From: Polytrichum commune | Taxonomy: Eukaryota; Streptophyta; Polytrichopsida; Polytrichales; Polytrichaceae | DNA: 64,000 bases | Assembly (NCBI GenBank): GCA_950295325.1 | Contig: OX485803.1 | Span: 44,467,554 to 44,531,553, forward strand | Direction: 5' to 3' | In this document: positions 1-64,000 of the stretch, piece by piece | Numbering within the stretch: the stretch's first letter is position 1 | Layout of the letters: every line of letters starts with the position of its first letter | Program-made: the position numbers and the translations under genes | Notes under the pieces: generated by a model | Told to the model about the DNA's origin: nothing | Database searches by the model: none | The model's input: only the letters and a program-made list of their open reading frames with translations

Positions 1-1685
1 ACTGTTGCTCCTGTAGCTTAATTCCGGCCGGTTGGAGCTGGGAGCCATGGTTAATTACTTTCTTCAGATTGCAAAATTAGGTCAAACTTCAGTCTGAGTA
101 CTAAGCAAGGGTACAACCTAGTCAAACAAATTCTCAGTGGAACCCTAATCTGCACTCTAGGTCGAAGATCGAGATTCTCCGAACTTGGCAACTTGAATGA
201 CAGACCTGGGGCATGACAAGTGCTCCATTTAATGCTCACTTTATAGTAGAGGTATTCAAAGTTTTGAAATTTGCCTCTCTTTGCCGCTCCCCTTGCCGGC
301 ACCGTAGATGGTGACACGTGGCACGCTCGGATTCCAGCACCTGCCGAGACCATCCTGTGACCTGTCATCTTAGGGTGAAATAAATATTGGAATTGATGTA
401 TGTGGGTGTTATTTGGTTCGATTTTCATATTCTCCAACTTCTATTGAATAAATTTACTTACACAATGAAAATCGTGTTGCATTTCCAAATCTACGATGAA
501 ACATCAGCAAAAATATGACTAAAATAGGGTTCGGGAGATTTTTGAGATCAACCAGCTAAAATCCGCCTCTTCACAACTTCTACCGGTTTTTTTAGGATTT
601 GACCGGTTGCAAACTTGTTGCCATTAATTTGGACCAGCCAATCTCCTATATTTTTTTCAAGAAATGGCTAATTTCCTCTTCATTGTAATGACAACGAGCC
701 AAAAACTTGGGCATTGATAAGTGAGCCGGTTTCCAATGTAGCAAAATTATATCTAGAAACAACATACACCATTCAACAACAACGTCCAAAGAACATATTA
801 ACATATAACAATAATATGTTATGATATCAACATCCAACAACAATGATCAACAATTCATTACATACAAGAAACAACAACAATGATCAACAATTTATCCATA
901 GCACGATTTGAAGTTGAAATAACCCATCAACCGGTTGATGGCCATGGATTTACTCTTCCATCATTATACCTAGGTCTTAAAACCTCATATTAGATTTGAG
1001 GCCACAACATGATAAAAGAGTAACCTAACATACCATACTATATACAAAAATGAAATTCATCAAGTGTTAGAGTCTATGAAAGACCTTCATGGTGATCTTG
1101 ATAATGTACTAATGGTTTATTAATACATTCTAAACGCTAGCTATCAACAATGAAATGCAATAATGAAGCAAAAGCTTCGCCTATCCACCATTCACCAAAT
1201 CGCTACAAGCCTACAACAAACACATAACCTAAACCCTAGAACCAGATGATATCTAGCCCTAGATAAATCAAATCGGATGAAATCTACCTATTTCACAATT
1301 CATCCGGGTAAAAATCCTCCTCCTCAAAATGGTTGCCAGTTGAAATCCGTTTTGTTTTTTTTAAGCACCAGTTTCACATCCTCCACTTTCCCAATTCAAC
1401 CGGACTTTTCACAAAACCAACCAGCCAAAATTACACTAAATACCGGTTCTCCCTGGACATTGGACTAAAGTTTGGACTTCCCATGATTTAGTTACGGTTA
1501 ATATTAGAAGTGCATGTTTGTTGATTCCTTTAATGAATGCAAATGTTTTGCCAATTTTGCTCATTATTGAGTGCAAACTACACTATATATGATATTCAAT
1601 GTCATATGACATTTTATGTCACTACAATAACTTTTTTAATGACACTTTCTATGAATAAGTTTACAAATAATGGCATCCCAACTTA
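1..1685. other. non-coding AT-rich stretch
   Basis: No coding region can be supported here. The reading frames present are short or low in complexity, including a 128-codon one on the minus strand at 51-437 that resembles no domain I know. Scattered CCGGTT motifs (for example near 585-610 and 1445) recall repeat family A, but no full copy can be aligned. Confidence 0.5.
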
Positions 1686-2067
1686 GGGCCAGTTCACATA
1701 GGTCCCAAGTCCCACTCATGTTAGCGGGTCCTAACATGGAGGCAAAGTCCCAACTTTTCAACCTCAAGAAACCATTAAAATATGGTTAATTATCATTAAA
1801 GTCGGATCTTCATTATTTTATGCAAAAATGTTCACGGGACTTGTGTTGAGAGTTGGATCTAGCTTTTTGCTTGACCCGATTCTCAACACAAGTCCCGAGC
1901 CTCACCTCCAAAAAGTGTTGCCATGTAGGCATCCATGTCATACTTGGGACTTGGGACCTTGTGTGAAGTGGTAAGTCCCAATTTCAATGCTCTCAACGGC
2001 TAAGATTGCATGGATTGACCTCAAGTGACTTGGGACTTAGGACTTGGGACCCCGTGTGAACCAGCCC
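1686..2067. mobile_element. PIF/Harbinger (Tourist-like) MITE, 382 bp
   Basis: The segment is bounded by terminal inverted repeats of about 27 bp. The left end reads GGGCCAGTTCACATAGG and the right end, on the reverse strand, GGGCTGGTTCACACGGG; both continue into TCCCAAGTCC. A TTA target duplication sits at 1683-1685 and 2068-2070. The 3-bp TTA duplication and GGGC-type ends are typical of PIF/Harbinger elements, and the ends resemble those of the larger elements at 30257 and 60226. It has no coding capacity. A second inner inverted repeat (1835-1851 with 1881-1897) makes the centre a hairpin. Confidence 0.85.
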
Positions 2068-2070
2068 TTA

Positions 2071-4245
2071 CTTTCAATTCATCCAAATGCCAGTTATTCA
2101 AACAAAGTTTGGTGGTACGATTTGCATCCTAACAAATTTGTGATGAATTATTGTCGTGGATGATTGAAATTTGGATGAACAATCACTTAGTAAGTGACAA
2201 TACTTGCAACACTATAAATCTATAACATCAAATTTTTTTACAAGGAATGACAAATACTGTTAGGTTAGCATTTAGTGTTGGTGACACAACGCCGCAATTT
2301 ATAATTAGTATTGAGCAAAACAACTAGAATTGGTGACACTAAATATCATATTTAGTGTAGCTGATAAAATTTGAAAACGTAGTCCAATCTCTTTAAAGCA
2401 TGTGTCTTTACAGTGTTCGTTCTCTGATACTCACCTAACCACACTCGAATCAAATATAGGTATCCAATTAAGAAAAGTAACCAAATAACACCCGCATACC
2501 TTAAATGTTCAAGACTCTAGCAACCCACCCACCCCACACTCATGCATTCATCAATGGCGGAGGGGGGAACACAATTGTAGCAATTGACCGCACCCTAAAT
2601 TATCGCTTAATGGTTTATAATTCCACAGTATTTTAAAAATCTCCTAATCTCCTAACTGTGATAATCTCTTCGATCCGGCACAATTTCCATGGGACATTTT
2701 GGGAAAAAAAATCCAGGCAATCAAGCATTGCAACTTCAGACAAACCCTAATCCATTTGGGACTCTTTTCATTTTCTTTGTTGAGTGACAATGAGTAACAA
2801 TTAGTAGTATGGCATCAGGTAGCTGTGGACAAGGATCCTAAAGTGTATAGTATTCTGCAACTAAACAACTAAAGGTCCAGCCACACATCCCGGTTAAGGC
2901 TCCAGTTAGAGTAAGTAACCACTCAAACTAAGGTTAAGGCATCTATAACTGATATCATAATAGAGTTTGCATATTTTTAGGAGTAATAATAGGGAATTAT
3001 TTTTCTTGCGAAGAGAAACAAACTCTAAGGAGATGCCAAGAACAATCTAATTTGTTTTATGAATATGAAAATTGTTACAAATTTCAAAGCGGTAAAGTTA
3101 GGGTACCACATATTTGATTTATAAAATGATCCATAAGCACTCATCTAGATTCTAATGCTTGGCTACGATAATTGTCAAAATTCTTATGAGGGTAATCAAT
3201 CACAAGCTGCCATCACATAAACCTTGACTATGTTCGCCTAAAAATTATAAATCTCATCCATATCGGGATAACATGACCCTAGTGAGTGGTTAAATGGACC
3301 TAATCGACTATGGATGCCTCAACCTTAGTTATATTATGCTCGCACTACCCAGTTAAGAGAGTTAGCTAACATATGAAGTAGCTAACCTATGTGAGAGAAA
3401 TAATCTATTTCAAGAGCCTAGTTAACTCATCCATAACCCTCATGCTAAGTAACTATTACAAATGAATAGCCCAAGTTTTTGTCTTGAATGCCCACCTTCA
3501 TTTCCCCAATCTCTTCTTTGTTATGCTACGAGGTGGATCACACTATTTCTTATATTTTCCTAAATTACCATTTTAAAACCATAAGATAATATTTTAATGA
3601 TAAAATGGTATTAATGTCATTTTATGCCCAATTTCATTTTAAAAAAAGTTGTAGGTATCATATTTGATTCTATTATAATCATAATAAAATGCAATTAGTG
3701 TGGCTTACAAAATTATAATGTATCATAATTAGTGTCATGTTCAAAATTTAGGCAAGTTGAGCAAAACTTTGGTCGGTCAATCTTAACTCCTCTCTTCAAT
3801 TGGTCAACCTTTGGTTAGTGGTAATTGAGATGTGCGGCCATGTAATCAATTAGCTCGCATATGAGTTACCATATAGGGATCCCCATTTCATCTTTACATG
3901 TGCCTAGAGTAGTTTCCACATGGGATACAAGTGGGTCATGGAAAATGTGAGCATGACACATGGCAAATTTTGAGGGGAGAATATCTATTTTTTATGGGAA
4001 TGAAGAGCCCTCGATTGATTCACTAACATTGCTAGCTAATTCTCCTAGCTAGGTGGTGCAACCATGAATTTAGTTAGCTAGAATTTTGGTTAGCTAACCC
4101 TCACTAACTCGTAAGTTATCTAATGCTCTTAACTAAGTGGTGCGGTTGGACCCTAACTTACTCATTACACACCTTAACAATTGCAAGTGTGCACTCGATT
4201 GTACTGCCATTGACCAAATGCATTAGAGACATAATGAGCTTAGAA
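2071..4245. other. non-coding, no feature recognised
   Basis: AT-rich DNA with frequent stops in all frames. The only notable piece is the palindrome around 2334-2358 (ACACTAAATAT facing its own complement), which recurs at other places in the window. Confidence 0.5.
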
Positions 4246-4500
4246 CGGGGAAAACCAACGACTAGTTCCATATGAATTGGTTGAGTTTGAGAATTAATTG
4301 GTTGAGGTTCAAGACAACAAGAAATCTACTAGTCATTTTAGGGGAATCTATAGAATATACCTCACATTAATATAAAGAAATTGAAAGATCATACCATGTA
4401 CAATAATCTCCTGCTTAAGTATGCACTTTGAACCGGAGCCGTTGGTGCGCACTTAGTTGGTAGGTGCTTACTTTACTCATATGGCTTTCTAGACCCTCTG

Positions 4501-4839
4501 ATTCAACTAACTCACAATGAGAAACGGGTGAAACTTGAGGCAACCCACTTCACCGAAGCCCAATTGTGTGAAATCATTGCAAAGTTGAGCAAGCCGAACG
4601 CGCTAAGCAAGTAGGCGCTATGGCGGGAGTATGAAGTTAGTGAAGGTGCCATCCAGAAAGTCTCAATCGGGAGAACATACTACAACAAAATCCAACCTAT
4701 CAAGGCATTTGTTGAATTTAAAAGTGCTACTGACTTCAAAGGCTTTGAAGCTCTACACAACATTGTCCTTGACATCGATAACCAATTGCTTTGCTCCGAT
4801 GGTCAAATGAAAGTTGGAGAGATGCATGATGAACTGTGA
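4501..4839 (+). pseudogene. pogo/CENP-B-like transposase, N-terminal HTH remnant
   Basis: Read in frame from about 4501 to a TGA at 4837-4839, with one internal TAG near 4612, the segment encodes a motif of the style THFTEAQLCEIIAKL, SKPNALSK, stop, ALWREYEVSEGAIQKV. This resembles the N-terminal DNA-binding helix-turn-helix of plant pogo/Tigger-like (CENP-B-related) transposases, where 'SK..LA..Y.VSE.AIR.V' is typical. In those proteins this part recognises the element's ends. It sits about 100 bp inside a pogo-type left end, which supports the assignment. Downstream translation shows no catalytic domain, so the gene is truncated and non-functional. The assignment is from motif memory only. 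Confidence 0.5.
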
Positions 4840-5154
4840 CATTGTTTGAGACGTTTCAATGAAACGTTAACAAATTGACATTTAATCTCAAGCAGAAGAA
4901 ATTCATGCATTCGCGGCAAATGACTTTGCATGCCATCTTCAAACGATAAAGTATTAACCCTACTTTTTGTCCAAAAATTTGTGCACTTAACCAGTGTGGG
5001 AGTCCAAATTCGACGGAAATACGGAAATACGGATTCATTTTCCGTATTCTACCCTGCTTATATGAGGATAATAGGGTCTCTTAGGATAAATTGATTGTAC
5101 TAGGAAATAAGGCATTCTAAACCCGCCTTGCGCGATAAAAAGGATAAAAAGTGG
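4840..5154. other. AT-rich spacer inside the pogo-like element
   Basis: This piece lies between the transposase remnant and the GC-rich block. No gene or structure was recognised. Base composition changes sharply at its right edge. Confidence 0.4.
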
Positions 5155-5369
5155 TATTATGACCGGTCCGTCAAATTGGATTAGGGGACCGTTTAATCAT
5201 GGTCCGAACCGCTGGTCCGGATCAAGTAACGGTCGCGCCAAGATTAACCAACGGTCCGGAAGTGGCGGTTACAACGGGTTTATGACGGTTGGGGGAAAAC
5301 CGTCGGAAAACGGTTGGCAACCGTTTTCCGTTAAACCCTAACGGTAACAATGGAAGGAAGAGGGGGAGG

Positions 5370-5380
5370 ATATTTAAGGG
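5370..5380 (+). promoter_or_regulatory. possible TATA box of the GC-rich unit
   Basis: GATATTTAAGG lies about 210 bp before the first ATG of the broken frame at 5582, between a purine-rich tract and a pyrimidine-rich leader. Position and sequence fit a plant TATA box, but nothing else supports it. Confidence 0.25.
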
Positions 5381-5581
5381 TTTCTTCCTTCTCCTCCCCA
5401 CTTTTTGCAAGGAGAAAAAAATTGTTGAGTGAAAGAGTGGTGAGGCTGTGTTTGCTTTTCGAGCCGCCAGCAGTTGGATTGCTGGGACTCCATAATTTCC
5501 AGTCACCGGCGGTTGGCTTGCCGGGACTCCGTAGCAGTTGAGCGGAAGAGAGGGAACCCGGAGAGGAGAGAGTTTCCGTAA

Positions 5582-7651
5582 TTGAGACGGAAGTTGAGAA
5601 AAGAGAGGAAGATGCCGGAAACACGGGAAGAAGATCAGAGGGAACCCATCCCGATTCCGCTCAAAGCTCTCGTCCCTGCAATCCCAAAGGAGGACAGAGA
5701 ATTGCAGGAGCTAGCGGAGGATCTCCGGGTTATGGGCTGTTCGGGATTGCTTGCCAAACCCTGGAACCTCCGAGCGGAAAACACCCTCCGAGAGTTCAAG
5801 TTTGAGAGAGGTAATCAGTGATTAGGGACCAAGAGGAGGGATCCGGATAATTGGACTCCGGATGTGTGGAATAGGGTCTACGGGTTCCCGAGGGGAATTG
5901 CAGAGGGGTGGGCCGGCCGCCGCGATGGCCTATTCGCCGGAAAATTTAGAGGGGACGCGGACCCGAAGGACGGATTCCACCCCAGGAATTGCCGGAACAT
6001 TAGGGAACGGAGGGTGTTAGAGTTCTTCCTGCCCATCCTCAATCCGGACAAACCGAAGCGGATTAGCCTTACCATGGCTAACACCCTGTTCGGTGCTATG
6101 TCCGGAGTCCGGCCAGTGAACTGGGGTCTAATAATTCAAGAGATAGTAGGGCGGGCCCTCCCCCATATAGGCCGGAAACCCTCCTTCCTCTCCCCCTTCA
6201 TTCTGCACCTCTATCAGCACTTCGACTGTTTCACGGCCAAGGAGGAGGACCTGCTGACGATAGCGGCGGACGAGGTCACCTACAAGCTCCATCCGGAAGT
6301 TGGGGACTTCGAGACGGAGACTTCCAGCGACCTCGTCATTCCGGAAGCACCTCCCTCGTCACCCGGAAGCCCGCCGCCCACCATCTCGAGGCCACTCTCT
6401 CCTCCTCATCATCATCATCCGGAACCCGGGAGACCACTTGGCGGAATGTGGATCTCTCCGTTTGGGACTTTCCGGAAAATCCCTTCAAGCGGGTCCAGGA
6501 GGGGATGGAGGATCTGCAGAACCAGTACTACCGGCTGGAGCACATCGTCCGAGGAGCGAACCAGGCCCTGGACGACTGCGGACCCGGAAATATTCTCCGG
6601 GAGTTGGCCAAGAGGGCGGATAGGAAGGAGCTCGAGCAGGCCAAGACGGAGAATGCTCACCTCACCGCACAGGTAGCGGCCATGAATCAGGAGCTGAGTC
6701 AGAAGAGCGAAGAGATCCGGAAGTACCACGCGGAGTAGGCAGTGCTCTTTAGCCGGATCCGGGAGCTGGTGGGGCATCTGGCAAAGATCGTCAACAAGGC
6801 GCATCTCTACGACCGGATGATGGAGTCCGGAGAACTCGCTTCCGCCAGGCAGACCCTTCCCATTCTCGTGAAGTACTCACGGACGACGAAGGATCTCCTG
6901 GCGGAAATCCAGAAGATGGTTCCTCCAAGCGGAACACCCCGGCGGGTACTCTATCCGGGTCCGCCTGGGTCACCAACCGGAACCCTCTACGACGTAGTTG
7001 GTGAAGTCGCCCTGGTTCAGAACCCGCCAACGTCTGCAGGACCCAGCTAGCAGGGAGGCGGCTCTCGGCCTGCTAGTTCCGGGAGAGCTCCGGAAGGGGT
7101 CCGTTCTCCCCAGGTGAGGAGAAAGAGTACCGGGTCTGTCAGATCCGGACGAGGCCAGTCCCCTGTCCCGCGGACCTCGGACCTCGGATCGGTCCCGGAC
7201 TCCAGACAGGGCTAGGATGCCGATAAGGCACCAGACTTCGGATCGGGAGGCAACTCCGAGTAGGGGTAAGGCCCCTATGGCCCAAGCCTCGCCGTCGTCT
7301 CCTCCGGACTGCCAAATGGTTAGCCCATTCCCTCTGCCACCCTCAAGGACGGCCTCCAACAGGGATCCGCGGACTGCCTCGATCTCGGGCGGGCAGAATC
7401 CGGAACAGCGTACCGGAAGCGATCCTTCTCCGGTCCGGAGCATCCGGAAGGGGAGTACAGTTTCCGGAACCCCAGGGACCGGAACACCGCGGACCGAAGG
7501 AGCAGCGGACTCGGAGGATGAGATTGCCCCGTCTTCGAACATGAGGAGGATGCTCACGCGGCTACAGAGGAGGCTCATCCGCCATCAGTGGACTCGGCAG
7601 CCATTCGAAGGAGGGATCGGCTCAGAAGAAGCACCGCTCTTCTTAGCTTAG
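5582..7651 (+). pseudogene. broken 'plant mobile/transposon protein'-like ORF with coiled coil
   Basis: One long frame of about 690 codons is interrupted by a TGA (5819-5821), a frameshift around 6400 in a CAT repeat, a TAG at 6736, a TAG at 7048 and a further frame change near 7200. The N-terminal part reads ELAEDLRVMGCSGLL. The middle has TMANTLFGAMSGVRPVNWG, then a stretch running from FLSPFILHLYQHF to LTIAADEV; this layout resembles the 'putative plant transposon protein' domain common in plant retroelement-derived ORFs. Then come a His/Pro/Ser linker, a Glu/Gln/Leu-rich probable coiled coil (about 6450-6735), a second helical part and a Pro/Ser/Arg/Gly-rich tail ending at the TAG at 7649. 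No catalytic domain was recognised, so function is unknown. The TAG and TGA codons could each come from CAG or CGA by one C-to-T change. The product is not expected to be functional. Confidence 0.5.
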
Positions 7652-8089
7652 AATGGTAGCTAGATTAGTTAGGCAGAATAGAGGTAGGAAGGTAGGACTT
7701 AGGAGTTTTTGAAGATGAGGAATAAAATTCTCCCTTGGGTGTATTAGCGGAAAATCTGGATCTTGATCCAGGAAATCCGGGAGAACGGGTGCAGTTAGGG
7801 TTTTCCTTAGGGGCGGCCGCCTGGGCCGCCGCCCTCAGGTTAGGGATTTTGGGCCTCTACTTAAGGCTAAATAAGGAGTTGGGAAAGGGTTCTTTCTTCA
7901 TTGTTGTATTTTGATTGCTCCTACTCTAATAAATTCCTTGATTTCTCACTCCTTGACTTTCCTTGATTGATGATTGTATGAATGATCCGGAGATCGTTAG
8001 CGGAGGAGAGAGAGCATGAGGGATAGGAGTTCCGGATAGGACATGGGAGAGGAGACCCGGATCCGATCTGGTTATTGCCTTGTAGATCC

Positions 8090-8600
8090 TCTTTGTGTGT
8101 AGTGGGAGGGAAACCTCACTGATCCGGATGGTTGAGTAACGTCTAGGTGGAATAGCCGCTGGGAGGATTGGGTGAGATCCGGAAGGGATCCGGCCTTACG
8201 CCAATCTGATCTTCTGAAGAGGTCCCACCGCCCTTAGACGGATCAATCCGGAAAGTGGTACGGATCGCCTAGTTATCTCAGATTGAGTAGAATCCAAGGT
8301 AGAGGTAGCCGGACTGATCCGTCGGAAGGAGAAGAGAAGGACCGGAACAGTTAAGGTTCCGGGGTGGAGGCCATCTCCGGAGTGTAGTGGGAAGGGAACC
8401 TCATTGTTCCGGAGGTCTGGGTAACGTCTAGGTGAGATAGCCGTGGGGAAGATTGGGCAAAGGACCGGAAGGGATCCAGACTTGTGCCAATCTGATCTTC
8501 CGAAGAGGTCTCAGCGCCGGTGGACGGGACAATCCGGAAAGTGGTACGGGTCACCCACTTATCCCGTCGAGTCAGATCTCCGGTTGGAATCCGGACTCCT
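8090..8600 (+). repeat. two diverged tandem copies, about 280-bp spacing
   Basis: The segment beginning TGTAGTGGGAGGGAAACCTC near 8097 recurs as TGTAGTGGGAAGGGAACCTC near 8381. Later landmarks follow in the same order in both: GTAACGTCTAGGTG, ATAGCCG, CCGGAAGGGATCC, CCAATCTGATCTTC, GAAGAGGTC, AATCCGGAAAGTGGTACGG. The copies have diverged clearly, so the duplication is old. They lie downstream of the broken frame, in its likely untranslated 3' part. Confidence 0.8.
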
Positions 8601-9147
8601 CTGGTCATTGTGGTCCTAAGAAATAATCCGGATCTCTCTGTGTGACCTGCCAAGACGGATCTGATCAATCCGGATTGATTGTGAGGGAGTTTCTGGATTC
8701 CAATCTTATAAAGGATGGCTTCACCGGAAGAAACCACCTATTCTAGAGGGTAGACGTAGAGGGGGGAGTAAACATTATAATTAGGACTTAGAGATACAAT
8801 CCGGAAAGGCACACTCCGGAAGAAGACGAAGAGTGTCCCAAAGACCAAAAGTCCGGAAATCAGGGTTTCCGGAAATTTGGCTAAGGAAGAGAAGATAAGC
8901 AAGTACGGAGCGTTCTAGACCTCCTACACTTCACAGAATCCCTGGACGATACTAGGGTCATCCGGACAAAACCGGATTAGGCACTTAAAAACCCCAATCC
9001 GGATATGTTGGTGTTCGTGTGTTCCCACAACCAGGATGTGTAATCAAATGGGTGCGTACTTAAGCGGGAGATTACTGTAACCAGTTGGACTTGGAACCAC
9101 TAGGATCTCAACCAATTACATATGCCCAAAATCCTCCCCGGGCACTG

Positions 9148-12039
9148 ATATTGAGTGTAGTGTGTGCAAAGTCAAAACAATGCACATATTTGATCCAAGA
9201 ACAATTCAATGCCCATTTTTGGCTTGGGGTGAAACAACCCTTACAGTGGTACCTTGGAGGCAAGGCTACAATCATCCAACAAGGAAGCAATTTATGAGTT
9301 GGTTTGCCTTCCCCCCATTTTTGTGTGTGGTAGATACTTCTTTTTTTATAGGAGTCATGTACCTTGTGGTCACCTACATATATAAAATGTTTTTTCTTTG
9401 TATAGCAAGTATATTAAATATAATATTTAGTGGCACTTACTGTTTAGAGTTACCATTGCTATATATTTTTAGTCGTTGATGTAGTTTTTACTAAGTAACG
9501 TTGTTAGTGTTCTATAACATCCAAACTATCAATTTGACATTTGTTGGTAAACTATGAGATATGTAGTAAATTTCTATATATAACATTGAGTAATTCCTGA
9601 TAGTAAGTGATACGAAATACAATATTTAGTGTAGTACATAGGTATGTACTATGTAGAACCAATGATATGTTCAATTGCTCATCAAAGCATGTTATTTGTG
9701 GCATCTCTGTTAACTCATCCATCTTGGATGAAGGGACTTTAGTTCAAAAAAATCCCTATAAGGTTGAGTGCCAATCCCGGGGGGCACTAGCAGTATTCTA
9801 GAAACAACATGCGATAAAATATAGGGTATTTAATCTTCATTAAAGGTAAAATTTTGAAGAATTTTATATAAATATAAGGGGCGAATTAATGTTGGAAACC
9901 AATTATAAAAAAAATTAACCATTCAATATAACATGTGTAAGTGACCACATTTGGCTTCATCAAAGAAGATGGAGGGCTCAATTTTATTTTATGAAGGTTT
10001 CTCTTCATTAAGGATACTTTGAACTCCATTATGTTTAAACGTTGACACAAAGGGATATATTTGAGACAACGTTTGATGTTTGAAACTCTTTTGCAAATGT
10101 TGTAGGAATTCTTGCTATCTTGCAAATGTTGGACAATTGTGTTTCTTAACACAGTAAATTTTAAGGTTGCACTCTACTTGCATTTTCTATTTACAATCAT
10201 GTTGGTGTAATCAATTTCTATGGCGTTTTCTTCTTGCCATACCACAACAATGCAATCCCGTTGTTAAAATGCCGGTTCACAATGCACCCCCCCCCCAATC
10301 CAGAAATTAAAGGCTATAAAAAATTTGTAAGATAAATAAGGTATTCAATATTGAATGCATTCTAGAGTTCTAATTACCAATAAGGTATTAAAATTTTAAG
10401 CTCAATATATTTTTTCCTTCTTTAAGGACTCCTAATATTCTAATTCTTTAAGAAATATAACCCCCTTGAAAATAAGTGGTTGTCGCAGGTTTCTCCAAAA
10501 TTTTACTATGAGTGCCCCCCTCAGGGGGGGGGGGCTGATTCATTCCAATTTGACACTACTAGACTAATGTGGGATTTCTGGCTGTATTTTCGAAGTCAAC
10601 TTGTCTAAAATTTACCACATACATGTTATAGTACAATGTGTTGTGTTTTCACCTTTGCAATGGATGAATGAAGACACTACGAATCCCTAGCCACAAAGCA
10701 AGCTTGAAGATGGGCCTTGTTTGTTGTTTCCTCACAATTTATACATGAAGTCGCTACATCTTCTACTAATTCAGGTAATGTTGGCAACACTAATAAATAC
10801 AGAAGTTCCACATTCTTGAATTAGTGTGGTCGACTCTAAATTGAAGTGAACATTAATTAGGTTATATTGGATGTTGGATGTGTATAGATAAGTTGGTCAC
10901 ATCAATCATTACGTTACATCCTAAATAAAGTGTACCTTGAAGAAGAAATCTTGGTGTAGTATTGTTGCCTTTCAATTACCCACTTGCCATGGTAGAAATA
11001 ATTTTTAACTAGTGCTCAATTCAAATTTTGCATGGTCTAATACAACCAACTACAAAGAGAAAGTGAATTTAGTAAAATAATCATATGTAGGAACAATGAC
11101 TAGTCAAATATATGCTATGTATTTGAATTTAGGTTAGTTATATGAGTTCAAATGTATGCTCCAATAAGAGGAATGCAATAATTCATGAATGAGTTAATTT
11201 TGGGTGGGGTTTATTTTTGCCAATTTCAAGTAAAATTATAAACATCAATTTTCACTTTAAACACTTTTATACAACATCGTGAGCATGTCCGTATGTAATG
11301 GACCTCTTGGACGGTTAGGGTTAATCATTTCCGAAAGCGTCTCAAGAGGTGTAGCTTTCTCCTAGTATACTAAAATTGTATGGCCATGGATATGGGGAAC
11401 GTTACTCTAGGTGTTCATAGTAAACAAATGTGTTACTTTTCATTAGATAACCACACGTTTGCGGCCTTTGAGTCATGGTTCTATTTGTAAGTTTGTCTTT
11501 AGCAATGAACAATTATTTGTACTAGGATTTCATTTCACATCACCTAGTTGGGGGGGGGGGGGTTAAAAGACCTACCCCTTATAGGGTTGTTTCTTATTCA
11601 TCCCAATTCACTTCAATGTCTTTAGACTCCTATTTAGGAGTTAAGTTGGTTGTAGATAGTAATTCCGGGGCTCTACATTGTAACAAGTGTTTCCATCTTC
11701 CTCCTTGGCAATAGGTGTCATAAACCTCTACCCTCATTTGCACCCAAATAATGTAAACGTAAAAAAAAGTTGTAGTTGAAGGCTCCTATTAAATTTTGTT
11801 TCCCAACACCCAATTTAGAGAGTGTGGTAAAACCGACCATGCATAGGTTTATTGTTGAAACTTCCTAGTTTAACCTTAATTTAGACCTCTATTTAGATGC
11901 TCGTATTGGCTACAAATAACAAAACTTGAATCCTACATAGCAAATAAATGTTTTCATCCTCCCCCTTGGTAAGTGACACAAAACATCACCCAATGATGTT
12001 TCCTGCTCAAGCTTTTAACAAATATCTAATCTTGATATC
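9148..12039. other. non-coding stretch
   Basis: AT-rich DNA with no supportable gene. Long C or G runs occur at about 10286-10296, 10516-10532 and 11549-11562. The sequence near 9600-9640 is a diverged member of the ACACTAAATAT palindrome family. Confidence 0.5.
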
Positions 12040-12470
12040 TACCATGTGGCCATAATATTATGCAGCTGCATGGTTGTGTTTCATTCTATATTTCGCACCT
12101 AACATGGGCTTCCACTATATTACCTTCATGGGAAGAAGCTTAGAAAATAGGAAGAAACTAACACCGGTACGAATAATGAACAATGCCAATTTGAATAGTA
12201 AGAATAGTGTCAATAGTGTCAATATTTTCAATTAAAAGTATTATATTAATACTAATCCCAAGAAATAATACTTGGATGAACATAATTTATGCGAATGTTC
12301 ATGGGATGAACAATTATTCTTGCGCATAATGCCGGGAGTATAACCCTACCCAAATTTCCAAGTTTACTCTAAATGTATGAATAATAAATGAATATTTTAT
12401 TTTTTACAAAGGCACACATAATATAATTGACATATTCCAGGGTCATGGAACCGACCCGCATGGCTCAAAA
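12040..12470 (-). repeat. repeat family H, copy 1
   Basis: On the reverse strand this aligns with 59570-59985. Shared landmarks in order are GGTTCCATGACCC, TTTATTATTCATACATT, CTTGGAAATTTGG-type text, GTTATACTCC, a run of ACTATTCA-like units, TTTCTTCCCAT(A/G)AAGGTAA and ATATAGAATG(A/G)AACACAAC. No coding potential and no recognised ends, so the class is unknown. Confidence 0.7.
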
Positions 12471-12987
12471 AAGTTATGCAAGTCTTATAGTGCTTGAGAC
12501 CACTCAGGTCCCAGGTGGAAAACATAAAAGATGAACCATATGCAGACAAAGCAACACCATGAAATCCGGCCGGTAATTTAGTTAGAACACTGAATCCTTT
12601 GACTCTAAGGGACCTGGTAACGATGATTCATCAATGCCGAGGATGTCAAAGTCTTCTGCTGTAGATGAGTGGAGTTCACTGACTCACGTCTCACGGGAAT
12701 CCTGCAATTCTTCGGCAACTTATTGGTTGCACAAAGTAGAAAAATTTGTGCACTAATGGACTGAGAATTAAAGTATTAGCTGCACAAACAATATTATGCC
12801 ATCACATTTCTCTTTCTCTCTCTCTCATTCAATATTGTGGCTGAATCCAAAAAGCAATTGGGAAGTTCCTTTGCACTTCCAGTGGTCGTGGAGGTGCAAC
12901 CACGTCAAAGATCAGCAGGACAGTTGCTGGCCCTTGAGAGTTCATCATGGGCAGTCTATAAAGTACTTACCGGACACCAGTAATAAG

Positions 12988-13349
12988 TACACCCTAACCT
13001 CTGTAATGCCACCCTCCGTATTCTCAACTCCTTCTCTTATATTCCGAAACCCTAGGGAATGGATGTGCTCAGTTTAAATCTCTTTCCTTGTTGTCACATT
13101 TCTTTTCCATGTATCATGAATTTTGACATGAAAATACTCCACCAAAGAATTCAAACCACACACTTGCATGCATCACATTGTCATCATTGTCATTATTATC
13201 ATGATTGCAATGTTGACTTTGTGTTATTCCATGATGTCACATGCTACACTAATTCTCTATTATCATGCATCCATGTTAACATTGCATACCTCCATAATAT
13301 CACAAGCGCTTTGGTTGCACATTCATGATATTAAGGAGGTTAGAGTGTA
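12988..13349. mobile_element. TA-flanked MITE (Stowaway/mariner-like), copy 1
   Basis: The left end CACCCTAACCTCTGTAAT and the right end (reverse strand) CACTCTAACCTCCTTAAT are inverted repeats next to TA dinucleotides (12988-12989 and 13348-13349). A second copy in the opposite orientation lies at 20471-20812 with the same ends and internal landmarks. A TA duplication suggests mobilisation by a Tc1/mariner or pogo transposase. There is no coding capacity; the open frames here are incidental. Confidence 0.75.
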
Positions 13350-13453
13350 TAGTAGAGGCATCTATTCCCGATTAGGACCCCATTGGCAATCTATAGGGTA
13401 CTCGAATTTTGATTAGGTTAGGGCTAAATTTCAATCAAGCCAAAACTAATAGT

Positions 13454-14050
13454 GCCATGACACATGCCATGGTTTTGAGTGCTTGAAGTGAGGAGGAATG
13501 AGCGGTTAAAATGAGCTATTATGGCAGTCTCTAGACATTGGTGATATGTTTAGGCCAACTTTTTGGCTTAAAAAATTCATAATATTTTCAATTTAAGGAA
13601 TAAAATTACCAAAATTTTGTGGTCCTCTTGATTTCTATCTTCTTACATGTGGAAAAATTGCACCACCTTATACTTCTCCAATTTTGGCGCAAAATCTCTT
13701 AAGTGATCGGTTATGGGTGCCTTTCCTCTACCATTATTATTACCCAGATCAACACTTCGTTAGTACTCACTCACTGCATCATCTACCTATTGAGTAGAGG
13801 CGCTCATAACCGATCATAAAGAGATTCTCCGCTAGGTTTGGAGAAGTATAAGGAGGTGCAACTTTTTTCCCGTGTAGGTAGATAGAGATCGGGAGGACTG
13901 AACTTTTTTCGGTATTTTTATTATCGTGAAATTTGAAGTCAAAGTTGGCCTAAACATATCACCAATGTCTAGAGTCTGCAATAACCGCTCATTTTAACTG
14001 CTCATTACTCCTCACTTTGGCACTCAAATCCAAGACATGTTTCATGACGC
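13454..14050. mobile_element. foldback element, about 270-bp arms
   Basis: The left arm (13454-13732) and right arm (about 13793-14050) are imperfect inverted copies separated by a 60-bp spacer. Matching blocks include GACATTGGTGATATGTTTAG near 13537 and its complement near 13960, GGAGAAGTATAAGGAGGTGC near 13840 and its complement near 13665, and the ATAACCGATCA block next to the spacer. No gene lies in it. Transcription through it would yield a long hairpin RNA. No convincing target duplication was seen. Confidence 0.85.
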
Positions 14051-14282
14051 GATTGATTCTGTTCTAATTGAAATTGAGTCCCAACCTTATCAAAATTCCG
14101 GTACCCTAGAAATTGTTGATGGGTCTTGATCTAGAATAGGCACCTGTACTATATTAATATATTTCCTATCAAATTGTGGCACATTTTTCTGCGCGTAGGT
14201 TGACCTACCTGCTTTTGAGTCTCAATTGACTCATGACCCACACATATGCACTGAGATTGATAATGTCAACAAAATCAGAGGA

Positions 14283-14530
14283 TGGGACGGAGCAGTAGTA
14301 CCTGGGAAGTTTTTGGGCATAGTTGGTCAAGATCCTTGGTGATTCTAAATCCAGCCGGTTACATGTTGGCATCTTCCAGTTTTGCTTTATGCATTTGAGG
14401 TATATTCTATAGATTCCTCTAAAATGATCGGTAATTTCTCCTCTCCTGACGTCTCGAACTTCAACCGGTTATTTCTCAAACTCAACCGGTTCATCTGTAA
14501 CTAACTGACAGTTCTCTCGGGACAGTTGGA
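14283..14530 (-). repeat. repeat family A copy, reverse orientation
   Basis: In order on the plus strand this shows the reversed family A landmarks: TTTTTGGGCATAGTTGG, CCGGTTACATGTTGGCATC, GAGGTATATTCTATAGATTC, CTTCAACCGGTTATTTCTCA, AACTCAACCGGTTCATCTG, TAACTAACTGACAGTTCTC. It is uninterrupted, so it also serves as an empty-site reference for the insertion at 4401. No coding potential. Confidence 0.8.
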
Positions 14531-15504
14531 TGGAGCCAGAAGGTCGTAACTCTCCCAGTCGTGCTCATTAAGTTAGGTCAGGATGTAGACTTCGCAGCAG
14601 ATTCAAAGTTTAGGGTATCAGCTAACCCGGGTTGGATATCCAAGTAACTTAAAAAAGAACTTTGAGCATTGAGCAAGTCTTTGAATGATGAAGATCTGTA
14701 AGTTGTGATTATGCTGCTCATAGGACTGCAGTTTTCGGAACTTTGTAGTCGTGTCTAAGTCCGGTGGAAATGGCTGCTGTCGTCACCAGAGCAATGTACA
14801 GAGTCAAGTTGAAAGGCTTTCATCATCATCATCATCACAGTTGCAGTTTCTTGTGCATACCGATATTGCAGTTTCTATTTTAAGCACCACTTTCCCTGTG
14901 CCCTGATCCGTTTGGCGCCTTAGGACGAATGCTTTTCTCAACTTGGATACTCGCTGCTCCCTTTGTCGAACAAAAACTGATTGAATCAATCTCCTGTTGC
15001 AATAATTTCAGAACATCACATTTGCAATAAGTTAGTAAGTCAGTAGAGCATCTCTGAACTGAGGGCGAGGGAGGAGGGGCACTGGCACCGCCTCTCACAT
15101 GTGCGTGAGCTGTACACTTCAAGTGGTTGCAGTCTGCAAAAGATCGATACACTGTTTTGGTGTTCCTTGTTGATCACACAAGATGATTCAATCGCTTAGC
15201 TTCAATGTAGAATACGTGAAGACTCAAATATCGAAGTTGGGAGCCTTGCCGCCATCATTATGTTCACCTGAAATGGTTGGTCCAGTGGATGCTGCAAAAC
15301 TTTGATGATTCAGCTGCTTACACATGGAGAATTTCTTCTTCCACTTCTTAGCCGGAGTTAACTTGATGGGATGCCGCGTCTCTCTACCAGCTGCCACCCT
15401 GAGTGCTCCCACATATGAGATCTTGAGGGATAAATATATGCATAGCATTTAAGATTCATCATTTAAAAAGAATTCTTGCAGGTTTCTTCAAGTTTAGACT
15501 TTGA
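14531..15504. other. upstream region of the MFS gene
   Basis: No coding region recognised. A short TATA-like string, ATAAATATATGCAT, lies at about 15430-15443, some 65 bp before the proposed start codon, and is the best candidate core promoter element. An upstream non-coding exon cannot be excluded. Confidence 0.35.
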
Positions 15505-18500
15505 ATGCAGATCATTGAGATGGAATGGTTCCAGTGGTTTGGGAGTGGTCGCACACCCACCCTAATCCTGGTCAGCCTGGCCTTCATTATTGCACATGCG
15601 GATGAGGCATTGCTCCCAGGGGTTTACAGGGAGATTTCTTCGGCGTTGCACGTGTCGCCGGTGGGGCTAGGAACTCTTTCCATGATTAGGACAATGACCC
15701 AAGCTAGTTGCTCCCCACTAGCTGCGTACGCCGCCGTCCACCACAACAGGGTCAGTGTGATTTCTCTGGGTGCACTTCTGTGGACTTTGGCCACCTATGC
15801 CTCAGGGTTTTCATCTTCTTATGCGCAGGTATAAAAATCTAAATCCTCAGTCCTTCAAGTCTATTGCATCTTCTTTCTGTCTGTGCACCGATTTTCCCTC
15901 GACAAGTGTCTTAATACATCTTCTTCAGAAAATCCTCTTCCAACATTCATAGATCTTCTGTACACGAAGTTTTTCTGAGTAGTTATGATTGTTCCACTCT
16001 CACTCAACTTCCTGAATAGCTATAAATCGATTCCCAATTCTCTTGCATCTTCTGTACACCAAGTTTTTTCGTCTTCTAAATAGGTGCAAAACCAGTTCCA
16101 GCTCTCTTGCATCTTCTTCTCTGTACTAAGTGTTTCTGAATAGGTATTAATCCAGCCCAAATTCTCTTGGATCTTGTGTACAATAAGTCTTTCTTGGGAA
16201 TAGGTGTGAATTCAATCCCAACTCTCGCATCTTCTTCTGTGTACTAAGTTTTGGGAACACGTATAATTCCAGTCCCAAGTCTCTCGCAACTTGTGCACAC
16301 TAAGTTTTTTTTCCTGAATAGGTGTAATCCAATCCCAACTCTCTGGCATGTTCTGAAGTGGTGACTAATGGGAAACTAATGAACAAATTTATCTCTTTTC
16401 GATGTTTCTGGTCCTGGGTGACCGATCTCTGCAAGTTGGTCGCCGAAACTTCGAAGCAGCTCATTCGATGTTGACCAACTTGAAATGGTCACCGTCGTCC
16501 AAAAACAAGAAAATAACTAGCAATAATTACATCTTGGTCACCATTTCGAGTTGGTCACCTTCCTGTGTCCGAGTCCTTTTAAATCCACTTGGTTTTATGT
16601 CGAGTCCACTGTTGATACATACCCTTTGGGGTTTAACATCCGTTCAGTTCTTAGTCAATGTTTAGCTAATGATTCACTCAACCTTAAAATTAGGTCTTGC
16701 AACTATAAATATTTAGGAAAATACTAAAACTGCAATGATCTTATGTTTGGTAGGCATTGATTCAATGTTTAAAATGTGCTTTGATGCGATGGAATCAATG
16801 TGAAGGCACTGTTGATAATAGATGAATTTAGAGGTTTGTGATGGACATGATCATTCATGGTGGTCAAAATTCAGGTGATATTGTTTACAGGCTAGATTCA
16901 TCTCATATTTCAACCTCTTATAGGTCTTGCAACTATAAAATATAGCAAAAAAAAACAATAAAATTCCCATGGTCTTATGTTAGATAGATATTTCATTGAT
17001 CCACTGTTTAAAACATATTTTGATGTGATTGAACCACTGTGAAGTCAGTGTTGACGATAGATGTATCAATGTATTTTAGAGGTTTGTGAAGGACATGATC
17101 ATTCATGGTTGTCAAATCAAGGTGATATTCATAACCTGAATATTTTTTCTCACAGATTAATTAATTTCCTCTGTAATCAGATAGCAGCCTGCAGAGCACT
17201 GAACGGCCTCGGATTGGCACTTGCATTCCCAGCCATCCAGTCATTGGTTGCGGATTCAACAGAAACACACGAGCGAGGGTTTGCGTTTGGGGTTTTGCAA
17301 GCGGTGGGAAACGTGGGCGGGATTACAGGAGGCTTCTGTGCCATAATGCTGGCAGGCGTGCCTAACATACTTGGTGTTTCAGGTTGGCGATTTGCATTCC
17401 ACTTGGTTGGCACTATTAGTGTTGTGATAGGCTTCCTCGTATACTTTTTTGCCGTGGACCCCCGATTCGCAAACAGGCAACCTGAGTCCAGGTTAGTAAT
17501 TTTCCTACATGTCCCCAACTTGACATGCTAAGGTAGACATGCCTAATTTGGTAGCTTCTCTTAATCAAACACCTATGTTTGAGTGGTATATGGTTAGGTG
17601 TGGTACCAAGAACGGATACAAAAAGGCATGTATTCCTAAGAGATTGATCGAATTGCTCAAAATATGATAGCCATTCTACTAGGTTCAATAGTCAACATAA
17701 TTGGGGAATCTATATGACCACTTAATGAGCATGGGATTCTTCACTTTGATATGGAATAAGATATTCATATGAGCTCCAAAAATATGAGGAAAGTGGTTAC
17801 GGCCCCGATTTGGATTTGCTAACCATCTTGTGCTAATCATATGTTTCATAATCTAGGAGAACTAGGCTAGTCAGAAAGAGTAACTATCTTCCTTACTACG
17901 CCTAGAAGCCAACCATCTAAAAAACTAATGCAAGTGGCTATCGTTTAATGTCGTGTCCGGTGTTGTAATTACATACTCTTCAGGGTTCAATATCTTTATA
18001 GTGCTAATTCAACATTTAGCTTGAACGGATTCTTTTAAAATCGATTGGACTCATTTTTTTTTGTTTTAGGTCTTGTAACTATAAATTCTATTAGCCTTTT
18101 TGAAATTGCAACCCTATGTTTGATAAGCATTTCAGACTCTAGGTATGTGGGATCCCAACTTCACATGTTGCTGTGCCTAACAGATGTAGTACCCAAACTA
18201 ACACTAAACCTAAAACCAACACTATGTACCACTCCCATACATTTGAAACCCACAGATGTACAATGGGGATACATACTATTGGTTTTGAGTACACATACCT
18301 TATAAGCAATCATATCTGAAATTTAAATGCAAGTTGTAACAGTGTCGTAAATACATACTCTCCACGGTTTAATATCTCTGCAGTGCTAACTCAACTCAAT
18401 GAGCTTCAAAATGATTCATTCAACATTGGTGGAACTCACATGGCATCCTTTTTAGATCTTGAGACTTGCAGACATTAACTATAGAAACAAAAGTAGATAA

Positions 18501-21465
18501 AAATTGCAATCCTGTGTTTGGTAGGCATTTCGGATCTGATGGAGTAGTTTGATGTGTCAACTGCACAAATATGGAATCATTGTTGATATATATATGGATA
18601 TCTAGAGGGTTGTGATGAGTTCGTTCTTCCTTCAGGAACTTTGTTTTTTCTGGCACTGTCTTTAAGCCAACTGTGTAGTAAGTGCTTGCTCTGATCATTG
18701 GGTTGTTGTGGCACAGCCTTTTTTTCTTCGTAACATACTTATGAAGTGACCAGCATTTAGTGTTGAGATACTGTTGATACATAACCTTCAAGACTTAATT
18801 ATAGGGTTTATAATAACTTCCTTAACGTCAACTCAACATTTAGCTAATGATTCATTCAACATTGAGGCAATTCACAAACTCGAGCTTTTAGGTGTTGCAA
18901 CTATAACATTATAGAAGCACAAGATGAAAATTGCAACTCCATGTTTGCTAGGCATTAGAGTTATCTTTAATTCAATCGGAGTTTTGGTAGGGAGTTGGTT
19001 GATACATAACCTTCAAGACTTAATTATAGGGTTTATAATAACTTCCTTAACGTCAACTCAACATTTAGCTAATGATTCATTCAACATTGAGGCAATTCAC
19101 AAACTCGAGCTTTTAGGTGTTGCAACTATAACATTATAGAAGCACAAGATGAAAATTGCAACTCCATGTTTGCTAGGCATTAGAGTTATCTTTAATTCAA
19201 TCGGAGTTTTGGTAGGGAGTTGGTTGTATTGCATACAATACTTTTCATGATTGGTAAGTTTTCAGTGCATATTTGGAGTTATATCAGTTCATTGAGGGTC
19301 AAACTCGTTTCGGCATGGCGAGAGGTGCTCAAATGAGTTTGGTCCCCAATGAAGCGATGTAGAATGTTCTTCATTCAAACCTCCAAACTGATTTAAAACA
19401 TGTACCAAAAACCTTACTAGACACAGAAAATCTTTGTATGCAAAGCAACCAACTCCCTACCAAAACTTTGGTTGAATCCAAAGATAACTCTATTGATTTG
19501 ATGTTGCAATTTGATGTCAGCAGTGTACAATCAGTGTTGATATATGAATTTTGTGATGTACTCAGGGTTGAGCGCAAGTCATGGGGAAGTTTGGTGATGG
19601 GGATTCGTGATGACATGCTGGAAGTGTGTCGGCAAGCCAAGCACGTATTTCAAATCCGGACATTCCAGATATTAGTACTGCAAGGTTTTCCTGGAAGCAT
19701 GCCACGTAAGACGCTGGCATTTATGCCGATGTGGCTGGAGCTTATTGGCTACTCACACAAGGTAACTGCAGTTCTAACGGCCCTATTTGTGGCTGGAAAT
19801 ATTTTCGGGAGCGTTTTTGGAGGCCGAGCGGGTGACGTTCTCTCGCTGCGGTTCGCAAATACGGGACGGATCATGCTTGCACAGTCAAGCCAAGTGTTTG
19901 GCTTGATGTTTGCACTTGTTTTGTTTGTGTTTTTACAGGACAGCCCAAATGTGGAGATTGTGTTTGGAGGTGTTCTTTTCCTCTTTGGATTTATGACATG
20001 CTGGGAGGCTCCCGGCACAAATAAGTGAGCACTCTTCATTTCCATCCAATGCTGTTCTTTCCCTTCAAAACTCCTCCTATTTTAATTGTGCTGACAGATT
20101 ACCAGTCTGTCCTGAAATGTAATTTCCACGTAGGATTCATTAGACATTGACCAGTGATGGTCTGGTATGAAGGTGAATGCACGGTATCAATAATCAATAA
20201 TAATTACATCAAAGAACCTACTTGTGTGTATCAAATTTGTAATACTACTCAAAGATTGATAGTTGATGAGTATCTCAAGGTGAGAGGATCTATGTATATC
20301 TGAGTTATTATTTGGGTCAATACAATTGTAAACCATATTATTATTACGACAATTTTATTTATGTATGAAGGTTTTGGATGGTATATGAACCCAAATGGTT
20401 TTGGGAACAAAAATACCATCAAACACCTATACCCTACATACTTATAATGTGAAAATCCTCATTATAGATACACTCTAACATCCCTAATATCACCTTTGTA
20501 GTAACCAAAGTGCACGTGATATCAAGTAGATTTGCAGTGTTAACATGGATGCGTGATAATAAAGAATTAGTGTAGCATGTGACATTATGAAATTACATGA
20601 AGTCAACATTGCAATTATGACAATAATTACACTAATGACAATGTGATGCATGTGCATGTGTGATTTGAAATTTTTGGTGGATTATGATAGTGTCAAAATT
20701 TGTGATATATGGGAGAGGAATGTGACAACAAGGAGGGAAATTTAGTTGAGCACATTTGTCTCCTAGGGTTTTGGAATATAAGAAAAGGAGTGACATTACA
20801 GAGGTTAGGGTGTACCCAAATGCCATAAAAAAATAGAGGATACCAGTCCAACACTGGTACTGACCAATGTGAGTATGAAATGTGTCAATTAATTGGTTCC
20901 TAAAGAATGTTTAAGTTGCTTCAAACCAGATAGCACCATACAATGAAACAGGTCAACAGAAAATCTGACTGATAGTTTTCTTTTGTGTTGCAGCCCTATA
21001 TTTGCAGAAATCGTCCCGGAGAAATCACGCACAAGTATATTTGCACTCGACCGCTTCTGCGAGTCTTTCTCTTCCTCTTTTGCAAGCCCCCTCGTGGGAG
21101 TCCTTGCCCAGAAATTATATGGTTTCAACTTCACCTCTACAGGTACTGGCAATCAGGTTGTTGATGACCAGAATGCTGTTTCGCTGGCAAAGGCAATGTA
21201 TGTCATGTATACCATCCCAATGGTAATTTCCTTTTCTATTTACGCATCACTTTATTCGACGTACCCTAGAGATCGTGATGAAGCTCTAAACACTTCGAAA
21301 CTCAAAAGCTATAGTCCTCTCACTGGACCACATCTACAGCTTGAAGTCATAAGCAATGACAGTAGTGCATTAATAATGGCAAGTTCGGATGTGACTGATG
21401 ACTCTGATCCCGCATTTGAGGTTTTACAACATACAACAAACCACATGTCAAAGTGCCCTAGTTAA
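15505..21465 (+). CDS. major facilitator superfamily transporter, four exons
   Basis: Exons 15505-15828, 17181-17491, 19566-20024 and 20994-21465 join in frame (phases 0, 2, 2) to about 521 codons ending in TAA. All introns have GT..AG borders. The product matches the plant MFS family that includes Arabidopsis At1g78130 (UNE2): exon 1 has ADEALLPGVYREI and LAAYAAVHHNRVSVISLGAL (motif A-like loop), exon 2 has RALNGLGLALAFPAIQSLVA, exon 3 has MPMWLELIGYSHK and GGRAGDVLSLRFANTGRI, exon 4 opens with NPIFAEIVPEKSRTSIFALD. It should be an integral membrane protein with about 12 helices; the substrate is unknown. An in-frame ATG at 15520 is an alternative start. No internal stop or frameshift is present, so it is probably functional. 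Residue-level resemblance is from memory. Confidence 0.87.
15825..16350 (+). repeat. minisatellite of about 60-bp units in MFS intron 1
   Basis: About seven or eight degenerate units follow the pattern AATAGGTGTAA, TCCAGTCCCAACTCTC, TTGCATCTTCTGTGTAC, TAAGTTTTTCTG. The unit starts are visible near 16078, 16138, 16198, 16258 and 16316. The earliest unit overlaps the real exon 1 donor (GCAGGTATAAAAATC). Most units carry a TAGGT(A/G) string that could act as a cryptic 5' splice site, followed by a pyrimidine-rich tract. Confidence 0.8.
15829..17180 (+). other. MFS intron 1 (1352 bp)
   Basis: Donor CAG|GTATAA and acceptor AATCAG|ATAG. The first 500 bp are a degenerate tandem array that appears to include the donor site itself. 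A 20-bp inverted repeat (ACCAACTTGAAATGGTCACC near 16472 with its complement near 16537) and copies of the intron-specific unit described for 16600-19230 follow. No exon-like frame was recognised in it. Confidence 0.75.
16600..19226 (+). repeat. dispersed about 200-bp unit in MFS introns 1 and 2
   Basis: Diverged copies begin near 16608, 16850, 17960, 18340, 18774 and 18999. They share GTTGATACATA(C/A)CCTT, GGGTTTAA, CAACATTTAGCTAATGATTC, TAGGTCTTGCAACTATAA and ATGTTTG(A/G)TAGGCATT. A partial match near 41930 lies outside the gene. The unit has no coding capacity. It flanks exon 2 on both sides. Confidence 0.7.
18774..19223 (+). repeat. perfect 225-bp tandem duplication in MFS intron 2
   Basis: Copy 1 (18774-18998) and copy 2 (18999-19223) read identically by eye, each running from TTGATACATAACC to GGTAGGGAGTTGG. 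The tail of the unit also occurs inverted at about 19448-19492. Perfect identity inside otherwise heavily decayed repeats means either a very recent duplication or an assembly artefact. Confidence 0.9.
20150..20858. mobile_element. TIR element, family D copy 1, in MFS intron 3
   Basis: The left end ACCAGTGATGGTCTGGTAT and the right end (reverse strand) ACCAGTGTTGGACTGGTAT are inverted repeats. The body aligns with 32550-32921: ATCAAAGAACCTAC, GTATCAAA, AATAC(C)ATCAAA(C/T)ACC and CAGTCCAACACTGGT occur in the same order. It is interrupted by the MITE at 20471-20812, which the 32.6-kb relative lacks. No coding potential; target duplication not resolved. Confidence 0.6.
20469..20814. mobile_element. 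TA-flanked MITE, copy 2, nested in family D
   Basis: Same family as 12988-13349 in the opposite orientation. Ends are CACTCTAACATCCCTAATAT and, on the reverse strand, CACCCTAACCTCTGTAATG, with TA at 20469-20470 and 20813-20814. It lies inside the family D element, within intron 3 of the transporter gene, so it inserted after that element. Confidence 0.75.
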
Positions 21466-22253
21466 TGTAGCACACCCAATTTTGCATTCATATTCATTCT
21501 TCGATTTTTTTTCTTTTCAAATTATGATTCAAATTCAAAATTTGAGATTTGTTAGATTGAAGGTGTGCCATGGATTGCGTGCCATTGTAGGGTACGAATT
21601 GCTTCAAAATTAGCTCAAAAGCTCTATTGTGAAGAGCAACCAAATTATGTTTATTCCTAACCCAAAGCCTCCATGGAAACACTTGAAAACTAGCTACATG
21701 CATAATGATCTCACATTAATTTATAGATTCAAAGGATATGATAATCTCATGGATTCATTGCATGACCAAGCCTTAAGTACACTATCAATCATGGTAATTT
21801 CTGTGTTTTTCTTTTGATGAATGTAGTATGTAAGTGCAAAATCCTGAGGTTAAATGCTGAATTTCACTATGCATCTTGAATTTTGAGCATTCAAGATTCA
21901 CCTCTATTTAGGTTTTGCAGACTTATGTTCATATCAGGCACAAATCATGCCCAAATAAAGTGAAATAAGAGTCCATCTTGCTCGTCTTCAGAGCTTTTGA
22001 ACAAGCTATCGCCTCTCCAATTACACCGAGCCATTTGAACAAAAAGACCTGCCAAAGTTCAAATGTGCATTGTAATCTGTGGTACTCAAATCTTTCTCAA
22101 ATAATGTCCATCTTCATTGATTTCTCACAATTCTTATAACAAGCTAAAACCGTCACTAGACTTTCAAATGCAGAACATCACCCTGCATATTGTAAGGCAC
22201 TACATTACACAGAGGTTGTAGGAGTGCAAGAAATTTGTATTACATAAGGACCG
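21466..22253. other. 3' flank of the MFS gene
   Basis: The first few hundred bases presumably include the transporter's 3' untranslated region. No canonical AATAAA was picked out near the stop codon. No other gene was recognised. Confidence 0.4.
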
Positions 22254-22255
22254 TA

Positions 22256-23255
22256 TAGTCTACCCTCAATATATGTTAACAATTTGGAGCAAGGAAACTT
22301 AGAACATTTATGTGGTGTTAACATTTTAAAATTTATCGGGGGTAGCATTGACAACTTGTAACACTTACATGAATAACACTTATGTGACTTTCAATTTTAA
22401 ATTTAAAAATGTCATCATACATCTAAGCGTAATGGAAGAATGAATCTATTGTGGTTTAATGAGATTCTTGTGCACTCCAAGATCCTATTTCATTTTGAAG
22501 TGTTCAAATGCTTTGGATGAAAGGTGTAACATTAGAAGGTCTTTGTCCTAAAAATTGTGTCAAGGTCACTATCAACATACTTGAATCCTACTCTATCTAC
22601 CACCACATCACTAATCTGCACATTGTCAGCTTCTTCAATTGGTTCATTGTTAGTTGCATCACCTTCTCCAATAAACATATCTATAATTTCCTCCTTGGGT
22701 GGTATGTAAGGATTGTTTAGATCAAATTCCAATTCATATTTGATGAACTCATGTGCATTCATAATGGCGCCACTTTCACTCTTTTTAGATACCAATGCCA
22801 GTTGTTCCAATATGGTAGTAATTTCTTCCAGCACCTTCTTTTGTATTGCATCTTGAGCTTCTTTATCTCTCATGATTGCCTCCTCTGCTTCCATATTGTC
22901 AAAAATCCTCAAAAGAATACATGTATGTTTCTAACAATTCATGATTGTAGTTGGAGTAACTCCGAGCAAATTGGGCTCCAAGCAATTTTTTAACCTTCTA
23001 TACAATTAAAAATGATTGTGTGCATGATATATGCATGTAACAATAATTTCATCCAAGTTATAAAATTTTGTAGCCTCATTTTCATCCAAGTTAACACTTA
23101 TTGAGGTGAATTCATTGAAGAGGGGAGGGTAATTTTTTTCTATATCCTCTCATGGTTAATAATTAACACTTGCTAGTGTATTTTTTGGAGGTTATTTAGG
23201 GAGCATAATTTTCCTTAACACATATGCAATTTTAACACTTATCGAGGGTGGACTG
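22256..23255 (-). mobile_element. internally deleted pogo/Lemi-like element
   Basis: Ends are TAGTCTACCCTCAATATATG and, on the reverse strand, CAGTCCACCCTCGATAAGTG, both continuing into TTAA. TA dinucleotides flank at 22254-22255 and 23256-23257. CAGT..ACCCTCGATAA-type ends are characteristic of pogo/Tigger/Lemi elements. The interior holds only the C-terminal part of a transposase (22532-22975), so it is a deletion derivative. Confidence 0.7.
22532..22975 (-). pseudogene. pogo-like transposase, C-terminal remnant
   Basis: Read from about 22975 downward, the frame gives VTPTTIMNC, a TAG in place of the usual W, KHTCIL, then an uninterrupted 126-codon stretch starting MRIFDNMEAEEAIM. It continues through a Glu/Lys-rich helical part, NAHEFIKYELEFD, PKEEIIDMFIGEGD and an acidic tail. 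In pogo/Tigger transposases the catalytic domain is followed by 'V...TI.NCW.H.GI' and an acidic segment with 'EEII'; this matches well. The DNA-binding and DDE parts are missing, and the element ends enclose only 1 kb. Non-functional. Confidence 0.65.
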
Positions 23256-23257
23256 TA

Positions 23258-26200
23258 TGACCAAAATGATGCACTAACTGCTTTGCATTGAAGAAAAATG
23301 TACACTTTGCTCGTCATTGGACCACAATGGAGTGAAATCAATGTAAAGGAGTGAAATCAATATACAATTGGCAAAAGGATATGTAATTTTACATCATACC
23401 ATTCCTAGTAAGAAGATTGTTGCATCACTTGTGGACAACTTTTTAATTCTATGGCTTTGTTTACTGGTATGTTATTTTGCACTAGTGAACAAAAAAACTG
23501 AAGAACATTGACTTCCGACAGACTTGTGAGTTATCTTGGAAATGACGTCATCATGCGTATTATTTTCCCAGAGTGGTGCCGATGGAGCCCTATTCTTTAT
23601 GCATATTTGGCCAAGTCCTTGTACCACCTCAAAATGATTGAGCATGTGGCAGTTGTTGGAAGCAAATCTTTGGCATTAATCTTTAACTTAATGTTGTCTT
23701 GTCATTTATTTCCATTGTATCCTTTGTATGTATGCTTTCATTGACCTTCAAAGAGTTGTCACATGTAGAACCAACATTGGGGGTGCCACTCAAATCTAAC
23801 TTGCTAGTTGGAGAAACTATGGTCTAGGAACCAGGAGGCCCTGTTGCAAGTGTCAACAATAGAGTCCTTGAGAATCAAGATCCTCCACCCAACGCCTTAC
23901 AAAGCTACATTGGTGTGCAAGGGTTTTTAGAGCGCATCATGCAAAGCAAATCATTAGAGAAAAGCGGTGCGGGTGATGAAAACACTTGATTGGCGTGGCC
24001 CCGAGTTCATTCTGGACTTGAGTGGGCAAAAGACCTTGAATGCTATTACTTTCTATGCTATCCAACACTCTTTATGAAGACATGGGGATGTTCCTTAAGT
24101 CCATCCAACCTCATTCCCTCTTCTACCTTGGCCACAAAACCTAGTTGTGTATGAACATGACTAATTTGGGCATAGACTGAAAACTCATCCAACAACGTCC
24201 AAGTGACTACCACGTCTGGCGCAACGTTATCTGTGGGATCCTCCAACCCCAACCTATAGTATAGCATGCTGAGTTGCATGTGCCTCAAGCCCTTAAGACC
24301 ATCCACCACCTCGCTTATTCCCAGATGTATACACTTGTTTTCCTTTGTATGTCTCCTAGCACAGTTGATGTGACATCTACGTTAATGCATAACATCACCC
24401 TGGATGGCAAAGACAAAAACACTTATTCTAGGCAAACATGAACAAGTCAATGTTTATTATCGTGTTGAATGACAAGGAAATGACAATGGCATGATGTGAA
24501 TTGATGAACTTATTACTGAAGGACAACCACATCCTTCATCGCAATTGTCATTTCTTTGCTTGGAAACATGGACCACGAACCACATATGTGCATGCTCGGA
24601 AAGATACTGCAATTTCACTATCTCAACAGCTACTCTGTGCACGATCCTAACAATGAAGGCCATGATCTTCTACAAAACTTGTCATGAAGGCCATGATCTT
24701 GGATCATAACAAGCAACACCACTTTGTCCGAATGTAGATTGCTAAAAAGAAATTGTCACTGCATGAATGCCAAGGAACAAGGCTCACCCCATAGCAGGCA
24801 AACTCTACACAACAATTCTCAATGCGACAGATTTTTCAGTGCCTCATGCAAGTTCAAGTTTATACTTCAAGTCAAGACCTTTCATAAGATGAGCCAAAGG
24901 GCACTTGTAATCCTCTAGTTTCCTAGCCAACCCCCCCCCAAAAATCAAAATATGGGGCCTTAGCCTCAAGCAAGAGTGGATCACTCTTGGTATTTTCTAA
25001 AAACATTGATCCCAATATTTCCCATTCCTGCTCTGTGTAATCCCATAGGCCTAGTTGGTAATTCAATAGAGAACATTTCTCTAGGATGCAAAAAGTTGAG
25101 TCTCTTTGTGAATCTACCCCCCGATGTCAAGCTCCATGAGTTTGGCTTCATCGATTTTTTTGTGCAATTCCTCCACATTTCTATTTGCAACGGCAATTGT
25201 GGCTTCGTAGTACCTACACGTAATCTGTAGTGGAGGTAGTCCTTCAAATTTATGAGTTCCTCATACCTCTAAACATCTAGATAAAAACACTGAACCTACA
25301 TTTTTATCCCATCAAAAAGCACACTATGTTCATTTGGGCTACAATCACTTTACAATGGCCCAAACAAATATGTCCTTCAATGTGCTTATTCTTAATAACA
25401 TGGAGAAAGAAAATGCATATGGCAATGAAAGACAAAAATGATGAATCATAATGAAAGGACATCAAACAATGATATTAACACACCGAATTGTGGTAGAGAT
25501 ATAATTGGCCAAAGGCACTACCAATTTTCTGGTCAAGAATATCATCCTCCAAGATGTTGTACAAGTATTGTATCCAAGCTTGAAGGTGGACCTCGGTCAA
25601 ATTTTTTAGCATCCATGTGTCACCTGTCTCATTGATGAAAATGTACAACTTGTTCACCTCAACACAGGTAGGTGGAGGGTGAACACCACCGGGGCTTGCA
25701 TCATAAAACTTATGATTGGCGTTTGCCCATGGATGTTCTTTGACCTCCTTGCGAATTTAAAAGCATTTGAAACAAAGCTAAACGATAACGTAGGCACTTT
25801 GGATGTCTCGCAATATGAAAGGTAGTACTTAAAAGGTGGTCACGTGTCTTTAGAGTTGGACTGCACATCCAAAGACATAGGTGGAGCTTTGAAGGGGTAT
25901 CCTATAGTGTTGTGCATGCATTTGATTTTGTTACTAACCTCAAGTTCTGGTTTTTGAAGATAACTTAAAAGCAAAGAACCTTCGATTCGGGGGTTTTGAA
26001 AGTTTTTCCAATAAAATAACCTCCGGTCCCAGTTATAAAAAAAAAATCAAAGACCTAGTGGTGGTTTAGACCAATAATTGGCAGTTTCTTAAAAAGTTAT
26101 TTGATTGGGTTTTGATTTTTTGAGACCCATGGTTAGGAATCAAGTCCGATTTTTTGAAAATTTGAGAACCACAGTCATTGCCAAATTGTGAAACTTTGGA

Positions 26201-26635
26201 TAGGGGGCAACGGGGTTGAGATCATTTCCAAGTTTCCTCTTTGGTGGTGCAAGTGTCATAGTGCACTTGTTGGGCTAGTAAACCTCCCAAACTTGTCTAC
26301 AATTCTATGAAGGGGTGCAGGCACGGTGAAGTGGACAAATATTGAATCTTACATAGGTTAAGGTGAAACTGATTCAAAACCAATACGAACTTTGAATTTT
26401 GTGAAGGAAAAAATAAATTAAAAATTAAAAACACATTGATGTACAAAGCAAAGAAAATTATGGTGACAAAATGTTTTGCAAGAAAAGTCTACATATTTGA
26501 GAAGGCGGTTCAAGTGGTGTGCAATTAGGTGACATTGAACAAAAAATTGTCTAAAATTTGCTTAGAATATGATAAAATAATATAAAATGGTCATTTTGAT
26601 AAATTCTTGTTAAGATGCCTCAAGATTCTAATGAA
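23258..26635. other. non-coding stretch
   Basis: No supportable gene. Minus-strand frames of 60-88 codons (for example 24058-24309 and 24981-25247) match no family I recognise and have no shared copies elsewhere in the window. Confidence 0.45.
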
Positions 26636-26780
26636 TGTAAGGAATATATAAAATTCCAACTTCAAAATATTTAAGGTCATGAAATTTACATCCATAACTA
26701 GATTTAGCCATTTGCTTTTGAGCATCACTTTTGATGATAGGTTTTGAAGAACTCATTTTGATGTTCTATATTTGAGTCCT
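26636..26780 (+). repeat. repeat family F, copy 1
   Basis: Aligns with 40112-40248: AATTCCAACTTCAAAATATT, TAAGGTCATGAAAT, ACATCCA(T/A)AAC(T/C)AGATTTA, AGCATCA, TGATGATAGGTTTTGAAG, TATATTTGAG. No coding content; class unknown. Confidence 0.7.
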
Positions 26781-27814
26781 AGGGGTGTACCTATCATTAA
26801 ACACCAAGAACCACGTGTGTTCACAACATGCTCTAAAAATCCCTATATAAAAGTTGATTTTATGTCAAATCAAGCAAATACATGTACAATTTTAATAATA
26901 AAAATACAAGTGAAAATATGTATATTTAAAAACATCTACCATAAGTATACAAATATACTTTTGAATAAAATTGAGCCCCTATCATATGTGCAATATAAAA
27001 CCCTAGCATTCATTAATAAAGTCGTTGAAACTTTTTCATCCTTTGGATGTAACTCATATGCATTTAAGTCTATAATATATGTCATAGATTCTAATGCAAT
27101 TATTATCTCTAAATCTACCATCAAATGATCTGTAAGATCGTAAGTCCACTTATTGATGGTTCCATTTTGTTACCAACATAAACCAATTTCCATGTTTGAA
27201 GGGTGGTTCATCAAGTCAATTGGATCCCTATACTCCATCCAACAATTACCAAAGAAATCACGCATCTTATAAACCCTCCCAACAAACCAGACTTGAATTG
27301 GAGCTTTTGTTTCTGGTCTACCACTTTTTTTTGGACAATTCTAGCTTCATGTGAGTTCAAAAAATACACTTCACAATTACAATCAAAATTTAACAGAGTA
27401 TCATGATTTACAGTGGCAAGGAATTTAGGCTTCATATATAATATGCTAGCCTTCTTCTGAGTCAAGTGATCTTTAAATAAAGTTGGATTGCCATTCAATT
27501 GACTAACAAATTTATTTTGGAAAATTCCAGACTCCCCTACCTCTACATAAGCCACAATGGATGTTGCATTAGATTGAGAGAGCATTTCAACATTTTCATG
27601 GTCATCAATTAGAACACTCAAGGCATGTTGAAGCTCACTTTGCAACTATACATCTTCATGTAAATCAAGCTAATATGAGAACATCCTTGCACATGTTTGA
27701 ATTGTCTTCTCCAACACTACTAGTTTCCTTATCACCACCTTGTGCACTAGAATCATCAATCAATGTGTGATCATAATCACACTCCTCATCCTCCTTCATA
27801 CTTCCAAATAAATG
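26781..27814. other. non-coding stretch with one 144-codon minus-strand frame
   Basis: A minus-strand frame at 27211-27645 is the longest here, but its translation resembles nothing I know. It could be a decayed transposon fragment; I do not call it a gene. Confidence 0.35.
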
Positions 27815-27989
27815 AGCCTCAATAAGTGACCCTACCATACAAGTACAAATTTTGTATATTTTCTAAAGGTCCTCCATACATGTACATAACTACGAGTTAT
27901 AATTTGTGTAGCATATGTATACGTAGTACAGAAAAGGTCAAATTAATACCCCTTTTGTGCACTCACGTATATTCAAGAAAGGTAACGCC

Positions 27990-28756
27990 CAGGGTTGTCT
28001 ATTGTGTCGTGACGGAGGCTAATCTCGGCATAATGTCGTGCCGTCACGACACGTATCCGTCACGACATTATGCCGGATGCTGTCTTTTATCCTGACGGAC
28101 TTGAATTTTACCGAATTCTGTGTGTAATTACATTACCCCATTTCGGACACGTAGGATGTAAGATGTCCACGTGTGATGACATGTTAGCAAAGTAGAGGTA
28201 AAGTGGGGAATAAATTACTAGCGCCCGTTCCCCCCCGTCCGCACCCGTTCCCGCCCCCGTTCCCGCCCCCGTCCGCCCCCGTCCGCCCCGTTCCCCCCAT
28301 CCGCCCCCGTTCTGGCCCCCCGTCCGCCCCGTTCCCCCCCCCCCCCCCCCGTCCCCCCCATCCACCCCCGTTCCGGCCCCCCGTCCGCCCCGTTCCCCTC
28401 CCCCCCCCCCCCGTCCACCCCCATTCCCGCCCCCGTTTCCCCCCGTACGCCACCCCCCACCCCCATCCGCCCCACCCTCGTCCCCCGTCCGCCCCACACC
28501 CTCCTTAGTCATATTTTACTACTTTGATTTTAACAGAATGATAAACAGAATGGCAAAATGGTTTACCTGGCGCTAGGCATATCCACGTCCACGTCGGCCT
28601 TTTCTGCCACATAGGACGCCACCTTGGCAAGAAGGTAAGTATTTTACCCACCCTACTAGCTTCCCCCCTAGGTTGACCCTACGTGGACCCTATTGTGTCG
28701 TGACGGAGGGGTCCGTCACGATACGACACGTCATGACGTCGGGATAGACAACCCTG
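27990..28756. mobile_element. non-autonomous hAT element, 767 bp, 8-bp TSD
   Basis: Both ends begin CAGGGTTGTCTAT (the right end on the reverse strand). The flanking octamer GTAACGCC is repeated exactly at 27982-27989 and 28757-28764. CAGGG-type ends with an 8-bp target duplication define the hAT superfamily. Inside the ends are GTCGTGACGG and CGTCACGAC motifs, repeated in both orientations and near both termini, which could be subterminal transposase sites. No transposase is encoded. The middle (28222-28500) is a C-rich minisatellite. Confidence 0.92.
28222..28500 (+). repeat. C-rich minisatellite, imperfect CCGTCCGCCCC units
   Basis: About 280 bp of units built from CCGTCCGCCCC, CCGTTCC and runs of 8-15 C, with almost no G-richness on this strand. 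The complementary strand is extremely G-rich and could fold into G-quadruplexes. The Pro-rich and Gly-rich reading frames across it are products of the repeat, not genes. Confidence 0.9.
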
Positions 28757-28780
28757 GTAACGCCTAGGAGTTGAATATTT

Positions 28781-30230
28781 AACACAACATTTAGCATTGC
28801 AGTGTTTCACATTTTAGTGTTGCACAATATTTAGCATTGCAGTGAGCAAATACACAATGGAATGAAAAAGCAATGAGGGTCATGAAGATTTGTGAAAAAC
28901 ATGGCATCTTGCATACTAAGCAATTGCAAATGCAATTTACAATGAGTAGCGAATGAAGAAAACAATATATGACAAATAAACATGTCCAAAAAGATCACAA
29001 AGGACCGAATATTGAAATCCTAGTAAGATGCAAGGCCCATTCAGCGCATAACAATCAACCAAGAGCCCTCTTAAAAAAAAATCATCCGCAAGCCCTTCTA
29101 CTAAGAGAAAGCAAACAATTTAACCAAGCAGAAGATCAAGAGGTAAACTTAGTAAGAGATAGCACAAATGAAAAGTGAAAATGTGCTCCACAAACTTAAG
29201 TACCAATATGCAAGAAACGCCTCAAAATAAAAGCCAAAGTGCAAGAATTACCATAAACAAAGATTGTCAACCACCTAAGAGTAAGAAGTGCCAACCGAGA
29301 TGTCAACGAACTAAGAGCAAGAATTGTCAACAAACTATGAACAACAAATGCCGCGAACTAAGAGCAAGTAGCACCGTGCACACACAACCATGACTTAGAG
29401 TGACAAGTCCTACGCCCTAAGAATCATGTCTAAGCAAGAAAACAACTATTGGAAAAAGCAAACTTACCTCTTCTTGTCACCCCAGACCCTCGAAGATGAT
29501 GAGCTCCACAAACTTCTCCCACCTGAGCACTTCAATCGTTGCTAGATCCTAATTCGTGAAAAGACAACAACACCCCTAGACGTCTAATCCATCACTTATA
29601 AATTACAACATTAATGCAAATCAATCAAAGTTGCACCAATGCATATCAAACCATAAATCATGGTTGGGATACACCATTGGTAGTGAAGGACAATCACTAA
29701 TGACAATGATGATTAACATCACTCACCACCCTAAGCCTGGAGAACTATCCCCACAAAGAACAAAGGTCTCCTCACCCTCGTGGGTCTTTCTAGAGCATTG
29801 TCCCTTGGTGGGCGCGTCCATTTTGTCCAATGGATAATTGTTGAGCCAATCATCCATTGGGCGCTTCAAAGGTCAGGCAACTCCAAACTTTTCGTGCAAT
29901 CCCTCCCAACATGTTCATAAGGGGAGTTTTACTGTCTGCAATTTGGAAATGCATGCATGACTATGATGCATGCAAAAACAATGCAACTAAGGATTGTGTG
30001 ACAATATTAGACTACCTCCAACATACAACATGCAACTCACAAAGATATACTTTAGTCTTAGGGTTGTTTAGGCAAATCATTGCCAAATAGTTAATTTATT
30101 TTCAAGATTCCATTTCAACAAATAAAACTATCTATTAGATTCTCACTTTTCCTTGACAAAAATGAGATTTTTTAAGACTAAAATTTTCAAATAATAATAG
30201 AAATCCCCATACAATACAGTTAACCCCGAA
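28781..30230. other. non-coding stretch
   Basis: Includes a short degenerate repeat at about 29255-29370 (AACTAAGAGCAAGAATTGTC-like units). Purine-rich short frames occur on the plus strand, but none has family resemblance. Confidence 0.4.
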
Positions 30231-30256
30231 ACCGCCATGGTACTACGGTAATCTAA

Positions 30257-31481
30257 GGGGCGGTTTTACACCATAGACCATGAACTCGTCCCACAAAAGA
30301 TGCCTTATTCCGCGGTACGAGTTCATAGTCTACATTTCATGGTCCGAGTTCTCAAAAATTTGATTTACAAAGCCGTTGGGCCCCTCACTAGGTGTAAACC
30401 GAATGTGGACCAAGAGGAATGACCATACGGCAAGAAATGGATGTGCTGATTTTTTTAATATAAGCCCAAAAAGGGCAGTTTTGGGAAAAAAATGAAGTTT
30501 GACCATTTTGTTGACTTCAATTTGCCTTCACTTGCCTACACATGCCTTCACTTATCTTGTCACTTAGTTTTTTCTTCTTTTCGCCTTAAAGTTTCATCAT
30601 TCTCTTGTCATCTCTTGGGTTTCAACTGTCTTCACTTCTTGTTAAATGTGTCAAAGATGTGGCTTGCAAATCTTCTCACAACAATTTTTACAAAAAGAAA
30701 TGAGCGATTCAATTTGTACATGTTCAATGTAATTTACATGTGACATGTACCTTGTGTTGTCACTACACTAAATAGGATATTTAGTGTTTGATTATATCTA
30801 ATGTTGTTACCAGCCAACCTTGCTCAACACTAAATTTCAATTCTTTGATAATTAATGTTAGAAGATTTCCCATTGCGCTTCTTTTGACCACCCTGATCTA
30901 CAGTCACTAAACGACTACGTATTTTTCTTTTTTGTTTTGCAACTGTATTTTTTAAACATTTTGGGGCGTGTAATATACCGTTGGAAAGGTATTTTCAAGA
31001 CCTTTCCAACGGTATATTACAAGCCCCCAAATTCCAACATTGCAGCTGGTAGACCAAAAAAACAAATCTGCACTTGAATTCTTGAGTTCTAGATGTCTCG
31101 CGTTGTTTGATGAAACATGTGTAAGCCGGTTTAAGGGGTAGGGCAAGGTAGTGTTGGTATGTCTCATGGGCTATAATATAATTAAGGCACATAAAAGGTA
31201 GATTCATTAAAACATTCTTGAAATGGCATTTCTCTGACATGGGCCCTTGCCTTTTCCTACCAGACCACCTCTCTTGCCTCTCTCACCGCAAAACCTGTTG
31301 GACCATGTCAGTGCATTTATTAGGTCTTAAAAATTATATTTTGGGGACCTCAACCTCCATGGTCCCTCTGCCAATTTTTTCCTTAGTGTAAACCGAAGTT
31401 GTCCCGGGACAACTTCAAGAGCCAATCAGCTGCCTTGCAGAGCCCTGGTCCAACTTCATGGTCCATAGTGTAAACCGCCCC
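30257..31481. mobile_element. non-autonomous PIF/Harbinger element, 1.2 kb
   Basis: Ends are GGGGCGGTTTTACACCATAG and, on the reverse strand, GGGGCGGTTTACACTATGG; TAA flanks at 30254-30256 and 31482-31484. About 300 bp at the left and 250 bp at the right align with the ends of the coding element at 60226-63782, including GACATGGGCCCTT, TTGGACCATG, GACCTCAACCTCC and TTTTCCTTAGTGTAAACC near the right end. The middle lacks both the transposase and the SANT-like frame. It is a transposase-less member of the same family. Confidence 0.92.
30961..31030. repeat. 21-bp perfect hairpin inside the non-autonomous element
   Basis: The arms GTAATATACCGTTGGAAAGG-T (30970-30990) and its exact complement (31000-31020) enclose a 9-nt loop. 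Imperfect pairing extends outward through TTGGGGC and GCCCCCAA. The autonomous relative at 60226 shows no counterpart that I could see. Confidence 0.9.
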
Positions 31482-31484
31482 TAA

Positions 31485-32164
31485 GAGTGCTTGGATGTCC
31501 TGCAACTTACAGTTTACAGCCTCCACCAGCTGTGGGTGGATATAAGTGAATGTACTGATATTCAATATACACAATACTAATGCAAGGCCTCTTAGATTAC
31601 CGCTATGGTACTACGGTAATCTAAGAGTACTAATTGTGCAAGGCCTCCTCTGGCAGCAAATTTATGTACTTCATTAAGAAGTCAAGTGGTTGCGCAATGA
31701 CCGCTCATCATCATCATCATCAGCCTTGCTCTGTTGACGCAGCCATGGAGTTAAATACAAAGAGACCTAAGATATCATCAGATTGAAGAAACTGCATGGA
31801 TTGGAGTGATGGGAGTCCATCCCTCTCCGCCCGCCGTGGTTTCCTTGGTTTGTTGCCTCCTGTGACCTTCTAAGGTAAGCGGCCCTAAAAACCCTAAACT
31901 GGACACTTTCAGCTCTGCATCCGCTTCTCCTAGATTATCAACACATGATTAGTAGGAGCTCTGCATCCTTTTCCCCCTAGGTTATCAACACGTGATCAGT
32001 AGGAGATGATTATCCCCTAGATTCATCTCCTTTGATGTCCGTTCTAAAATCCACACTATTCAACCACACACCACTCAAATATATGTGTATGATTAAGAAA
32101 GTAATTGGAAATCAGATGCGTTTGATTTAATATTCACCACTTCCCTGTTGTTCACATTGAACAT
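31485..32164. other. non-coding stretch with a short palindrome
   Basis: CTTAGATTACCG (31591-31602) and CGGTAATCTAAG (31614-31625) form a 12-bp palindrome. Nothing else was recognised; stops are frequent in all frames. Confidence 0.5.
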
Positions 32165-32356
32165 GATATTGTTAAGCTCCACCTGTCACTTACTAGATAG
32201 CCAAGAGAGTAATTCGGCCAAGAAACATGAATAAACATGATGTGGTCTTCGATTATGACGGCTTCAGCCTAAATGTCGTGGCAAGGTCTTCATGGTCCAA
32301 CGTGGCATCTCCTTTATTAGAATGGGTGAGGGAGCATGAGACTTATCAATGATAAG
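32165..32356. mobile_element. MITE family E, diverged copy
   Basis: Aligns with 35204-35396: ATTGTTAAG at the left, CGGCCAAG, AATAAACATG, GTGGCA(A), GTCT(T/A)C, then GGGTGAGGGAGCATGAG at the right. The left inverted repeat is partly decayed, so the ends are approximate. Confidence 0.55.
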
Positions 32357-32549
32357 TTCTAAGTACGGGTCTAGCTCCATGGCCTTGCAAGGGTTTTTTG
32401 ACGATGAGAGAAAGGTTGTTCCACTGGTCTAAAAGCATGTATGTTATTTGTACTAGCTCAACGTTTACCATTAAAAAACCCAAACATGTGGGGTCAACCC
32501 TAAAGATCCCATGTAGGAATCTAAAAAATGAATGACTGCTCCATGAGGT

Positions 32550-32921
32550 CCATGTTGGACCACTATACCTATAGGTGAATGCATGGGTATGAAAAAGCAA
32601 CATCAACAATGATATCAAAGAACCTACCCGTGGGTATCAAAATGGTAATAACACTACTAAAATGAAGTTGATGTTTGATCGGTATGTCAAGATGAGAGCA
32701 TCTTTGACATACACTTGCATTCTTATTGGGGCCATTACCATTCCAAACCACATTGATACTAGGACGGTTTTACCTAGGTAGGAAGGTTCTTGCATGGTAT
32801 GTATGCCTCCTGAATGGTATCAGAAACAAACAATACCATCAAATACCCACACCTATTGGTATCAGAAAATGGGAAACCCTAAGTGGTATAAAACTGAAGA
32901 TGACGGCAGTCCAACACTGGT
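32550..32921. mobile_element. TIR element, family D copy 2
   Basis: Relative of 20150-20858 without the nested MITE, which makes it the empty-site reference for that insertion. The right end reads CAGTCCAACACTGGT; the left end is more diverged. No gene. Confidence 0.55.
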
Positions 32922-33495
32922 TCGCATGGAAGACTTACCCCAAGAAAGAAAGGGCACAAGAGATGGGGTCCTCTCCAGCACTCTTCCCCAGTTTGCAGTT
33001 TTGACAAATGAAAGGTTCACAGATAAGTTAGTTATCGATTGGTCCTTCTGAGGCTGAGTCTGCAGGTTGTGGATGGCACGTGGGTGGCACTTAGGTTTTG
33101 GAGAAGTCGCACGTAGTATTTTGTCTTGTATAATAGAAAATGCCTTTAATTTCCGAGGAAAACAACTTAGGAAAATATAGTACCACAAATTGTTGATAGG
33201 ATTGCGGCTAGCAAATATGCACCAAGCGAGGACTTCTCCATAGACTGTTCTCTTCTTCGTATGTCGTAAACTAGTTGGAGAATAAGCAAGAGAAGGAGGC
33301 CCGAACGAGGCCGGCTCAAACCCTTTCCCTGCAACTCTTTCTACATGACAAAGAGAAGAGACAGAGCACTGTCATCATGTGTTGGGTTGTAGTTTCTTGA
33401 ACCCATAGCCACCGCACTATGCCTGATGTTGCAACACCAAGATATCCTGCTTTAGTTCAAGAATTTAATATTTTTCTTGAACTAAAATTACAAAT
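32922..33495. other. non-coding stretch
   Basis: No supportable gene, repeat copy or RNA was recognised. Confidence 0.4.
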
Positions 33496-34138
33496 CAGTC
33501 GACAAAAGTGCGCATGCAGCAAGAACGTGCAGCCGAATGCAGTTTCATCTGGTGATCCCCAAAGTAATTTAACACTTTGAAAATTGGAAGCCTGAGAGCT
33601 GTGCCCTCAGGATGATCTTGGAATGGCCAAGCTCCTCCAGTTAAGAAGTAGTTTAAGTTCCAGGGTCCTGGACTAGTCTCGCCTCGCCCCCTTGCTACCC
33701 CCAACCAAGAAGGTGATGAGAATTAATTCGGACCACCCATATGGCTGGCATGGATTGCTCTAGCCAGTTCACAAGGCGATCATCATTAATATGGGTTGAT
33801 AATGCATAACAATCAGTCCACAAAGTGCACACGAAGCAAGAGCGGCAACTAACGACATAGTTTAGGGTTTAGGGTTGAATGCGCGAGCCACTTCCTCATT
33901 GATCCCCGCTTTGAAAATTGGAAGGCCTGAGAGTTGCGCCTCCACATCTGATCTCAGAATGGCCAAGCTCGAAGTTTCTGAGTAGTTTATATTTCAGTAT
34001 CCTGGACTCGGTAGTCTCACCGCACCCCCCAACCAAGACGTTGATGAGAATGTCCCGACCACCCTCATGGCTGGCATGGAATTGCCTTACCCAAGGCGTA
34101 GCCGCCAGAACAAGGGGATCATTATGGGTTGATAATGT
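33496..34138. repeat. two diverged tandem copies, about 315 bp each
   Basis: Copy 1 (about 33496-33808) and copy 2 (about 33811-34138) share, in order, CAGTC(G/C)ACAAA(A)GTGC, TTTGAAAATTGGAAG, CCTGAGAG, GGAATGGCCAAGCTC, CCTGGACT, CCCCCAACCAAGA, GGCTGGCATGGA and ATGGGTTGATAATG. Divergence is large and includes indels. Whether it derives from a gene is unclear; minus-strand frames across it are broken. Confidence 0.75.
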
Positions 34139-34839
34139 CAGGTTTTGTGGGGTACATTGATTGGGACAAAGTCAGTCAATTTCCTGGGCCGGCTCACATA
34201 TAGTTTTATACATAATCCACAACAAATTAAGAACGATATTAATATCTGTATATACATGATTCAGTGTCAAGTACTTTGCAATATTGAGGAGACTGGAGCA
34301 TCCTTCAACTAGACTCAAGTGGAGTCGGTTGGCCGCCTTCGAGACACCTATGCTTGTGAGGCCTCTCCTCCCATTCCAGGTTCCTGAAGCCGGCGAACTG
34401 CTAGCTGGGAGTTATTTGTGGAGAATCTGCGAGGTGACGAATTTTTGCAATAATTCTCCAAATTCCCAATTTCCTTCAGCTTGAGCTAGAGCAATACTGT
34501 TGGCGATCCTCCAGGTGGGTTCTTGCAAGGACTTCAGCAATTTCAACACTCTCATCAATTCCTTTAGTTTGAGACGTACCAAACTGGTATCCTGTTGTCT
34601 GTCGGGGGCCCCTAAAGCTCATCACCTCTGTCCCCAAATCTAGGATGATGGTAGTTGTACGACAACCCCTAACCTAGAAACTGGGACAGATGTGTGGTGA
34701 CCCATTAGCCCCCCCATGTCTCCTTCACAGCACTGGAGATTTTCATGTGGCCTTTAATCTCCACAGATTGCTTTTCTCATGCTACCTTTGGCCTGTTAGC
34801 ATCTAGCACTGAAAGGTGGCAACTCGAGCAACTAGAAAG
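34139..34839. other. non-coding stretch
   Basis: No gene was recognised. The right part grades into repeat family I (shared ATCACCTCTG motif). Confidence 0.4.
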
Positions 34840-35165
34840 CTCACCTCTGTTCAGTATCTAGGAATAGGGTAGTCGGTACCACTAGCGAAAGTGGTACTTC
34901 TACCATTATCCTAGATATTTGGTACGAGATACTGGACTTAGGGCTCTGAGGCTACTCTACTTATGACGATTCTGACCCTGCAGAAGCACTGACACGTTAA
35001 GGTGGAGAGGTCTAACCTCAACACCCTTCCTAAGAGGTTACCCATGTATGACTATCCTAGGTTGAACTTCTAATATGGATAGACAAGCTACATTCTAGAA
35101 GATAGTACCGACTGCTTTAGGAAAGGTGTCCACAATAGGGGCTTCTATCTAGAGCGTTATAGAGA
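34840..35165 (+). repeat. repeat family I, uninterrupted copy
   Basis: Aligns with the reverse strand of 60055-60222 plus 63786-64000, the two flanks of the large Harbinger element. Shared landmarks: CACCTCTG, GGTACCA(C/T), TAAGGTG(A/G)AGAGG, CACC(A/C)TTCCTAA, GCTACATTCTAGAAGATA and CTTTAGGAA. It lacks the Harbinger element. Confidence 0.6.
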
Positions 35166-35203
35166 GTTGTAGGATGTGAGGCGTTTCGATTTGAATGAGT
35201 TGG

Positions 35204-35396
35204 CATAACATTGTTAAGTCTCATGCTCCTTCACCCTAGGTATGAGAATAATACGGCCAAGGACCGAGAATAAACATGTTGTGATTCTCAAAAAACAATG
35301 GTCTAAGTCTTAGTGCCATGGCAAGTCTACGTGGCACATGGAATTTGTTTTATTTAGTCTAGAGGGTGAGGGAGCATGAGGCTTAACATTGTTATG
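35204..35396. mobile_element. MITE family E, 193 bp
   Basis: The left end CATAACATTGTTAAGTCTCA and the right end (reverse strand) CATAACAATGTTAAGCCTCA are inverted repeats, both continuing into TGCTCC(T/C)TCACCCT, about 34 bp in total. No coding sequence. The target duplication is ambiguous, so I do not assign a superfamily. Confidence 0.8.
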
Positions 35397-35648
35397 GGCA
35401 ACATATATAGAAGCACTATTCAACTTTTAGAACTTGTTTCCTTTCTAAACCTAGTAAACTCTCTTGGTCTCTCCATCCAGTTTGGATTCAACCCAACAAT
35501 GTTGACTCAAGATCCTCCATTTTTTCTCACTTATTCTAGAATCAACGTGCAACCAACTAACATTTTATTTTGAGGATGATCGTATGAAAGATTGGACATT
35601 GATGACAATTTGTCGCCTTGCAGGTGAGTTGCACGTGAGTCTAGCACC

Positions 35649-35981
35649 ATGGATCCCGAGATATGGAAAGATTTGAAAGAGTACATCGGCATGGACAAGG
35701 TGTACGCAAAGTTGCCACTCCGAAAGTTCTTCCAACTACGTTTGGTGTGCAAGGAGTGGAACCGGTGGGCTTCCGATCGCCAATTCCTACAACAAACCTT
35801 CAACAACGCTAATATTGACGTCATCTCCAGGATGAATTTTTGGAGACGCCGACGTCACGCATTGATGCGTGAACAAGGCATCCCTGAACACATTGTGAGG
35901 AATTGTCAATGTGAAAGGTTTATGGGACAACATGGACATGCTGATCATTGCATGGCCAATTCATGGATGGACATGCTGTAA
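35649..35981 (+). CDS. F-box domain protein fragment or short F-box gene
   Basis: The frame opens MDPEIWKDL and runs through VYAKLPLRKFFQLRLVCKEW and ASDRQFLQQTF. This is a plant F-box (residues about 1-50): the LP(L/V), F.LR.VCK.W and FL positions are as expected for the motif that binds SKP1 in SCF ubiquitin ligases. Residues 51-110 are Arg- and His-rich and do not resemble the kelch or beta-propeller region that normally follows. At 110 codons it is far shorter than typical F-box proteins (about 350-450). It may be an unspliced first exon, a truncated gene or a pseudogene. The sequence at 55696 is a clear paralogue over the F-box only. Confidence 0.5.
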   Translation: MDPEIWKDLKEYIGMDKVYAKLPLRKFFQLRLVCKEWNRWASDRQFLQQTFNNANIDVISRMNFWRRRRHALMREQGIPEHIVRNCQCERFMGQHGHADHCMANSWMDML

Positions 35982-36684
35982 GAGAAGCTAGGACATGAGC
36001 ATGAGCAAGTGTCTATAACCGAGTTTTTGAGAGGTGGGGAAAAACCTCTTCCAAGTTCCAACCTGCAACAACCTAAAACCATCTTTGAAATTGGGCAACA
36101 AAACATATCTTCTCGTTGTTGCCTGATCAGGTTGCGTACAATGAAAAATTGTTACAAATATGTGAGTAACAATTTAGAGTTCTTGGAACCACTCTGACTA
36201 ATGTAGTAGATCTACTAACATCAGTCAAGTCTAGGGAGGTTGGAGGAGCTCTTGGGGTCGAGAGGCATAAGAAATGCCGATACAGTGAGAAGGGAGAGGA
36301 GAGTCTCTCTCTCATGATATGTGAGAAGCTCTAGCAAGAGCTTTACCTTGGTTGGACAATTTTGTTAGTTCCTTATTCCTTCTTGTGTGAAATTTGATGG
36401 CGAGTCTAATCCTTTTTTCAGCTCACATGGTTATCACATCATGCGTTCTTGGTGTCTTGTTACAGAACATGCTACCTGCCTAGTTTGTGAATTTTTGTGC
36501 CATTGAGAGCATCAAAGGAATAAAGCTATAAATTCTATTGAAATGGAAGGTTTCAAATGAGTGTGTTAAGCCTAAAACTGGCTTTATACTGTGACAAACA
36601 ACGGATGACATGATGATGTGATTTGCAGAGCAGCAGGCTTGCAAATCAAGTTCTGAAACATTTTATAAAAAAAGGGCTACGATG
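35982..36684. other. downstream of the F-box fragment
   Basis: No continuation of the F-box protein (kelch or propeller repeats) was recognised, and there is no other gene. Confidence 0.4.
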
Positions 36685-37190
36685 AATTGGTGCAATCCTA
36701 CATTTGCAGAAATAGTCTGAGAAAATCCCGGAAAGTATGTGCCCTGCATTTCTCCTTTGATCAAACCCATCTTTTGCAACACCGCGTGTTTTTAAACTGG
36801 ATTTCTGCACTTGACTTATATGAAAACAATTTGCAGCTCCTTTCCCTTTTGGCAATTGTTGGGAAGGCTTGTTCTGGAGTCAACTTTATATTATGTGTAC
36901 AAAATTGATTTACTCATCGAGATTTTCTTGACATGGTGATGGCACCCAGCAACTTTATAAACCTTGGTCACCTATTTATTGTAACGCATTTGTACTTACT
37001 TTGTATTCTTTCCAGAGTTCTGATCTGTGTTTCATCTCTTGACACAAGACACATCTTTCTGATCTCCAGGTGACAGTTCTTGCAATCAAGTCATTGATGA
37101 CATCACTATGAGGTCACTGGGTCTGACCACTACTGTAGTTCTCTTCTACAACATGGGTATATGATCTACTGCTATGGTAGATTATGCTGC
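36685..37190 (+). pseudogene. decayed copy of MFS exon 4
   Basis: TGCAATCCTACATTTGCAGA followed by AATAGTC corresponds to the start of the transporter's exon 4 (protein NPxFAEIV), with a stop where PEK is expected. Further matches follow in order but broken by insertions: a block ending in CAACTTTATATT near 36880-36890, then CTTGCAATCAAGTCATTGAT near 37079 (exon 4: GGCAATCAGGTTGTTGATGA), then ATCACTATGAGGTCACTGG. No frame remains open. It is best read as an old duplicate of the 3' end of the MFS gene about 15 kb away. Confidence 0.5.
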
Positions 37191-38088
37191 CACGTTCATA
37201 GAGTTTAGAATCATCTAGTGGAAGAACAGCATATTTGTAAGGTCTTGCAATAATTCATTTAGAGCATTGAATCCACGTCATTTATTTCATCCACATTTGA
37301 ACATAATGAATGCAACAACTTCATATTAGGGATCAAAAAGACTCAATACATACCAATATGTTGATCATGAAATTCAAGGATCTTTGCTAATCTCAAAATT
37401 TGTCACCCTTGAGGGAGCTTATCCCAACATACTTGTCTGTAAAGTTTCTCAAAGAGGGACAAAACTTGGGGTTTGGTCCATCTTTGAGAGAATTTTCTAT
37501 AAAGAGCTCGTTAGTGTGTCTTGTGCCGGATCCTAATTTAAAATGGGGTGAAACTCTTTGAACTTCCTCTTTCAATCCCAAAACTTTTAGAACTAGAGAA
37601 CTATGATCTAGAACTTTAGAATTTTAAACAAGATCCACTCATAAGATTCTCATAGGATGCAAAGTCCCAAATCTCATATTAGCCTATGCAAGGCTTGCCC
37701 GTCCGATCCTAGTATGACGAGCTAGAAACCCAATTTTTTTAATAACACGGCAGTGGTCTTTTAGCATGTGGAATTAGACCTTAAGACATAATTGAGTGAC
37801 TTTATGGATACGCTCCCAAATCCACCATTTAGCCAACTACCCCAAAGTTTGATCATACGCTTAATATACATATAACTCTAATAAATATAACACAACCCAT
37901 CTCTCTTTGCTCTTTGTTTCTTGGAGTAGGTCAAGCTTAGGGGTTAGGTTGCCACCTACCATGCAAATCCTAGAGTGTGGAGTGAGTATGATCTGCGTAC
38001 ACCAAATTCTCATAAGTAACCATGTGTTTTTGAAAGATTTTTGCAAGAACGTTTTTGGGTTGACCCCAACTATTCAGTTCAACGAATG
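37191..38088. other. non-coding stretch
   Basis: Nothing recognised beyond short frames. Confidence 0.4.
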
Positions 38089-38300
38089 GGGAGAACCGAC
38101 CGCTAATTACAGATGAGCCGGTTGAGCTTGAGAAATAACCAGTTCAAGTTCAAGACTTTAGAAAAATTATCAATCATGTTAGGAGAATTTAAAAAAAAAA
38201 AAAACCTCAAATTGATCAAGAAGAACCCAAAAGATGTCAACATGTAACCGGTTGAACATAGAAATGCTAGGATCTCGACCGACCATGCCCCAAAATTTCT
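38089..38300 (+). repeat. repeat family A copy
   Basis: Uninterrupted copy with GGGGAGAACCG, AGCCGGTTGAGC, AATAACCAGTTCAAG, AGATGTCAACATGTAACCGG, AGGATCTCGACCG and ATGCCCCAAAA in order. It contains an internal A run near 38190. It serves as an empty-site reference for the insertion at 4401. Confidence 0.8.
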
Positions 38301-39274
38301 GCAAACACTGGTTTCGGGTTTCTCAAATTTAAAAAGTAACCAGGAAGAACTTAGAAGGTGATACCTTTTACTTAATATATTCTCAAGTAGATCGCACTGA
38401 GATGGCGAACCAAGAAAATGGTGGGCGGAGAGGGATGGTCCCCTCTGCAGCGCTTGTCCCAACTATTTATGGTTTGTTGAGTTCTTTATTCTGTTAGGAA
38501 TTGTGAAGAAAAAATTGGCCACGAATTTCACATCTAATATAGATGAAATGAGGACCACAAATTTCTGTTTGAAAATCGAGGAAAGGCTTGACCATGAAAC
38601 TGGCTGAATTGGATTTTTGAATGCCTCAAACATTCTGTACCCATCCCTAGCTAGTAATTCTACCAATACCAGATGTTCAATTTTGGGTGAGTCATAAGGG
38701 GGGGGGGAGGGCATAAGTATTTACACTAATATGTGCAATTAGGTTGCTTTGTAAATAGGTCGTCTCTTTTAATCCATGTAAAATTATCCTCGGTCAAGAT
38801 CATATCACAAAGGCTTATAACTTTGTTGATTCATCTGTATAATGTACAATAATTAAGAATCAACACTATTCTTGCATTTGGTTACCATGGTTATAAGTGT
38901 TTAGAATAGTGTGGGATATTGATAAATTCGCTTTGGGCAACCAAACTAATTGTATATACGATAACGAACAAAATTGAGTACGTTGTACACAAACTCAGCT
39001 TCGGCTCCCATTGTTAGCTGATTCAAATCAGAAAACAAAGTGATAAAGTGATCAAAGCAAGAGCCCATGTAATCAATTGCATAAATGTGAAACCAAAAAG
39101 TGAAAAAGGTTTAGGGTTTCTAAAATAAGAAATGACAAAGTGGTTAGGGTTACAGTTTTCGCTTTTGTTCTCCGCCGCTCTTCCAACATCGACATTTATG
39201 TGTGCATTGTGTAGCCTTGGTGCCATAGTACATGAGGTGTAATTTGTAGAATCATTTGTAGCCGTATGCCTCCG
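38301..39274. other. non-coding stretch
   Basis: Minus-strand frames of 83-135 codons are present but resemble no known family; the longest partly overlaps the 5' part of the Tc1 pseudogene. Confidence 0.4.
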
Positions 39275-40111
39275 TTGTCTCAAGAACAGAAGCACCAAGC
39301 TTTGGTGCAACTTAGAAGTGGTGTTTCTACTCGCAAATTGCTGCCTTATTGGGCATGAGCCAATCTTTTCTAGTGCATATGAGGAAGGAAGTAGGGGGCG
39401 AGATTGAGAGACAAAGAAGAGGGCGTCCAAAGCTTCTTGCCGACCAAGAGAAGAGGCATTGTGTCACTCTTTTAACTGAAGGTTGATTTGAAATTGCATA
39501 TTGCGACAATAAAAGAACCTTGATCTGAAACAAATAAATTGTTGTCTGACATCATTGTGAGGCGTGCTTTGAGAGAGGTTGGATTGGGTGCACTAGTGTA
39601 GCAAATGAAGCCATTTCTGAATCATAAACATGTTTTTGCATGCGTGAGGTTTGCTCAAAGGTATGAGAATTGGATCATTGATGATTGCAAATGCGTGATT
39701 TTTAGTGACAAGACAAAGATAAATAGGTTTAACTCAGGTGAAGGTCATGGTATTGGATTGGAAATGAAGAACGCATTGGACCTCAACATGTCCATAAGAC
39801 CGTGAAGCATGGGGGTGGGTTAGTGATGACTTGGGGATGACGGCTTTTGGGTTGGGAGCATGGTACAAACTTGAAGTTAGGATGGATAGGCATCTGTATG
39901 ATTTTATTTTAGAAAATTTCTTGTGGTCCACTATACAAAATTACAATTTGGATCCAAGTAGGTTGTTCTTTGAACATGATAATGATTCCAAGCACATAAG
40001 CAAGATCGTGTAAGAATGGTTGGCATCACAACCATTTCAACTCCTTCAATGGCCTGCACAATCTTTGGATTTGAATCCCATTGAAAACTTTTGGGCACTT
40101 CTCAAATATGA
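39275..40111 (+). pseudogene. Tc1/mariner transposase pseudogene (DD34E type)
   Basis: Translation in shifting frames gives the whole Tc1 layout. An N-terminal helix-turn-helix begins LSQEQKHQALVQLRSGVS. The AT-hook-like linker is RQRRGRPKLLADQEKR. The first catalytic Asp is in CVIFSDKTKINRF, the second in FFEHDNDSKH, and the Glu is in SLDLNPIENFWALLK. Tc1 transposases bind and cut the ends of their own element. About 280 codons remain against roughly 340 usual. At least two frameshifts and several stops (for example near 39355, 39485 and 40012) disable it. The sequence ends abruptly where repeat family F begins (40112). Terminal inverted repeats were not found. Confidence 0.88.
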
Positions 40112-40248
40112 ATAAATTCCAACCTCAAAATATTTAAGGTCATGAAATCTACATCCAAAACCAGATTTAATCATTACCTTTTAAGCATCATTTTTAATGA
40201 TAAGTTTTGAAGATCTCATCTTGATAGTTTATATTTGAGCACCTAACA
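40112..40248 (+). repeat. repeat family F, copy 2
   Basis: Relative of 26636-26780 in the same orientation. It abuts the truncated end of the Tc1 pseudogene, so it either interrupted that element or is part of its old flank. Confidence 0.7.
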
Positions 40249-40654
40249 TAACAATAAAGGGTGCCATGAAAAAAAATCCAATAATTTGCTACTACTGACA
40301 TGCATTCATCCAAACATTTATGGTGTTAGTATACCGGAGCACTTTTATGTACACTTGACCGTGCTTGCTCTCTAAGACAAACATGCTCAAATTCACGTTT
40401 GGAATAGGTCATAAAGGAGTGGATATAATATTCAAAGCCTTCCCTTTACGTTTCCAACATTCCAGATTTCCTTGTAGACATTTAGAGGTTCCTTTTAAAC
40501 TTATGCAACAACAAAAGGAATCACATCTTTGATGACCCAATTCACCTCTGCACGCGATTCACACAATTTGGCTATAGTTGATTTTTACACTTTATTGAGG
40601 AAACTATTGCCACACAACCATCACCGAAAGTGAGATTATTATTCCCATGTCCTC
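40249..40654. other. non-coding stretch
   Basis: No gene or repeat copy recognised. Confidence 0.4.
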
Positions 40655-40657
40655 TAA

Positions 40658-41168
40658 TGCCCCCTCCCCACTTGACATTAGCTAAGCCTAAAAGTGGGTT
40701 CTTAAAAATGAGCCTCCACACCATCGACATTATCTAGTGCCGAGCCTAGTTGGCAAATGATGTGGCATGGCTTAAAAGTGGAGGTTTTAAGCTAAAACTA
40801 CCGACCCTCCCATCGGTACCTAGACATGAGGCAAGAATGTAGGACCTCTAAAAGTGTTGCCTCCCGCTCTTGTGATTGGTTGCTTTTAGTCTTAGCTATG
40901 AGGGCACGAGTAGCTCCATTAACAAAAACCGATGGTAAGTATTAAGGCATTTGGGGATGGGACAAAAACTATCCAACATTCATTGCTTGATAGATAAAAC
41001 CATGAACATGTGTGAAAGCTACTTAACTAAAACCTACTTGGAAATCTCCGGAGCAAGTTCTTGTAGGTGCATTGGGATAGCTGGACATGTCCGCTATAAC
41101 CGAGGGTGCTTTACCCGGGTTTTAGGGAAGTCTTTGGTTATTTGCTAATGTCAAGTGGGGAGGGGGCA
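40658..41168. mobile_element. MITE, 511 bp, TAA target duplication
   Basis: The ends TGCCCCCTCCCCACTTGACA-TTAGC are a perfect inverted repeat of 25 bp (40658-40682 and 41144-41168). TAA lies on both sides (40655-40657 and 41169-41171). A 3-bp TAA duplication suggests a PIF/Harbinger transposase, though the ends differ from the GGG-type ends of the other Harbinger elements here. No coding capacity. Confidence 0.88.
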
Positions 41169-41171
41169 TAA

Positions 41172-43214
41172 TCTTTGGCATACCATTAGTTACACACAAA
41201 ATAACTCATGTAGACGGAAGCTGCACCAGTGGGAACTTGGACGGAGGATTGAAATTAAAAACTCTACATCTTAAGATTTCTTGTGCATTAAATGTCGAAG
41301 ATTCTATTCGTTTTGTGTTGTCAACATTGGCTAAGTATCTGTAGTAGTAAGTAGAACTGGAAGATGCTTCGTGGTCCATCTGTTTGTGATGCCGGACTAT
41401 GATTTCTAGGTGGGATTTCAATGGTTCTCAATCAATATAAGATTGCCATGTGGCAAAACAATAATATTTTTTTAAGATTTTTTTATTTATACAAGTCACT
41501 TCACATCTTTATATTGGCCTCCTACTTTACAACATTACTCTGCAAACTAAGGGTCTTCCTACATCATCAAGCTCACACTATAGCATGGGTGTAGAGTGGA
41601 GTGTAAAATTTTGCAAGATGCTATGGTTATATTCTTAGGATTCTGTGGCCAGCTCAATTAAAGGTAATGAATTTCCTTGAATTCATTATACACTTGAGGA
41701 CATCATCAAATATTTTTGTAGAAATTCATCAATTCAATGTAAGTTTCTTATATTCAAAACAATTTTTTTTGACAATATCACCACTTCCACACCACTTGTA
41801 CTATCTTCTAAAATATGTAGAACTTTTTGAGATTTTTTTTGTCATCATAAATTGCTTGAGTTTGTAAATCAATGTGTTTTTTTAGTTTTACAATGATTGA
41901 ATATAGAAACAAATGGTTAGATTTGAAACCCTATGTGTATGTTTGATAGGCATTGATTGGTTGCTATAGTTCAATTTGAAGCCAATGTTCATATCAAGTG
42001 AGTGACGTGAGTTTACAAGGTAGCAAAGTAGATGAGGACATCACAAACCTATCATTCAAACATGTGGCAGCATTTTCAAGAGGGGAAAACTTTCATATTT
42101 AACATTCAGGTGCAATAATGAACGAAAGTCTATTTCCAACTCGGTTTAAATATCAATGACTGAGAATGTTGCTATTTGATGATCATCAGCCATGCAATTT
42201 AAGTGCTCATTTAGGTAACCCATGAAGTTTTTTTATGCATCAAACATATATAGTTCTAAAGAAATTCATATTGTAACGATGTTGTTTTAAAATGTAGTAA
42301 ATCTAGAAAGATTGTAGATTTTTTAGGGCTTAAGCAAAAGATTAGTTGCAAGATTTTAAATGGATGTTGAATCCCCAGTCATTGGCACATACTAGATGGA
42401 AGCCATTGTTCCGTTTTGTCCAAGTTCGCTTGAAATTATAATTTTTGACACCCACTTAACATAAGGCCAAGGACTCTAACCGTTAAAATTGGGAGGACCT
42501 TTGAAACCCATCCAAAAGAAAATTGAAATAGATTTTTGTGTGATCATGGGTTTTCAATTGTATTGTAAAGGCATATGCGACCAGGTTCTTAACTAAATCT
42601 TATATCATTTTTTATCTTATTCATGTGGAGTCATTTCATACAACAAAAACTAATAATAAATCACTTGGGTTTTGAGATTTTCAAATGCAAATACAGACTT
42701 GCCTCTTTGAAGTGGGCTTGACGTAAAATTTGATAGACCATGAAACATTATCCAATGTAAGCCTCCATGTTTTCATCCACGCAAACTTCCTTGGTCCCTT
42801 AGGCCCTTGAGCTCTACTTTGTGCAATGTGAAATGAGACAGTCTCGACATTTTCCACCGATGAGAGATTTTGCATTCAAATGGTCACATGCTCTCAAGCT
42901 CTAACCTAAAGTGCATGTTGTGTTTTATTTTGAAATCTTGTCTATGATATAATATTCCATGCCCATGCTTTTTCCTTACATTGTTAGCAATAAGTATTTG
43001 TGTATTTTGGAGTCCATCTTCCATACCCCACCCACCATTACCTTGCTAACTTATGTCAAGCATGTCCGCATTAGTCAAAATTTTATTGTAAGCTGGTATG
43101 CTAAAAGACACAACCCTTCATCCGGGTTGAATTGCATTCCCAATAGGGTAGATGATTCCTAAGTGGTTGGTTTTCTTAATCGGACCTCTAGATTTGATTG
43201 GTATGTGGTTTGGT
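41172..43214. other. non-coding AT-rich stretch
   Basis: No gene. A fragment near 41900-41960 resembles the MFS intron unit (CCCTATG, TGTTTGATAGGCATTG). Confidence 0.45.
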
Positions 43215-43400
43215 GAGGATGAAAGAGCAAACATCATAAAGAGACATGCTTAAAAGAGATTGGACTACGCTTTCAAATATCAATAACTATTCTGCACTTA
43301 ATGATGAAACAAATTGGAAGGACCTATGTATCAAGTTCAGAATCAACAAATGTGGAATTCTTATAATCATTACTAAATAAGGGGAGGCCCGATTTTTAAT
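43215..43400 (+). repeat. repeat family G, copy 1
   Basis: Aligns with 56372-56545: ATCATAAAGA, AGAGATTGGACTACGC, CAACAAA-type text, ACTAAATAAGGG(G/A)AGG and TTTTGTGG/ATTTTGTTG. No coding potential. Confidence 0.7.
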
Positions 43401-44989
43401 CTAGTTTTGTGGTCATTCCTTAGGCATTACTAACCAAAACGGAATGAAGACTAACTTGAGAATTCTTTCTCAACATGGAGGTTCATAACATTAAGTAGCA
43501 ATGCTAGCGGGGTACCCTTTGAGTATCTGCAATATTACCTCATTAAGAAGAGAAAAGCTTGCAAAGCAAGGGTGAATGAATGGAGAATTAATCAAATATA
43601 ATAGGTTTAAAAGGATATCAAAGAGGTTTCCAATGTGGGTATCGGGAGACTTTTCCAAAAAGTACAACTATTGTTTTGACCTCACCAATTTTTTTGTTGC
43701 TTTATAGTTATTAGGATTTGTTTAGATCGTAATTCAACCTAGATTAGAAACTTTGCCACCACTGGCAATAATTTTGTCCTAGAAACCGACATAATTAGTT
43801 TTAAGCATTGTAAGTAACTACTCAAATAAATTAAAAATAATCTAAGTAAACCTCAAAAGATAGCGCTACCTTTGCTCTTGAAAGAGCATCAAACCGGAGT
43901 GTGCCGGTTTGATGCTCTTTTGAGAAGGTCATTCCAGGCTTGCTACTTAATGTTATGTAACTTCTAGTTATAATGTATTGTTGCTTTTGATAATGTCACG
44001 TAAAGGCATAGGACCTGATGTACACTATACTCGTATATTTTGTGATCTCTTGGGGGGCACATTGGTGTTATGGGGCATAGGTGAGGGCCTCTTCTAAGGT
44101 GTTTATATCCGGACTACTCTCAATTCTTGTTCACTCCTCGTTATATTCATGATTCGGGGTGATTTGATCATTGTTACTTCATGATATCTTGGTCATTGTT
44201 ACTCCATGTTATGAATAACAAATAGATGGATGGTCATGTATCTAGTGTATCACTGGTTGTAGGAATCTAGTAGCAAGGTTTACATGCTTGCACTCTTTGA
44301 GAAGGGATAGATTAGCTTGGGTCAACGTAATTGCACATACTAGTGTAGCAAGTTCCAAAATTAAGAGTAAATGTTAAGGAAAAAGTTGAGGTATGTAAGA
44401 AACAATGAAATAATCAAGAACTATATAGCTCCCCCCAAGGTTCACCCTCCTCCTCCACAATGGGTGTTGTGAACATTCAGTTTGTATGCCCAGTTTGTCA
44501 ATGCATTGGAGGCCAATGAATCGCTCTCAATTTTTGTTGTGCAATGTGTCACTAGTATGTAAGAGAACAATAGAGTAGAAGTGCCTAGTTTCATCAGTGA
44601 CCCAATTTTTTTTCTATTGATTACCTCTAAGTTTATCTTTACCCACTCATCATGTGTCTTGGAACTGACACCTAATGAGCTAATTACACACTAACTAGGC
44701 TCTAAATACCCTCACCATGTATCTTTAATCCGGCACCCTATCCAACCAATCATAACAAAGGGATATGAAGGAAGATTCTTGTCCTTGAAACCATGCTTAC
44801 CTTGTGATATCTAGAAAGACTACGTTCTTTGTTTTCAGAATTTTTTGAATTTGTTCCCTAGAGCTCGCCAAATGGCCATCCTCTCGGTAATAGGACATCA
44901 TACCTTACATTAAAGTGATCAAAACCAAGTTGGTTCCTGTGATGCGAGCGATTTCTAGGATAAACATAAACTGAATCATGCCTGTAACG
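43401..44989. other. non-coding stretch with one short hairpin
   Basis: AAAGAGCATCAAACCGG (43881-43897) and its exact complement (43904-43920) form a 17-bp stem with a 6-nt loop. Otherwise no gene or repeat was recognised. Confidence 0.5.
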
Positions 44990-45475
44990 TTTAAATCTCA
45001 AGTTTGAACTTGTGAAGTTCAACCATTTGTGCATCCATCTGTTTCTGTAGCCTAGTTTGAGTTTGAACTTGTGAACTTCAACCAAGCTTATGTGTCTACA
45101 TTTGGATGTGAATGGAAATATCATTTATATGTGGCTCCAATCACTCCAATGATTGTCACCATTTTGGATATCTTGGTAGTTTGAAGGAATGGGCTGCTGG
45201 AGACTGAGAGTCTAGTCACAAGATACACGCAAGAAACTCCATAACCTCTGGGCCACTTGGACATCAAAAGCAAAAGCAAAACAAAAGCAAGTGGCTGCTA
45301 TGCGGGCGGTTCTAAGATAAATGTAGACCAATTGCCCATAACCTATAAATCTGAACTTTGAACCTGTGAAGTTCAACCATTTGTGCATCCATCTGTTTCC
45401 TAAGCCTAATGTAAGTTTGAACTTGTGAAGTTCAACCAGTTTTGCATGAATCTATTTCCGAAGCTTAGTTTCGAT
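44990..45475 (+). repeat. about 60-bp unit, four copies in two pairs
   Basis: Two pairs (about 45001-45120 and 45350-45470) share AGTTTGAACTTGTGAAGTTC, AACCATTTGTGCATCCATCT and GTTTC(C/T), AAGCCTA(G/A). The unit contains the inverted motif GAACTT..AAGTTC. Each pair is preceded by CTA(G)GATAAA..TA.AC. The array lies just upstream of the MLP-like remnant. Confidence 0.75.
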
Positions 45476-45490
45476 CAGACGTGATCAGAA

Positions 45491-46455
45491 TGCCGACCAC
45501 ACCAGAAAGGTCACATGTGATTGATGGTGCTCCGGAAGCCCAGTTTCAAGGCGTGAACACTTCGACATGCTGCTCCCAAAGGCCAAAGACACGCAAATAG
45601 TTTCCCATGCTGAGCACCACGAGGGAGATGGTGGAGAAGTCACCATTTCCACCTCTGTTGTGTGTATGTGCCTCAACTTGTTCGCTTCTCACGCTTCGTT
45701 TTTTGGAGGTTCTAGTTCTTGTCCACTATAGGATCTGATTCAACAACCTTATGAATTTGGTCACATTTGGAACTCGTCGATTCCTACTTAAATACTATCT
45801 TGTCCAACATATGCTCATAATTTGGTTTCTATAATACGATTGCAGATCCCCGTGATGGTGGCACCATCACATTGAAGGGGCTCATGGAAGTGTATGATGA
45901 AACTACGCACACTTATGTTATCAATTTTCAAGGAGACCCAAGATACACTTCTCTAAAGTTCATGGTGAGGTTTTTGCCTGGCCCACCAGCACATTGACAT
46001 GGTTTTTGGATTACACTTCAATTAGCAGCAACACACCTGCCCCAGACAACCTCATGGATGTTGTGCGTGAATTGTTCGAAAACTTCACTAGTCATGCGGA
46101 TGCGCATTTTGCCAATCAAGCCAAAACAGTGAACAGTGATCCCAACAGTGATCTGGTTGTGTCCAGTGTGAAGTCCAAAAAATCTCGACAAAATGAACTA
46201 GGTATAGCTGGATTGAAAGTATACGGTGAGTCTGATGCCCTGATAAATCAATCTCCAGGAGTTTGTTTGTTGGGAAGAGTGTTGGAGCGATTGATAGAGG
46301 TTTATATGGCACATTATTCAGGAATTTCTGTGAGGTTTTCAAATATGATGTTCAGGAAGCACAACACTGAAGAAATACATCCACGCGCACACACTAGATA
46401 CTGTAGTGCGATGCTGGGAGCTTGCTGTGCAAGTGCTGCTGACCTACATAAATAA
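45491..46455 (+). pseudogene. probable MLP/Bet v 1-like (SRPBCC) gene remnant
   Basis: A first segment reads MPTTPERSHVIDGAPEAQFQ, then after a frame change EHFDMLLPKAKDTQIVSHAE and EGDGGE. After a plausible acceptor (TTGCAG at 45840-45845) a second reads DGGTITLKGLMEVYDETTHT and GDPRYTSLKF. After another frame change (45950-45994) it continues TWFLDYTSISSNTPAPDNLM, DVVRELFENF and a 70-codon tail ending TAA at 46455. The order 'LLPK..P..I.S.E..EGDGG', 'G.I.......YDE....Y' and 'W..DY......PAP....V..LFEN' fits plant major latex/Bet v 1-type ligand-binding proteins of about 150 residues. Two apparent frameshifts and an unclear exon 1 donor argue for a pseudogene, though unrecognised introns are possible. 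The family call is from pattern memory. Confidence 0.5.
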
Positions 46456-46635
46456 AGTGGAATCAGTTTGCTTTCAATCGTATTCCACTTGAAAAACATT
46501 CTATCCTCACAGTTTGTGAACTTAACTTATGCAGTGTCCACTACTTACCAGCATACGTGGTTCTGGCAACGTGGTTCATACAAAATACTTAGGATCATTG
46601 TTGCGAAGGACGAACTTTGCAAAGCCTCGTTGAGA
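46456..46635. other. 3' flank of the MLP-like remnant
   Basis: Nothing recognised. Confidence 0.3.
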
Positions 46636-46740
46636 GCTACTTACATAATTACGAGCTACAATTTGTGTAGGATATGTATATGTAGTATAACAAAGTTCAA
46701 ATTAATACCTTTTTTGTGCACTCAGGCTTACTCATACATG
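46636..46740 (+). repeat. repeat family C, copy 2
   Basis: Contains ACGAGCTACAATTTGTGTAG, ATATGTATATGTAGTA and TTTTTTGTGCACTCA. Truncated on the left compared with the 27.8-kb and 48.7-kb copies. Confidence 0.75.
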
Positions 46741-48687
46741 CTATGCGAAAGGTGCATCCCCAGGAAATGTTTGTCACACTTCAAAAGTAGCTACAATACA
46801 ACAATCATGATTCTCACAAATTGTTTAATTTGTTGTAGATAGTTCCTGCCAATTGCATCGAGGTGGGTCGAAGGAGTGGTGGTGGTTGGCAATTAATTCA
46901 GAGGAAGAAGAAGAAGTCGTGGGTTTTCGGGGGGATTGGTTTCTAAGCTTCGGAGCAAAAAGCATTCCATGCTTTGACTCAAGGTTAGGGACTTGTAGGC
47001 GGATGTTAAAGCCTTCAAATTTAACCAAAATGAGTACATCAAGCTAATATCAAACCAGCTAATTCCCTAGAGTGGCGGAGTGCAATAGCTTCCATGAGAT
47101 AGAGCCTAATATGAACTTGATGGTTCAATTGAGAAAAAGACTCGAGACTCTCTAATAACGAAAGATTAAAACTTATCTCTAATGGAGTTCTCTAGGGGAC
47201 ACTCCAACACAAAGTGTGCCTTGTTTTCAACTACATTATAAGAGCAAAAATGGCTAATCTATTGTCATCCAAATTTTTGGATAGAAACCATTATTTTTGA
47301 AATTTCGTTAGTAAGTAGCTCAAATCTTCTCTTTAAACTTTGACATAGTAATAAAACGCTGAAATTAGTGATCCTTACATGAATTAGAGGATTAGTGAGC
47401 TAAGGAGTTCAATGTTTTTTACTATTGGCAGGAGATAACAAGAGTTTTGATGAAGGGCCATAGGCATGTGCAAAATGTGGAGAATTAGGAAAAAAAAAAT
47501 TGAGCTTGGCTATGGACAGAAACATCTTTTGAGAGCCGAGTCTCTTGTGTTTTTCTCATGTATATCTCTGTAGGTCATGGTCAGAAGAACAATCACAGAA
47601 GACTCAACAAGTTTTCCATATAGTTATCAACTCCCTCTCGAGAAGAGAATGGATACTTTGCCATTGTCAAATTGCACAATTCCATAGCCTTCGTGCGGTA
47701 ATTGGGTGTGAAGCCCTTGTCCTTTTTGTGAAGATCAAATTGTTTGAGTGTTATATCACATGGACTGTTCACTTGGTGAAATTGTGTAATCAATCTTCTT
47801 GATTCATGAGAAGAGATCATAGTAATTAACTCTAGTGTCTGAGCACTACCATTGTTGGATGTTGAGTATTGGGTGTGACACCCTTGTTACTGTGAAAACT
47901 CTTACTCATGAGTTTCTGCTGTGTGTGGCAATTTGTGATGTATGACTGTTAACACAATTGTCTAAATCTATTCCCGGGGGTGAATTCCATTGTTGATACT
48001 GAGAATTCTCAATCGGATATTGACTTTATCTCATAGTCTTGCATAATGGCCATAATCTAAAGTCAAGAGAGACACAGAAAGGGAGGCAGTCTTTTAGGAT
48101 ATTCAACTTTGTTGTATGCTATAAACTGATTGGAGTGAAGAAGTGATACATCTAAGTAGGGTTTGTGTGGACAAGTAGTCTTGGGAAAGAGAATGGTCTC
48201 GGCGAATTGATATAGTATTAACTCGCTTCATACATGGCCTTAGAGAAAAGAACACATTTGTCAAGTCCGACATTTGCGCATTGACACAGTCTGAGTGGAT
48301 TCCAGTGAGGAAAACTCTTGGAAAATAATGGCATTTGATTGATGGTCTTATGTGGAGGACTATTCATTTGGTTGCTTTGTGAAACCCTAACATGAATGGA
48401 CATGATAGTCATTGAGGAGTATTACTGTATGACAACAATGAATGTAAACGTGAACTGGATGAAACGCATACATCTATTGTCAACTTTTTCTCTAAACCTT
48501 AGGAGCCCCTTTTGTACATTTAACTGTACCTCAACATTCTTAATAACCTTTCTAAATGCACCTGGTAAAGAAAAATAACACCTCGTCCTTATGTATACTA
48601 TGTACATTAATGCCTCAAACGATACCCGTTCTTACAATCATGTTAGTTCATACGTTGTATGAATCGTCCACTCCCCAATCAACATGT
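46741..48687. other. non-coding stretch
   Basis: Only short, unrelated frames. No gene, RNA or repeat copy recognised. Confidence 0.4.
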
Positions 48688-48845
48688 GTGACTATACGTG
48701 AGTGCACAAAAGGGGTATTTATTCAACATTTTCCGTATTATGCATACATATGCTACACAAATTATAACTCATATTTATGTACAAGTATGGAGGACCTTCA
48801 AAAAATATACAATACAATAAATCTACTTGTATGCTAGTGTCACGA
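48688..48845 (-). repeat. repeat family C, copy 3
   Basis: Reverse-oriented and the best match to 27815-27981, including GAAGGTCCTCCATACTTGTA and GTGCACTCACGTATAGTC on the reverse strand. Confidence 0.8.
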
Positions 48846-49323
48846 GGTAGACCAAAAAAATAAGCTCTAATTAGGGTTTGGTTAGTTCTCGAGGAGGCCA
48901 CACCCTCCTAGAATAAGGATACACGTGCAATCATGTAGTCTTTAATGGGGCCTATTTGCCTACTAGAATGGGTTATAAGGTATGATAATTTTCAAAATAA
49001 TGGTGAATTGTTGTGATTATTGGCACCCTATGGACAAATATAAATAATGATCAATTTAATGGTACCATATATTACTCATATGTAAAAAAATCTCAAATTC
49101 CCCAAGTCCTTAAAGTGTAAAATTGACTATAAGCCTTGCAAGAAGTACACATACAAAACAAAGAAAACAAGGACACTCTAGGGTTCAGAGTTTATGGTTC
49201 GAAATCATAATCAAGCTTGGTGCAAAACAACATAGTCGTGTATTAACAACAACAACGAGTTGCATATACATGTTATGAACAAAACATAACAAGAATATAA
49301 GTTTCATGTTCATTAACATAATT

Positions 49324-49649
49324 TAGGGGGTTTCACCCATGCCGGCGTGGTGCTCACCACCTTAGTCCACCCAACTATGGTGGGGGGTCCTTGGACCTTG
49401 TTGTATGGGTACCTCAAAGCCCTTTGGGGGGATACCATGTCCGGTATCTTCAAGGCACTAGTGGCTAGCTAGGAACTAGTATAGTGTGTCACTATAGTGT
49501 CCATCCTCGAAAGGGGAGAGTAGTATTGTCCCAATGTCCCCTTGTCCAATGGGCATTGGGTCATTGGCATTACGAACGGACACTTTATTCACGCCGGCCC
49601 CTTGCTAAAAAGGGACCGGAGTTTCTATCTATCTATCTAGGGGGTTTCA
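49324..49649 (+). mobile_element. SINE-like retroposon with 12-bp target duplication
   Basis: TAGGGGGTTTCA is repeated exactly at 49324-49335 and 49638-49649. It encloses a 302-bp body that starts CCCATGCCGGCGTGGTGC and ends in TATC repeats. Long direct duplications of variable length plus a simple-repeat tail are the hallmarks of target-primed reverse transcription by SINEs or LINEs. The body is more GC-rich than its surroundings and has no reading frame. I could not identify clear A and B box promoter motifs, so a truncated LINE end is an alternative. Confidence 0.7.
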
Positions 49650-52600
49650 AAATTATGGCTTAGTTAGAGACCTTGATGTCATGCTTCAAGGCTAGCCATA
49701 TGTGTCTAAAAGTCATAATTACAAGGTTCCCATATGCCATACAAAAATAGTCTATATCCTATGTAGCCGCACAAATTTAGAAAACACTTGCAAAAAACAA
49801 CACTAACAATCGCCATAGTGACAAACAAATCCAAAAATGTGTGCTCCAATCACAACCTGATAAGATGGACGAGAAAACAACACAATCAACACAAAGGACC
49901 ACATCAATTAAGACAGCAGAGACATGGTATTTGCAAACAACACATTCTCTACAAAACATACACAACCGAATTTGATTTCATCACAATTATTTTCAAAACC
50001 AAACTTACTTAGTACAATCAAAACCCAAAACAATGAGCACTGATAAAATGTAAAAATAAACACTTACTACATCTTGGTGCGGTGTCTAGGCAAGACCCAA
50101 AAAGTTGATGTAGATGTTGCCAAAGCATCCCAAGAAGTCATGTGGATTTCACAAGTTCTCCACTGAGAGATTTCCACCGCAATTGAAGGTGGGTTAGGAA
50201 GTGGTGTATGGAGTGCCCAAGACTTGACGAATCCTATGTTGCAATTGGAAACTAATGCCTCAATCTCTTGGGAAGGTCACTCCCTCTTATATTAATGCAT
50301 ACATGTGCACTTAGGACATGTTTATTAGGGGGATATTTACCTTGTAGAAAATATTACAAGGCATGGTATTTTTCAAAATAAATGTAAATGCTTGTGTTTT
50401 CATACACCCTATCAGTATTTATAAATTTTTGGGGGAATTTTTTTTACACCCTATTTTACTTATACTGCGAAAGAAAATTGGAAAGAAGATTGTAATTTAA
50501 ACAACACTTTGAAATTTTTCCTCCCAGCACATAAGTAGAGAACATTAACTCCACATTGGATACGTTGGTTCAGTAACGTTCAAGCCAACCAACTTGCAAA
50601 GTCATCAATCCAAGCTTCTTCAACAAAAAATCACCTCTTTTCATCCACTAGCATAGACCCTACCCTAGACCCGCTACCCCTAGTAATTGTTTCCACGCTA
50701 TTTTACATGTACTGACTAGATATAAGAGGCCATTATATGTGATGGTATTTTACATGTAAACATGTTTCATTATTTTAAAACCCCCTACATTATATGTATG
50801 TTTTTGGCAAAATTTATCTACAATGAATACATTAGACCCTATTTTTTTATCACACATTGCTTCTACAATTTTCGCTAGTGACCTCCCCGAGCTCAATCTT
50901 CCAAATGTACACATCGCACTGACAATCCACACCGTGCAAGCAAAATACACCTACCTAGCTACACATATGAAGGTCTTAATCTTGATTTGAAATGAACTTA
51001 TTCAGAGAATTCGCATCTACTTCATCTAGCGTGTAGATTTTGCTACTTGATTCGTATTGTAGAGAATAGTTGATATAATTGCTCAAGCTAGGCTCCAATA
51101 TCTCTTGCTCGCTCCCAAGCTTACTCTCAAGTCTTTGCACATGAATAAATTAGGGTTTCCCAAATGAGCCTAACTCAAATCCCTCCCCACACCTACTAGA
51201 ATCCATAAATCTCGATTTTAATCCACACTAGAAGAAAAAGGTATGCGACGAAAAGGACGATAGGTTTCGGAATTAAAGATTAATAGGAGAGTGGGCAACA
51301 TGGGGCCAACCCCTTTGAAACCCTAGGAGACATCTCACAAGTGATTCCGTCCATCCTTGATTCTTCACCAAAAGAAACCAACAGTCGTTCATCCATTTCG
51401 CATAATTTTAGCGCAAGGTATATGTTTTTTTTTTTATATCTAACTCTTTATGTCCATGATATTTTATATGTAGCGCTTAGGTAATTTTATGATGTTATGT
51501 CAAATGCTATATTACATATAATCATATTTCGCGCACCTAGAGCACCCTATATTATATGTTAGTTATTTACAAATTGTATGACTAGTATTCATCAATTATA
51601 TATAGGATGAACGACTTTATTGATGAATACTAGGGTTTTTCATTAAACACATGATAGGGGTTGATTGTTATTCAAAAATATATTTGTGTACTTATGTTAA
51701 TGACTAGGTATAAATGTAATTTATTTTGTATCTAGATTGTCTATTGTATTTTAATCATTGAAATTGTACGTGTATTGCTTGATTGTACAAAAAAAACTTA
51801 TGTGTAGGGGGCTTTTAGAGTATGTTGCGAATGCATGTCATTCTTGATTTGAATGAAAGATGCACCCCTTGAGATGCCTCTTGATCCCATGCCTGGAACA
51901 CACATTAAACTATCTGAATGACTCCGATGCAAAGCAAGGGTGGATTTGGGTGAACAACAATGCTACACTGAATATGATATTTTCTGTCACTTAGTATTTG
52001 AAATTACGCAATGCTATAACAATCTATTGTGTATCTCATATTTTACCAACAAATATGAAATTGGTAGTTTGGACATCAAAGAACATTAACAGTTTCACTT
52101 TGTAAAAGATAAAAAGACTACATCAATATTAAAAAGATACATGATTGTGTAAATCCAAATAGTAAGTGACACTAAATATCATATTTAGTGTAGTTTTCAG
52201 AAGGATGTAGGGTCGGCTTTGGATGAAAGTAAGATTAGTATTGTGCAAGCATCGGAAGCATAGCTAGGGGTGGGTTACTCATTAATATCCCACATGCAAA
52301 AATCATAAGGGTCCAATTTGTTTTATCGGGTGGCGTGTTGGTTTTAGTGCCGGGTGGTGTGGGCAAAAGGTGGGGGCGGTTTTGGGAGAAAATGAGGTTG
52401 CTTTTGGGTGAAAAGCGGGAGCGGTTCTGGGCGAGTGTCAAGACGATTATGGGAGCTGTTTATGCTAGAAAAGTGTGGTTCTAAGGGCGGATTCAGGAAG
52501 CTAGATGTATGTGACTTCACAAACTTGTAGCTAGTAAATTCATGTAGTGTGCAATTCATTTCTTTTGATTTCTATTATGTCTAAGCCAATTTACTAAGCC

Positions 52601-54984
52601 AATCATCCATACCACTAATCCAAATGGACTCCAATAATAGACTAAATTGTTTAAAGTGTTGATTAAGTACCCTCTACTTTATTGAATACATCTCATCCTA
52701 AAGGCCCAAAATCGCTTTCATAAGTTCAGTTTCACTCAGAAAAGTAGCAATTGGCTAGAAATTAATCTCCGAAATGAAACTGTTAATAACACGTTTATAA
52801 GTTACAAGTAAAACTAATTTGAAGCAAAACCTTATAAGCGATGAGGCACTGATGTTTACTGTGACTTATCATTTGAAGTGAAGTTTAAAAATTAACTTAA
52901 GTAGTGTGAGAAACAATGTGCTAATTTTGACATTTTAAAACAGGTTTTAGTTCTTGAAATTCATATGTATATCAAAATCTGAAATATGTTAGAACAAATT
53001 AGAATTTATTGATTGTATATATTTTGATTAAATTTTCAAAGCATATTCAAATATTATAATGTGCTTTCATGCCATATTTTACTTTTGAAATGAAGATTAT
53101 AAATGGCATTTAAGTATTTTGACAAACCATTTGTTCACTAATAATAATAATAAGGGATGTGTCACTTGTGGGGGCAAAACATCAAATGACAACAACAAAA
53201 GCAACAACACAACAACCACAACTTTAAATGTTTGTATTTCATGTTCGCTAACCACCTATTTGTGTAGTTTTGCAATTTAAGTGTACATCATATTGGTGGT
53301 TGGAATTGTCCAAAATTTAAACATAAATCTAAATATACTTAAATCTAGATTTCAATGCTTATTAGAATGTGCATGAATTCTTGTAAAAATATGGTTTGGC
53401 ATAGATATGTATTGAGTAAGATCCCGGGTATGCAACCCATGTATTATATGGCCTTGATTATAATCACTTATAATGCATTTTAGTCCAATCTCGAGTGATA
53501 TACTTTGTTTTAATGTAGGAAACTCTTGTAGCCCTTCAAACAAGGAATCCAAAAATGTAATTATATATAGGAAATGAATATCCTTGAAGCATATAATTGC
53601 ATTAAAAACCTAATTATATGAGTTTTTTTAATATAGGTACCATAGGCCAAACTACTTGGCTTTTTAGGCTTTTTAAATAAAAATTAAGATTGTTTTATTA
53701 GAAATAAAACATTGCCAATGACTTTTAATTTTGATTGGAGGCAATTACTCATGTGGATATTTAAAAAAGAGATGCTCTACAAGGTTTAAAAAAAAGTGTT
53801 TCAATTCTTTATATACATTGTGAAGTTTTTAAAAATATTTTTCTTTAATAAAATTTAATAATAAATATGCAACCCAAGTTTTTCTACATCTCATTTTATT
53901 TAATTTGGTCTTCACCCAACTTTTTGGTTCTTTTATTTTTGTATAATTTGATATAATTTTTACAAAAGCTGTCCTCTAAGCCATTTTAAAGGCGATGCCC
54001 CCTATGTATAATATGGGAGTTGCATACCCGTGAGTAAGATATTCTCAAATGGTTAAAGAAACTACAAAATAGCACATTATTTCTCCCTTAACACAAATTC
54101 AATTTTATCCCTTACTTCAAATGATATGTAACAATAGACATCATTGCTAATGAGTGTTGAAGAAAAAAAATGTTACTTCCAAGTTATAAATGCATCATTG
54201 ATAATTCTATTTTAGGTTGAACGCTGCGTTGATTGCTTATTTTCAAAGTGGAAATGAGTATATATATGAATTTTTGGGCCTTCAAGAGGAGAAACACTTT
54301 GATATGGGATTTGTTGGCAAGGTGGCCCTTCTAGAATGCAAGGGCAAATTGCTTTTTGGGTTGGGCGGGGGCAAGTAGAATTTTTGGGTTAGGTAGAGTT
54401 TTGTCTCCCTTTTTCCTTTTTTTGGGGGGAGGGGGATTGTGTGAGGGTCATGGGTGGCGTGTTCTTGCCCTCATCCAGGACCCACCCCTATAAATGGTAG
54501 TAGGCCATGGTTTAACATCTACTATTTTGTAGGCAACCAAGACAAATTTAGTAGATAATTCTCTAGAAGAATATAGGTTTAGCCAAGTGTACTTGAACCA
54601 AGGAATAAGTGTGATGCAAGTAACCATAGTACAATCATAAGTTTCCATCACTATTTGAGAATGTAGTTCCGGGAGCGTCAAGTCTCTTTTTCAATTAGAT
54701 CATCAAGTTGACATTAGCATCAATCTCAAGGAGGCTACTGCAATTTGCCACTCTAGAAACTTAGCTGGTTTGAAACCATCTTGATGTACTTTCAGTCCCA
54801 TTAGCCTTTTCGGCTTCCTGGACTTTAAAATCAATTTCATTTCATCCATACCGACACTCCTCGACAAGATTGAACTCAAGATTCAATGCCCAGGTCCTAG
54901 GTTTGACACATTTTACTTCGCCTGGACTTCTACTTTTTGGACGGAAACCCCCACGTCCTCTAAGCTTGCACAGAATCGGCATAA
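49650..54984. other. long non-coding AT-rich region
   Basis: No supportable gene in 5.3 kb. It contains another ACACTAAATAT palindrome copy at 52169-52192 and a GGGAGCGGTT/GGGGGCGGTT purine-rich patch near 52365-52440. The part from about 52700 to 54000 is extremely AT-rich. Confidence 0.5.
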
Positions 54985-55656
54985 GCTGTTGGGGATTGAT
55001 TGTGTGATCTTAGTGAGACTAGGAGGCACTTGTTGATCTCGCCAACATCACCTCCCATCCATTCTTAGAGTCCACCAAATCAACTTGCACGTTGATTCAA
55101 ACTGGCATATGTATTCAGTTGGTTGGGACTGCATGTGTGAATCTTCAGTGAGGTTAGGATGCACACAGAAAATTGCCAGCATCACCTCTATGTATTCCTA
55201 ACAAGGCTCAATGCATGATGGAACTTGCAAGTTCATTCATACGGGCACTAGCTGGTGAGATTGATATTTGTCAATCTTTGTAAGATGCGAAGATCCATGT
55301 GATTGGGACTGAGTTAACTTGAGAGTACAGGTAGTAATCTATGCATATCTGCAACTAGACAGAGCTATATGGAACTGAGGTTAACTCTAAAGTTAAGCAT
55401 GGGGAAGCTATATTCTAGACGAGGAGAGGTGAGGAGCAACACAGACAATTTTCTACCTCCTTGGTCAGGGGTCGGTCGCTCGCCCTCTCCAATCTAGCTT
55501 ATGCAGGGGTGATTGATTCATGCCTTAGAAAAAATTCTAGACTAGATAGTTTACAATCTTGGCGAGGTTAGGAGGCACTTGAAAATTGCCAACGCCACGT
55601 CCCCATCCGTTCTTAGGGTTTGCAGAATCAACTTGCGAGTCGATTCATACTGCTTG
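54985..55656 (+). repeat. degenerate repeat, three copies of about 110 bp upstream of the F-box fragment
   Basis: Copies at about 54999-55110, 55134-55248 and 55550-55656 share AGTGAG(A/G)(C/T)TAGGA(G/T)GCAC, ATTGCCA(A/G)C, ATCACCTC(C/T), TTCTTAG-type text, AATCAACTTGC and GATTCATACTG. The last copy ends about 40 bp before the F-box ATG. Confidence 0.65.
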
Positions 55657-55695
55657 TGAAACATCGCATATCTGGAGATATAATTACCTTTAATT

Positions 55696-56107
55696 ATGGA
55701 TCCCAGAATATGGGGCAATTTGAAGTACTACGTCGACCTGGAGATGGTGTACGCAAAGCTGCCAGTCCGCGAGTTTTTCCAGCTACGCTTGGTGTGCAAG
55801 GAATGGAACGCCTTGGCTTGTGATCCTCAGTTTTTACAACAAGCCTTCAAGGATCCAAAGACTGTTGGCCTCAACTTGGCATTCTCACAAGATCGGAGTT
55901 GGGCATCAATGCTTTCCCTCCTTTCAAGTCCGTTATTTATAAAATAAAGAAGACGAAGATGACTACGAGGCCGAAGAAGAAGAAGAAGAAGAAGAAGAAT
56001 GCAGTCGTACCATGTACCAAAACCCTAAGTTCGCCTCACAGAAACCCACCAACCCGGGGTGGCTACTCTCCCACTTGAATAGCTGTTTATTGAATCAATT
56101 CTTTTGA
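55696..56107 (+). pseudogene. F-box fragment, second copy, frameshifted
   Basis: Opens MDPRIWGNLKYYVDLEMVYA, then KLPVREFFQLRLVCKEW and ACDPQFLQQAF, a plant F-box closely related to the one at 35649. The frame ends at 55947 (TAA). Directly overlapping, another frame (from 55943) runs EDEDDYEAEEEEEEEEE, then CSRTMYQNPKFAS and WLLSHLNS before a TGA at 56105. That suggests one frameshift just before the (GAA)n run. An acidic stretch after the F-box and a short C-terminus is all that remains; no kelch or propeller region is visible. The F-box would bind SKP1 if expressed. Confidence 0.5.
55963..56000 (+). repeat. (GAA)n microsatellite
   Basis: About eight to nine consecutive GAA triplets inside the frameshifted F-box remnant, encoding poly-Glu in one frame. 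A likely slippage site. Confidence 0.9.
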
Positions 56108-56371
56108 ATGCTTCGAGGATGAATTCATGATTTGTAATTTCACACTGAGCAGCAACATGCTTAGAAAGAGGGCAGTGAGAGGAATCCAATGAGAGGATTT
56201 GTGTATGAATTGGGAAAGTTTACTCTTTCAAACATCATTTGTAGAACAAATTGAATTCAACAGTGTTTAGGTCACCATCCACATCGCCATCCGTAGGTAA
56301 GGCATGCAAGTGTTTTCAACTGCTTTTCTTAATCAGAACCTTGAATTTGGAATTTGTGTGCTTAGTATCGG
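56108..56371. other. 3' flank of the second F-box fragment
   Basis: No further coding segment recognised. Confidence 0.35.
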
Positions 56372-56545
56372 ATCTCAAAAAATATCATAAAGACACGCTT
56401 AGGAGAGATTGGACTACGCCTTGAAATTTTATCAACTGCTTCACACTCAATAGTGAACATAATTGGACGCGGACCTCTGTGCTCGGTTCAAGAATGAACA
56501 AACATACACTCCTGATAGCCCTAACTAAATAAGGGAAGGTCTGCT
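56372..56545 (+). repeat. repeat family G, copy 2
   Basis: Relative of 43215-43400 in the same orientation, with AGAGATTGGACTACGC and CTAACTAAATAAGGGAAGG. Confidence 0.7.
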
Positions 56546-58189
56546 TTTCAATATGAATTTTGTTGATGCTTCATCATAGATTTGTTAATGCAACACAAGT
56601 TCCGTTGCGTTAATTTTTCTGGCAGAAGTTGGAGAACATGAAAAATGAACCGAATAGCACCCACACACCCTTATTTATTTTCATTTCTACAAACATTTCT
56701 TAGAACCTACAGAAGTAAAAGTGCTTGTAGCATGAATTTAGCAGCTCCGATATGATGCGTCTTAAAAAGGTTTTAGCAGCTTCAAACCAGGTTCTTAAGA
56801 TGCTGAACCCTGCAGGTGCTACAGATAGTGACCACCCACCAAGCACTTCACACATATACATTGTACAGTTTTTTTGTTAAGCAAATGATTTGCGGTGAAG
56901 AGTGTACAAAGCTCACATGAATCTGAATGATGGCGCTGTAAGAAATCCAATCTTATGATCAGCAATATTCTATTGAGTTACTTAAGAAGAAGAAGTTGAA
57001 AAACACTTCTATATGGATGTCATTTAGTCTTCATGTCAGCAATTTGCTTTATGAAAGATTTACAAATCAAGCTTGCAACCCTCACTTTATAAGTGAACTT
57101 GAAGATGCAGGAACCCTCTTGGATAGTAAAGGCACGATCCTAAACTCATTGAAGACATTTGCCATGACAACATGTGATTTCCATGCAGCAGTGCTATCGC
57201 TGGTCTTTATAAGGCTTATTATGTCAAGTAGGAGCATTTCCATTCATACAGAAATCATAAATCCAGGTCCAATTACAAAAAGTACTTGGAATCTGGTTCA
57301 ACATGCCTCTAAGAATTACAAGCAACACATGATGGTAAAGAAAGGCACTCATAATGTTCTAATTTTCTTCACAAAAGTGGATCTCTTAAGCTTGCAATTG
57401 GAAAACTTAAACAAACATTCAACACAACAACTTGGAAATCATAAAGCACCAGTTGGACCATAAAGATGGGAGGGCATACCACTCCTTTACTTTTACCTAT
57501 TTTTTAATACTTGAATACCCAAATAAAAATTTAGATATAAAAATTAAATTCTTAGTTATATTTTTAATCAAGGTGCCAAATCATGGAATGATGACTGCAT
57601 ATAATTTGACAGAAATGAGTACATCGACCTCACCTCCAACTTTCTTTTTCTTGTCTACTCTTTTCATTTTATTTTTTTCTTTCCCTTTCATTCAGTTCAT
57701 TATAGATGATGTTTATTAAAAAAAAAAAATTTGCATACATAATGACTTTGGTGAAACACATACCAAATTTGAAACAAGGTTGTTATGATTTTCATTTCTT
57801 TTGGATTAGTTAAATGAACGCTTTCAAAATCAATACTGAGATACTTTCAATTTTTATTTATTTTTAATTCGAGAATTAAAAGTCAATGAGTTTTATGAAT
57901 ATAGTGCTTTCATTACAAAAATTGTTCACTACTTGGGATGTTGGCTATGAGCTCAATGGAGAATCTTATATAGTGTTGTGAACCCACATCCACTTGTCAT
58001 AACATCATTATGAAATAAATCTTGCACACTCTCCCCAAATAGTATTCTCTTCTCCTAAAACACCTCCAACCGATGCTAAGAGGGTCGTATCCCTGAGATC
58101 GAGACCACAATGTGGTCTCAAATAACATTAGGGGTTAAACACCTTCCCATGACACCTTGACGGCTACAATGGACCTCTAGAACAGGGCT
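56546..58189. other. non-coding stretch with one unassigned 155-codon frame
   Basis: The plus-strand frame at 56996-57463 is the longest here. It starts at a non-ATG codon, and its translation resembles no family I know and shows no repeated or compositional feature. I leave it unassigned. Confidence 0.35.
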
Positions 58190-58644
58190 TGAGGAGAACT
58201 CTCGGTTAGTTACAAATGAACTAGTTAAGTTTGAAAAAAAACCGGTTGAAGTTGAAGACTACAGGAGAATTGCCAATTATTTCAGAAGAATCTATGGAAT
58301 ATACCTCAAATGAATAAAGAAAAACCGGAAGATGTCAACATGTAACCAATGATTGGGGAGATTTTTGGGCATAATCGGTTGAGATCCTAGTGTTTGCTAG
58401 TCCAACCGGTTACATGTTGACATCCTCCGGTTTTCCTTTATTAAATTGGGGTATATTCTATAAACTCCTCTAGAATGATCAATAATTTTCCTGCAATCTT
58501 GAACTTCAACCAGTTATTCCTCAAACTCAACCGGTTCATTTGTAACTAACTGCCGGTTCTCCCCGATCATTGCATGTAACCAGTTGGATTTAGAATTGCT
58601 AGGATCTTGACCGACTATATATGCCCTAAACTTCCAGGGCACTG
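58190..58644. repeat. repeat family A copy interrupted by an inverted family A copy
   Basis: The forward copy runs 58190-58355 and resumes at about 58570-58644. Between them, 58357-58566 is a complete reverse-oriented copy with GGGGAGA and TCTCCCC at its ends. CATGTAACCA flanks it on the left and CATGTAACCAG on the right, suggesting a 9-10 bp target duplication. The result is a near-perfect 180-bp palindrome. Confidence 0.75.
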
Positions 58645-59569
58645 CTCTAGAACCTTATAGGGTTAATATTGGGCAACAAGTACAAAGTCCGCTCATTTCT
58701 CAAGGCCAGCTTGTAACTTACGCAAAACCACATTGTACTCAAACGTGGAGGAGTCGGTGTGAACGCGTCAAACACCGAAGAACAACGATTATACAGACAC
58801 GGAGCAGTTCATTATTATCCTTCACCTGCACATAAACTTAGACTCAGTTTGTGATGTCTTCCAAGTTGAATCCTGGCTCCCTAAGCATATGAATTAGGAT
58901 TATATATAGAGAGAGAGAGAGAAAGAAAGAAAAGAAAGTAAGAAAGATGAGTATGATGAATGCGTGAAGTATGGTGTTGTTTCATTTTCAAGTTGGTCGA
59001 AGCCTATATGTAACCCTAATATGGGCATTACGAAAATGAGAAGGCCTTTGACGAATATTGCCTCCTTTTGAAGGTGGATACCTTGAACACCTGGCCAACA
59101 CTTATCTCCCCCAAGGGCAATCTCCTTAGGTTCTCACATGATTGGTTGAAAATATCATGTTTACTTGTATAACCCCAATGTGGTTAGATGGAACATAGGT
59201 GGTAACGATTATAGTGTTGCGTAACTCCACATAGTAAGTGACACTAAATATCATATTTAGTGTGTGAATCTCTAGGAGCTAGATGAGGGTGGACTTGACA
59301 TGAGATGTGAGCAATTTGCAATACTAGATCTAACTTGAGTCCTAAAATAGTACAAGCATACGAGACTTGGACGACACGTCACGTGTTGATGAAACTTAAC
59401 CTGCACCACATAATAGTCTATCGTTGTAGTAGATTTCACTACCAGCATATGAGTCCTAGATAATCGTCCTATTTTTGTGAGAGAACCATGCAAATCTATC
59501 CTTGTGATAGACTTGCAAATTTTCCAATGACGTAAGACGATTTCTCAGTGACACAAGTCGATTCTTAAC
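58645..59569. other. non-coding stretch
   Basis: Includes a (GA)n/GAAA microsatellite at about 58905-58945 and an ACACTAAATAT palindrome copy at 59239-59261. No gene. Confidence 0.5.
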
Positions 59570-59985
59570 ATTATTCAGCCACGTGGGTTGGTTCCATGAC
59601 CCCAAAATACGTCAATACTATTTTGTGCACCCCTAAGCAAAGCAAGAATATTTGTTTATTATTCATACATTCAAACTCACATTTGGAAATTTGGATGGAG
59701 TTATACTCCTAGAACTATTCACAAGAATCATTGTTCGTCCTGATATTATCCACTAAAAATACTCTTCATACCAACACCATCACTACAATTACCGACACTC
59801 TTCACAATTTTCACACTATTCATAACGGCACTATTCAGTATTCATACCAACATCAATTTCTTCTTATTTTTTAAATTTCTTCCCATAAAGGTAAGATAGT
59901 GAAACCCCATTTCAAATGCTAAATATAGAATGGAACACAACTATGCAGCTGAATAATGTTATGTTCCCATGCACTCATACGATTG
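59570..59985 (+). repeat. repeat family H, copy 2
   Basis: Plus-strand relative of 12040-12470 with the same landmark order, including GGTTGGTTCCATGACCC, ATATTTGTTTATTATTCATA, TTTGGAAATTTGGATGGAG and AAATATAGAATGGAACACAA. Confidence 0.7.
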
Positions 59986-60578
59986 GAAGGTTTGCATATT
60001 CTTTCATCGACGTAAGGCATATTGCATAAGTCTTATATGTTAATAGTGAATGTTGTTAAGGTAGAGAAACCCTTGTCACAGACACTCTTCCTAAAGCTGT
60101 CAGTATCTTCTAGAATGTAGCATATGTTTTCATTTTAAGATACGTATCTAAGATAGGCGAAAATGGGTAATCAATTTAGGAATGGTGTTCGTAATAGGCC
60201 TCTTCACCTTAGTGCAGATTGCTTAGGGGCGGTTTACACTATGGATCATGAAGACGTCCCACGTAAGAGGCCTATTTTGCGTGGGACGACTTCATGGGAT
60301 GACTTCCATGGTCCGAGTTACTAAAATATTAGTTTTCATGGTTCATGGGCCCTTCACTAGGTGTAAACTGAATGTGGACCATGAAGAATGACCATGCACC
60401 AAAAAGTGGAGGTGCTAATTTTTTTAATAAAAAAAAATGCAGTTTTTGGAAAAAATCAAATTTGACCATTATCTTCACTTCTATTGACTTCTCTTCTCTT
60501 CACTTCTTTTCTCTTCATTTGTCTTGTAGTTTTCACTTGCTTGAACCTTCATTTGTCTTCTTGTAGTTTCAGCAAGCA

Positions 60579-61971
60579 ATGGAGGAGAGGAGGAGGACAT
60601 TTGTTTTGCTTTTAGGATTGTACATGTTTTTGTACATGCTCGTAAAGCATGTGGTAGACATTCAAGCGCTGATTTTGCAAGGAGAATGGGAGAAGTTAGC
60701 AATTTTGAGCTTGGTTTATGAGAATATGGGGTATAGAGAGAAGAGTATATGGAGTCAAGAACGGATGATTGGATTCGTAGACCGCTTATTGTTGGGTTCG
60801 TGGATGCAGAATGAATTTAGAAAGCGAACTCGAGTGACACACAATACATTCAGATTTTTGTGTGAGAGGTTAGGTCCGTATTTGAAGAAAAAAAAATACT
60901 CAATTTAGGGTTACGGTGCCAGTGCAAGATAGGATAGCAATGTCATTGCATCGGTTGGGAAGTGGTGATGGATTGCAAACTATAGGCGACTTGTATGGAG
61001 TGCACAAAAGTACATTATCAATAGTAATGAGGGAGATTTGTAGAGCGGTTAGAAACCATCTACAACCGGTTTTTGTACAAACTCCGAGCGAATCACAGTT
61101 TAGAGTTTTAGCTTCGAGGTTTGAAAATTTATACGGCATTCCTTATATCATAGGTGCAATAGATGGATCACATATTCATGTTTTAGCCCCTCTAATTGGC
61201 GGATAAGATTATTATTACAGAAAATCATTTCATTCAGCAATTCTGCAAAAAATTGTCTGACCAGATTGTATGTTTTGGAATTATGAGTTCGGGTGGGCAA
61301 GAAGTCTTCACGACTGGAGCGTATTTCAAGTTACAAGAATCGGACGTGGATGTATAGAAGGTAAATTTCAGCTGTACAAACTTATAGGAGATGTGGCATA
61401 TCCGGTTCGGCCATGGACATATTATCCGTTTAAGGGTGGAAAGACAACACTATCCGGGAAGGAGGCTAATTGGAATTTCATTCATTCTTCAACTAGGATG
61501 TGTGTAGAGAGGGCATTTGGGATATTGAAGGGTAGGTGGAGGGTGATAATGAAGCGATGCGAAGTGTCTTTGCGGAATATGCCGGATATTGTAGTCACTT
61601 GTATAGTGTTGCACAATTTGTGTATTGTGAACAAGGAAGGTATAAAAGAAGATTGGATAGTGAAGGCAGAAAATAAATTGAGTAGAAGAATTGGTGAGGG
61701 AGAAATAGGAGAAGGTAGTGAATTACGGGGCAAAAGGGTTGGAATTGTTGAAGTAAAGAGGAGGATGTTAGCCACCGAAGATGCTCCAATTGCAAATGAA
61801 GTAAATGATGAAGAAACAAAAAAAAATTTATTAAAAGAAAACAAGAAGGCAAATAACCTTATGCGGGAAGTCATAGTAATGTACGAATTAATGGCAGAAA
61901 GTTTGTGGCAATACAAACCAAGGCAGAAATCAACTATAATAGACAGTGATAGTGATAGTAAAATTGAGTAG
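60579..61971 (+). pseudogene. PIF/Harbinger transposase (DDE), disrupted
   Basis: Three adjacent pieces make up one protein of about 460 residues. Piece one (60579-60908) starts MEERRRTFVLLL and ends in a poly-A run (KKKKYSI), where a frameshift follows. Piece two (60916-61206) has VPVQDRIAMSLHRLGSGDGL-like text with an HTH (IGDLYGVHKSTLS) and the first catalytic Asp in IIGAIDGSHIHV; it ends at a TAA (61204). A TGA follows at 61258. Piece three (61270-61971) has the second Asp in SLHDWSVFQ and the Glu in VERAFGILKGRW, so the D..D..E triad is complete. The fold is the HARBI1-type nuclease, which cuts and joins DNA at TWA targets. One frameshift and two stops disable it. The acidic, Ser/Asp-rich C-terminus is intact. 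Confidence 0.92.
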
Positions 61972-62106
61972 TTAGAATTTTTCTAGGAGGGCAACAAAAT
62001 TTATGTCCATATTCTTCAGAATATTTGTGGATTCCTGGAATGAGGAAAGAAGAGCCCCTGAATTACCAACAACCTAATCTAGCAAAAGTTCTATCTTCTC
62101 TTGAGT

Positions 62107-63285
62107 TTATTCTTCTTGTCTTATGTGGAAGTTGTTATTGAGTTTTAGTGTTGTAGCAGTTGTTGTCTGAGATGGAGGAGTAGATGGAATGAAATCTTCA
62201 AGAGTTATTTCTATAGCACTTGCTGGAATTTGGTTACGTACATTTGCAGTGCTACGATGCCATTCATCCATTTCAGTGAACCATCTGCATTCTTGATGTC
62301 TGTTTGCACCTGAAATTTCATTAGCCCTTTTAACATTTCTGTAATCACTTAGAATGGACTTGTATTTTTTCTTACAGAACAGTCAAGACCTGTTGAACCC
62401 TTTCATTGCAACTACCAGCCGAATTTGCAGTTTGAGCCATGCGTTAACACCTTTAAAAATCCAATCAGAAATGTCAAAGAAAAATGTCAAAGTGAAATGT
62501 CAAAACAATATAAACTAAGTAAGTAAGTGATATATATGAACGAAGTAATTGAAAGTAATGTCGAATGAATTGGATTGGAGTAGTGGTAGGTGAGTGAAGG
62601 ACGGAAGGCTTTGCTCGAAAGTGAGCCGGGTTCGATTCATCCCGCGCGCGAGATACCCGCAAATCACGGAATCCCGAATACCCCTAGCCGACCCTGTTTT
62701 GGGGGAGGGGGACATAGGGGCATAGGCCAAGGCCTTCTACGGCCCATCATACGGCATCATACGAAACATTCAAGGTTTTCAAGGTTTTAATTTTTGCTCA
62801 AACAAATTGTACTTGTCTGAAAATTTACCTTATTTGTTTGACGATTTCGCAAACTCTTCTTCCATTTCTCATCGAATAGCAATGAGCTGATGAACCTCAA
62901 TGTCCTTCCACTTCACTCTTCCCATTTCCTCTTCATCTGATTCTTCAACTTCTATAACATCCGCTTTCCTCACCTTCTTTGATCCTTCTTTTGTTGTGCG
63001 CCCCCTCTTCTTTCTAACCATTCCTTTTTTTCCTACTTCTTCCTTGCCTTCAAAAATTCCAACTTAAATAATGGGAATAGGAGGGTGAATTACATGAGGA
63101 TGAATACTAGGAGGAGGAAATGCACTAAAAGAATATGGAAGCAAACTAGGTCTCTGTAGCATTTCTGAAATTGAATAATAAGGTCTGAAAATTGGAGCTG
63201 CCATATCTTGCATCCACTTTAAATTTTGTGACCACTCTCCTTGTGACTCTCTTTGTGATCCCCCATCACCGCCATAACCCTCCAT
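62107..63285 (-). pseudogene. Harbinger SANT/Myb-like accessory ORF, disrupted
   Basis: The first exon (63285 to about 62829) starts MEGYGGDGGSQRESQGEWSQ and runs through a Pro-rich part. After a TAA at 63064 it continues in the same frame with a basic stretch (KKGMVRKKRGRTTKEGSKK), an acidic one, and VKWKDIEVHQLIAIR followed by a TGA (62869-62871) and EMEEEF. This is the W..EV..LI.LR.EME..F start of a SANT/Myb-like (MADF-type) DNA-binding domain. A donor (AAG|GTAAAT) lies at 62829/62828. A later segment (about 62430 down to 62107) gives KKYKSILSDYRNVKRANEIS and ECRWFTEMDEWH, the expected second half, ending TAA. In Pong-like elements this protein helps the transposase bind the ends. Confidence 0.75.
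62580..62790 (+). mobile_element. tRNA-related SINE-like segment in the SANT ORF intron
   Basis: GGTAGGTGAGTGAAGG (A box-like) is followed 32 bp later by GCCGGGTTCGATTCATCCC, a close match to a tRNA B box (GGTTCGANTC). A GC-rich body follows, up to about 62760. This arrangement is that of a tRNA-derived SINE promoter. The 3' end and target duplication are not clear. The segment is unlike the AT-rich element around it. Confidence 0.5.
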
Positions 63286-63529
63286 TTTCTACCTCAAAAA
63301 TATCACACACTACTAGTTGAAGTAGACCAAAACAGTGATGAAACGAACAAATACAAACGATTAATTTCTTGCAAAAAAAGGTTGCAAAAACGGGCCTTTT
63401 CTACTGTGCTTTCAACCATAACGGACATATGTATTTACAATGTTACAGCCTTCTAGCAGCCGAAGAAAATCATTAACTAAGTCGGAAAAAAAAAATCATT
63501 AAAAAAATCCAAAAAAAATCATTAAAACG
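63286..63529. other. Harbinger right subterminal non-coding region
   Basis: Likely 5' leader and promoter of the minus-strand SANT frame. From about 63530 to the end of the element the sequence aligns with the right end of the non-autonomous copy (31221-31481). Confidence 0.5.
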
Positions 63530-64000
63530 GCATTTTTCTGACATGGGCCCTTACTGTTTTTCCCAGATCACATCTTTTGCTTGTCCCAACGGAAAACCCG
63601 TTGGACCATGGCAGTGGATAGAGTAGGCTTAAAAAAACAAATTTGTGGACCTCAACCTCCGTGGTCACTCTGCCATTTTTTCCTTGGTGTAAACCCAAGT
63701 CGTCCCGGGACGACTTCAACATCCAATCACATCGCTTAGACGGCCGTGGGACGACTTCATGGTCCATAGTGTAAACCGCCCCTTAGTCATAACAAATTGT
63801 CTCATACTTCCGAAAGTTGCACAAAGCTTTCAACCATTTGTCAATCTTCAAAGCTGAATCCCACATAAGGGGTTTAAAATTCATTGCCTTCTGTCCAATA
63901 TCTACGAAATAGATAGATGGTACCCACTGGTGAAAATAGTACGTCTAGGACTTTCCTAGTTATTAAACCAGAGGTGATGAACAGCAATACATCTGGGGCA

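Follow-up and report, generated by a model that had tools for sequence, protein, structure and literature searches.

How does a GC-rich stretch of some 4 kb come to lie between the ends of a short pogo-like transposon? This question is raised by a locus within a 64,000-nucleotide stretch of Polytrichum commune DNA (hereafter the window), along which GC content rises from about 0.40 outside the element to 0.46-0.65 inside it. The initial annotation proposed either cargo capture by the pogo-like element or a second insertion. The reading favored here, to which we assign a probability of about 0.92, is that a MITE residing in an older repeat received a Ty3/gypsy insertion, of which a solo LTR remains, with the remnant of an ORF selected in its relatives (Table 1).

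Table 1. Features of the nested locus, in window coordinates.
Feature	Position	Strand	Basis
TA target duplication, left	4399..4400		sequence; inverted-arm and end-motif searches
Left terminal inverted repeat, pogo-like element	4401..4426	+	inverted-arm search
Left part of non-autonomous pogo-like element; broken frame	4401..4994	+	ends, insert-free join, relatives
5-bp target duplication ACCAG, left copy	4990..4994		insert-free join
Solo LTR (4035 bp) of Ty3/gypsy retrotransposon, TGTGGGAGTCC...GTGTTCCCACA	4995..9029	+	ends, duplication, genome copies
TATA-like TATTTAAG	5371..5378	+	in 5/5 LTR copies examined
LTR ORF remnant; 3 in-frame stops and 3 frameshifting gaps	5612..7646	+	comparison with copies; start/stop read from sequence
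AATAAA soon after ORF; GAGGAATAAAATTCT common to 4/5 copies examined	7721..7726	+	copy comparison
Diverged tandem duplication in LTR 3' part: 8097-8277 and 8382-8563, 81% identical	8097..8563	+	repeat search
5-bp target duplication ACCAG, right copy	9030..9034		insert-free join
Right end of pogo-like element including terminal inverted repeat 9052-9077	9035..9077	+	inverted-arm and end-motif searches
TA target duplication, right	9078..9079		sequence; inverted-arm search

The outer element shows both a TA duplication and terminal inverted repeats. Its ends at 4401 and 9077 read CA(A/G)TAATCTCC(T/C)GCTTAAGTA, each with a TA beside it, and are the only ends of this type in the window (up to 4 mismatches). 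Together with the TA, the arms at 4399-4426 and 9052-9079 form an inverted pair of 28 nucleotides with 89% complementarity, which bears out the ends and the duplication described in the initial annotation. When positions 4401-9077 are removed, the joined flanks match 58568-58355 (75%, 218 bp) and 14503-14301 (74.5%, 208 bp) across the junction. Because the empty-site sequence aligns in this way to repeat relatives, the outer element landed in an older repeat; the proposed healing thus holds for the relatives at 58.2 and 14.3 kb, while the third one named, at 38.1 kb, was absent at E 1e-8.

Without its insert, the outer element measures 637 bp. A genome search with its left end returned 663 candidate places, of which the best 40 were scored, and the three empty relatives fetched are 615, 597 and 633 bp long, all with TA beside them. 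The left 594 bp contain a broken frame common to all three relatives, which lends weak support to the transposase N-terminus suggested earlier; a 73-aa piece of this frame had no Pfam match at E 0.1, and no DDE domain was found in the element. The genome itself yielded 984 DDE_1 candidates (150 DDE_1 matches scored), and the three DDE_1 loci fetched had no end pair matching the outer element that would mark an autonomous partner, one of them (L104) showing a single weak end-like match. Pogo-like and other Tc1/mariner MITEs are characterized by a TA duplication, terminal inverted repeats and many short copies, and the outer element resembles them in all of these. It is a short, inert, non-autonomous TA-flanked pogo-like transposon (MITE).

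The foreign DNA within it amounts to 4035 bp plus a 5-bp duplication, begins with TG and ends with CA, and has 54.5% GC against 37-38% in its flanks, so that the GC-rich foreign interior of the initial annotation is real. Genome-wide, the motif of the block start was counted 251 times (control 2) and that of the block end 342 times (control 0). Pairing 100 listed starts with 78 listed ends (ends up to C4:28.2 Mb) gave at least 49 start-end pairs among the places listed, 31 of them 4036-4174 bp long. In two copies of 11.1-11.2 kb the middle parts bear no likeness to the block, the C1 copy of this class having about 7 kb inserted within it. We inspected the 20 genome matches ranked next below the window's own, which are best matches and no random sample. 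All carry the 5' end motif, and 19 the 3' end motif (up to 3 mismatches); the 5-bp duplication is perfect in 15 (15 of the 19 with both end motifs) and retained at 4 of 5 bp in three. In copy 10 the match is cut at position 3826, the 3' motif is probably a chance hit, and there is no 5-bp duplication.

These copies bear directly on cargo capture, by which the pogo-like element would have taken up the GC-rich DNA and would carry it when moving. That the block sits inside a TA duplication and terminal inverted repeats which are well preserved fits such a process, but in the window a 5-bp duplication of its own flanks the block, none of the 20 inspected copies shows pogo-like ends in the fetched flanks (up to 4 mismatches; about 900 bp to the left, 570 bp to the right), and the three relatives fetched for the outer element, at 597-633 bp, are too short to hold the same interior. 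Block copies with their own duplications and no pogo-like ends were what the initial annotation itself had named as evidence against cargo, and we regard capture as extremely improbable. The second insertion is the alternative that stands, and the nesting is of the ordinary kind, since a short DNA transposon is split by one end of a larger retrotransposon.

The nature of that retrotransposon is revealed by the DNA into which the block continues elsewhere. At six genome places (controls 0), the block end runs into a primer-binding site, CG(T/A)TTTTGG(C/T)GCCGCTGCCG, followed by gag-like DNA at five; at the sixth, C1:46.38 Mb, the likeness stops after about 117 bp. A tRNA-Met binding-site pattern past the block end gave 0 matches, and a loose TGG pattern gave 21, with no common continuation by eye. 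Relatives of the block encode, by Pfam, a Retrotrans_gag domain (1.5e-9, L064), zf-CCHC (6.6e-9) and RVT_1 (1.1e-20) in L069, and RNase H (4.1e-36) and the integrase domain rve (1.5e-10) in L091. The window copy has neither this gag and pol, in which RT-RNase H precedes integrase, nor a primer-binding site.

Furthermore, one two-LTR element was found at C1:69813006-69821348, corresponding to the start-start pair C1:69813006/69820014. It consists, in order, of the 5-bp duplication ATTGT, an LTR, the binding site, gag-pol, a second LTR and again ATTGT; its LTRs are direct, with TG...CA ends, and its gag-pol is colinear with that of an element at C4:5.39 Mb (83-88%). Both LTRs correspond to the block with parts deleted: they have one deletion in common, lost the ORF by deletion and align piecewise at 92-98%, one of them also lacking one tandem unit. 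Before the second LTR of this one element lies a polypurine-tract candidate, GGAAGTGGGGTAA. A purine-run pattern for 3' LTRs gave 6 matches; two purine-rich candidates were rejected as solo copies with the duplications GGGAG and GGGGA. Likewise, the close start-start pair C3:55237961/55229699 is not a complete element, as it comprises two adjacent solo copies with separate duplications, TTCCC and TCGCT. Another four stretches of 10 kb, lying downstream of binding-site loci, contained no 3' LTR and only one old inverted copy, and none of the loci examined proved to be a complete element in which both LTRs are full and carry the ORF.

Could the 4-kb unit instead be a DNA transposon that makes a 5-bp duplication, has TGTGGGA...TCCCACA as its short inverted termini and encodes a transposase of some unfamiliar type? 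In favor of this, almost every inspected copy is isolated between 5-bp duplications, and the one ORF of these copies is conserved. Against this, six copies run into a common primer-binding site and five of them into gag, the ORF has no transposase domain, and the complete element has the ends of the block at both flanks in direct orientation. In its plain form, this explanation fails on the two-LTR element, and the common ends would require coincidental capture; we consider it very improbable. Ty3/gypsy elements have TG...CA ends, a 5-bp duplication and the order RT-RNase H-integrase, and the same is seen in the block family. The inner block, a single LTR that lacks an internal region and is bracketed by a target duplication, is a Ty3/gypsy solo LTR.

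The gene-like unit noted in the initial annotation is real as well, but belongs to the LTR. It would correspond to an ORF of about 683 codons preceded by a TATA-like box and a leader and followed by AATAAA, and it is because of this flanking box and signal that the LTR resembles a gene cassette. The window copy has a further AATAAA at 7928-7933. The ORF has 683 codons in L089 and L090, and the frame ends early in L088 and L076, at 673 and 675 codons; two TAG were counted in L088, placed at the early frame end. Of the 65 genome matches to the ORF that were scored, 43 are free of stops, and two of the 43 lie in LTRs that run into gag. Among four near-intact copies, Ka/Ks is 0.079-0.19 (6 pairs), and among 24 copies the median is 0.14 (276 pairs) against 1.35 and 2.14 in two shifted frames; L062, with its 0.94-kb insertion, was left out of the set, and gap and stop codons were skipped. 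Gag pieces of about 177 codons, decayed copies among them, gave 0.22-0.46 (6 pairs). These substitution patterns indicate that purifying selection has kept the ORF in the wider family. Therefore the ORF, although dead in the window copy, very probably specifies an accessory protein in this retrotransposon family.

We find it quite improbable that the ORF is a piece of a host gene that was captured and does nothing for the element. The ORF region is GC-rich, unlike the rest of the region, and an LTR variant without the ORF was likewise able to insert, together with its gag-pol, both of which fit capture; however, five of the six near-intact pairs, with Ks of about 0.37-0.46, have Ka/Ks values of 0.08-0.10, which point to long-lasting selection. 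By our own reading, the predicted accessory protein has about 240 globular-looking residues at its start, then a proline-rich segment and a coiled coil, and ends in a basic tail rich in Ser, Arg and Pro. Searches of Pfam and solved structures gave no known domain, only weak matches, mostly to the coiled-coil region, and an AlphaFold model of a window fragment had a mean pLDDT of 43.5. A likeness to PF20167 seen by eye was not supported: the family was absent from the Pfam matches at E 1, and profile comparison with a genome protein having a sub-threshold PF20167 match gave a probability of 0.2%. A role in binding nucleic acids or in countering silencing is a guess that we offer tentatively.

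Taken as a sequence of events, a 637-bp non-autonomous TA-target pogo-like transposon first entered the older repeat, as its ends, the TA and the empty-site alignment show; a Ty3/gypsy retrotransposon with LTRs of roughly 4 kb then integrated into it, duplicating ACCAG; and LTR-LTR recombination would finally have removed the internal gag-pol. This last step is the one for which another route can be envisaged, namely that most solo copies come from single-LTR DNA that integrated directly, and fewer from recombination after insertion. Only 6 binding-site junctions face 342 block ends, and many ORF-bearing copies look young, since many have no stops and proteins that are 96-98% alike (in the scored set of 65, taken irrespective of the solo status of each). 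But the mismatch limits differed between the two counts, and decayed elements as well as all 3' LTRs escape the junction count. Frequent recombination is expected for long LTRs, and PMC7251063 cites a correlation between solo ratio and LTR length. We judge direct integration distinctly unlikely as the main route. Its boldest form, in which the single-LTR unit is the main integrating product and rare complete elements supply the integrase, is likewise unlikely.

Among known systems, Del elements have a binding site of the tRNA-Met type, from which that of the block family differs. The latter, TGGCGCCGCTGCCGGGG, resembles the tRNA-Asp type of the Athila/Tat lineage of plant Ty3/gypsy elements, and by this likeness the family may belong to that lineage; to our knowledge, an LTR ORF is not a known feature of this group. 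In mouse mammary tumour virus, a superantigen gene is encoded in the LTR, and a gene so placed, there as in the block family, is therefore present at both ends of the element. The likeness is one of arrangement alone, as host and protein are unrelated. Long LTRs are shared with Del, whose Ty3/gypsy LTRs reach 4831 bp, often with CpG islands (PMC4029996). The block differs from Del in that a conserved ORF fills much of its GC-rich LTR stretch, and the word 'ORF' has 0 occurrences in the Del paper (PMC4029996).

Nesting itself is routine, and the surprise at this locus is a long protein gene, present as remains, that selection has kept in an LTR. Solo LTRs are usually regarded as gene-free scars, with a promoter at most. 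If the reading of a selected LTR ORF is true, the LTR-resident gene is at least as constrained as gag here, and solo LTRs could persist as complete gene units. To judge from the sequence, the LTR would be a self-contained gene, and hundreds of solo LTRs could stay expressible units in trans after the loss of gag-pol. This would matter for retrotransposon counter-silencing, for LTR ORFs wrongly annotated as genes of the host, and for the question why certain families retain very long LTRs.

The GC-rich block inside the pogo-like outer element is a separate element, with its own ends and with ACCAG repeated on both sides of the window copy, and the arrangement as a whole is ordinary nesting. The initial annotation had considered either captured cargo or a second insertion, and it is the latter that holds. 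A search with window positions 5000-9000 returned 46 matches, the window's own included (from the best 40 of 707 candidates scored). Across the 20 next-ranked matches, likeness to the window begins within 4992-5017 in all and ends within 9029-9035 in 18, the exceptions being copy 10, which is cut, and copy 15, which ends at 9017. Both block ends were located by motif in 19 of these 20 copies, with the right motif of copy 10 probably spurious; a 5-bp duplication is perfect in 15 of the 19, has one mismatch in three and is absent in copy 10. Captured cargo would join the block to pogo-like ends elsewhere, and none of the 20 next-ranked copies has a pogo-like end in its fetched flanks.

Genome-wide, 251 block starts and 342 block ends were counted, against 2 and 0 with reversed-pattern controls. 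When the 100 listed starts were compared with 78 of the 100 listed ends, 49 of the starts proved to have an end on the same strand at most 25 kb away, at a spacing of 4036-4174 bp in 31 pairs and of 5051-5120 bp in five. In the one copy of this 5.05-5.12-kb class that was examined (locus L062), about 0.94 kb of extra DNA lies within the ORF region, perhaps an intron, perhaps an insertion that has propagated.

Locations of the features and of neighbouring elements (C1-C5, genome contigs)
Feature	Location	Observation
Outer element with insert	window 4401-9077	
GC-rich block	window 4995-9029	4035 bp
LTR ORF remnant	window 5612..7646	3 stops, 3 frameshifting gaps
196-aa ORF	window 19438-20028	looks by eye like a membrane transporter fragment
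233-aa ORF	window 61270-61971	resembles a PIF/Harbinger-type transposase fragment (by eye)
Locus L062	C2:58644400-58649600	
11.1-11.2-kb LTR version	C1:53298897-53309985	about 7 kb inserted at block position 1565-1569; shares with the next a stretch of 2.5 kb that contains repeats of about 228 bp internally
11.1-11.2-kb LTR version	C3:55927820-55916614	
Candidate nested LTR copies	C5:18663303-18671486	one copy apparently inserted in another, inverted; about 6 bp of target counted twice
Element with ORF-less LTRs	C1:69813006-69821348	
Stop-free ORF match	C4:57308954-57311023	
Locus L091	C4:5378000-5387700	past the C4 element's integrase part, a second gypsy-like element in antisense
Locus L064	C3:55910600-55916600	gag broken up by long antisense frames with a MULE/SWIM-type transposase look (by eye)

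The outer element is itself a short non-autonomous transposon, since it measures 637 bp without the insert and its relatives are similarly short. Its terminal inverted repeats, TA duplication and GC-rich interior were all found as first described, and the label 'pogo-like' is based on the TA and the end structure. A search with its left end gave 40 significant matches including the window's own (best 40 of 663 candidates scored); three fetched relatives, of 615, 597 and 633 bp, are each TA-flanked, a fourth of 661 bp adjoins the 615-bp relative, and the GC-rich block is too long for any of the four. No transposase domain was recognised by Pfam search (E 0.1) of a 73-aa piece of the outer element's broken frame, and a matching pair of its ends was absent at three fetched DDE_1-bearing loci. 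Once joined, the outer flanks align continuously to two other places in the window, and the outer element therefore inserted into an older repeat, as had been proposed; the supposed relative at 38.1 kb was absent at the threshold used.

The block is the LTR of a Ty3/gypsy retrotransposon. Its end joined to a primer-binding site occurs as a pattern at 5 genome places, and a longer version of the pattern, with at most 3 mismatches, at 6 (reversed control 0). Gag-like DNA follows in five of these six, as judged by Pfam or DNA similarity, and in the sixth the likeness stops after about 117 bp. Zinc knuckles, reverse transcriptase, RNase H and integrase lie downstream in the best-preserved element, at C4:5.39 Mb. 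The complete order is present in an element on C1, which reads ATTGT, LTR, binding site, gag-pol, LTR, ATTGT; the ORF is missing from the two LTRs of this element through loss of block positions 157-2869, and one of them is short of a tandem unit as well. The window copy has neither primer-binding site nor internal part and is thus a solo LTR. Judged by 6 junctions against 342 ends, counted at unequal mismatch limits, solo copies would far outnumber complete ones.

The ORF within the LTR, broken in the window, is preserved elsewhere and likely encodes a selected protein. Two natural copies (L089, L090) hold 683 codons with no stop, and two others are open for 673 (L088) and 675 codons (L076). 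The L089 ORF belongs to the C4:5.39-Mb element, in the LTR that continues into binding site, gag and pol, and at C4:57.31 Mb a stop-free match lies inside an LTR with binding site and gag following on; of 65 matches to the L089 protein that were scored (from 1391 candidates), 43 are stop-free. Among the four near-intact copies, the closest pair has a Ka/Ks of 0.19 and the remaining five pairs have values of 0.079-0.103; the median over 276 pairs from 24 copies is 0.14 (5-95%: 0.09-0.25), with 1.35 and 2.14 in the other two frames of the same alignment. Differences by codon position in the 24 copies are 0.067, 0.039 and 0.181. The 5' part of gag gives 0.22-0.46 (six pairs, four elements, about 177 codons), a comparison that is only indicative because the gag piece is shorter and decayed copies are included. 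Pfam, solved-structure and profile comparisons recognised no relative of the protein.

The open frames, the substitution pattern and the sequence features around the ORF together make an expressed cassette plausible. In all five copies looked at, a TATA-like box lies 226-241 bases upstream of the ORF start, which is the first ATG after the box in three (window, L006, L008) and is preceded by one extra ATG in L007 and L062; downstream, GAGGAATAAAATTCT is common to four of the five. In the stretches searched, no element turned up with the ORF in both LTRs. Since a gag-pol element whose LTRs lack the ORF did insert, the ORF is either unneeded in cis for insertion or can be supplied in trans.

By their titles and abstract openings, reports of a gene inside an LTR chiefly concern mouse mammary tumour virus, and in plants Coe1 is described as having a transposase gene enclosed by two putative LTRs (further literature: PMC4029996, PMC7251063, PMC12037069); a comparison at this depth leaves room for earlier reports of LTR ORFs in plants. 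The notable by-product of the nesting is a Ty3/gypsy family with a long selected ORF within its LTR.
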